This document shows positions 1 through 34,367 of a DNA stretch of 34,367 nt, piece by piece. Each line of letters begins with the position of its first letter. Positions within the stretch are counted from its first letter, which is position 1. The translations under genes were made by a program, and so were the position numbers. Source of the stretch: Pseudopedobacter sp. (GTDB taxonomy: Bacteria > Bacteroidota > Bacteroidia > Sphingobacteriales > Sphingobacteriaceae); the NCBI GenBank assembly GCA_014378105.1, contig JACMOI010000116.1, forward strand, positions 1 through 34,367, read 5' to 3'. The notes under the pieces are model-generated. The model did no database searches. It had not been told where the DNA came from and saw only the letters and a list, made by a program, of their open reading frames with translations.

Positions 1-48
1 GAAATCAGAAAATCTGAAAAATACCGTGAAGTTGGTATAGGTTTTTAG
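1..48 (+). CDS. 3' end of an unidentified gene (partial)
   Basis: An open frame enters from the left edge and ends at a TAG at 46-48, giving a 15-residue tail EIRKSEKYREVGIGF. It converges with the LUD-domain gene, whose stop lies 8 bases further on, which is the tight tail-to-tail packing seen elsewhere in this window. The fragment is too short to assign a family, and it could be a chance frame. Confidence 0.3.
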   Translation, partial: EIRKSEKYREVGIGF

Positions 49-56
49 CAGAAAGG

Positions 57-710
57 TTAGCCTCGTTTTGATGAATCGTCTAACAAAAACACGAATAATT
101 CTTTAGGACCATGAGCGCCTAAAACTAGTGTTTTTTCAATATCGGCAGTACGGCTTGGACCAGTAATGGTGGAAATCATAGAAGGTAATTGATTTCCATA
201 TTTATTTTTAATGATTTGAAAGGCATCTTTTAGATCCATTACCAATTGAGAGGTATAAGCAATTACCACATGGCAATGTGGGAAAATACTCAATCTTCTG
301 CCAGCGGCATTTGCGTTTGTCACCATGATGGATCCATTTCTTGCAATTAAAGCTTCACAAAGTGTGAGTCCAACTTCCGCTAGTTCAAAATCTTTATCGG
401 TAGCGTAATATGGATATTCATAGCGATTGAGTAATTCTTGTAGTTCTGGCTCCCAACAATAAATTTTTCTCCATTTTTTTTCTTCGGCTAATAAAAGAAT
501 ATTTTCAATGAACTGAATTTCATCTTCGCAGAAAATAAATTGTCCACTCACTTTTGTGAATTCTTCAGCAAAAATAACTTCAGGTAATTCTGTCGTATGA
601 GGATAAAGGTATAAATCCTCTAAATTTGGATAAGGATTATCTCTTTTTTCTAATAAAGCTTTTCTTATTTTTTTAAGAAATTTTTCTTTAGGAGTTGTAC
701 TATCCTTCAT
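57..710 (-). CDS. LUD domain protein (LutC/YkgG-like)
   Basis: A 217-residue cytosolic protein of the LUD (LutC/YkgG-like) family. The family signature is the C-terminal stretch around residues 180-205 with GPSRTADIEKTLVLGAHGP, typical of LutC-type proteins. LutC belongs to the iron-sulfur lactate oxidation complex LutABC in Bacillus, but no lutA or lutB is nearby, so a role in lactate oxidation is not shown here. In Bacteroidota a stand-alone LUD gene often sits beside ftsH, as here. It starts 85 bases downstream of the ftsH stop, with a terminator between them, so it probably has its own promoter at about 711-750. The start at 710 gives the usual charged N-terminus MKDSTTPKEKFLKKIRKAL. Confidence 0.85.
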   Translation of the reverse strand: MKDSTTPKEKFLKKIRKALLEKRDNPYPNLEDLYLYPHTTELPEVIFAEEFTKVSGQFIFCEDEIQFIENILLLAEEKKWRKIYCWEPELQELLNRYEYPYYATDKDFELAEVGLTLCEALIARNGSIMVTNANAAGRRLSIFPHCHVVIAYTSQLVMDLKDAFQIIKNKYGNQLPSMISTITGPSRTADIEKTLVLGAHGPKELFVFLLDDSSKRG

Positions 711-750
711 TGAGGCTAAATTAAAGGAAATTTTTATTTCGTAGATAAAG

Positions 751-780
751 AAAAATCCCCCCGATGTTATCGAGAGGATT
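751..780 (-). terminator. Rho-independent terminator after ftsH
   Basis: A 12-bp stem (754-765 with 769-780) closes a 3-base loop. Two positions are G-U wobbles only when read as minus-strand RNA, and they would be mismatches on the plus strand. In the minus direction the stem ends in a G-run followed by TTTTTCTTT. It therefore ends the rsfS-ftsH transcript. Confidence 0.7.
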
Positions 781-795
781 TATTTTGTTTTACAA

Positions 796-2889
796 CTATT
801 TTAATTCGGTTGCTTCGCTATTTTTTAGTGGTTCAGTTGAATCACCAACAGGCTCAGGATGTATATTTTCAGCGATTATATCCTGATCACCACCCTCTTT
901 TCCATTTACAAATTCGTCATAAGTGGTTCTGTTGTCAAAAGGACGTTTACCTAAGATCTCTTCTAAATCACTTTGAAAAAGAATTTCTTTCTCTAAAAGT
1001 TTTTGGGCTAAAGCTTCTAATCCTTCTTTTTTTTCAATCAATAAAGCTTTTGTTCTTTGATAAGACTGATCAATCAACTCTCTCACTTCTTGATCGATAA
1101 GTTCAGCAGTTTTATCAGAATAAGGCTTGCTAAAATTATATTCTCCACCTTGATCGTTAAAAGATATATTGCCAACTTTTTTGCTCATTCCGTAAATAGA
1201 AACCATTGCATAAGCCAATTTAGTAATACGTTCTAAATCGTTTTGTGCTCCTGTAGATATTTTACTAAATGTGATATCTTCGGCAACTCTACCTCCAAGT
1301 GTCATACACATTCCGTCAGAAAGCTGTTCAGTAGTATATAAAAACTGTTCTTTTGGAAGATATTGAGCATATCCTAAAGCAGCAACACCACGAGGAACTA
1401 TAGATACCTTTACCAATGGATCTGCATGTTCTAAAAACCAACCAGCAATGGCGTGACCAGCTTCGTGATAAGCTACAATTTTCTTCTCTTCTGGAGAGAT
1501 AATTTTATTTTTCTTTTCTAAACCACCAATCACACGATCAACCGCGTCCTGAAAATCTTGCATATCTACTGCTTCTTTGTTTCTACGGGCAGCAATTAAG
1601 GCTGCTTCGTTACAAACATTGGCAATCTCTGCTCCGGCAAAGCCTGGAGTTTGTGCAGATAATTTCTTAGGATCCACTCCCTCAGCTAATTTTAAGGGCT
1701 GTAAGTGAACTTTAAATATTTGCTGACGACCAACTAAATCAGGTTTATCAATTGATATTTGTCTGTCGAAACGTCCAGGTCTTAGTAATGCAGAGTCTAA
1801 AACATCTGGCCTGTTTGTAGCAGCCAATATAATAATTCCTGAATCTGTACCAAAACCATCCATTTCAACCAAAAGTTGATTTAAAGTGTTTTCACGTTCA
1901 TCATTACCACCTACCATACTATTTTTACCACGAGCTCTTCCAATTGCATCAATCTCATCAATAAAAATAATACAAGGGGCTTTATCTTTTGCCTGCTTAA
2001 ATAGATCTCTTACTCTTGAAGCTCCTACTCCAACAAACATTTCCACGAAATCAGATCCTGATAAAGAGAAAAAAGGAACTTGTGCTTCTCCTGCAACGGC
2101 CTTGGCCATTAAGGTTTTACCTGTACCAGGCGCACCTATAAGCAAAGCACCTTTTGGAATTTTACCGCCTAGATTAGTGTATTTTTTGGGATTTTTTAAG
2201 AAATCTACAATCTCCATCACCTCTTGTTTAGCTTCTTCTAAACCAGCAACATCACTGAAAGTAATATTTACCTGAGACTCTTTATCAAATAAAGTAGCTT
2301 TTGATTTACCGATGTTGAAGATTTGACCTCCGCCACCACCACCTGCTCCACCGCCCATACGACGCATGATAAAGATCCAGAATAGTGCGAATAAAGCTAT
2401 AGGAACAATGAAAGACCAAAAAATTGATGAAATAGGGTTACTCCTTGACTCATAACTTAGTGAAACTTTCTTGTCTTCAGGAAGATCTTTTTGCGAAGCT
2501 GTTAAGCGTGATTGTAAAGATTCGAATGATCCGTCTGTAAATCTATATTGTGGATTAGCACCACCAAAAGAAAAACCATCATCTGATTTTACATCTTTAT
2601 ATTTTTGTTCGCTTAAACGATCTTTCTTAATGTAAACCTCGGCAACAATTAAATCTTCTTGTTTGTAAGCCACCAATTTTTCTACATCACCAGACTTTAA
2701 CATTTCGTTATCAAATTTTTGATAAGTGATTAGCTTAGAATTGCTACCACTCATAAAAAATTGAAATCCTAAAATTACTACGATGATAACCGCGTAAAGC
2801 CACATAATATTAAATTTAGGTGGCTTAGGCATTATTTTCTTCCCCGGCACTTTTTTTATTTGTTTCTTTTTATCTAAATTTTCTTTCAT
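796..2889 (-). CDS. ftsH: ATP-dependent zinc metalloprotease FtsH
   Basis: A membrane-anchored AAA+ protease that degrades misassembled membrane proteins and short-lived regulators. The 697 residues show a basic cytoplasmic N-tail, TM1 about 29-46, a periplasmic domain about 47-154, TM2 about 155-176 and a glycine-rich linker 179-188. Next come Walker A GAPGTGKT 252-259, pore loop MFVG 284-287, Walker B IIFIDEID 307-314, and the second region of homology ending LRPGRFDR near 376. The zinc site is HEAGH 475-479, with the third ligand D551 in GAQNDL. All catalytic residues are present and the length is normal for the family. It lies 27 bases after rsfS, so the two are cotranscribed, and the hairpin at 751-780 ends the unit. 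Confidence 0.98.
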
Positions 2890-2916
2890 TTCTTTATTTT
2901 CAATTTCTTTCTGGCG

Positions 2917-3291
2917 TTATGCACTTTGATATAATTTTATCTCTGCATCTCCCCATAAATCTTCAATACCATAGAACTCTCTTTTTTCTGTCTTGAAAAT
3001 ATGAACTACTACATCAATATAATCTAAGAGTATCCATTCGGCATGTTGTAAGCCTTCTTTTCTGTAAGGCTCTTGTCCATATGCCTTAAACACTTCTTCT
3101 TCAACACTGTTTGCAATAGCTTTTACTTGCGTTGAAGATTCAGCGTGGCACACTACGAAATAATCTGCAACGGAACTGTGGATGTTTCTTAGGTCTAGTC
3201 TTACAATTTCATTTCCCTTCTTTTCCTGTATTCCGTAGATTACTGCTTCAGAGATGTTGGTAGATTGGATAGCAACTTTATTTTTTACCAT
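2917..3291 (-). CDS. rsfS: Ribosomal silencing factor RsfS
   Basis: RsfS (Iojap/YbeB family) binds ribosomal protein L14 on the 50S subunit and blocks subunit joining when nutrients are short. The 124-residue protein carries the family core: LDLRNIHSSVADYFVVCHAESSTQ around residues 33-56, then the C-terminal stretch with EGLQHAEWILLDYIDVVVHIF and LWGDAE. I chose the ATG at 3291. A TTG codon directly before it at 3294 would add one residue and is less likely. It is divergent from birA, with only about 20-45 bases between the two starts, and heads the rsfS-ftsH operon. Confidence 0.95.
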   Translation of the reverse strand: MVKNKVAIQSTNISEAVIYGIQEKKGNEIVRLDLRNIHSSVADYFVVCHAESSTQVKAIANSVEEEVFKAYGQEPYRKEGLQHAEWILLDYIDVVVHIFKTEKREFYGIEDLWGDAEIKLYQSA

Positions 3292-3301
3292 CAAAAAGAT
3301 T

Positions 3302-3309
3302 TAGTTTTG
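3302..3309 (+). promoter_or_regulatory. Candidate -7 box (TAGTTTTG) for birA
   Basis: TAGTTTTG fits the Bacteroidota -7 consensus TAnnTTTG exactly. No clear TTG is seen 19-20 bases upstream, so the -33 element is weak or absent. Transcription would begin at about 3313-3316. That argues against the ATG at 3312 as the birA start and favours the TTG at 3336. Confidence 0.35.
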
Positions 3310-3335
3310 AGATGTTTATTAAATTAATTAACACA

Positions 3336-4109
3336 TTGCAAAATAACATATTTTTAACACTATTTGTTGGACACAGTCTTGTAAAATTAAACGAAGTTGA
3401 TTCTACCAACACTTATCTAAAGAATTTACTTTCAAATTCTAAGCCATTGATTGAAGGTACTGTTATAATGGCAGACTATCAAACTGCTGGAAGAGGGCAA
3501 AAAAACAATATCTGGGAAAGTGAAAAGGGCGCAAATTTAACTTTAAGTGTTTTATTGAGGCCAAGTTTCTTAGAAATAAATCAACAATTTCAATTAAATA
3601 AAGCAATTTCTTTAGGTATTTCAGATGTTTTAAAGGAAATTTTAGGAGAATCATCTAAAATAAAATGGCCTAATGATATTTACTTTAAGGATAAAAAGAT
3701 TGGAGGAATTTTAATTGAAAACACGATAAAGGGGCATTTTTTAAAAGAAAGCATTGTAGGTATAGGTTTAAATGTAAATCAGAAAGAATTTGGTTTGCAT
3801 GTTAATAGAGCGACATCATTATCAAAAATCTTACATCAGGATTATGACTTGAATAAATTATTATCACAACTTTGTAGCAGTATCGAAAGTAGATACTTGC
3901 AATTGAAATCAGGAAAAAATCAACTTTTAGATAAGAATTATCTAGACAGATTGTTTAGATTAAATGAATCACATCAATACGAAATAAATAGTAAGAATTT
4001 TAAAGGAATTATTAGGGGTGTAACGTCAACTGGTCAGTTAAACATACAGTTATCGGATGGGGGGCAAATGTTTTTAGATTTGAAAGAAGTAAAATTTATT
4101 TTCGACTAA
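3336..4109 (+). CDS. birA: Biotin-[acetyl-CoA-carboxylase] ligase
   Basis: It activates biotin to biotinyl-AMP and attaches it to the biotin carboxyl carrier protein. The 257-residue form shows the NEVDSTNTYLK opening, the adenylate loop GRGQKNNIW at about 52-60, KWPNDIYFKDKKIGGIL at about 110-126, IGIGLNVN, and a C-terminal SH3-like domain. The N-terminal winged-helix DNA-binding domain of E. coli BirA is missing, so this is an enzyme-only ligase without repressor function. I placed the start at the TTG at 3336. The sequence then reads LQNNIF, like the MQNN start I recall for relatives in this phylum, and a -7 box ends at 3309. An in-frame ATG at 3312 would add eight residues. It reads into dsbD after 28 bases. 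Confidence 0.9.
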   Translation: MQNNIFLTLFVGHSLVKLNEVDSTNTYLKNLLSNSKPLIEGTVIMADYQTAGRGQKNNIWESEKGANLTLSVLLRPSFLEINQQFQLNKAISLGISDVLKEILGESSKIKWPNDIYFKDKKIGGILIENTIKGHFLKESIVGIGLNVNQKEFGLHVNRATSLSKILHQDYDLNKLLSQLCSSIESRYLQLKSGKNQLLDKNYLDRLFRLNESHQYEINSKNFKGIIRGVTSTGQLNIQLSDGGQMFLDLKEVKFIFD

Positions 4110-4137
4110 GCCTAGCATTCATATTTTATAAACAATC

Positions 4138-6204
4138 ATGAAAAAATTATTTGTCTTTTTGGCACTTTTGTTTGTCAGTTATTTAGGGTTTTCGCAAATT
4201 CTAAAGCCTGTAAAATGGTCTTTTTCTTCTTCATCAATAAGCGAAAAGGAAGCTTATGTAATTTTCACAGTAAATATTGATAAGGGTTGGCATGTGTATT
4301 CGCAAAATATTGGAGAAGGTGGACCTGTTCCAACGTCTTTTAGTTTTGAAAAGAGCAAAGGGTATAATTTAATTGGAAAACCATCAGAAAGCCCAAAAGC
4401 TGAATCAGCTTATGATAAGAATTTTGGTCTTCAGATCTCTTGGCATGAAAAGCAGGCGGTTTTCAAACAAAAAATAAAACTTAACAAATCTGAAGTTAAT
4501 GTTAAAGGGACTTTAGAGTTTATGGTTTGTAATGACAAACAATGTTTACCTCCAGAGGATATGGATTTTTCAATTGATGTAAAAGCAGGTAAGGTAGTAA
4601 AGGCTGAAACTGCAGTGCCAAAAATTACACCTGAAACAAAAGAAACTTTATTAATCGATGCCATCAGGAAAGTTGATTCACCTGTAATTGCAGGTTCAAC
4701 TCCTAAAGTAAACACCTCTTCAGTAGTAGAAAAAAATGAAAAAATTGAACAAAGATCTACTGAAAAATCACTTTGGGCAATTTTCATTGCTGGTTTTATA
4801 GGTGGTTTCCTTGCTTTAATAATGCCGTGTATCTTTCCAATGCTCCCTTTAACAGTAAGTTATTTTACAAAAAAGGCAGGCAGTAGAGCAAAAGCAATTA
4901 CTCATGCAGGTATTTATGGGCTATCTATCATTGTTATTTATGTAGCGCTTGGGCTATTAATTACAGGGTTTTTTGGTTCAGACGCTTTAAATAGTATGGC
5001 CAGCAATGGAATATTCAATTTCTTATTCTTTTTGATGTTGATTGTTTTTGCCATTTCATTCTTCGGTGCTTTTGAGATTACATTACCAAATTCATGGGCA
5101 AATAAGATGGATGAGAAGTCAGACAAAGGGGGTTTAATAGGTCTTTTCTTTATGGCTTCTGCACTTGCGCTAGTTTCTTTTTCTTGTACAGGACCAATTA
5201 TTGGAACCTTATTGGTACAAGCAGCAACAATGGGAGAAAGAACGGGGCCCGCTGTAGGAATGTTTGGTTTTTCTTTAGCACTAGCTATTCCCTTTACTTT
5301 ATTTGCTGCATTTCCATCGTTATTAAAATCATTGCCAAAATCGGGTGGATGGTTGAACACGGTAAAAGTAGCTTTAGGCTTTATCGAGTTGGCAATGGCT
5401 TTTAAATTCTTGTCAAATGTAGATTTAGCTTACCATTGGGAATTATTGGATCGTGAAGTATTTCTAGTACTTTGGATTGTGATTTTCGCTATGTTAGGTT
5501 TTTACATCTTGGGAAAACTAAAATTCTCACACGATAGTGACTTGCCGTTCATTACCGTTCCAAGATTATTCATATCTATTATTATTTTAGCTTTTACAGT
5601 TTATATGATACCTGGATTGTGGGGAGCACCTTTAAAAGCTATTAGTGCTTGGTTGCCACCACAAACCACACAAGATTTTGATTTATATACGAATAGCTTA
5701 TCTTCGCACCAAATAGCGCAAGATACTGTTAAGAAGAAGTACGGGGGTTTATTTAAAGCCCCACTTAATTTGGACGCGTTCTTTGATTATGAGCAAGGTT
5801 TGGCTTATGCCAAGCAACAAAAAAAGCCAGTATTAATAGATTTTACAGGTCATAGCTGTGTAAATTGTAGGAAAATGGAAGCCTCTGTTTGGAGTGCTCC
5901 TGAAGTTTTAGAAAGGTTGAATAATGATTATGTTTTGATTTCGCTTTATGTGGATGACAAAACAGATTTATCAGAAAGCGAACAATATGTTTCTTCTTTT
6001 TCTGGTAAGAAAATCAAAACTATTGGAAATAAATGGAGTGATTTTCAAGCTTCTAAATTTAAAACCAATTCGCAACCCTATTATGTATTGGTTGATGGAG
6101 ATGGAAATGTTTTAGTTCCGCCACAGGCTTTTAATTTGGACGTTAAAAATTATGTAGATTTTCTTGATAGCGGTAAAGCTGCTTATCAAAAAGAAAAAAA
6201 ATGA
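4138..6204 (+). CDS. dsbD: Thiol:disulfide interchange protein DsbD
   Basis: DsbD carries electrons from cytosolic thioredoxin across the inner membrane to periplasmic thiol proteins. The 688 residues start with a signal peptide (about 1-19). The N-terminal DsbD domain has Cys131 and Cys136. A multi-pass CcdA-like membrane domain (about 210-505) has the redox pair Cys231 (MPCIFP) and Cys350 (SCTGP). The C-terminal thioredoxin-like domain has CVNC at 574-577. All three cysteine pairs of the electron relay are present, so it looks functional. It lies 28 bases after birA and overlaps pfkA by four bases (ATGA), so it is part of a plus-strand operon with unrelated metabolic genes. Confidence 0.95.
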   Translation: MKKLFVFLALLFVSYLGFSQILKPVKWSFSSSSISEKEAYVIFTVNIDKGWHVYSQNIGEGGPVPTSFSFEKSKGYNLIGKPSESPKAESAYDKNFGLQISWHEKQAVFKQKIKLNKSEVNVKGTLEFMVCNDKQCLPPEDMDFSIDVKAGKVVKAETAVPKITPETKETLLIDAIRKVDSPVIAGSTPKVNTSSVVEKNEKIEQRSTEKSLWAIFIAGFIGGFLALIMPCIFPMLPLTVSYFTKKAGSRAKAITHAGIYGLSIIVIYVALGLLITGFFGSDALNSMASNGIFNFLFFLMLIVFAISFFGAFEITLPNSWANKMDEKSDKGGLIGLFFMASALALVSFSCTGPIIGTLLVQAATMGERTGPAVGMFGFSLALAIPFTLFAAFPSLLKSLPKSGGWLNTVKVALGFIELAMAFKFLSNVDLAYHWELLDREVFLVLWIVIFAMLGFYILGKLKFSHDSDLPFITVPRLFISIIILAFTVYMIPGLWGAPLKAISAWLPPQTTQDFDLYTNSLSSHQIAQDTVKKKYGGLFKAPLNLDAFFDYEQGLAYAKQQKKPVLIDFTGHSCVNCRKMEASVWSAPEVLERLNNDYVLISLYVDDKTDLSESEQYVSSFSGKKIKTIGNKWSDFQASKFKTNSQPYYVLVDGDGNVLVPPQAFNLDVKNYVDFLDSGKAAYQKEKK

Positions 6205-7181
6205 ATCAGATAAAAAGAATTGGAGTCTTTACTTCTGGTGGTGACGCACCAGGAATGAATGCCGCAGTAAGGGCTGTTGTACGTACAGCGCTTTTTTATG
6301 ACCTAGAAGTTTTTGGAATTAGAAGAGGTTATGAGGGAATGATCAATGGTGAGTTTATACCTATGGACCGTAAATCTGTTGCAAATATTATTCAACGCGG
6401 CGGAACTATTTTAAAAACAGCCAGAAGCATGGCTTTTATGACTCCAGAGGGAAGAAATGAAGCTTACAAGCAAATAAAGGGGGTCGAAATCGATGCTTTA
6501 GTTGCTATTGGTGGCGATGGAACTTTCACTGGTGCAAAGATTTTTGGCGAAGAATTTAACTTTCCGATTTTAGGTTTGCCTGGAACCATAGATAATGATT
6601 TATTTGGTACTGATTTTACCATCGGTTATGATACTTCCATCAATACAGTGACCGAAGCAATTGATAAAATCAGAGATACAGCCGAATCTCATGATAGATT
6701 GTTTATTGTGGAAGTGATGGGAAGAGACTGTGGTTTGATTGCTTTGAGAAGTGGAATAGGCGTTGGTGCAGAGTCTATCATGATACCAGAAACTAAAACT
6801 GATTTAAATGCTTTAATGCATCGTTTAGAAATTAGTAGAAAAGATAAATCATCGAAAATTTTAATCGTTGCAGAAGGCGAAGGAGATTCAGGCGGCGCCT
6901 TCGAAATTGCTGAGAAAATAAAAGATAAATTCCCTCAATATGATACTCGAGTATCTGTTTTGGGGCACATCCAAAGAGGCGGAACACCAACTTGTATGGA
7001 TAGGGTTTTGGCAAGCAGGTTAGGAGTTGCGGCAGTTGAGGAACTTATAAAAGGAAGAAAAGGCGAAATGGTGGGCTTGATTCATGGTCAAATTGCTTTT
7101 ACACCATTCGATCATGCTGTTAAACATCATGTAGAAATTAATCAGGATTTATTAAAGATTGTGGAAATCTTATCTTTATAA
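6201..7181 (+). CDS. pfkA: ATP-dependent 6-phosphofructokinase
   Basis: Phosphorylates fructose 6-phosphate to fructose 1,6-bisphosphate, the committed step of glycolysis. The 326-residue protein matches bacterial PfkA in length. It has the nucleotide-binding GGDAPGMN at 13-20, GGDGT at 104-108, the catalytic GTIDND at 128-133 (D131 equals E. coli D127) and MGRDCG at 173-178. The glycine in GGDGT, where pyrophosphate-dependent enzymes carry aspartate, supports ATP as phosphoryl donor. Its start overlaps the dsbD stop and gmhA begins two bases after its end, so the three are translationally coupled. Confidence 0.97.
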
Positions 7182-7183
7182 AA

Positions 7184-7759
7184 ATGAGTCAACAAATTAT
7201 TAAAAGTCATTTCGAAGAAGCTAAAAATATTTTAGCGAAATTTTTATCGGACGACCAAAATTTCATAAAAATTGAGAAAGCCGGACTTTTAATGCTTGAT
7301 GCTATTAAAGAACAAAAGAAGATTTTATCATGTGGTAATGGAGGTTCTATGTGTGATGCCATGCATTTTGCCGAAGAATTGTCTGGACGTTTCCGCGAGG
7401 ATAGACCTGCGCTGCCGGCAATAGCAATTTCGGATGCTGCTCATATTACTTGCGTAGGAAATGATTATGGTTTTGATCAAATTTTTGCAAGATACATTCA
7501 AGCTTTAGGTAATGAGGGAGATGTTTTATTTGCAATTAGTACCAGCGGAAATTCGGCTAATATTTTGAATGCCATTTCATCTGCGAAAGCTAAAGGAATG
7601 AAAATTATTGGGTTGACTGGAAAGGACGGCGGTAAAATAGCTTCTTTATGTGATGTAGAAATAAGAGCGCCTTTTTCTAAATTTTCAGACCGTACTCAAG
7701 AAATCCATATCAAAGTAATTCACTCTTTGATTGACTTTATTGAACAGAAACGTTTTTAA
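7184..7759 (+). CDS. gmhA: Phosphoheptose isomerase GmhA
   Basis: Converts sedoheptulose 7-phosphate to D-glycero-D-manno-heptose 7-phosphate, the first step to the ADP-heptose of the lipopolysaccharide core. The 191-residue SIS-domain protein aligns with E. coli GmhA with no apparent register shift. All four metal or active-site residues fall at the same numbers: H61 and E65 in HFAEE, Q172 and H180 in QEIHIKVIH. The phosphosugar loop STSGNS is at about 120-125. One small difference is GGSMCDAMH where E. coli has GGSHCDAMH; that histidine is not a metal ligand. It is the last gene of the operon starting at birA. DiaA is a paralogue, but the preserved ligands favour GmhA. Confidence 0.95.
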
Positions 7760-7785
7760 ATCAAATCGATTGCAGAGGGTGCAAG

Positions 7786-7862
7786 TCAGAGGTTTATGCC
7801 TAGTGTAGCATGAATGAAAAGCTGGACTGACATTAATATAATTGCCAGCCCCTGATTTTCCT
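7786..7862 (+). terminator. Possible branched terminator after gmhA
   Basis: In the 103-base convergent gap, an outer stem pairs 7786-7792 (one bulged A) with 7850-7855. It encloses two hairpins: ATGC 7796-7799 with GCAT 7808-7811, and GCTGG 7821-7825 with CCAGC 7845-7849. A T-rich stretch (TTTTCCTTTATTT) follows, consistent with termination of the plus-strand operon. The stems are short, so the assignment is tentative. Confidence 0.35.
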
Positions 7863-9404
7863 TTATTTCTTGTTTGTTAATTTCAACTCGTAAAAATCTG
7901 TTCTTCTATCCTTCAAGTTTTTCACACTTCCATGTTCATGTAATTCTTTCAAAAGATCAAGATTGACATCTGCAATCAAAATATTTTCTGTGTTGGGAGT
8001 GGTTTCTGCCACAATAGCGTTTGATGGGAAAGCAAAATCTGAAGGTGAAAATATTGCAGACTGTGCATATTGTAAATCCATATTGTTGACTTTTGGTAAG
8101 TTACCAACAGAACCTGTAATTGCAACATAACACTCGTTTTCAATTGCTCTTGCTTGTGAACATATTCTAACCCTATTGTAGGCATTTTGCGTATCAGTCC
8201 AAAATGGAACGAAAAGGATGTCCATTTTCTCTAGTGCTTGCATTCTTGCCAATTCAGGGAATTCAGCATCATAACAAATTAAAATTCCTATTCTACCCGC
8301 ATCGGTATCAAAAACCTTTAACTCATTTCCACCGCTCATCCCCCACGAACTGATTTCTGAAGGAGTAGGATGAATTTTGATAAAACGATCATAAGAGCCA
8401 TCTCGTCTACATAAGTAAGATACGTTATAGAGCTTCTCATTCTCTAAAAGTGGCATACTTCCTGCGATGATATTTACATTGTAAGAAACGGCGAGTTCAC
8501 AAAAGCGATTTCTAATTGTTTCGGTATGTTTAGCTAATTCTCTAATTGCTTTAGCTTCACCTAAATGATTGTAATCGGCCATTAGAGGGGCATTAAAAAA
8601 CTCAGGGAACACCACGAAATCTGATGAGTAATCACTCACAGCATCCACAAAATACTCGGCACTTTCCATTAAGTCCGTCACGTTGGGAAATAAACGCATT
8701 TGCCATTGTACCAAGCCAATTCTTACTGTAGATTTTTTTAATAAGTTGTCTTTATGCTCATCTATATAATAAATATTATTCCACTCTAAAAGCGTAGCAA
8801 ATTGCTTAGACTGCTGATCTTCAGGCAGATAATTTTTAAGAATTTTACGAACATGAAAATCATTTGAAATTTGAAAAGTAAGAGTTGGATCATAGATTTC
8901 TTTCATTTTCACCTTATCAATATACTCTCGAGGAGTTAGTTCGTTATGATGCTTTTCGTAGTTTGGAATTCTACCACCCAAAATAATAGATTTCAGATTT
9001 AAGTTTTCGCAGAGTGTTTTGCGGGCATCATATAACCTTCGAGCTAATCTTAATCCTCTATAATCCGGATGGACAAACACCTCTATTCCATATAAAACAT
9101 CACCATGCTCGTCATGCGTACTAAAAGTATAATCACCAGTTGCTTGCGCATAGGTATGTGTTTCGCCTAACTTCAGATAATCAACTATAATACTCAAAGC
9201 GGTGGCGACTACCTTCCCATTAACTTCTACACATAGTTGCCCTTCAGGGAATATGTTTATCAATTTATCTATTGATTTTTCTCTCCAATAACTTTCCCCC
9301 ATCTCTTCATAGGCAGATATCATCGCCGATTTTAAATCGATATAATCTTCCTGTTTTAGAGTTCTTAATTCTACTGTTTCTATCTGCATTGGCTTAATTT
9401 CCAT
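7863..9404 (-). CDS. Fused GNAT acetyltransferase / carbon-nitrogen hydrolase
   Basis: A 513-residue two-domain enzyme. Residues about 8-185 form a GNAT acetyltransferase with acetyl-CoA loop VHPDYRGLRLARRLYDAR at 111-128. Residues about 225-510 form a nitrilase-superfamily amidase with the complete Glu-Lys-Cys triad: E268 in VFPEFF, K343 in FIKIHPTPSE and C377 in ILICYDAEFPE. Such fusions are known across bacteria, but the substrate is not established. The two activities would fit transfer to, and hydrolysis from, an amide or amine. An internal ATG at 9389 (MQIETVELRTL) is an alternative and perhaps better start. It converges on gmhA and follows a terminator, so it is probably transcribed alone. 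Confidence 0.9.
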   Translation of the reverse strand: MEIKPMQIETVELRTLKQEDYIDLKSAMISAYEEMGESYWREKSIDKLINIFPEGQLCVEVNGKVVATALSIIVDYLKLGETHTYAQATGDYTFSTHDEHGDVLYGIEVFVHPDYRGLRLARRLYDARKTLCENLNLKSIILGGRIPNYEKHHNELTPREYIDKVKMKEIYDPTLTFQISNDFHVRKILKNYLPEDQQSKQFATLLEWNNIYYIDEHKDNLLKKSTVRIGLVQWQMRLFPNVTDLMESAEYFVDAVSDYSSDFVVFPEFFNAPLMADYNHLGEAKAIRELAKHTETIRNRFCELAVSYNVNIIAGSMPLLENEKLYNVSYLCRRDGSYDRFIKIHPTPSEISSWGMSGGNELKVFDTDAGRIGILICYDAEFPELARMQALEKMDILFVPFWTDTQNAYNRVRICSQARAIENECYVAITGSVGNLPKVNNMDLQYAQSAIFSPSDFAFPSNAIVAETTPNTENILIADVNLDLLKELHEHGSVKNLKDRRTDFYELKLTNKK

Positions 9405-9410
9405 ATGATA

Positions 9411-9446
9411 TAAAAAGAAAAACCCCGATTATTGTTTTCGGGGTTT
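9411..9446 (-). terminator. Rho-independent terminator after the T9SS cargo gene
   Basis: A stem of AAACCCCGA against TCGGGGTTT (about 9420-9428 with 9438-9446) closes a 9-base loop. In the minus direction it is followed by TTTTTCTTTTT. It lies between the T9SS cargo gene and the GNAT-nitrilase gene and insulates them. Confidence 0.75.
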
Positions 9447-9467
9447 GTATTATCGGTTTAAAAACAA

Positions 9468-10262
9468 TCAGTTTACCAAGATTTTTCTGATTGCTTTTTT
9501 ACCCCCACTAGTAATTTTCATTAAGTAAATACCTTTATTTAGTGCAGATAAATTAATCTCTTGTTCTCCATATAGATTTTGTTTATTGATTAATTTTCTA
9601 CCAGTTAAATCATAAAACTCTAAATCATAACTCTCTGTAAAATTAGTATGGATTGATTCAAACACTGGATTAGGATAAAAGCTAAAAGTCTTAAATTTTT
9701 TATCCTCGCCAATACCGGTTGTTAAAACGTTAAAAGGATCAGAAAATGTACTACACTGATTTGTATTTTTTGATTCTACAGAATATAAACCATTTTGAGT
9801 TGGCGTGTAAGTTTGACTGGTGGCACCAGATATTACATTACCATTAAAATACCATTGATAAGATAAAGCACTGGTAGATGATAAATTGTTTCCAGTTTGT
9901 GTAATTATTGGTTTGGTTGGTGCTGGTGAAACAGATACTGTTTTTGTCAAAGTAGCGCCGCTACAAGGACCATTTGTTTGGTTTATTGGTGTAACCTTAA
10001 TGATTATATCAACTGAACCGTAAACAACTGTAATTTCTGTTTCCGAAACTTTACTAAAATTAGCGGCACCGGCTGGTGTTATTTCCCAAGTATAATTTGT
10101 GGCATTGCTTACTCCAGAAATGGTGTAAGAACCAACCTTATCTGTACAGCCGGTTGTAGCTCCATTTATTGTACCACCTGTTGGTGTGATACAAGTTTGT
10201 GCAAAGGAAAAATTAATGGTAAAAAGTGTAAAAAAAGCAAGAAATGTCAGTAATTTCTTCAT
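9468..10262 (-). CDS. Secreted protein with T9SS type A sorting domain
   Basis: A 264-residue exported protein of unknown function. A signal peptide covers residues 1-21 (cleavage near SFA-Q). Two Ig/PKD-like beta modules follow, with Thr/Asn-rich sequence typical of Bacteroidota surface proteins; VSPAP and the SYQWYFNG-type Ig motif mark the second. From about residue 190 it carries a type IX secretion sorting domain: FSFYPNPV, then a YDLTGRKL strand, then NLSALNKGIYLMKI and the conserved KILVN end. It should be delivered to the cell surface or outside by the T9SS. It has no catalytic domain and its own promoter and terminator. Confidence 0.85.
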   Translation of the reverse strand: MKKLLTFLAFFTLFTINFSFAQTCITPTGGTINGATTGCTDKVGSYTISGVSNATNYTWEITPAGAANFSKVSETEITVVYGSVDIIIKVTPINQTNGPCSGATLTKTVSVSPAPTKPIITQTGNNLSSTSALSYQWYFNGNVISGATSQTYTPTQNGLYSVESKNTNQCSTFSDPFNVLTTGIGEDKKFKTFSFYPNPVFESIHTNFTESYDLEFYDLTGRKLINKQNLYGEQEINLSALNKGIYLMKITSGGKKAIRKILVN

Positions 10263-10277
10263 ATTATTAAATTTTCA

Positions 10278-10307
10278 TAAAGTTAACTAAAATAATTTTT
10301 GATACAA
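10278..10307 (-). promoter_or_regulatory. Candidate promoter for the T9SS cargo gene
   Basis: On the minus strand, TTG (10307-10305) is followed after exactly 19 bases by TAACTTTA (10285-10278). That spacing and the first seven positions match the Bacteroidota -33 TTG / -7 TAnnTTTG promoter. The final G is replaced by A. The start codon is 16 bases past the -7 box. Confidence 0.4.
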
Positions 10308-10362
10308 TATCAATTTTAAACCGAGTTATACCTCAATTATAGGAAATAGATACATAAATGTT

Positions 10363-10370
10363 TATTTTTG
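10363..10370 (+). promoter_or_regulatory. Candidate -7 box (TATTTTTG) for def
   Basis: TATTTTTG is an exact TAnnTTTG match and ends only four bases before the def ATG at 10375. Transcription would start at or next to the start codon, giving a leaderless or nearly leaderless mRNA. No TTG is found at the expected -33 distance. Confidence 0.4.
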
Positions 10371-10374
10371 TACG

Positions 10375-10944
10375 ATGAAATTACCAATTGTAGCTTACGG
10401 AGATCCGGTTTTAAAGAAAGTTGCTGAAGATATCAATGATGATTATCCTGAATTGAATCAATTAATAGACAACATGTTTGAAACCATGTATGCCGCAAAT
10501 GGTGTTGGACTTGCTGCTCCTCAAATTGGCTTACCTATACGCCTTTTCATAGTTGATGCTTCCCCGTTTTCTGAAGATGATGAAAATTTGAAAGACTTTA
10601 AAAAAGTTTTTATCAATGCGGATATCCAAAATGAAACAGGAGATAAATGGTCTTTTAATGAAGGTTGTCTAAGTATTCCAGACATAAGAGAGGATGTAAA
10701 TAGACACCATGATATATTGATTAGTTATTATGATGAAAATTGGGAACAGCATACCCAAAATTTCTCGGGTCTAGCCGCAAGAGTTATTCAGCATGAATAT
10801 GATCATATTAATGGAAAACTTTTTACCGACAGAATTAATCCTTTAAGAAAAACGATGTTAAAAAGTAGATTAGAGGCAATTTCTAAGGGAGCGGTAAAGG
10901 TTGATTACAAAATGAGATTCCCTTTGATGAAGAAAAAGAGATAA
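10375..10944 (+). CDS. def: Peptide deformylase
   Basis: Removes the formyl group from the initiator methionine of new proteins. All three family motifs are present in the 189 residues: GVGLAAPQIG at 43-52, EGCLS at 96-100 and QHEYDH at 139-144. The metal ligands are C98, H140 and H144, and the catalytic glutamate is E141. The insert between motifs 1 and 2 (about 62-90) is of a size common in Bacteroidota. The gene is single and converges with the next gene across only 3 bases. The usual partner fmt is not in the window. Confidence 0.97.
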   Translation: MKLPIVAYGDPVLKKVAEDINDDYPELNQLIDNMFETMYAANGVGLAAPQIGLPIRLFIVDASPFSEDDENLKDFKKVFINADIQNETGDKWSFNEGCLSIPDIREDVNRHHDILISYYDENWEQHTQNFSGLAARVIQHEYDHINGKLFTDRINPLRKTMLKSRLEAISKGAVKVDYKMRFPLMKKKR

Positions 10945-10947
10945 ATT

Positions 10948-11577
10948 TTATTGATCTTTCCTTCTTTTATCCCCATCCATAATTTGCTTAATTAAAGCAC
11001 CCCATGCAAATGGATTTAACAATGGGTTTGTTTGTACCATGTGAGAAGTAGATAAACTATTGTGCATATTTTGGAAGCTGTAAGCAGACATCTCTCCTCC
11101 GTCACGTGGTAAATTAGCAGATAATTCAGCCAAACTTTTCTTCGAAAGATTTTTCTTAGCAATTTCTAAATCGTCATCAGCAATTTTCATTGTTAAAAAC
11201 TCTCGCTTAAATTCATCGGTACTTGCCCAAGGAAATACCCTAACTGTTGGTAATTCGATATTATCTGATTTCATTTTGATAATAGCAGTGAATTTATGCT
11301 CCTTTAAATTTAAAGGAATTACTAGCGTCAGTTTTTTATATCCGATAGATGAAAAAACAATACTATCACCCTCCTGAGCAACAAAAGAAAAGTAACCTTT
11401 ATAATTTGCTGTGTAACTTCTAGTCTCAGAACCAATTTCTTTTATCGATACATAAGGAACAACTGTATTACTATCCAAATCATAAATCACCCCCGAAAAT
11501 TGCACTAAGGGTTTGCTTTGCTGGGCAAATGCCCCAAAGCTTATCAAAAGTAGTAATATGACGAATAGTTTTTTCAA
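10948..11577 (-). CDS. Secreted carboxypeptidase-regulatory-like domain protein
   Basis: A 209-residue exported protein. A signal peptide covers 1-18 (cleavage at AFA-Q). It is followed by a single beta-sandwich of the CarboxypepD_reg-like type (about 25-105), with the usual FSGVIYDLDSNTVVPYVSI opening and GYFSFVAQEGDSIVFSSIGY core. The rest (about 110-209) is helical and charged, with no known enzyme motif. This domain usually plugs TonB-dependent receptors, but no beta-barrel follows here. It is probably an envelope or periplasmic protein of unknown role. The terminator at 11640-11675 separates it from the upstream Fe-S genes. Confidence 0.75.
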   Translation of the reverse strand: MKKLFVILLLLISFGAFAQQSKPLVQFSGVIYDLDSNTVVPYVSIKEIGSETRSYTANYKGYFSFVAQEGDSIVFSSIGYKKLTLVIPLNLKEHKFTAIIKMKSDNIELPTVRVFPWASTDEFKREFLTMKIADDDLEIAKKNLSKKSLAELSANLPRDGGEMSAYSFQNMHNSLSTSHMVQTNPLLNPFAWGALIKQIMDGDKRRKDQ

Positions 11578-11639
11578 GTTGTTTTCAAAAATCTAAATTA
11601 TAAAAAGCTTTAGTTATTCGGTGTTAAATAATGTTAAAG

Positions 11640-11675
11640 AAAAAGCCTTTACCATTTAACGATAAGGGCTTTTTT
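11640..11675 (-). terminator. Rho-independent terminator after the nfuA-like gene
   Basis: A stem of AAAAAGCC against GGCTTTTT, extended by UAA/UUA pairs past one mismatch, closes a 10-12 base loop. In the minus direction it is followed by TTTTTCTTT. It ends the mrp/nfuA-like operon. Confidence 0.6.
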
Positions 11676-11696
11676 ATGTTTTAAATAAGCTAAATA

Positions 11697-11987
11697 TTAT
11701 TTAAGAACATCCGGTAAAACTGCATTGGGGTCATCAATTGCTGTTAAATTGATAGCCTCAACGGCTGTTATTTCCGGAACTGCTTTTTTTACTGCTTCCT
11801 CAATTCCCGCTTTTAAGGTCATGATACTCATTGGACATGATTCGCATGATCCCAAAAGTTTAATTTTTAAAACCTTGTCCTCTGTAATTTCCACTATAGA
11901 AACATTTCCAGCATCAGCTTGTAAATATGGTCTGATAGTGTCTAAGGCAGCTTCTACTTCTCCAATTAATCTCTCCTGATCGCTCAT
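11697..11987 (-). CDS. NifU-like C-terminal domain Fe-S protein
   Basis: A 96-residue protein consisting only of the Nfu domain that carries and delivers iron-sulfur clusters. The cluster-binding CxxC is C48-E-S-C51 in LLGSCESCPMSIMTL, followed by the GIEEAVKKAVPEI helix. The A-type scaffold domain present in E. coli NfuA is absent. It starts 41 bases after the Mrp ATPase gene and is cotranscribed with it, which fits a shared role in cluster assembly and transfer. Confidence 0.92.
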   Translation of the reverse strand: MSDQERLIGEVEAALDTIRPYLQADAGNVSIVEITEDKVLKIKLLGSCESCPMSIMTLKAGIEEAVKKAVPEITAVEAINLTAIDDPNAVLPDVLK

Positions 11988-12028
11988 TTAATTTATATTT
12001 ACTATAAAATTAACTCTTTTTTACTGAT

Positions 12029-13111
12029 TTATAACTTTTCCGAAGTTTTAGACATTTGATTTTGAATAGCTACTTGCTGCGCAACCTTTTGAGCTAACTC
12101 AGAAAAAGCTTTAGAAATCAATTCATTTTGATTTAAAATTATTGGTTTCCCATCATCACCAGCTTCGCTTATACTTTGTACCAAGGGTATTTCGCCTAAA
12201 AACGGAGCATTGTAAGCTTCGGCTAATGATTTCCCTCCGTTTTTGCCAAAAATATAATATTTATTTTCGGGTAACTCGAGAGGTGTGAAATACGACATAT
12301 TTTCAACTACGCCCAATAAAGGAACATTGATGGCTTCCATTCTAAACATTCCGATACCTTTTTTCGCGTCAGCAAGTGCAACTTGCTGGGGTGTGGTTAC
12401 AATAACTGCCCCAGCTATCGGAAAACTTTGCGTTACTGTAATATGTATATCACCAGTTCCAGGAGGTAAATCAACTACTAAATAATCTAATTCACCCCAT
12501 TCAGCATCGTTAAACAACTGTTTAACAGCTGTAGAAATCATTGGTCCACGCCATGGAACAGGTTGATTTGGGTCTGTAAAAAATCCTATAGACAAAAGTT
12601 TTATACCGTATTTCTCAATAGGCTCAATACTGGTTTTTCCATTTACTTCAGAAGCTTTTGGTCTGGCACCTTCCAATCCGAACATAATTGGAACTGATGG
12701 ACCGTAAATATCAGCATCAATTAAACCTACTTTAGCGCCATTTAAATTTAAACCCAATGCCAAGTTTGCGGCAACAGTTGATTTTCCGACTCCGCCCTTG
12801 CCTGAGGCAACAACTATAATATTTTTAATATTTGCCGAGAATTGTTTTTTTGGCGTTGTAACTCTGCTGGTCATGTTAATCTTGATCTCTGCATCTTTAC
12901 TAACAAAGTGTTTGATGGCGTTTCGGCAAGCGTTCTCCAGCATTTCCTTCATCGGGCAAGCTGGAGTTGTTAACACTACAGTGAAGCCCACTTTATTTCC
13001 ATCAATCACTAAATCCTCAATCATATTTAGCGTAACTAAATCCTTCTTAAGATCTGGATCTTCTACATTTTTTAATGCTTCAAGTATATTCTCTCTAGTA
13101 ATAGGCATCAT
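12029..13111 (-). CDS. Mrp/ApbC-family P-loop ATPase
   Basis: A cytosolic Fe-S carrier ATPase of the Mrp/NBP35 family, 360 residues. An N-terminal MIP18/DUF59 domain covers about 5-80, with CPMKEMLE near residue 52. The ATPase domain has the deviant Walker A GKGGVGKS at 104-111, then IDADIYGPS and VDLPPGTGD. The CxxC that binds the bridging cluster in E. coli Mrp, expected after ENMS, is replaced by YFTPLELPENKYYIFG, with no cysteine pair. Bacteroidota relatives often show this same form. The first two codons are both ATG (13111 and 13108). It is the first gene of a two-gene operon with the Nfu protein. Confidence 0.93.
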   Translation of the reverse strand: MMPITRENILEALKNVEDPDLKKDLVTLNMIEDLVIDGNKVGFTVVLTTPACPMKEMLENACRNAIKHFVSKDAEIKINMTSRVTTPKKQFSANIKNIIVVASGKGGVGKSTVAANLALGLNLNGAKVGLIDADIYGPSVPIMFGLEGARPKASEVNGKTSIEPIEKYGIKLLSIGFFTDPNQPVPWRGPMISTAVKQLFNDAEWGELDYLVVDLPPGTGDIHITVTQSFPIAGAVIVTTPQQVALADAKKGIGMFRMEAINVPLLGVVENMSYFTPLELPENKYYIFGKNGGKSLAEAYNAPFLGEIPLVQSISEAGDDGKPIILNQNELISKAFSELAQKVAQQVAIQNQMSKTSEKL

Positions 13112-13134
13112 ATTTGAATTATATTACGAAATTA

Positions 13135-13142
13135 CAAAACTA
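13135..13142 (-). promoter_or_regulatory. Candidate -7 box (TAGTTTTG) for mrp
   Basis: On the minus strand TAGTTTTG is an exact TAnnTTTG match, placed 23 bases before the mrp start codon. The leader would be about 15-20 bases. The -33 element is not recognisable. Confidence 0.4.
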
Positions 13143-13237
13143 GGCTGATTAATTTTGCTTAGCCTTGGTTTTTGACATAACTTTAAAGAATTATTTATGG
13201 TCTTTGATGAGTTTTAACTAATGAGCCAAAAAAATTT

Positions 13238-15388
13238 ATGATTAAATCCTTTCCTTCTTTTTCATTCAAAAAATACAGAAAACCCTTACTAATTATATCA
13301 GTTTGCATCATTAGCTTGTTTTTGATTGGAGGGACTATAGCCTATTTTAAGAGAGATGATTTGTTAAAAAAGGCTATTGCAAAGGCCATAATCTTAGCAA
13401 AAAGCAAGTATAATTTGAATGTAAAGATAGAAAGTTATGGTTTCTCGGGTTTGAGTACAGTTCATTTCCAAAACATAACCATCATACCCGATCAAAGAGA
13501 CAGTTTAGCAAAAATTAATGATTTAACTGTTGGTGTAAAATTATTTCCGTTGATTTTTGGTAAAGTTAAAATTTCAGAGCTTAGTGTGAATAAGGCTTTA
13601 ATATCTTTTGTTAAAAAAGATAGTTTAAGTAACTATGATTTTCTTTTTAAAAAGAATACTAAGGACACAGTTTCTATTAACCAAAAAACTGATCTCTCTG
13701 AACTTGCTAATAAGTTATTGAATCAGGCTTTGGATAAAATTCCTGATGATATGAAAGTGAGTAATTTCATGATCACTTTTGATGAAGATACTACTCATTT
13801 TAGTTTATTAACAGAAACCGCAACTATTGATCATGGGGAGGTAAAATCAACTATAAAATTAAATAAAAATCAGGCTGTTTGGCATATAAACGGAACTGCC
13901 TATCCGTCAAACCAACAATTAGATTTAAAGCTTTTTGCTGACAATCAAAAAGTAGAGTTTCCATATTTAGATAAGAAATATAGCTTAAAGCTAAGTTTTG
14001 ACACAGTAAGGAGTGTAATGACCAGAGCCGAAAAGCTGGGTGACAAGTTTGAAATAGAAGGAAGTTGGTCGGTTAAAAATCTACTGATTAATCAGCCCCG
14101 CATCGCAGCAAATGATATTATTGTTAAAGATGGTGCTATTGATGCAAAAATTTTAATCGGATCAAATTATGTTGCTTTGGACAGCTCTTCAGTTTTGTAT
14201 TTAGGGAAATCTGAAATGAGCCCGTTTTTAAAATATACAGTTTCTCCTAATAAAATTTATGAGCTGAAAATTAAGGCTTTTGAACAGAATGCCCAAGATA
14301 TTTTTGATGCATTTCCAACTGGATTGTTCGAATCTTTAGAAGGTATAAAAGTGAAGGGAAAGCTTAAATATGATTTGAATTTTTATTTAAATAGTAAAGA
14401 ACCGGATAAAGTTATTTTTAATTCCTCACTCTCAGGTAGCAATGATTTCAAAATTTTGAGATTTGGAAAAACTAATTTTCAAAAAATTAATGGCGTATTT
14501 ACTTATACACCTTACGAAAATGGTAAGCCTGTAAGAGATATTATTGTGGGACCATCAAATCCAAATTACACCCCACTAAATCAAATATCGCAAAACATCC
14601 AACATGCTTTACTAACTTCCGAGGATCCATCATTTTATTCACATCATGGATTTGTTGAAGAATCGCTAAGACAATCTATAGCTACTAATTTTAAGGCTAA
14701 ATCTTTTAAAAGAGGAGGAAGCACCATTTCTATGCAGTTGGTTAAAAATGTGTTTTTAAGTCGTCAAAAAAACTTGGCTAGAAAAATTGAAGAAATATTA
14801 ATTGTTTGGTTGGTTGAAAACGAGCATTTGAGTAACAAATCAAGAATGTATGAAGTTTATTTAAACATTATAGAATGGGGAAGAAATGTTTATGGAATTG
14901 GTGAGGCTTCTTACTATTACTTTGGGAAAAGACCTGCTGATTTATCTGTAGGAGAATCTATCTATTTAGCACATATTGTTCCCAAGCCGAAATCATCTCT
15001 ATATTCATGGCAGCCTGACGGCTCTCTTAAGCCTTATTTAACAGGGTACTATAATTTGATTGGGAGATTGATGGCTAGAAGAGGGTACATCAATAATGAT
15101 AGTACCAATTATGGTTTTTATGGAGTAAGACTAAAAGAAAGTTTAAGAGCTCAAATTGCACCGTCTGATTTTGTACCAGATAGTTTAGCAGATGATGATG
15201 AAAATGGATTTTTCAATCTCAATATATTCAATAAATCAAACAAAGCTGATTCTATTTCAAAAAAAGAGACACTTTTAAAGAAAATTTTTGGCCCATCCGA
15301 ATATTCAAAAAAAGATACAGTTACAGAAAGTAAAACACCAAAGCAATTAAGACAAGAAAGACGGGAGCAGCGAAAGAAAGGTAACTAA
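13238..15388 (+). CDS. AsmA-like / GT51 monofunctional peptidoglycan transglycosylase
   Basis: Polymerises lipid II into glycan strands on the periplasmic face. The 716-residue protein has a basic N-tail, one TM helix (about 17-38), and a region of about 400 residues rich in beta strands that resembles AsmA-like periplasmic domains. A GT51 domain covers about 435-600. The two catalytic glutamates are E462 in SEDPSFYSHHG and E539 in EVYLNIIEWG, with GGSTISMQLVKN between them. There is no transpeptidase domain. The C-tail is charged and rich in Lys/Arg. E. coli MtgA has only the GT51 part, so the long N-terminal domain is the notable feature. It is divergent from mrp. Confidence 0.88.
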   Translation: MIKSFPSFSFKKYRKPLLIISVCIISLFLIGGTIAYFKRDDLLKKAIAKAIILAKSKYNLNVKIESYGFSGLSTVHFQNITIIPDQRDSLAKINDLTVGVKLFPLIFGKVKISELSVNKALISFVKKDSLSNYDFLFKKNTKDTVSINQKTDLSELANKLLNQALDKIPDDMKVSNFMITFDEDTTHFSLLTETATIDHGEVKSTIKLNKNQAVWHINGTAYPSNQQLDLKLFADNQKVEFPYLDKKYSLKLSFDTVRSVMTRAEKLGDKFEIEGSWSVKNLLINQPRIAANDIIVKDGAIDAKILIGSNYVALDSSSVLYLGKSEMSPFLKYTVSPNKIYELKIKAFEQNAQDIFDAFPTGLFESLEGIKVKGKLKYDLNFYLNSKEPDKVIFNSSLSGSNDFKILRFGKTNFQKINGVFTYTPYENGKPVRDIIVGPSNPNYTPLNQISQNIQHALLTSEDPSFYSHHGFVEESLRQSIATNFKAKSFKRGGSTISMQLVKNVFLSRQKNLARKIEEILIVWLVENEHLSNKSRMYEVYLNIIEWGRNVYGIGEASYYYFGKRPADLSVGESIYLAHIVPKPKSSLYSWQPDGSLKPYLTGYYNLIGRLMARRGYINNDSTNYGFYGVRLKESLRAQIAPSDFVPDSLADDDENGFFNLNIFNKSNKADSISKKETLLKKIFGPSEYSKKDTVTESKTPKQLRQERREQRKKGN

Positions 15389-15510
15389 AGCCTGTAAATG
15401 TCAATTTTTCTGGTCGATTTTTAAAATTTTTACTATTTTAAAATTGTTTAGGGGTAAATCTCAATTTAAAAGAGTTCTCAAAGGTTTCTAATTTATTTTT
15501 TATAGTATTT

Positions 15511-17313
15511 ATGGAAGAAAGACACGTATATAAAACAGGATTAATAGGTAATTGTGCTTATTTAGCCCATGTTCATTTAAATACTAATATAAGCTGGTTA
15601 TGTTGGCCACGATTTGATAGCTCTTTTGTTTTTGGAGGAATGTTAGACGAAAACAAAGGAGGAGAATTCTCTATCAGACCCTCTGGAGCTTATACTTCTC
15701 GACAATATTATTTAGAAAACACTAATGTTTTGTGTACCGAGGTAACCTGCGAAAACGGAAAATACCGGATAACGGACTTCGCTCCTCGCTTTGAGCAATT
15801 TGATAGATACTACCGCCCTTTAATGTTAATCAGAAAAATTGAACCTTTAGAAGGAAATCCACACATAAAAATTAAATGCGAGCCGGTTTATAATTATGGT
15901 AAAGACAAACTTGATGCAATAAGAGGGAGTAACCACATAGAGTTTAATGGTTGTGGCGAGCGAATGAGGTTAACCACGAATGCTACCATCTCTTACATTG
16001 TTGAAGATCAATTTTTCATTCTAAAGGAGATTAAATACGCAGTTTTAACTTATGGAGAACCACTAGAGGCAGCTGCAGGAAGTACATCAGAAAGGTTTTT
16101 GAAAGAAACGATTGATTATTGGAGAACTTGGATTAAGCGATCCTCAATTGGTGATTTCTATCAAGAATATGTCATTCGATCTGCTTTAGCATTAAAAATC
16201 CATCAATATGAAGATACTGGAGCAATTATAGCCGCTAGTACAACCAGCTTGCCAGAATTTCCGGGTAGCGGAAGAAATTGGGATTACAGATATTGTTGGT
16301 TACGTGATACCTATTATGTAATCAATGCTTTACACCATATTGGCCATTTCGAGGAAACAGAAAAATATTTTGATTATATCACTGATATTTCATTCGAAGA
16401 AGGCTTAAGATATCAGCCATTATATAGTATTTCGAGACAGAAGAATTTAGTGGAGGAAATTGCAGATCATTTAGAAGGTTATTTAGGAAATGGCCCTGTT
16501 AGAATAGGCAACCAAGCTTATGAACATATCCAAAATGATATTTATGGTCAAGCACTGATTTCTTTATTACCTCTTTATACCGACCATCGCTTTGTTTTTA
16601 GCGAGAGAAAAGATTCTGCTCATTTGGTTGAAGTGGCTTTAAAAAAGATTGAGCATATCATAGCTGAAAAAGACGCTGGAATTTGGGAATTTCGAAATAG
16701 TGCTTTTATGCATTGTTATTCAAATCTATTTCAATGGGCGGGTTGTTGCGCTGCTTTAAGAATTGCAGAAAGCATTAAAAATAAGGAATTAGAAACCAAG
16801 GCAACAGATTTAATGAACAGGGCAGCAAAGCATATTGAAGACTGCTACGATCCTGAAAGAAAGGTTTATACTCATGCCGTTGGAAGTCCGTATTTGGATG
16901 CAAGTACTTTACAATTGATTATGATGAATTATTTGGATCCTAGTTCGCAAAGAGCAAAAGACCATTTAATAGCTTTAGAAAAGGAATTAAAAACGGAAAG
17001 CGGACTATTCTACAGATACCTACATGCTGATGATTTTGGTAAGCCAGAAACCACATTTTTGATTTGCGCATTTTGGTATGTAGAGGCTTTAGCTTGTGTT
17101 GGAAGAGTTGATGACGCAATAAGAGAGTTTGAAAAGTTAATGCCTTATGCAAATCATTTGATGTTATTTAGTGAAGATGTAGACGAAAAAACGGGTAGCA
17201 TGTGGGGTAATTTTCCACAAGCTTACAGCCATGTTGGGTTAATGAATGCGGCGTATCGAATTTCTAATAAATTGAATAAGCCTTTATATTTAACTAATGA
17301 TCTCGTGAAGTAA
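15511..17313 (+). CDS. Glycoside hydrolase family 15 protein (glucoamylase/trehalase type)
   Basis: A 600-residue cytosolic enzyme without signal peptide. The N-terminal beta-sandwich (about 1-200) opens with GLIGNCAYLAHV and SWLCWPRFDS. The catalytic (alpha/alpha)6 barrel carries NWDYRYCWLRD near 256-266. The general acid is E393 in GIWEFR, and the general base is E555 in SEDVDEKTGSMWGNFPQAYSH. GH15 includes glucoamylases, glucodextranases and bacterial or archaeal trehalases. The adjacent trehalose synthesis gene makes trehalose or an intracellular alpha-glucan a reasonable substrate, but this is inferred. Its 3' end overlaps that of the convergent otsAB gene by 24 bases. Confidence 0.9.
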   Translation: MEERHVYKTGLIGNCAYLAHVHLNTNISWLCWPRFDSSFVFGGMLDENKGGEFSIRPSGAYTSRQYYLENTNVLCTEVTCENGKYRITDFAPRFEQFDRYYRPLMLIRKIEPLEGNPHIKIKCEPVYNYGKDKLDAIRGSNHIEFNGCGERMRLTTNATISYIVEDQFFILKEIKYAVLTYGEPLEAAAGSTSERFLKETIDYWRTWIKRSSIGDFYQEYVIRSALALKIHQYEDTGAIIAASTTSLPEFPGSGRNWDYRYCWLRDTYYVINALHHIGHFEETEKYFDYITDISFEEGLRYQPLYSISRQKNLVEEIADHLEGYLGNGPVRIGNQAYEHIQNDIYGQALISLLPLYTDHRFVFSERKDSAHLVEVALKKIEHIIAEKDAGIWEFRNSAFMHCYSNLFQWAGCCAALRIAESIKNKELETKATDLMNRAAKHIEDCYDPERKVYTHAVGSPYLDASTLQLIMMNYLDPSSQRAKDHLIALEKELKTESGLFYRYLHADDFGKPETTFLICAFWYVEALACVGRVDDAIREFEKLMPYANHLMLFSEDVDEKTGSMWGNFPQAYSHVGLMNAAYRISNKLNKPLYLTNDLVK

Positions 17314-19461
17314 GTTTCTTACTTCTTCAACATCTCTAAGGTAATACTTAGCTTCAGAAATGGAACTGCCAACTTTTATGGTAATAGCTTCTTCTGGCAG
17401 GATTTCAAATATATCCTCATCAGTATGGTCATCACCCATAGCAAGAATAAAGTCGTAATCTTTACCGAAAATATAATTTGAAGCCGCCTTGCCTTTGTTG
17501 ATTTCTGAGTTTTTAATCTCCACTACTTTGTTGCCCGGTAATAGTTGGAGGCCTTTTTCACGAGTTAGATAACGCATATTACTAATCAACTCGTTAGCTC
17601 TCAGTTCTCCTAAACCCTTCTCTACTTTTCTGTAATGCCACGCTAATGAAAACCGCTTTTCTTCAATAAAACTTCCTGGTGTTCGATCTGAGTAAGACTC
17701 TAGCATTGGTCTAACGGTAATTTTCCATTTATCAGATAAATTGGGTGTTTCAATCCAATCTTCTCCGAATTTTTTATGCCAAGCGCCATGCTCGGCAATT
17801 AAATCTAAAGGTAAATGACCAAACCAACTTCCCAGCGTTTCATGTTTTCTGCCGCTTATGATTACAACTTGATTTTTTTCGTCTTTGTTTAAATTTTCAA
17901 TTAATTGATATAATTCAGAATCGGGTGAAGCCTCTAATGGATTTGATTTGAAATTGACTAAAGTACCATCATAATCTAAAAAGAAAACTCTCTTTTTTGC
18001 TTTATGGAGCTTACTTTTAAAAGCGCTAATCAAATCGTTGCTCACATGTTTGGCCATTCTTGACTTTTCATGAGCTTTTACCTCCTCAAGTTGATCCATA
18101 AAAATCTTTACCCAATGATTGATATCAAATTTATTAACGATATCTCTCAGGCTTATCATTCTAGATTTTTGCTCATCTTCGCTCATTTCCAAAGCTTGTA
18201 CAATAGCTTTGGACATTTCTCCCAAGTTGTTGGGATTTACAATAATTGCATCGATTAATTCTTTAGATGCACCAGCCATTTCACTTAAAATTAGTACTCC
18301 GGTTTCATCAGTTTTGCTTGCAATAAATTCTTTGCTTACTAAATTCATTCCATCACGCATTGGAGTGACCAAGCAGATATTAGCCCTAGAATATAAAGCT
18401 GATAAATCTTCGATAGGGAATGATCTATAGAAATAATGAATAGGATGCCATGCTGCTGTCCGGTATCTAGAATTGATGTTCCCTACCAATTTATCAATAT
18501 CATCCCTTAAATCATGATATTGAGGAATCGAATCTCGAGATGGCACTACGATCATGTGGAGGGATATCTTGTTAATATATTCTGGATGTTCTGCTAAAAC
18601 TTCATCGAAAGCCATTAATCGTTGAACTATACCTTTACTGTAATCTAATCTGTCTATTGATAAAATGATTTTGTTATCTCCAACAAGGTGATTAAATTCT
18701 TCTTTTCGCTTTATAACATTTTCTGATAAGGTTAAAGCATTAAATTTTTGAGCGTCAATTCCCATTGGAAAAGCATCAATTGTAATATTTCTATCCCCTT
18801 TATGGATGACATTTGCTGCCGTTTGTACAGGTAATATTCGGGTAGCAGAGCTTGTAAAATGGCGAACATCATCATAAGTATGAAAACCTATTAAATCAGA
18901 TCCTAACATTCCGTTTAATAATTCTGCTCTCCAAGGAATTAACCTAAAAAGCTCAAATGACGGAAATGGAATATGCTGAAAAAATCCAATTGAGCTATTA
19001 GGTAAATGATCTCTGATCAATTGCGGTAAGAGTAATAATTGATAATCATGAATCCAAATGATATCTCCAGGTTCTGCGATTGCTAAAACAGCCGTTTTAA
19101 ACTTTTCGTTTACTTTTTGATAATGGTCCCAATATTGTTGGTCATATTTTGCATAAGTGCTCACATAATGAAAGATCGGCCATAAAGTTTCGTTAGAAAA
19201 TCCTTCATAATAAAAATGTATTTCTTCTTCAGTTAAGAAAACTGGCGAAAGATTTTTATCATGTAATTTGTTGGATATTAATTCCTGATCCTTTTCTTCG
19301 ATCTCCATTCCACACCAACCAACCCAAACATTATTTCCCTCACGATAAATAGAGCCTAGTCCTGTCGCTAGTCCTCCTTCACTTATTTTAAATTCATAAT
19401 CTTTATTTTCTTTAGAGATTTTTATGGGTAATCTGTTGGAAACGATAATGGTCTTGCTCAT
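17290..19461 (-). CDS. Fused trehalose-6-phosphate synthase / phosphatase
   Basis: Makes trehalose from UDP-glucose and glucose 6-phosphate in one 723-residue protein. Residues 1 to about 470 are the GT20 synthase (OtsA-like). They have the SNRLPI start, the GGLATGL loop, GWCG, IWIHDYQLLLLP, and IDRLDYSKG for sugar-nucleotide binding. Residues about 485-720 are the HAD-type phosphatase (OtsB-like), with nucleophile D496 and D498 in LDYDGTL, then ISGRKHETL and MGDDHTDEDIF. Both halves look intact. It is divergent from mscS and overlaps the GH15 gene tail-to-tail. Trehalose protects against osmotic and drying stress, and an osmotically gated channel next door supports that setting. Confidence 0.95.
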   Translation of the reverse strand: MSKTIIVSNRLPIKISKENKDYEFKISEGGLATGLGSIYREGNNVWVGWCGMEIEEKDQELISNKLHDKNLSPVFLTEEEIHFYYEGFSNETLWPIFHYVSTYAKYDQQYWDHYQKVNEKFKTAVLAIAEPGDIIWIHDYQLLLLPQLIRDHLPNSSIGFFQHIPFPSFELFRLIPWRAELLNGMLGSDLIGFHTYDDVRHFTSSATRILPVQTAANVIHKGDRNITIDAFPMGIDAQKFNALTLSENVIKRKEEFNHLVGDNKIILSIDRLDYSKGIVQRLMAFDEVLAEHPEYINKISLHMIVVPSRDSIPQYHDLRDDIDKLVGNINSRYRTAAWHPIHYFYRSFPIEDLSALYSRANICLVTPMRDGMNLVSKEFIASKTDETGVLILSEMAGASKELIDAIIVNPNNLGEMSKAIVQALEMSEDEQKSRMISLRDIVNKFDINHWVKIFMDQLEEVKAHEKSRMAKHVSNDLISAFKSKLHKAKKRVFFLDYDGTLVNFKSNPLEASPDSELYQLIENLNKDEKNQVVIISGRKHETLGSWFGHLPLDLIAEHGAWHKKFGEDWIETPNLSDKWKITVRPMLESYSDRTPGSFIEEKRFSLAWHYRKVEKGLGELRANELISNMRYLTREKGLQLLPGNKVVEIKNSEINKGKAASNYIFGKDYDFILAMGDDHTDEDIFEILPEEAITIKVGSSISEAKYYLRDVEEVRNLLHEIIS

Positions 19462-19654
19462 AATTTATTCTTTTATCATAGATAATTTATGTTTTCAACA
19501 ACAAAAATTCTACCAAACGATAATGTTAAAGTGCAGATATTTTTTATATTATTAATATTTTAACCTTAAATATTTAAAAGTATTAATTATTTGGTTTGTT
19601 TTTTGCTTAAATTACAAAAAATACTAAATTATAACTAATCAAATATACTTTTCA
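19462..19654. promoter_or_regulatory. Divergent promoter region, otsAB-like / mscS
   Basis: A very AT-rich 193-base gap between two divergent start codons must hold both promoters. I found no exact TTG-N19-TAnnTTTG promoter and no convincing operator repeat, so only the general location is supported. Confidence 0.4.
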
Positions 19655-20746
19655 ATGCAAAAAAACTTTTCCGATATACTTACACAGCTGCCAGATTTTA
19701 TATTTAATTTAATTATTCTGTGTGCCTCCATAGTGCTAGGAATGATTTTAAAGTCGATCATATTAAGATTGACAAGGTATTATAGGAAAATTAAGGAGTT
19801 TTCATTTATTAAATCTACTGTACTCCACTTGGGGAAGTCTTTAAACTTTTTTCTGCCATTTATCTTTTTAAATATTTTCATACCACTCTTACGCTTTCCT
19901 CAAGAATACATTGACGTTTTAAATAAAAGTGTAGAATTAGGTTTAATTGTTTCCTTTTCTTACATATTGATTAATCTGATAAATGTTGTGCAGGATTTTG
20001 TGGTTTCAACTTACGACCTCAAAAAAAAGAATAATCTTCGAGAGCGTAAAATTAGAACTCAGCTTCAATTTTTAAAGAAATTTTTAGTAGCCTTTATTGT
20101 TGTCTTAACAATAGCGGCCATCCTTTTTAGTTTTGAGGGGATGCGAAAAATTGGAGCTGGATTGCTAACTGGTGTAGGTGTTGGAGGAATTATTATTGGT
20201 ATTGCTGCCCAAAAATCGCTATCTAATTTATTAGCAGGCTTCCAAATTGCTTTTACCCAGCCCATTAGAATTGATGATGTTTTAATTGTGGAAGGAGAAT
20301 GGGGGAAAGTTGAAGAAATAACTTTAACCTATGTTGTTATACATATTTGGGATGATAGAAGACTAATACTTCCTATTAATTATTTTATTGAAAAACCTTT
20401 TCAAAATTGGACCAGAATTTCCTCTAATTTATTAGGTACTGTATTGTTATATGTTGATTATACCCTACCAATTGATAAGTTAAGAGAAGAGTATGATAGA
20501 ATTTTATCAGAGCATCCATTATGGGATAAACGAACTAAAATTATCCAAGTCACTGATTCTAAAGAAAGGGTAATGGAAGTAAGAGCTTTGATGAGCGCAA
20601 GAAATGCCTCGGATGCTTTTGATTTAAGGTGCGATATGCGAGAAGGGCTGATTAGTTTTATACAAAAAAATTACCCTAACTCTCTTCCAAAAATAAGAAC
20701 TGATTTTGGCGATAAAGTCATCGATAAGTTGGGTGAAAATCATTAA
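19655..20746 (+). CDS. MscS-family mechanosensitive ion channel
   Basis: A 363-residue inner-membrane channel that opens under membrane tension to release solutes on osmotic downshock. Predicted TM helices lie at about 17-38, 62-80, 92-112 and 143-160. The pore-lining helix is about 164-184, with the Gly/Ala pattern GVGVGGIIIGIAAQ. The MscS beta domain follows: PIRIDDVLIVEGEWGKVEEI, then LILPINYFIEKPFQNWTR. Downstream comes an alpha/beta cytoplasmic domain. It has more TM helices than E. coli MscS (three), like many longer family members. It is divergent from the trehalose synthesis gene. Confidence 0.92.
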   Translation: MQKNFSDILTQLPDFIFNLIILCASIVLGMILKSIILRLTRYYRKIKEFSFIKSTVLHLGKSLNFFLPFIFLNIFIPLLRFPQEYIDVLNKSVELGLIVSFSYILINLINVVQDFVVSTYDLKKKNNLRERKIRTQLQFLKKFLVAFIVVLTIAAILFSFEGMRKIGAGLLTGVGVGGIIIGIAAQKSLSNLLAGFQIAFTQPIRIDDVLIVEGEWGKVEEITLTYVVIHIWDDRRLILPINYFIEKPFQNWTRISSNLLGTVLLYVDYTLPIDKLREEYDRILSEHPLWDKRTKIIQVTDSKERVMEVRALMSARNASDAFDLRCDMREGLISFIQKNYPNSLPKIRTDFGDKVIDKLGENH

Positions 20747-20818
20747 ATAGTCATATATAAAATTATCTAAAATAAATTGATGTTTAAACTTGTATTATTG
20801 TTTGTATAATTAAGAAAA

Positions 20819-21466
20819 ATGGAAACGATAAAACAAAATCAAACTACAGAGGCTTTAAAATGGCGATATGCTACAAAAGTTTTTGATAAAACGAAGAAAC
20901 TTACAGAAGAACAGCTTCAACTTTTAAAGCAGGCAGTTCAATTGGCACCTAGTTCATATGGCTTACAACCTTACCAAGTTTTAATAGTAAGCAGTCCAGA
21001 GATTAAAGAAAAATTGAAAGAAGCTGCTTTTGGTCAGGCTCAGTTGACTGATGCATCGCATATTTTTGTTTTTGCTAGAACACATAATTTTACTGAAAAA
21101 CATGTAGATGAATATGCAATAAATATTGCTGAAACTAGAGGAATTGACGTTGCTGACCTTAAAGGATTTGTTGATGTAATGAAAGGAACAGTGAATAGTC
21201 GCAGTCAAGATGAATTAGCCAACTGGAATGCAAAACAAGCATACATAGCTTTAGGCGTTTTATTGGAAACAGCGGCTTTGCATGAAATTGATGCTTGTCC
21301 GATGGAAGGATTTAATAATGCACATTTCGATGGAATTTTAGGGTTGGCAGATAGAAACTTAACTTCAGTGGTGATTGCTTCAGTTGGTTTTAGATCATCA
21401 GAGGATGGTTATCAGAACTTAAAGAAAGTGAGAAAAAGTGAAGAGGATTTATTTATTCATATTTAA
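20819..21466 (+). CDS. NfsB-like nitroreductase (NAD(P)H oxidoreductase)
   Basis: A 215-residue FMN enzyme of the nitroreductase superfamily, probably a cytosolic homodimer using NAD(P)H. Recognisable parts are the FMN phosphate-binding RYATKVFD (16-23), APSSYGLQPYQ (about 43-53), WNAKQAYIALG near 139-149, and the ACPMEGFN segment. Relatives reduce nitroaromatics or quinones, and the physiological substrate is unknown. It is transcribed alone: a 72-base AT-rich gap precedes it and a strong terminator follows. Confidence 0.9.
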   Translation: METIKQNQTTEALKWRYATKVFDKTKKLTEEQLQLLKQAVQLAPSSYGLQPYQVLIVSSPEIKEKLKEAAFGQAQLTDASHIFVFARTHNFTEKHVDEYAINIAETRGIDVADLKGFVDVMKGTVNSRSQDELANWNAKQAYIALGVLLETAALHEIDACPMEGFNNAHFDGILGLADRNLTSVVIASVGFRSSEDGYQNLKKVRKSEEDLFIHI

Positions 21467-21487
21467 CTACATCAGCAATTAGGACAT

Positions 21488-21527
21488 AAAAAAACCCTCT
21501 ACTATTATTTAGTAGAGGGTTTTTTTT
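21488..21527. terminator. Bidirectional rho-independent terminator
   Basis: A perfect 9-bp stem (21495-21503 with 21511-21519) closes a 7-base loop, flanked by seven A on the left and eight T on the right. Both strands give a hairpin plus U-run, so it ends the nitroreductase and rpsP transcripts that converge here. Confidence 0.92.
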
Positions 21528-21541
21528 AGAGTCTTTGAAAC

Positions 21542-22204
21542 TTATTCTGCCGTTGGAGTTTTTTCCTCAGCATCAGCAGCAGGTTCTTCTACCACTTTTT
21601 CAGTTGTCACTTCAGCTTCTGTAGCAGGTACTTCTGCAACTTCTTCTGTTGCTACTTCAACTTCTGCAGTTGGTTCTTCCTTTACTTCAGCTTCCGCTGT
21701 TACTTCTTCTTCTTCAGTTTCTGTTACTGGTTCTTCTTCAATAACTGGAGCATTTTTAGCTTCTAAAGCAGCGGCCATCGCTTCTTTTTTCTTGGTTTCA
21801 GCTTCTAAGGCAGCTTTTTTATCAGCGTCCTTTTTAGATAATAAACCATCTTTTTTAGATTGGATTTTACCATCTTTACTTTCTAACCAAGCAGTAAATT
21901 TAGCTTCAGCTTGCTCTTGAGTTAAAGCACCTTTAGTAACACCACCATTTAAATGGTTCTTGTAAAGCACACCTTTGTAAGAAAGAATTGCTTTTGCTGT
22001 GTCAGTTGGAGTTGCTCCTGTACTTACCCAATCTACAGCTTTATCGAAATTTAAGTCGATAGTTGCAGGATTAGTGTTTGGGTTGTAAGATCCTAATCTT
22101 TCGATGAATTTACCATCTCTTGGAGATCTTGCATCCGCTACCACGATGTAATAAAAAGGTCTTCCTTTTTTACCGTGTCTTTGTAATCTAATTTTAGTTG
22201 CCAT
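21542..22204 (-). CDS. rpsP: 30S ribosomal protein S16 with long acidic C-terminal extension
   Basis: Residues 1 to about 85 are a standard S16 (MATKIRLQRHGKKGRPFYYI, VADARSPRDGKFIERLGSYNP), an assembly protein of the 30S body. The protein is 220 residues, against 80-90 in E. coli. Residues about 86-130 continue with QEQAEAKF-type helical sequence. Residues 131-165 form a Lys/Ala/Glu helix. Residues 166-220 form a low-complexity Glu/Val/Ala/Thr tail with repeated TEEV/EVPATEAEV-like units. Extended S16 tails occur in Bacteroidota, but this one is long and very acidic. It stands alone; rimM and trmD, its usual neighbours, are not adjacent. Confidence 0.97.
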   Translation of the reverse strand: MATKIRLQRHGKKGRPFYYIVVADARSPRDGKFIERLGSYNPNTNPATIDLNFDKAVDWVSTGATPTDTAKAILSYKGVLYKNHLNGGVTKGALTQEQAEAKFTAWLESKDGKIQSKKDGLLSKKDADKKAALEAETKKKEAMAAALEAKNAPVIEEEPVTETEEEEVTAEAEVKEEPTAEVEVATEEVAEVPATEAEVTTEKVVEEPAADAEEKTPTAE

Positions 22205-22253
22205 TTTTTAATACATTAAAGTTTGCAATACCCCTCTTACTCGAAAAGGGACG

Positions 22254-22261
22254 CAAACTTA
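22254..22261 (-). promoter_or_regulatory. Candidate -7 box (TAAGTTTG) for rpsP
   Basis: On the minus strand TAAGTTTG matches TAnnTTTG exactly, 49 bases upstream of the rpsP ATG, leaving a leader of roughly 43 bases. No clear -33 TTG is visible. Confidence 0.4.
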
Positions 22262-22301
22262 CGATTTTAGATTTATAATTGCGTATAAATCAGAAAAGTA
22301 T

Positions 22302-22429
22302 TTATTGAATACCCAGATAGTTTAAAAGCTCATCATCTGTGGTGTAGCTTCCAAAGTTTTTATCTGATTATTTTCCAGAGTACTAGTTATAATTTCTATT
22401 CCATATTGCAAATGAGTGAAGGTGGATTC
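22302..22429 (-). pseudogene. Possible remnant of a gene 3' end
   Basis: On the minus strand, one frame reads ESTFTHLQYGIEIITSTLEN. A second frame, one base out of register, continues as SDKNFGSYTTDDELLNYLGIQ and ends at a TAA at 22304-22302. Together they look like the C-terminus of a normal protein broken by a frameshift, with an in-frame stop just upstream. No family is recognised, and AT-rich DNA can give such frames by chance. Confidence 0.25.
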
Positions 22430-22577
22430 TTAATCCTTGCTTAATACAATACTTTTGAACTAGCATTATTTTTAAATTGATACCTATTTTGCTATCAACA
22501 TCTTTTTAATTATGTTTTCCTTAACTCTATTTTTTTTACTTTTGAGTTTAATTAATTTTTGATAGAGGCTAATCTTC

Positions 22578-23297
22578 ATGAAGAAAAAAAAAGTATTGAT
22601 TACGGGTGCAAGCAGAGGGTTAGGATTGGCGATAGCTAAAAGAATTTATCAAGAATATGATTTAATATTACACGCTACAAGGGAAGATAGCTTCACTGAG
22701 ATCCCTTCAAATTCGCAACTTTTATGCGCTGATTTCTCTGATAAAGAGCAGGTTGCCAATTTTTGTAAGGAACTGAAAAAACATGGAGATCATCTTTACG
22801 GCATCATTAATAATGCGGGAGTTACTTTCGATAAGCCATTGACTTTTCAGCCGGAGAGAGATATTGATATGATGCTACAGATAAATTTGAGAACACCAAT
22901 GCTCATCTGCAAAACAGCAATGAAGATTTTTGGATTGAATAAAAAAGGAGTCATTATCAATGTAAGTTCTGTAGTTGGCGAAACAGGCAATGCTTTTCAA
23001 TCTATTTATGCTGCAACAAAAGCGGGTTTAGTCGCATTTTCTAAATCTTTGGCAAAAGAAGCAGGCATGCTCAATAACGATCATGAAATAAGGGTTTTGA
23101 GCATTTCACCAGGTTTCTTATCTTCAGACATGACTGATAAAATACCGGAAACGGAGAAAGAGAAATACCTAAGGATGATTCCATCCCAACGTTTTGGAAA
23201 AGTAGAAGAGATTGCAGAGACCATCGCGTTTTTACTATCAGAAAAAGCAGCATATATCAACGGAAGTGACATTAAAATTAATGGAGGAATAATTTAA
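22578..23297 (+). CDS. FabG-like 3-oxoacyl-ACP reductase (SDR)
   Basis: A 239-residue short-chain dehydrogenase that by family would reduce 3-oxoacyl-ACP to 3-hydroxyacyl-ACP with NADPH. Visible features are the Rossmann loop TGASRGLG at 9-16, NNAG at 78-81 and N103. The catalytic triad is S131, Y144 and K148, with the same 13-residue S-Y spacing as E. coli FabG. The substrate loop begins with SPGFLSSDM and the protein ends ...NGGII. It is the first gene of the cluster. Its stop overlaps the start of the dehydratase gene by one base (TAATG), so the two are translationally coupled. Confidence 0.88.
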   Translation: MKKKKVLITGASRGLGLAIAKRIYQEYDLILHATREDSFTEIPSNSQLLCADFSDKEQVANFCKELKKHGDHLYGIINNAGVTFDKPLTFQPERDIDMMLQINLRTPMLICKTAMKIFGLNKKGVIINVSSVVGETGNAFQSIYAATKAGLVAFSKSLAKEAGMLNNDHEIRVLSISPGFLSSDMTDKIPETEKEKYLRMIPSQRFGKVEEIAETIAFLLSEKAAYINGSDIKINGGII

Positions 23298-23847
23298 TGG
23301 AGAATTTGCTAGGTATTGAACCTAAGAATATGCTACTTCACGGACCTACAAAATTATTGTTAGATGCTTTCCATTGGCATCAGCCCCATTTTGGAATAGT
23401 AGCTAGCTACCGCCAAAAGCCAGAGATGTGCATGACCATTTTGGTCTCTTCAGAGGAGTTGACCAAGTAGAGGCTTTTGCACAGGCTACCATTGTCTCCT
23501 GCGGAACGTTTAATGAATGTAAAAAACAGAATACTAGCCCAAAAGATCTTAAAGATAAATTTATCCCCGCTTTTATCAGTATTGGCAATGTGAATTTTCA
23601 TCATTATTTGGAGGAAGGTGAGACATTTATCAGTATTGGGATCATTAAATTCTATAAATTCAGACAGATGGTTTGCGACGGAAGAATTTATAAAATACCA
23701 AGAGATCTAGATTTAGATGCTTATTTTAGAAACTTTAATCAAGATGAAATATCATCATACCAATTAAATAACAATTTCAAATTAGTAGCAGAGTTATTTA
23801 ATATTACTGGCAGAGCATTGAAAAAAGATCTATTTGATAAAGCTTAA
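23297..23847 (+). pseudogene. FabZ-like hotdog dehydratase, split by a frameshift
   Basis: The ATG at 23297 opens MENLLGIEPKNMLLHGP and continues to EM (23423-23428), then runs out of frame to a TAG near 23468. The frame one base back continues HDHFGLFRGVDQVEAFAQA to the stop at 23847. Restoring one base near 23429 (codon TGN before CAT) gives a 183-residue protein that reads like 3-hydroxyacyl-ACP dehydratase: LLHGPTKLLLD, then H48 and E59 as the catalytic pair, then NVNFHHYLEEGETF and DGRIYKI. The His-Glu spacing is 11 residues against 14 in FabZ. The downstream part keeps coding character, so this is a recent mutation or a sequence error. By role it would supply the dehydration step of the cluster. 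Confidence 0.75.
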
Positions 23848-23893
23848 GATCAAATATTGAAGGGCTAAATGTATATAGAGTTAATTAAGAAGT

Positions 23894-24154
23894 ATGGAAA
23901 GACAAGAAATAATTGATGGTTTGATAGAAATCTTAGAAACGGTAAGGACCATCGATCCTGAAAAATTGAAGAATGTAACGGAAGAGACTGATTTCATCTC
24001 AGATTTGAACACGCCGTCTACAGAGATGATTAATATCGCCGCTAAGGCAGAGCAAAAATTTGGGGTAGAGTTTGATGACGATGATATTGATGATTTAGGA
24101 TCTAAGATAAAGGACATTGTTGATTTGATTATTGCTACCAAAGAACGAAGTTAA
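23894..24154 (+). CDS. Acyl carrier protein with PST attachment motif
   Basis: An 86-residue acidic four-helix protein that would carry acyl intermediates on a phosphopantetheine arm. Residues 29-60 (TEETDFISDLNTPSTEMI, then AEQKFGVEFDDDD) align with the ACP helix II region. The attachment serine is S42, within TPSTEM rather than the usual DSL. The acidic recognition helix is present in E43-following positions and at FDDDDIDDL. A 46-base gap separates it from the dehydratase, and the ketosynthase ATG follows its stop by one base. It is probably a dedicated carrier distinct from the housekeeping AcpP, modified by the AcpS-like protein of the same cluster. Confidence 0.85.
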   Translation: MERQEIIDGLIEILETVRTIDPEKLKNVTEETDFISDLNTPSTEMINIAAKAEQKFGVEFDDDDIDDLGSKIKDIVDLIIATKERS

Positions 24155-24155
24155 C

Positions 24156-25504
24156 ATGCAGGTATCTGGAAGAAAAGTTGCTGTTGTTGGCATGGGCGGA
24201 GCATTCCCAACCTGTAAAAACTTGGATGATTTTAATCAGAAACTTTTCTCCAATCAAAGCTTAATCCGCAGTTGGGATAAAGCCAGTATTTTTGAAAAGA
24301 AAATACGTTCCACAGTATCCGGCTTCATCACTGAAGAAGAGATGGATTTAGAGATTATTTCATCATCACTTTTAGAAAATTACCCCGAAACTTACGTGGA
24401 TAAGCTAAACCGCATACCGCCCGGAAACTTGGCTACTGCAGATGTAGGCAGCATCTGGGCAATGCTTGGCGCTTTGGATGCTATAAAAATGGCAGGCTGG
24501 GAAGATCATGAAACTCAATCTCAGCAAACTGGAGTGGTAATTGGCTCAGGTGGAGCAGGTCATGAAGTTTTAAGACATGCATGGCATAATTTCTTTGAAA
24601 GGGGTATAAAACTCGTTTAATAGGGTCCCATGCTGTGGATAGGGCTATGGTTTACCGTGATGCAGCGAACGTATCTTGTTTAATAAATAGTAAGGGAGTT
24701 TGTGAGTCTATAGGCTCTGCCTGCGCAACGGGTTTGGGAAACATCGGCTATGCTTTTCGTCTCATCAAATTTGGTATACAAGATCGTGTGATTGCAGGTG
24801 GTGTTGAAGGAACCTCTTTGGAAACTTTTATTGGTTTCGATGCCATGCAGGTATTAAGCCGTGGTTTTAGTCCAGAGGAGAGTTCCCGTCCCTTTGACAT
24901 GAACCGAAACGGATTTGTATCTTCTTTCGGTGCTGGAATAATAGCTTTAGAAGAGTATGCATCTGCGAAAGCCAGAGGAGCGAAAATATTAGGAGTGATA
25001 GATGATTATTTTAATAATTCTGACGGAGATGGCGATATGTTCTATCCATCTTTTGCTGGGCAACAAAGATTATGGAAAGGTTTACTAACAAACGACAATA
25101 GAAAACCTGATGTGGTTAAAGTTCACGGAACATCAACCCCAGCTGGTGATGCCATTGAATTATTGAGTGTGGTAGACACTTTGGGAAAGAATGACTATCA
25201 TATTTCAGCTCCAAAATCTCAATTCGGACACATGTTGGGGGCCGCGGGTTCAGTAGAGTTTATTACTGCATTGTTGATGCTAGAGAATCAAAAAGTTTTA
25301 CCATGTCTCAACTCCAATATCTTAAACGCTGAGTTGGAGAATTTCCAAAAGACAGATAGTTGGCAAGGTCCAAAAGAACCTTTAGCTGCTTTTAGGGAGT
25401 TAATGCCGAAGGAAAGTTTTAGTAAAGAGATCATTAAAATTGCTTGTCTAAATTACGGTTTCGGTGGAACCAATAGCGCCATTTCTATTTCAAAAGATAT
25501 ATAG
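24156..25504 (+). pseudogene. FabB-like beta-ketoacyl-ACP synthase, split by a frameshift
   Basis: Condensing enzyme of the cluster. From the ATG at 24156 the frame runs to GIK and ends at a TAA at 24618-24620. The frame one base back continues TRLIGSHAVDRAM to the stop at 25504. One extra A in the A-run at 24608-24611 would restore a 449-residue protein. It resembles KAS I (FabB): the active cysteine lies in SACATGLGNIGY (codon 24722-24724, about residue 190). The two histidines lie in VHGTSTPAGD and KSQFGHMLGAAGS, and the end is NYGFGGTNSA. All catalytic residues survive. No chain-length-factor partner is present. Its stop directly abuts the enoyl reductase start. Confidence 0.85.
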
Positions 25505-26317
25505 ATGATTGATAACACCAACAAAGTAGCTATCATATTTGGCGTGAGGAATGAAAGTTCTATCGCTTGGAATATAGCTTTAAAACTTCAAAAATCAGGA
25601 TGCAAAGTCGCTTTGTCTTATGTTATGGACACTAAAGACGAGGTGTTGTATTTGATGGAGAAAGCCGGAATGGAAACCAGATTATCTGCAGACGTTGATG
25701 TGAGAGAAGAAGCTCAAATCACTGCTTTCATTCAAAATATTCATGATGAATTAGGCCCAATAAATTACATTTTACATGGTGTGGCTTATGGCAGTCAGCA
25801 GGTGATGTGTTACAGTTTACCAGGGAGTGATGAGCCAGCGCCTTCTTATTTAAATATTCCTTTTGAGGATTTGATGGATGCATTCAACATCAGCGCTTAT
25901 TCTTTACTAAGGATTTGTCGGGTTGCGAAGCCCTATTTGGCAAAAAATGCTTCGGTACTTACGCTAACATATAATGCATCGCAAAGAGTTTTTCCTGGCT
26001 ATGCTGGCATGGGCATCAATAAAGCGGCTTTAGAAAATATTGTTCTGTACTTGGCAAGTCATTTCCGTGAGGAACAAATCAGGGTGAATGCCATTTCTGC
26101 TGGTTTAATCATGACCACCTCCTCTGGAGGGATAAACGGAGTAAGAACATTGAGAAAGATTGGAAAATTTACTGCACCACTGGGTAACATCACTGCAAAT
26201 GATGTGGGTGATGCAGCGCTCTATTATTTCTCTGACCTTTCTAAAAAAGTGACGGGTAATATTCATTTTGTAGATGGCGGTTTCAACGTGATGGGCGTTT
26301 CAGATGATGGAGAATAA
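25505..26317 (+). CDS. FabI-like enoyl-ACP reductase
   Basis: A 270-residue SDR of the FabI type, which would reduce trans-2-enoyl-ACP with NADH and so make the chain saturated. Evidence: nucleotide loop GVRNESSIAWNIA (13-25), D64/V65 before the adenine pocket, and the FabI-specific triad Y156, Y166 and K173. The triad is offset by exactly ten from E. coli Y146, Y156 and K163, with GYAGMGINKAALE around it. The C-terminus has HFVDGGFNVMG. It starts on the base after the ketosynthase stop and its 3' end overlaps the AcpS-like gene by 14 bases. It could be a second FabI for this pathway rather than the housekeeping copy. Confidence 0.88.
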   Translation: MIDNTNKVAIIFGVRNESSIAWNIALKLQKSGCKVALSYVMDTKDEVLYLMEKAGMETRLSADVDVREEAQITAFIQNIHDELGPINYILHGVAYGSQQVMCYSLPGSDEPAPSYLNIPFEDLMDAFNISAYSLLRICRVAKPYLAKNASVLTLTYNASQRVFPGYAGMGINKAALENIVLYLASHFREEQIRVNAISAGLIMTTSSGGINGVRTLRKIGKFTAPLGNITANDVGDAALYYFSDLSKKVTGNIHFVDGGFNVMGVSDDGE

Positions 26318-26702
26318 ATTACTCCATACTGTCCAGGAAACCATCGCAGGAGAGCGGTTCGCAATGGGGAACGACCTTGTTTTTCTTCCTGATTTTCATA
26401 AATCTTTCACTGAACTATTTAAGAAAAAAGTTTACACAGAAGCGGAACAAGCTTACTGCGATTCTTTTGATGAATCTGTTTTACGTTATGCCTCCACTTG
26501 GGCGGCAAAGGAAGCCGTTTATAAAGCCATTAAACAAATTAATCCGCAAAGTTTAGGTTGGAAAAAATTAGAGATTTTAAGAGAAAAAATTGCCGGAAAA
26601 CCTGAAGTTAAAATCCATCATGATAACAACTCCTATCTTATTAGTTTGAGTATTTCACATGATGGAGATTATGTTTGGGCTGTGGCTTTAGTCAAACTTT
26701 AA
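26304..26702 (+). CDS. AcpS-type phosphopantetheinyl transferase
   Basis: A 132-residue protein of the holo-ACP synthase family, which transfers 4'-phosphopantetheine from CoA to ACP serines. Family motifs are GNDLVFLPDF (D24 as metal ligand), VYTEAEQAYC, ASTWAAKEAVYKAI (E70 as metal ligand), KIAGKPEV at about 95-102 and SLSISHDG at about 114-121. It is close to the usual AcpS size. The first two codons are ATG (26304 and 26307). It lies inside the cluster, overlapping the enoyl reductase by 14 bases, which suggests that it serves the ACP at 23894 in particular. Confidence 0.85.
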   Translation: MMENKLLHTVQETIAGERFAMGNDLVFLPDFHKSFTELFKKKVYTEAEQAYCDSFDESVLRYASTWAAKEAVYKAIKQINPQSLGWKKLEILREKIAGKPEVKIHHDNNSYLISLSISHDGDYVWAVALVKL

Positions 26703-26705
26703 TAT

Positions 26706-27527
26706 ATGACTCATCATCACTTTGATCATCCATTGGCCTCGCTAAGTTATTATAAATTTGGTAAAGGAGAACATGTGATGTTGTGTTTTCATGGGTATGG
26801 AATGCATGGCAAGCAATTTAAAATTCTGGATGATCAGCTCGGTGAAAAATACACTTTTTATTGTTTCGATTTGTTCTTTCATAAAGAGACCAAACTGAAA
26901 GACCAGAGTTTAGCAACTGTAAAAAAAGGAATCACTAAAAAAGAATTGGTAACTTTCATATCAGATTTCTGCAAAAATGAAAAAATTGATAGATTTTCAG
27001 TGCTTTCCTACTCCATGGGAACCCATTATGCCACCGCTATTGCGGAAGAAATGCCCGAAAGAATACACGAATTCATTGCTATTGCACCATCAATTTTAAA
27101 TCCGGGGAAATTGGTAACTTTTTTCAGTCAGTATAAATCAGGAAATAAAATATTAGAGAAATTGGTATTGAGTGAGAAAGCGCTGATTAGGATGTTGAAA
27201 TGGTGTCGTAAATTTAGATTTGTTGATGACATTGGATACAATATTTTGATGAAAGAAATTGGCACTCAAGAATTACGTTTCAGTTTTTACGCTTGCTTCA
27301 TTTATCTGAGGTTTTTGGTTACGGACGAAAATAAATTATTGAAAGCACTAAAGGAACACGCTATCAAATCTATTTTTATATTTGGCAAAAGAGACCTGAT
27401 GTACCCACCTAAAATTGGCGATTCTTTTTTAGGAAAGCTGAATACTGCAAAAGTAATGGTGTTAGAAGAGAATCATGAAATCATCAATAAAAATTTTGCA
27501 GATGCTTTATCTAAAGTTTTAATATGA
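26706..27527 (+). CDS. Alpha/beta hydrolase
   Basis: A 273-residue alpha/beta-fold hydrolase, cytosolic and without signal peptide. HGYG at 29-32 starts the oxyanion region. The nucleophile is S103 in LSYSMGTH, where serine replaces the first glycine of GxSxG. The acid is in FGKRDLMYPP and the base is the histidine of EENHEIIN. Placed after the ACP-pathway genes, it could act as an acyl-ACP thioesterase or ester/amide hydrolase, but no feature fixes the substrate. It lies 3 bases after the AcpS-like gene and overlaps the acyltransferase gene by four bases. Confidence 0.8.
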   Translation: MTHHHFDHPLASLSYYKFGKGEHVMLCFHGYGMHGKQFKILDDQLGEKYTFYCFDLFFHKETKLKDQSLATVKKGITKKELVTFISDFCKNEKIDRFSVLSYSMGTHYATAIAEEMPERIHEFIAIAPSILNPGKLVTFFSQYKSGNKILEKLVLSEKALIRMLKWCRKFRFVDDIGYNILMKEIGTQELRFSFYACFIYLRFLVTDENKLLKALKEHAIKSIFIFGKRDLMYPPKIGDSFLGKLNTAKVMVLEENHEIINKNFADALSKVLI

Positions 27528-28171
27528 TTAAAGATAAGCCTTTTCCAACTCGCCTTTTTAAAATTGGAGCGACGATATTCAATTGGTACATGAGAGGAAA
27601 ATTCAATAAACTCATCATTAATCAAATAGAAATCAAACCCAATCATTCTTATTTATTGATGTGCAATCATTTTAGTTTTTGGGATGGACCTTTAGTATTT
27701 TATCTGATTCGTAGAGCTATTGATAAAAGGCAGCCATTGACAAGCATTAAAATCATGGTAATGAAAAAACAGATGGTGATGAATAAATGGTTAAAATATG
27801 TTGGCTGTTTCTCCATTTCGCCAGGAATTGGAGCTATAGAAAAGAGTCTGAATTATGCTGCTGAATCTTTGAATGAGCCAGGAAATTTACTGCTCATGTA
27901 TCCTCAAGGAAATTTGGAATCCTCCCATATTAGAGAAATTAAATTTAAGGAAGGAATTGCCAGCATCATTCCAAAAATTAAAGGAGATTGCCAATTAATT
28001 TGGTGTTCAACACTTACAGAATATTTTGAAAGCATAAAGCCAACCGTTTATTTTGATATGCTAGACTGTGGCACCAATCATGATTTTAATTTTGAAAGGT
28101 TAAAAGAGAAAGTAAATCAACATCACAAAAATGCAATTAAAAAGCAATTTAGATTTACTGATGAAAGCTGA
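27524..28171 (+). CDS. PlsC-like acyltransferase
   Basis: A 215-residue protein of the glycerophosphate/lysophosphatidate acyltransferase family. The HxxxxD motif is H49-x4-D54 in NHFSFWDG. The acceptor-binding motif is YPQGNLES at 126-133, where FPEGTRS is usual, so the typical Glu is Gln here. Amphipathic N-terminal residues suggest peripheral membrane association. As the last gene of the cluster it probably transfers the finished acyl chain to a lipid-type acceptor. The altered motif suggests an acceptor other than lysophosphatidate. It converges with the TPR gene across 3 bases. Confidence 0.82.
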   Translation: MIKDKPFPTRLFKIGATIFNWYMRGKFNKLIINQIEIKPNHSYLLMCNHFSFWDGPLVFYLIRRAIDKRQPLTSIKIMVMKKQMVMNKWLKYVGCFSISPGIGAIEKSLNYAAESLNEPGNLLLMYPQGNLESSHIREIKFKEGIASIIPKIKGDCQLIWCSTLTEYFESIKPTVYFDMLDCGTNHDFNFERLKEKVNQHHKNAIKKQFRFTDES

Positions 28172-28174
28172 AAA

Positions 28175-29656
28175 TTAATTGCTTAAACGTCTTAGTCCAT
28201 CTTTTGCTTTTGTTTCTATACTATTCTCATATTCATGATTTTTCATAGAAACGGCTAGATTATAATATGCAATGGCCTTTGCTTTATTATTCTGATGCTC
28301 ATAAATTTTCCCAACGTTTAAAGCCGCATTTGAGGCAAAATAATAAGAGGTGTTTTTGCCTAAACTAATGGCTTTATTGTAGTTAGATATCGCGGTATTA
28401 TCGTTGCCCATTTCATCATATACCCTTCCTAATCTATAATAATATTCTAATTGATTTTTTTGTGGTTGAAGCTCATTAGGGCTTTTACTATTTAAAACCG
28501 CTAAAGCTTTGCTGTAATAACCCCCATCAAAATAAAAGCGAGCTTTTAATAAATCAATATCAGGATTAGTCTCGTTAGACTCTTTTAATGCTTCTTTATC
28601 CTTTTCATCATAAACAGTACCCTGTGTTTTCACTAGCCTTGCAAAGGCTAAATATTTACTTTTATCACCTCGCAAAAGATAATAATAAGCCAGTTTCATG
28701 TAAGCATCTTTAACATAATTAATGCCTTCATAATCCTTTAAATACCTTGCTAAATAGATATTAGCATCGGAATCCATTCGGTTTAGTTTGGCATTACCCA
28801 ACAAATAATTTATTGCTGGAAAATTGATATATCCATCTTTTGTGGGTCTCCTTTGTAAGATCTCAATAGCATCATCATTATGAGCCATTTTACCAGCTAA
28901 ATAACCTTGAATATAGATTTTTAACAAACTACTGTTCCCTAAAGTATTACTGAAAGTTATTAATTTTTGATAGCTCAAGCCATTATTTACAATGTCAGTT
29001 TGTATGTAGCACAGGAAAAATGCCACTTCATTTTTATAAAAATCGTATGGTGTTTTCGATAAGGAATAAAACAAATGCTCCAAATCTCGGCTTCCATTTT
29101 CTACGCTACCACTAAAACCGAAAGTATTTAATAAACCTCTCACATTGGACGGGGCCGCTCCTAAAATCACATCAATTAAAGCTAGGCTTTTCTTGTTTAA
29201 TGGAAAATTTGGATATTTTCTTGAGTTTTCTAAAAGAAGAGACCTTGCTCTTTTTATATCTAAACCAGATGAAAGAAAATCCTGAAACCTACCTTTAATC
29301 AAACCCCATTGTAAAGTTACTTCAGCTTGGCAAAAGAGATAATAAGGGGAATTTTTATCTTGTTTTTCTAATAAGGATATACGTTGTCCTTTTAAATCTT
29401 TTAAATGATTATAGTCAGCTAATTTACCAGATGATATAAGAGAAAAGAAATCAATATAATTATCTAATAAAACAGTAATTCCATTTTCTGAATTTTGATT
29501 TTTCTCTAATTGAATAATTTTTCGGGCATCATCTAATCTTAAATCATATATAGCTTCATAAGCATTTTTACAATTTTCATTAAAGTCAAAATTAGCTTTA
29601 GCTTGAAGTTGTACAATAAAAAATAAAATAAAAGCTATAATTTTTTTAAATGACAT
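28175..29656 (-). CDS. Secreted TPR-repeat protein of unknown function
   Basis: A 493-residue exported protein with a signal peptide (about 1-22, MSFKKIIAFILFF, cleavage near KAN). The rest is alpha-helical with tetratricopeptide-like repeats. The clearest lie in the last third (for example YYYRLGRVYDEMGNDNTAISNYNKAISL, split as consecutive repeats, then NVGKIYEHQNNKAKAIAYYNLAVSM). It has no catalytic motif and probably mediates protein contacts in the periplasm. The upstream terminator at 29685-29708 separates it from the zinc-ribbon gene, so it is transcribed alone. Confidence 0.8.
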   Translation of the reverse strand: MSFKKIIAFILFFIVQLQAKANFDFNENCKNAYEAIYDLRLDDARKIIQLEKNQNSENGITVLLDNYIDFFSLISSGKLADYNHLKDLKGQRISLLEKQDKNSPYYLFCQAEVTLQWGLIKGRFQDFLSSGLDIKRARSLLLENSRKYPNFPLNKKSLALIDVILGAAPSNVRGLLNTFGFSGSVENGSRDLEHLFYSLSKTPYDFYKNEVAFFLCYIQTDIVNNGLSYQKLITFSNTLGNSSLLKIYIQGYLAGKMAHNDDAIEILQRRPTKDGYINFPAINYLLGNAKLNRMDSDANIYLARYLKDYEGINYVKDAYMKLAYYYLLRGDKSKYLAFARLVKTQGTVYDEKDKEALKESNETNPDIDLLKARFYFDGGYYSKALAVLNSKSPNELQPQKNQLEYYYRLGRVYDEMGNDNTAISNYNKAISLGKNTSYYFASNAALNVGKIYEHQNNKAKAIAYYNLAVSMKNHEYENSIETKAKDGLRRLSN

Positions 29657-29684
29657 GTGTTGAATTTTGTTTTAAAAAGAAAAA

Positions 29685-29708
29685 ACATCTCTGAATTTTC
29701 AGAGATGT
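29685..29708 (-). terminator. Rho-independent terminator after the zinc-ribbon gene
   Basis: A perfect 10-bp stem ACATCTCTGA/TCAGAGATGT closes a 4-base loop, flanked by A-runs on the left and T-runs on the right. In the minus direction it continues TTTTTTCTTTTT. It ends the nif3-like/zinc-ribbon operon and may act in both directions. Confidence 0.85.
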
Positions 29709-29736
29709 TTTTTATGTACAATTAAAATACCAAAGA

Positions 29737-30489
29737 TTAAACCGTAGTCTCGCCTTTTATTTCTTCTGCCATAGTTTCATCAACTAAGATTCTACCACAG
29801 TGTTCGCAAACAATAATTTTCTTACGCTGGCGAATATCTGATTGACGTTGAGGTGGGATTTGATTAAAACAACCTGAGCATGAATCACGCTCAATAGTAA
29901 CCACTGCTAACCCATTTTTGAAGTTTCCTCTTAAACGATTGTAGGCAATTTTTAAACGGTCTTCTATTTTTTCCTCAGCCTTATCAGCTTCTGCAACTAA
30001 TACTCCCTCTTCTTTTTGAGTTTCTGAAGTAATGTTTTCAAGTTCAGCTTTTTTAATTTCAAGATCTTTTTTTCTGTCTTCTAAATCAGCTAAAGCTTTA
30101 TCATAAACTTCAGTTTTGTTATTGATTTCGAACTGAAGTTCTTTTATTTTCTTTTCAGAAACTTGAACATCTAAACCTTGAATTTCAATTTCTTTCGAAA
30201 TTGCATCAAATTCACGGTTATTTTTTACGTTGTTTTGTTGAGTTTCATATTTCTTGACTAAAGCTAAAGATTCTTTAATCATGTTTTTACGATTCACAAT
30301 CGAATCTTCCAAATCATCAAGTTCGGTTTTGATTTTTTGGATACGGGTTTCTAGTCCGGCAACATCATCTTCTAAATCGGCCACTTCCATTGGAAGCTCT
30401 CCACGGGTTTGACGGATTTTGTCAATTTTGGTGTGGATGGTCTGTAGCTCGTATAAAGCTTCTAGCTTTTGTTCTACGGTTTGTTCCAT
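29737..30489 (-). CDS. C4-type zinc-ribbon coiled-coil protein
   Basis: A 250-residue cytosolic protein of the CT398-like family. Residues about 5-175 form a long antiparallel coiled coil, rich in Glu, Lys and Leu heptads. The C-terminal zinc ribbon has two CxxC knuckles, C204/C207 in CSGC and C228/C231 in CEHCG, with the conserved NQIPPQRQSDI between them. The family is widespread in bacteria; a structural role in binding nucleic acids or other proteins is suspected, but its job is not known. Its ATG overlaps the stop of the nif3-like gene by one base (TAATG), so the two are coupled, an arrangement common in Bacteroidota. Confidence 0.88.
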   Translation of the reverse strand: MEQTVEQKLEALYELQTIHTKIDKIRQTRGELPMEVADLEDDVAGLETRIQKIKTELDDLEDSIVNRKNMIKESLALVKKYETQQNNVKNNREFDAISKEIEIQGLDVQVSEKKIKELQFEINNKTEVYDKALADLEDRKKDLEIKKAELENITSETQKEEGVLVAEADKAEEKIEDRLKIAYNRLRGNFKNGLAVVTIERDSCSGCFNQIPPQRQSDIRQRKKIIVCEHCGRILVDETMAEEIKGETTV

Positions 30490-31586
30490 TAAGACAAATA
30501 TTTTATTGGGTTTGTATTATTTTCAGTTAAACGGATCGCAAAGTTAGGAAATTTATTTGTAATAAATTGCAATAGTAATTCTTGCGTAAATTGCTCACTC
30601 TCAAAATGTCCAATATCTGCAATTAGTATTTTTCCGTCAGCATCAAAAAACTCGTGGTATTTAAAATCGGCGGTTACAAAAACATCGGCTTTAGCCTGAA
30701 TAGCCTTACTTAATAAAAAACTCCCCGACCCGCCGCAAACAGCAACTCGTTTTATTTTCTTATTCAGAATTTCGGTATGTCTAATTACAATCAGACCCAT
30801 ATTTTTCTTCAACAATTGAAGAAAATTGATACCATCCATTTCATTTTCTAACTCGCCTACCATTCCAGAACCCACATCCTGCAAAGAATTATCTAAAGAA
30901 TAAACATCATGAGCCACTTCTTCATAAGGATGAGAAGATAACAAAGCAGATAAAATTTTTCTTTCGGCTATTGCCGGATAAATCACTTCAATACGCGTTT
31001 CTTCTTCTTGATGGAGTTCATTTTTGCTTCCAATAAAAGGATTTGAGCTTTCGTTTCCTTTAAAAGTTCCAAAGCCATTTATACTAAAGCTACATTCGCT
31101 GTAATTTCCAATGTTACCTGCTCCTGCATTAAATATTGCGGTTTTTACTTCACCGGCTTTAGCTAAAGGAACAAAAAATACTAGTTTTTTTAATAAACCT
31201 GACTTTGGAGATAAAATCTGACAATTTTGAAGACCGATTTTTTCACATATTTTCGTATTTACTCCGGATAAAACGCTATCTAAATTAGTATGAATCGCAT
31301 AGATCGCAATTTTGTTCTCAATAGCTTTTATGATTACTCGTTCTACATAATTGCTTCCATTTAATTTCTTGAGGCCTTTAAAAATTATGGGATGATGAGA
31401 AATAATGATATCACAGTTTTGTTGAATCGCCTCATCAACAATAGCTTCTGTACAGTCTAAGCTGATTAACGCTTTTTTAATTTCTTTATCAGGAAAACCT
31501 ACAATTAAGCCTGCATTATCATAACTTTCTTGATAATTTAATGGGGCAATTTCTTCTAAATAGGAAATAAGTTCAGCGATTATCAT
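30489..31586 (-). CDS. Nif3-like dinuclear metal center protein
   Basis: A 365-residue cytosolic NIF3/YbgI-family protein (annotated in databases as GTP cyclohydrolase 1 type 2 homolog; the enzyme role is unproved). Metal-binding residues are H64 and H65 in IISHHPIIF, H99 and D103 in HTNLDS, and H327/E331 in DIGHFESE. It is longer than E. coli YbgI (about 250) because a domain of roughly 110 residues is inserted in the middle (about 125-230). This is the PII-like insert seen in Nif3 of Gram-positives and Bacteroidota. It is the first gene of the two-gene unit with the zinc-ribbon protein. Confidence 0.9.
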   Translation of the reverse strand: MIIAELISYLEEIAPLNYQESYDNAGLIVGFPDKEIKKALISLDCTEAIVDEAIQQNCDIIISHHPIIFKGLKKLNGSNYVERVIIKAIENKIAIYAIHTNLDSVLSGVNTKICEKIGLQNCQILSPKSGLLKKLVFFVPLAKAGEVKTAIFNAGAGNIGNYSECSFSINGFGTFKGNESSNPFIGSKNELHQEEETRIEVIYPAIAERKILSALLSSHPYEEVAHDVYSLDNSLQDVGSGMVGELENEMDGINFLQLLKKNMGLIVIRHTEILNKKIKRVAVCGGSGSFLLSKAIQAKADVFVTADFKYHEFFDADGKILIADIGHFESEQFTQELLLQFITNKFPNFAIRLTENNTNPIKYLS

Positions 31587-31672
31587 GGGATAAAATTAAT
31601 ATAATTGAATGGTCATCAAAAAAAGAATCTAAAATAAGATAAAGCTTAACTACATTTTGTTATTTTACATTT

Positions 31673-31693
31673 AAATAACAATAGTTGTTATTT
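31673..31693. repeat. Perfect 9-bp inverted repeat before the TPR/DHp gene
   Basis: AAATAACAA and TTGTTATTT are exact inverted repeats separated by TAG, ending 12 bases before the ATG at 31706. It may be an operator for a dimeric regulator or a hairpin covering the translation start. It sits in the 119-base gap between the divergent nif3-like and TPR genes. Confidence 0.6.
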
Positions 31694-31705
31694 GGTATAG
31701 CTGTA

Positions 31706-33166
31706 ATGATTAGGACTGGTAAATTACTTTTATTATTTTTTTTATTGTTGGTTATTAAAGCAAATGCCCAGCAGTTAAACAATTCTATTGCTTCCTTAAT
31801 TAAAAGGACAGTTAAAGATCTAGGGGAGGAAAAAAATGATTCAATAAGAGTTAGACTGATGGGTAAACTTTCTTATTCGTACCAATACGTTGATTTCAAG
31901 AAAAGTTTTTTATACGCTGATAGTGCGCTAAGACTTGCTAAAAAAATTGATTATAAAGTTGGAATTGCCAAATCATATAATTTTTTAGGACTTACCTATG
32001 CCACAATTGGTAAGCTAGATTTAGCATTAATTAATTATTTAGCCGCCCTAAAAGAAAATGAAAAAAGCGGCATAGAAGCCGAAACAGCAAAGAACTTAAA
32101 CAATATTGGAGAAACTTTGATTAAAATAGGTGACGATACTACAGGAATAAAATACATAAAAAGAGCTTATCGGATAAACAAAAAATACAATAATAAAAAT
32201 TCAATGGCTATCTCGTTGAGTTTGATGTCAGAAGTCTATTTGTATAGAGCGGATTATAAAAATGCGTTATCTCACTTATATGAAGCTAAGAAAACTTCTA
32301 ATCATACGGTTGGCGCATTTGATGATGGTTATTTTTATAATAAACTAGGCAAGATTTATTTAAAACAAGGAAATTTAGACTCTGCATCGTATTCTTTTAA
32401 AAAGGTGTTAAATATAGATGAAACAGAGCCAGATCAAAAAATTAGTACATTATTTGGATTATCAGAAATAGCTATTGCAAGATCAGATTTTAAAGAAAGT
32501 AAGAAATTACTTGAACAGGCATTAGAAATAGCCAAGAAATCTAACGCAAGATTAGAATTGATACGTGTTTATAAAGGCTTGAGTGATGTAGCATATCAAA
32601 AAAATGAATTAAAGAATAGTATATCTTATCTGAATAAGAGCACCAGTCTAAAAGACTCTTTATTAGGCTTTCAAACATCAGGTCAAATTTTGAACTCATT
32701 AAATAAAATTATTAACGAACAGAAGGATAGTGAAAATGATCAGTTACGTTTAGAATCCAAAATCAAACAAAATGAACTTTCTAAACAAAACACCATTCTT
32801 ATTATCTTAGTTATCGGAATTACTATTTCCATCGCACTCGCGATTATAGCGATGTTCAGTTTTAGAAGTAGAAATAGAGCTTATACTAAGCTGAACTTAG
32901 CTAATGAAATTATTCAAAAGCAGAACCAAAATTTAGAGCAGAGCGTTGAGAAAAGAACTGCTACAATTCTCGAGAAAAATAAAAAATTAAAAGACTTAGC
33001 ATATTTTAATTCTCATAATGTTAGGAAACATTTAGCCAATATTTTAGGTTTAATTTTCCTGATTAAAGAAGATGGTAACAATAATGAATACTTAAATTTG
33101 ATGGAATCCGAATCTAAATCTTTAGATGAAACAATTAAAGAAATTAATAAGATGATTCACCAATAG
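31706..33166 (+). CDS. TPR signalling protein with DHp domain, no kinase ATPase domain
   Basis: A 486-residue membrane protein. A signal peptide (about 1-18, cleavage at ANA-Q) is followed by a periplasmic TPR array (about 20-320). One TM helix lies at about 362-386. A coiled coil with NLEQSVEKRTATILEKN leads into a short DHp-like bundle at the C-terminus with the H-box H437 in SHNVRKHLANILGL, ending DETIKEINKMIHQ. Typical sensor kinases continue with an HATPase_c domain; here the stop follows the DHp at once. Bacteroidota have many such proteins, but how they signal is unclear. I chose the ATG at 31706; a TTG at 31685 is in frame but lies inside the inverted repeat. Confidence 0.85.
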   Translation: MIRTGKLLLLFFLLLVIKANAQQLNNSIASLIKRTVKDLGEEKNDSIRVRLMGKLSYSYQYVDFKKSFLYADSALRLAKKIDYKVGIAKSYNFLGLTYATIGKLDLALINYLAALKENEKSGIEAETAKNLNNIGETLIKIGDDTTGIKYIKRAYRINKKYNNKNSMAISLSLMSEVYLYRADYKNALSHLYEAKKTSNHTVGAFDDGYFYNKLGKIYLKQGNLDSASYSFKKVLNIDETEPDQKISTLFGLSEIAIARSDFKESKKLLEQALEIAKKSNARLELIRVYKGLSDVAYQKNELKNSISYLNKSTSLKDSLLGFQTSGQILNSLNKIINEQKDSENDQLRLESKIKQNELSKQNTILIILVIGITISIALAIIAMFSFRSRNRAYTKLNLANEIIQKQNQNLEQSVEKRTATILEKNKKLKDLAYFNSHNVRKHLANILGLIFLIKEDGNNNEYLNLMESESKSLDETIKEINKMIHQ

Positions 33167-33167
33167 A

Positions 33168-33524
33168 TTAATTCATCAGTGTTAGAAATTGTCTACTTTC
33201 TAACGCCATTTGATGATTAAACTCATTGGCTATATCTTTGTAATTGATCAAATCTATTATGGTGCCAACCAGACAAAGCCCAGCAGTTAAAAAATAAAGA
33301 ATACCCATTCCTATCTGATTAGTTGCAAATCTTTGTACGCCCGCCACTCCAAAAAAGCCAAGTAAAGCGAAAAACATAATGTGTTGTGGATCTCTTCTTT
33401 TTCCACTGTATATCATCATGAAGTGTTTTTTTTCATCTTCGTTTAGTCCTTCAATTATTTGTTTAATGAACATAATTTCTTCGGTAGTGATATTTGATAA
33501 GTTGTATAAGTATTGATCCGTCAT
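33168..33524 (-). CDS. TM2 domain membrane protein
   Basis: A 118-residue protein with a helical, charged N-terminal half (about 1-45) and a TM2 domain. The domain has two hydrophobic segments, HIMFFALLGFFGVAGVQRF and GMGILYFLTAGLCLVGTIID, joined by the short turn typical of the family. The function is unknown. It is the last gene of a three-gene unit and overlaps the DUF2752 gene by four bases. Its stop lies one base from the stop of the convergent TPR/DHp gene. Confidence 0.85.
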   Translation of the reverse strand: MTDQYLYNLSNITTEEIMFIKQIIEGLNEDEKKHFMMIYSGKRRDPQHIMFFALLGFFGVAGVQRFATNQIGMGILYFLTAGLCLVGTIIDLINYKDIANEFNHQMALESRQFLTLMN

Positions 33525-33802
33525 GGTTTAAAGGTTTTTATTGTTAGAGTATAAATTCTATGAATTATTACTAAAAAAGCAAAAATACCTACCGGATGAG
33601 CTTGCCATGATTTTGAAAATTCAAAATGCATGAAGTAATATAAAGAATGTCCCAAACCACATCCAAGGCAATGTTTAAAACCAAAATAGGCAAAAGGGCA
33701 TAAGCTAGAATGATTAGCGCCTATATTCATAAAAAAGAGTGTAATTAACGCAGAAGTAAAGAAGAGTAACTCTAACGGTATTTTTTTTGAATTAATTGTC
33801 AC
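33521..33802 (-). CDS. DUF2752 membrane protein
   Basis: A 93-residue membrane protein of the DUF2752 family, recognised by CPFAYFGFKHCLGCGLGHSL (about 35-54) with its three cysteines, and by HPVGIFAFL. Two or three TM helices are expected. The start codon is GTG at 33802, which directly follows the TAA of the DUF4199 gene, so the two are translationally coupled. The function is unknown; the cysteine/histidine pattern could bind a metal, but this is speculation. Confidence 0.82.
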   Translation of the reverse strand: MTINSKKIPLELLFFTSALITLFFMNIGANHSSLCPFAYFGFKHCLGCGLGHSLYYFMHFEFSKSWQAHPVGIFAFLVIIHRIYTLTIKTFKP

Positions 33803-34216
33803 TTAAAGCTGCTTTGGGGTATTCATTAATAATAGGGCATTTACTAAAGTAAAAAGTAAACCCAACACCATAGCGCCAAATATTCTCTCCATATAATCAA
33901 CAGTAAGATCTTGAGCGAAAATGGAAATATAAATAAAGCTTGCTGCTGCAGCTAGAAGACCTCCTATCGCTAAAATTTTAAAACCTTCGAAAATACCCTC
34001 GAAAAAACTAAGTTTTCCACCAAGTTCTTTTCTATAGCCTTTTATTCCAAAATAAAGTCCAATGAATGGGATCAGTATGGAGGTGTATTCTATCCAGCTA
34101 TTGCTAGATTCTTCAACATTCTGAGGATTATAGCCTACTGATTGCATTAAAACAATCCACAAAGCGGATACCAGACCAATAATTATTCCTGAAATGACTG
34201 CATTTTTCATCTTCAT
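33803..34216 (-). CDS. DUF4199 membrane protein
   Basis: A 137-residue membrane protein of the DUF4199 family, common in Bacteroidota. Predicted TM helices lie at about 8-27, 45-60, 80-100 and 112-132. The conserved segment between helices 2 and 3 is GIKGYRKELGGKLSFFEGIF (about 59-78). The function is unknown. It is the first gene of the DUF4199-DUF2752-TM2 unit. ATG codons occur at 34216 and 34210. It is divergent from the partial gene at the right edge, and the shared 108-base gap must hold both promoters. Confidence 0.82.
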   Translation of the reverse strand: MKMKNAVISGIIIGLVSALWIVLMQSVGYNPQNVEESSNSWIEYTSILIPFIGLYFGIKGYRKELGGKLSFFEGIFEGFKILAIGGLLAAAASFIYISIFAQDLTVDYMERIFGAMVLGLLFTLVNALLLMNTPKQL

Positions 34217-34301
34217 GGGTTTAAATAATTAATAAATTAAATATAAAGTTAATTTGCTTCTATACCAACCTTTATGTGGATAATGGTTTAAAACCAATAG
34301 C

Positions 34302-34309
34302 TATATTTG
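34302..34309 (+). promoter_or_regulatory. Candidate -7 box (TATATTTG) for the right-edge gene
   Basis: TATATTTG is an exact TAnnTTTG match 15 bases upstream of the ATG at 34325, which would give a leader of about 12 bases. The -33 element is not clear. Confidence 0.4.
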
Positions 34310-34324
34310 TACCAGAATCTATTT

Positions 34325-34367
34325 ATGAATATCAAAGAAATACTAGAGAATTATAAGACGGATAAAC
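34325..34367 (+). CDS. 5' end of a gene cut by the window (possibly mfd)
   Basis: The frame MNIKEILENYKTDK runs off the right edge. As I recall, transcription-repair coupling factor Mfd of Bacteroidota often starts with a similar MNIRELLERYK-type sequence, so mfd is a possible identity. Fourteen residues are not enough to be sure. Confidence 0.45.
   Translation, partial: MNIKEILENYKTDK

Follow-up and report, generated by a model that had tools for sequence, protein, structure and literature searches.

A conserved gene cluster of Sphingobacteriaceae encodes a putative dedicated type II fatty-acid synthase with its own carrier, phosphopantetheinyl transferase, and acyltransferase

We analyzed an eight-gene cluster of Pseudopedobacter sp. 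and found that it is probably (at roughly two chances in three) a self-sufficient type II fatty-acid synthase (FAS II) module, dedicated to building an acyl chain that it passes to an acceptor. The cluster lies at positions 22578 to 28171 on the plus strand of the window, the whole 34,367-nucleotide stretch of DNA that was analyzed, in the gene order KR-DH-ACP-KS-ER-AcpS-α/β-hydrolase-PlsC. In the proposed mechanism, the private AcpS would put phosphopantetheine on the private PST-motif ACP, and housekeeping FabD would supply the malonyl units, since the cluster encodes no FabD. The KAS I-like KS would elongate the chain on the private ACP, the KR would reduce it, the divergent FabZ-type DH would dehydrate it, and the FabI-like ER would presumably saturate it. 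The PlsC-like acyltransferase would then move the finished acyl chain to an acceptor, presumably a lyso-lipid or a small polar molecule, and the alpha/beta hydrolase (ABH) may release or proofread thioesters. We infer the order of these reactions and the exclusive use of the carrier by the enzymes of the cluster.

Results

Open reading frames and Pfam/NCBIfam profile searches agreed with the initial annotation of this DNA on how the genes are ordered, oriented, spaced, and assigned to families, but revealed that the DH and KS genes are each frameshifted in the window, which the annotation had missed. The KR and DH genes overlap by 1 nucleotide, a gap of 46 nucleotides separates DH from ACP and a gap of 1 separates ACP from KS, and KS abuts ER without a gap. 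ER and AcpS overlap by 14 nucleotides, AcpS and ABH are 3 nucleotides apart, and ABH and PlsC overlap by 4. Upstream of the KR gene are two plus-strand exact matches to TAnnTTTG, which we take to be the Bacteroidota -7 promoter consensus. The distal motif (22450 to 22457) is also present in L033, a closely related locus, and the proximal motif (22537 to 22544, 40 bp before the KR start) has identical spacing to KR in L033. Of 66 related loci, 42 had the motif in the 250 bp that precede KR, compared with 15% of shuffles.

The first gene (22578 to 23297, plus strand) encodes a FabG-like 3-oxoacyl-ACP reductase of the SDR family with 239 amino acids (Pfam adh_short_C2, 5.7e-43). Its score against NCBIfam FabG TIGR01830 was 205 bits, below the cut-off of that family. 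The S-Y-K motif was present in 66/66 homologues. FlxB was among its lesser profile matches. The second gene (23297 to 23847, plus strand) matched no Pfam or NCBIfam family, and a sequence-profile search of the PDB gave nothing significant for either its product or the PlsC-like protein, whereas fold comparison did. The AlphaFold model of the DH (pLDDT 83) has a hotdog fold with FabZ as the best PDB matches (Foldseek, E 5e-7), and the catalytic His and Glu were found in all 68 homologues; the predicted fold together with the His...Glu dyad indicates a divergent FabZ-type dehydratase.

The ACP (23894 to 24154, plus strand; 86 amino acids) scored 20.9 bits against Pfam PP-binding, for which the cut-off is 20.8. 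Its serine sits in a PST motif that replaces the canonical DSL. By pattern, 52 of 54 homologues have PST, PSS, or PSA at this site, and the remaining two were read by eye as PSA or PSS. The adjoining AcpS-type 4'-phosphopantetheinyl transferase (PPTase; 26304 to 26702, plus strand) has 132 amino acids and matched Pfam ACPS at 2.3e-12.

The KS (24156 to 25504, plus strand) matched both the N- and C-terminal ketoacyl-synt domains of Pfam, and its best PDB matches were KAS I. The motifs of the active-site Cys and the first His were conserved in 68/68 homologues. The Cys-His-His triad and KAS I as the nearest relative assign it, at the level of sequence, to the KAS I (FabB) type, the NCBIfam score margin of FabB-type over FabF being small. 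The ER (25505 to 26317, plus strand) scored 194 bits against NCBIfam FabI PRK08415, which is below the cut-off, and matched FabI in the PDB at 7e-54. Compared with the genome's own housekeeping FabI, it has about 9 additional residues in the loop preceding the SAYSL helix. As an SDR protein with the Tyr/Tyr-x6-Lys motif, which was conserved in 64/64 homologues, it is predicted to be a FabI-type reductase, even though it falls short of the curated cut-offs for FabI and has the loop insertion.

The two terminal genes are also on the plus strand. ABH (26706 to 27527; Pfam Abhydrolase_1, 5.7e-8) is a candidate thioesterase in which Ser103, Asp230, and His257 are invariant. The last gene (27524 to 28171) encodes a 215-amino-acid protein that matched Pfam PF01553 at 1.1e-8. 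Its NHxxxxD motif was present in 58/58 homologues, and its fold matched PlsC (5kym) in Foldseek at 1.2e-5; motif and fold together point to an acyltransferase of the PlsC/LPLAT type.

The frameshifts were located by comparison with a relative (locus L033 in genome G006; 96% nucleotide identity) in which DH (183 amino acids) and KS (about 449 to 457 amino acids) are each one open reading frame. In the window, DH is split over two frames (23297 to 23470 and 23407 to 23847) and has 1 base fewer than the relative at about 23411. KS is likewise split (24156 to 24620 and 24599 to 25504), with a -2/+1 change near 24601 to 24607; it is intact in L033 and in all other relatives.

The initial annotation had suggested a search for conserved gene neighbourhoods, and the outcome was strongly positive: of the 61 long loci related to the cluster, 51 contained all eight genes in the same arrangement and orientation, often with differing neighbours, which is far beyond chance. 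The eight-gene loci are nearly all from Sphingobacteriaceae (Pedobacter, Mucilaginibacter, Daejeonella, and Pelobium), a soil and freshwater family in which the cluster is conserved across dozens of species. The cluster KS was found in 17/17 sampled congeners, in 57 of 301 sampled genomes of the family, a patchy, accessory distribution, and, of 395 genomes from across the phylum, in only 2 besides its own; plasmid records contained no copy of it. The dN/dS values against G006 were 0.06 to 0.31, indicating purifying selection. ABH is absent from several otherwise complete clusters (L076, L094, L104, and L110), and ER or KR is lost in a few of the 61 long loci, which counts against the dedicated module, since these steps are perhaps supplied by housekeeping enzymes or dispensable. 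In a KS tree, which was a quick search only with two fragmentary rows misplaced, the cluster KS was separate from FabF and the genera were intermixed, which suggests some transfer or loss.

A TPR gene on the minus strand (28175 to 29656) adjoins the cluster in 38 of the 61 loci. Since it was also found in genomes without the cluster, we rejected it as a pathway member and consider it a favoured neighbour only. In three species, AcpS and ABH are separated by two further genes, which form an RES/Xre toxin-antitoxin pair and are not part of the pathway.

The cluster is distinct from the housekeeping FAS II. The same genome has a separate FabI on contig C173 and a 213-amino-acid Sfp-type PPTase, distinct from the cluster AcpS, on contig C148, and relatives including G006 have a separate 417-amino-acid FabF. 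This MAG itself yielded no housekeeping FabF, which we attribute to its incompleteness. The cluster genes are thus not the only housekeeping FAS II copies; had they been, the proposal of a dedicated synthase would have failed by the initial annotation's own criterion. What stands of that proposal is a complete reductive cycle, served by a private carrier and PPTase and separate from the housekeeping system.

In deeper lineages, namely Zobellia, L121 (a Flavobacteriales MAG), and G916 (from another family), the core occurs with a FabA-type dehydratase; a FabA gene was sought elsewhere in all sampled Sphingobacteriaceae genomes and not found. In G916 and L121, a FeeM/OlsB-like N-acyltransferase gene that overlaps KR takes the place of the hydrolase and PlsC genes. 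Because the FabA-bearing core is kept while this gene replaces the terminal pair, the core is probably the source of acyl-ACP, and the choice of acceptor would lie with the last gene. From these sequences, we read the cluster as a putative portable module that supplies acyl-ACP on a private carrier and whose final transferase can be exchanged. The Sphingobacteriaceae form described here probably esterifies an acceptor.

Discussion

Several other explanations were weighed against a dedicated module. The cluster could be decaying or dead in this genome, with DH and KS as pseudogenes of an operon that is being lost; the 5.6-kb operon contains two frameshifted genes, and no frameshifting indel distinguishes the compared flanking genes from those of L033. 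We give this possibility somewhat less than even odds. Against it, dN/dS is low in all parts, both genes are unbroken in the 96%-identical relative, and the mixed KS event lies beside a G run, a pattern that sequencing error can give. The module in this particular genome may be broken by the two frameshifts unless they are assembly errors, and the family-wide interpretation is untouched either way. The whole reductive cycle, including the divergent FabI-like ER, would also fit a housekeeping FAS II for membrane fatty acids that serves as a backup or withstands inhibitors, but this is improbable given the private PST-motif ACP and AcpS, the cluster-specific acyltransferase, the lack of FabH and FabD, and the patchy distribution. 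A type II polyene pathway, whether for an aryl polyene, flexirubin, or another product, would use a similar toolkit (KR, DH, ACP, KS, PlsC-like acyltransferase, and hydrolase), and FlxB is among the lesser KR matches. We nevertheless consider such a pathway highly unlikely. The contrast with these clusters drawn in the initial annotation was borne out: instead of a KS and chain-length-factor pair there is a single KAS I-like KS with full catalytic residues and its Cys/His motifs kept, and a FabI-like ER is present in 59/61 loci. Aromatic starter and export genes are absent as well. The E. coli aryl polyene (APE) cluster (PMC8253772) and flexirubin clusters do share private FAS-like enzymes, a PlsC-like acyltransferase, and a thioesterase with the present cluster, but the APE content differs in having a KS/CLF pair, an aromatic starter, and export genes, and in lacking an ER and its own PPTase.

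The deeper lineages raise another explanation, in which the cluster privately provides a defined acyl chain for making a signal or surfactant, for example an N-acyl amino acid or another small molecule that bears an acyl group, and the PlsC-like protein and hydrolase of Sphingobacteriaceae stand in for the FeeM-like synthase of deeper relatives. It is a narrower version of the dedicated-module explanation and not exclusive of it. The FeeM/OlsB-like gene overlapping KR points in this direction, as does a TPR-LuxR(GerE) regulator upstream of the cluster in G916, with a similar layout but a weaker GerE match in L121. Both FeeM/OlsB-like genes (L144 and L121) have an E-x-x-R-L motif; FeeM enzymes use acyl-ACP, and FeeM has been reported to use a catalytic Glu. 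On the other hand, the FeeM match is weak (21.7 bits for L144 against a Pfam cut-off of 27, and no FeeM hit for L121), and no such N-acyltransferase was found in the Sphingobacteriaceae loci, so we hold this explanation to be tentative and rather unlikely. A broader proposal, which we offer as speculation with slightly less confidence still, is a Bacteroidota acyl-supply cassette in which a full private FAS, its carrier and AcpS forming an orthogonal pair, is re-plugged between different final acyltransferases for lineage-specific acylated signals or envelope lipids. Equally speculative is the matching assignment of its transferases, a FeeM/LuxI-like N-acyl synthase controlled by a LuxR-type regulator in the deep lineages and PlsC plus hydrolase in Sphingobacteriaceae.

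The dedicated module has partial parallels in characterized systems. The rhizobial acpXL-fabZXL-fabF1XL-fabF2XL-lpxXL cluster builds the very-long-chain fatty acid of lipid A, i.e., a special acyl chain on an envelope lipid, and likewise combines a private ACP, dehydratase, KS, and terminal acyltransferase (PMC5613085). It has two FabF-like KS and the LpxXL acyltransferase, and the genes listed for it include no ER or PPTase of its own (PMC5613085). In the present cluster, a single KAS I-like KS is accompanied by the full KR/ER set, an AcpS, and a hydrolase, and the acyltransferase is of the PlsC rather than the LpxL type. In the pathways of FeeM-type N-acyl amino acid synthases and of the OlsB/OlsA and GlsB/GlsA aminolipids, acyl-ACP is used by a GNAT N-acyltransferase, the kind of FeeM/OlsB-like gene carried by two deep relatives, and OlsA has motifs in common with PlsC (PMC11631085, PMC4897644). 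Primary metabolism is the presumed source of the acyl-ACP that goes into N-acyl amino acids (PMC12479983); in contrast, the acyl-ACP machinery here is dedicated, and the Sphingobacteriaceae form has no N-acyltransferase. Among the papers searched, we found no published description of the cluster and no match to a characterized one; a conserved match of that kind was the other result that, according to the initial annotation, would have undone its proposal. The anaerobic unsaturated fatty-acid pathway of FabA and FabB has a KAS I-like KS and a FabA-type dehydratase. The cluster resembles it in its KAS I-like KS and, in the Zobellia, L121, and G916 forms, in the FabA-type dehydratase, but differs in being operon-borne with its own ACP, ER, and AcpS, and the Sphingobacteriaceae form is without FabA.

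A dedicated module of this kind would establish a class of dedicated FAS operons, as yet unnamed, in a family that is common in soil and fresh water. Many cultured strains of Pedobacter, Mucilaginibacter, and Daejeonella would then be predicted to make an acylated lipid or an acylated small molecule. The module would also provide a compact carrier/AcpS/KS set with which defined acyl-ACPs could be made, and the swap between PlsC-type and FeeM-type terminal enzymes would be a direct test of coupling a private acyl supply to different acceptors. In some Mucilaginibacter loci, NRPS-PKS genes lie beyond the TPR gene, a possible link that is not general. Two further observations make a saturated chain less certain, namely the loop insertion in the ER and the FabA-type dehydratase/isomerase in the deeper relatives.

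Organization of the cluster and frameshifts in two genes

The cluster at 22578-28171 on the plus strand consists of KR (a FabG-like SDR), DH, ACP, KS, ER (FabI-like), an AcpS-type PPTase, an alpha/beta hydrolase and a PlsC-like acyltransferase. The genes are closely packed: no gap exceeds 46 bases, and the overlaps range from 1 to 14 bases. The gene content, strand and packing were as the initial annotation had read them, except that DH and KS are each split in two frames. Compared with the corresponding locus L033 of genome G006 (JAHJVW010000041.1, Bacteroidetes MAG OSS_A.mb.40; 96% nucleotide identity), DH has one base fewer near 23411, and KS carries a -2/+1 change near 24601-24607. These were the sole frameshifting coding indels over the 13.6 kb compared with L033, none being found in the other genes compared. 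In L033 and the remaining relatives, DH and KS are each one uninterrupted ORF. The dN/dS values against L033 were 0.06-0.31 across all cluster genes or gene pieces. The frameshifts are either recent events or assembly errors in the 191-contig draft genome.

Two TAnnTTTG motifs, which we take to be the Bacteroidota -7 promoter element, are located upstream of KR. Of 66 related loci, 42 have such a motif no more than 250 bp from KR, versus 15% of shuffles.

Assignment of the enzymes

DH matched no sequence family, and its structure model (pLDDT 83) has a hotdog fold that matches FabZ (E 5e-7), with the His and Glu conserved in all homologues (68/68). The best structure matches of KS were KAS I (FabB). 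ER retains the Tyr and Tyr-x6-Lys residues of a FabI-like enzyme, scores under the curated FabI cut-offs, and, relative to the genome's own housekeeping FabI, is about 9 residues longer in the loop that precedes the SAYSL helix. The ACP serine lies within PST, PSS or PSA, not DSL. The hydrolase retains Ser-Asp-His, and the PlsC-like protein retains NHx4D and has a model that matches PlsC (5kym).

Distribution and separateness from housekeeping fatty acid synthesis

The cluster KS was present in 17/17 sampled congeners, in 4/19 other sampled family members and in 57/301 genomes of a wider Sphingobacteriaceae sample, and in a phylum sample of 395 genomes only two besides the Pseudopedobacter sp. 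genome had it. Searching 84,980 species genomes with DH returned 70 loci, nearly all from Sphingobacteriaceae; the others include two from Zobellia and one from a Flavobacteriales MAG. A conserved neighbourhood was confirmed, as all eight genes were ordered on the same strand in 51 of the 61 long loci. The flanking genes differ in many genomes, and a quick KS tree intermingles genera.

We found that the cluster is not the housekeeping FAS II: the same assembly contains a second FabI (contig C173) and a 213-aa Sfp-type PPTase (contig C148), and the relatives have a separate 417-aa FabF. A second KS was not found in the Pseudopedobacter sp. MAG, which we attributed to MAG incompleteness.

Deeper relatives and the proposed function

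The order KR-FabA-DH-ACP-KS-ER-AcpS was found in Zobellia (L118, L119), the Flavobacteriales MAG (L121) and G916, a genome of a different family. The extra gene (L119:7313-7999, L118:7313-7999, L121:3667-4305 and, in G916, L144:7763-8455) is clearly identified as FabA by Pfam (two tested) and a PDB match (one tested), and the HFxGDPVMPG and downstream Asp motifs are visible. FabA is usually described from Proteobacteria; these Bacteroidota FabA-type dehydratases sit within the FAS operon. No such homologue was found in the sampled Sphingobacteriaceae genomes.

The deeper relatives have no downstream hydrolase or PlsC; Zobellia has another hydrolase upstream. In both G916 and L121, KR is overlapped by a gene similar to FeeM and to the OlsB-type acetyltransferase family. 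The FeeM match of the G916 gene was 21.7 bits versus a cut-off of 27, and the PF13444 match was sub-threshold in both. The two genes share 35% identity with E-x-x-R-L conserved. Enzymes of the FeeM type take acyl-ACP as substrate and rely on a catalytic Glu (PMC4897644); OlsB is a PF13444 member, and OlsA has motifs in common with PlsC (PMC11631085). Before this gene comes one for a TPR protein whose C-terminus carries a LuxR-type helix-turn-helix (clear in G916, weak in L121). The regulator and the N-acyltransferase-like gene (L144:4262-7032 and L121:27-2894) immediately precede the FAS core, a layout like that of a LuxI/LuxR pair.

The conserved core is probably an acyl-ACP factory with a private carrier and carrier activator, and the terminal gene, which varies by lineage, most likely sets the acceptor. 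In the Sphingobacteriaceae form, the PlsC-like enzyme would O-acylate the acceptor, and the hydrolase would act as a thioesterase. The original proposal of a private synthase was borne out in part, namely for its full dedicated reductive cycle, its own carrier and activator, and its separateness from housekeeping FAS. The rhizobial acpXL cluster, which makes one special chain for lipid A (PMC5613085), has a like working principle, but the cluster here is not a member. It also differs from aryl polyene clusters (PMC8253772), as initially claimed. No description of the cluster was found in the literature searched, which covered only a minority of subscription-journal papers.

Neighbors and insertions

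A putatively exported TPR protein (28175-29656, minus strand) adjoins the cluster in 38/61 loci and also occurs in cluster-less genomes. In several Mucilaginibacter species, NRPS-PKS genes follow the TPR gene beside the FAS operon (L136/L137, G031:C15:109758-120580, and seven other Mucilaginibacter loci). A RES/Xre toxin-antitoxin pair lies between AcpS and the hydrolase in L034 (11548-12506), L036 and L037. The clusters of Pedobacter insulae (L104) and P. planticolens (L115) lack the hydrolase, and the latter also lacks ER; both have a different flanking block in common, perhaps a mobile element.
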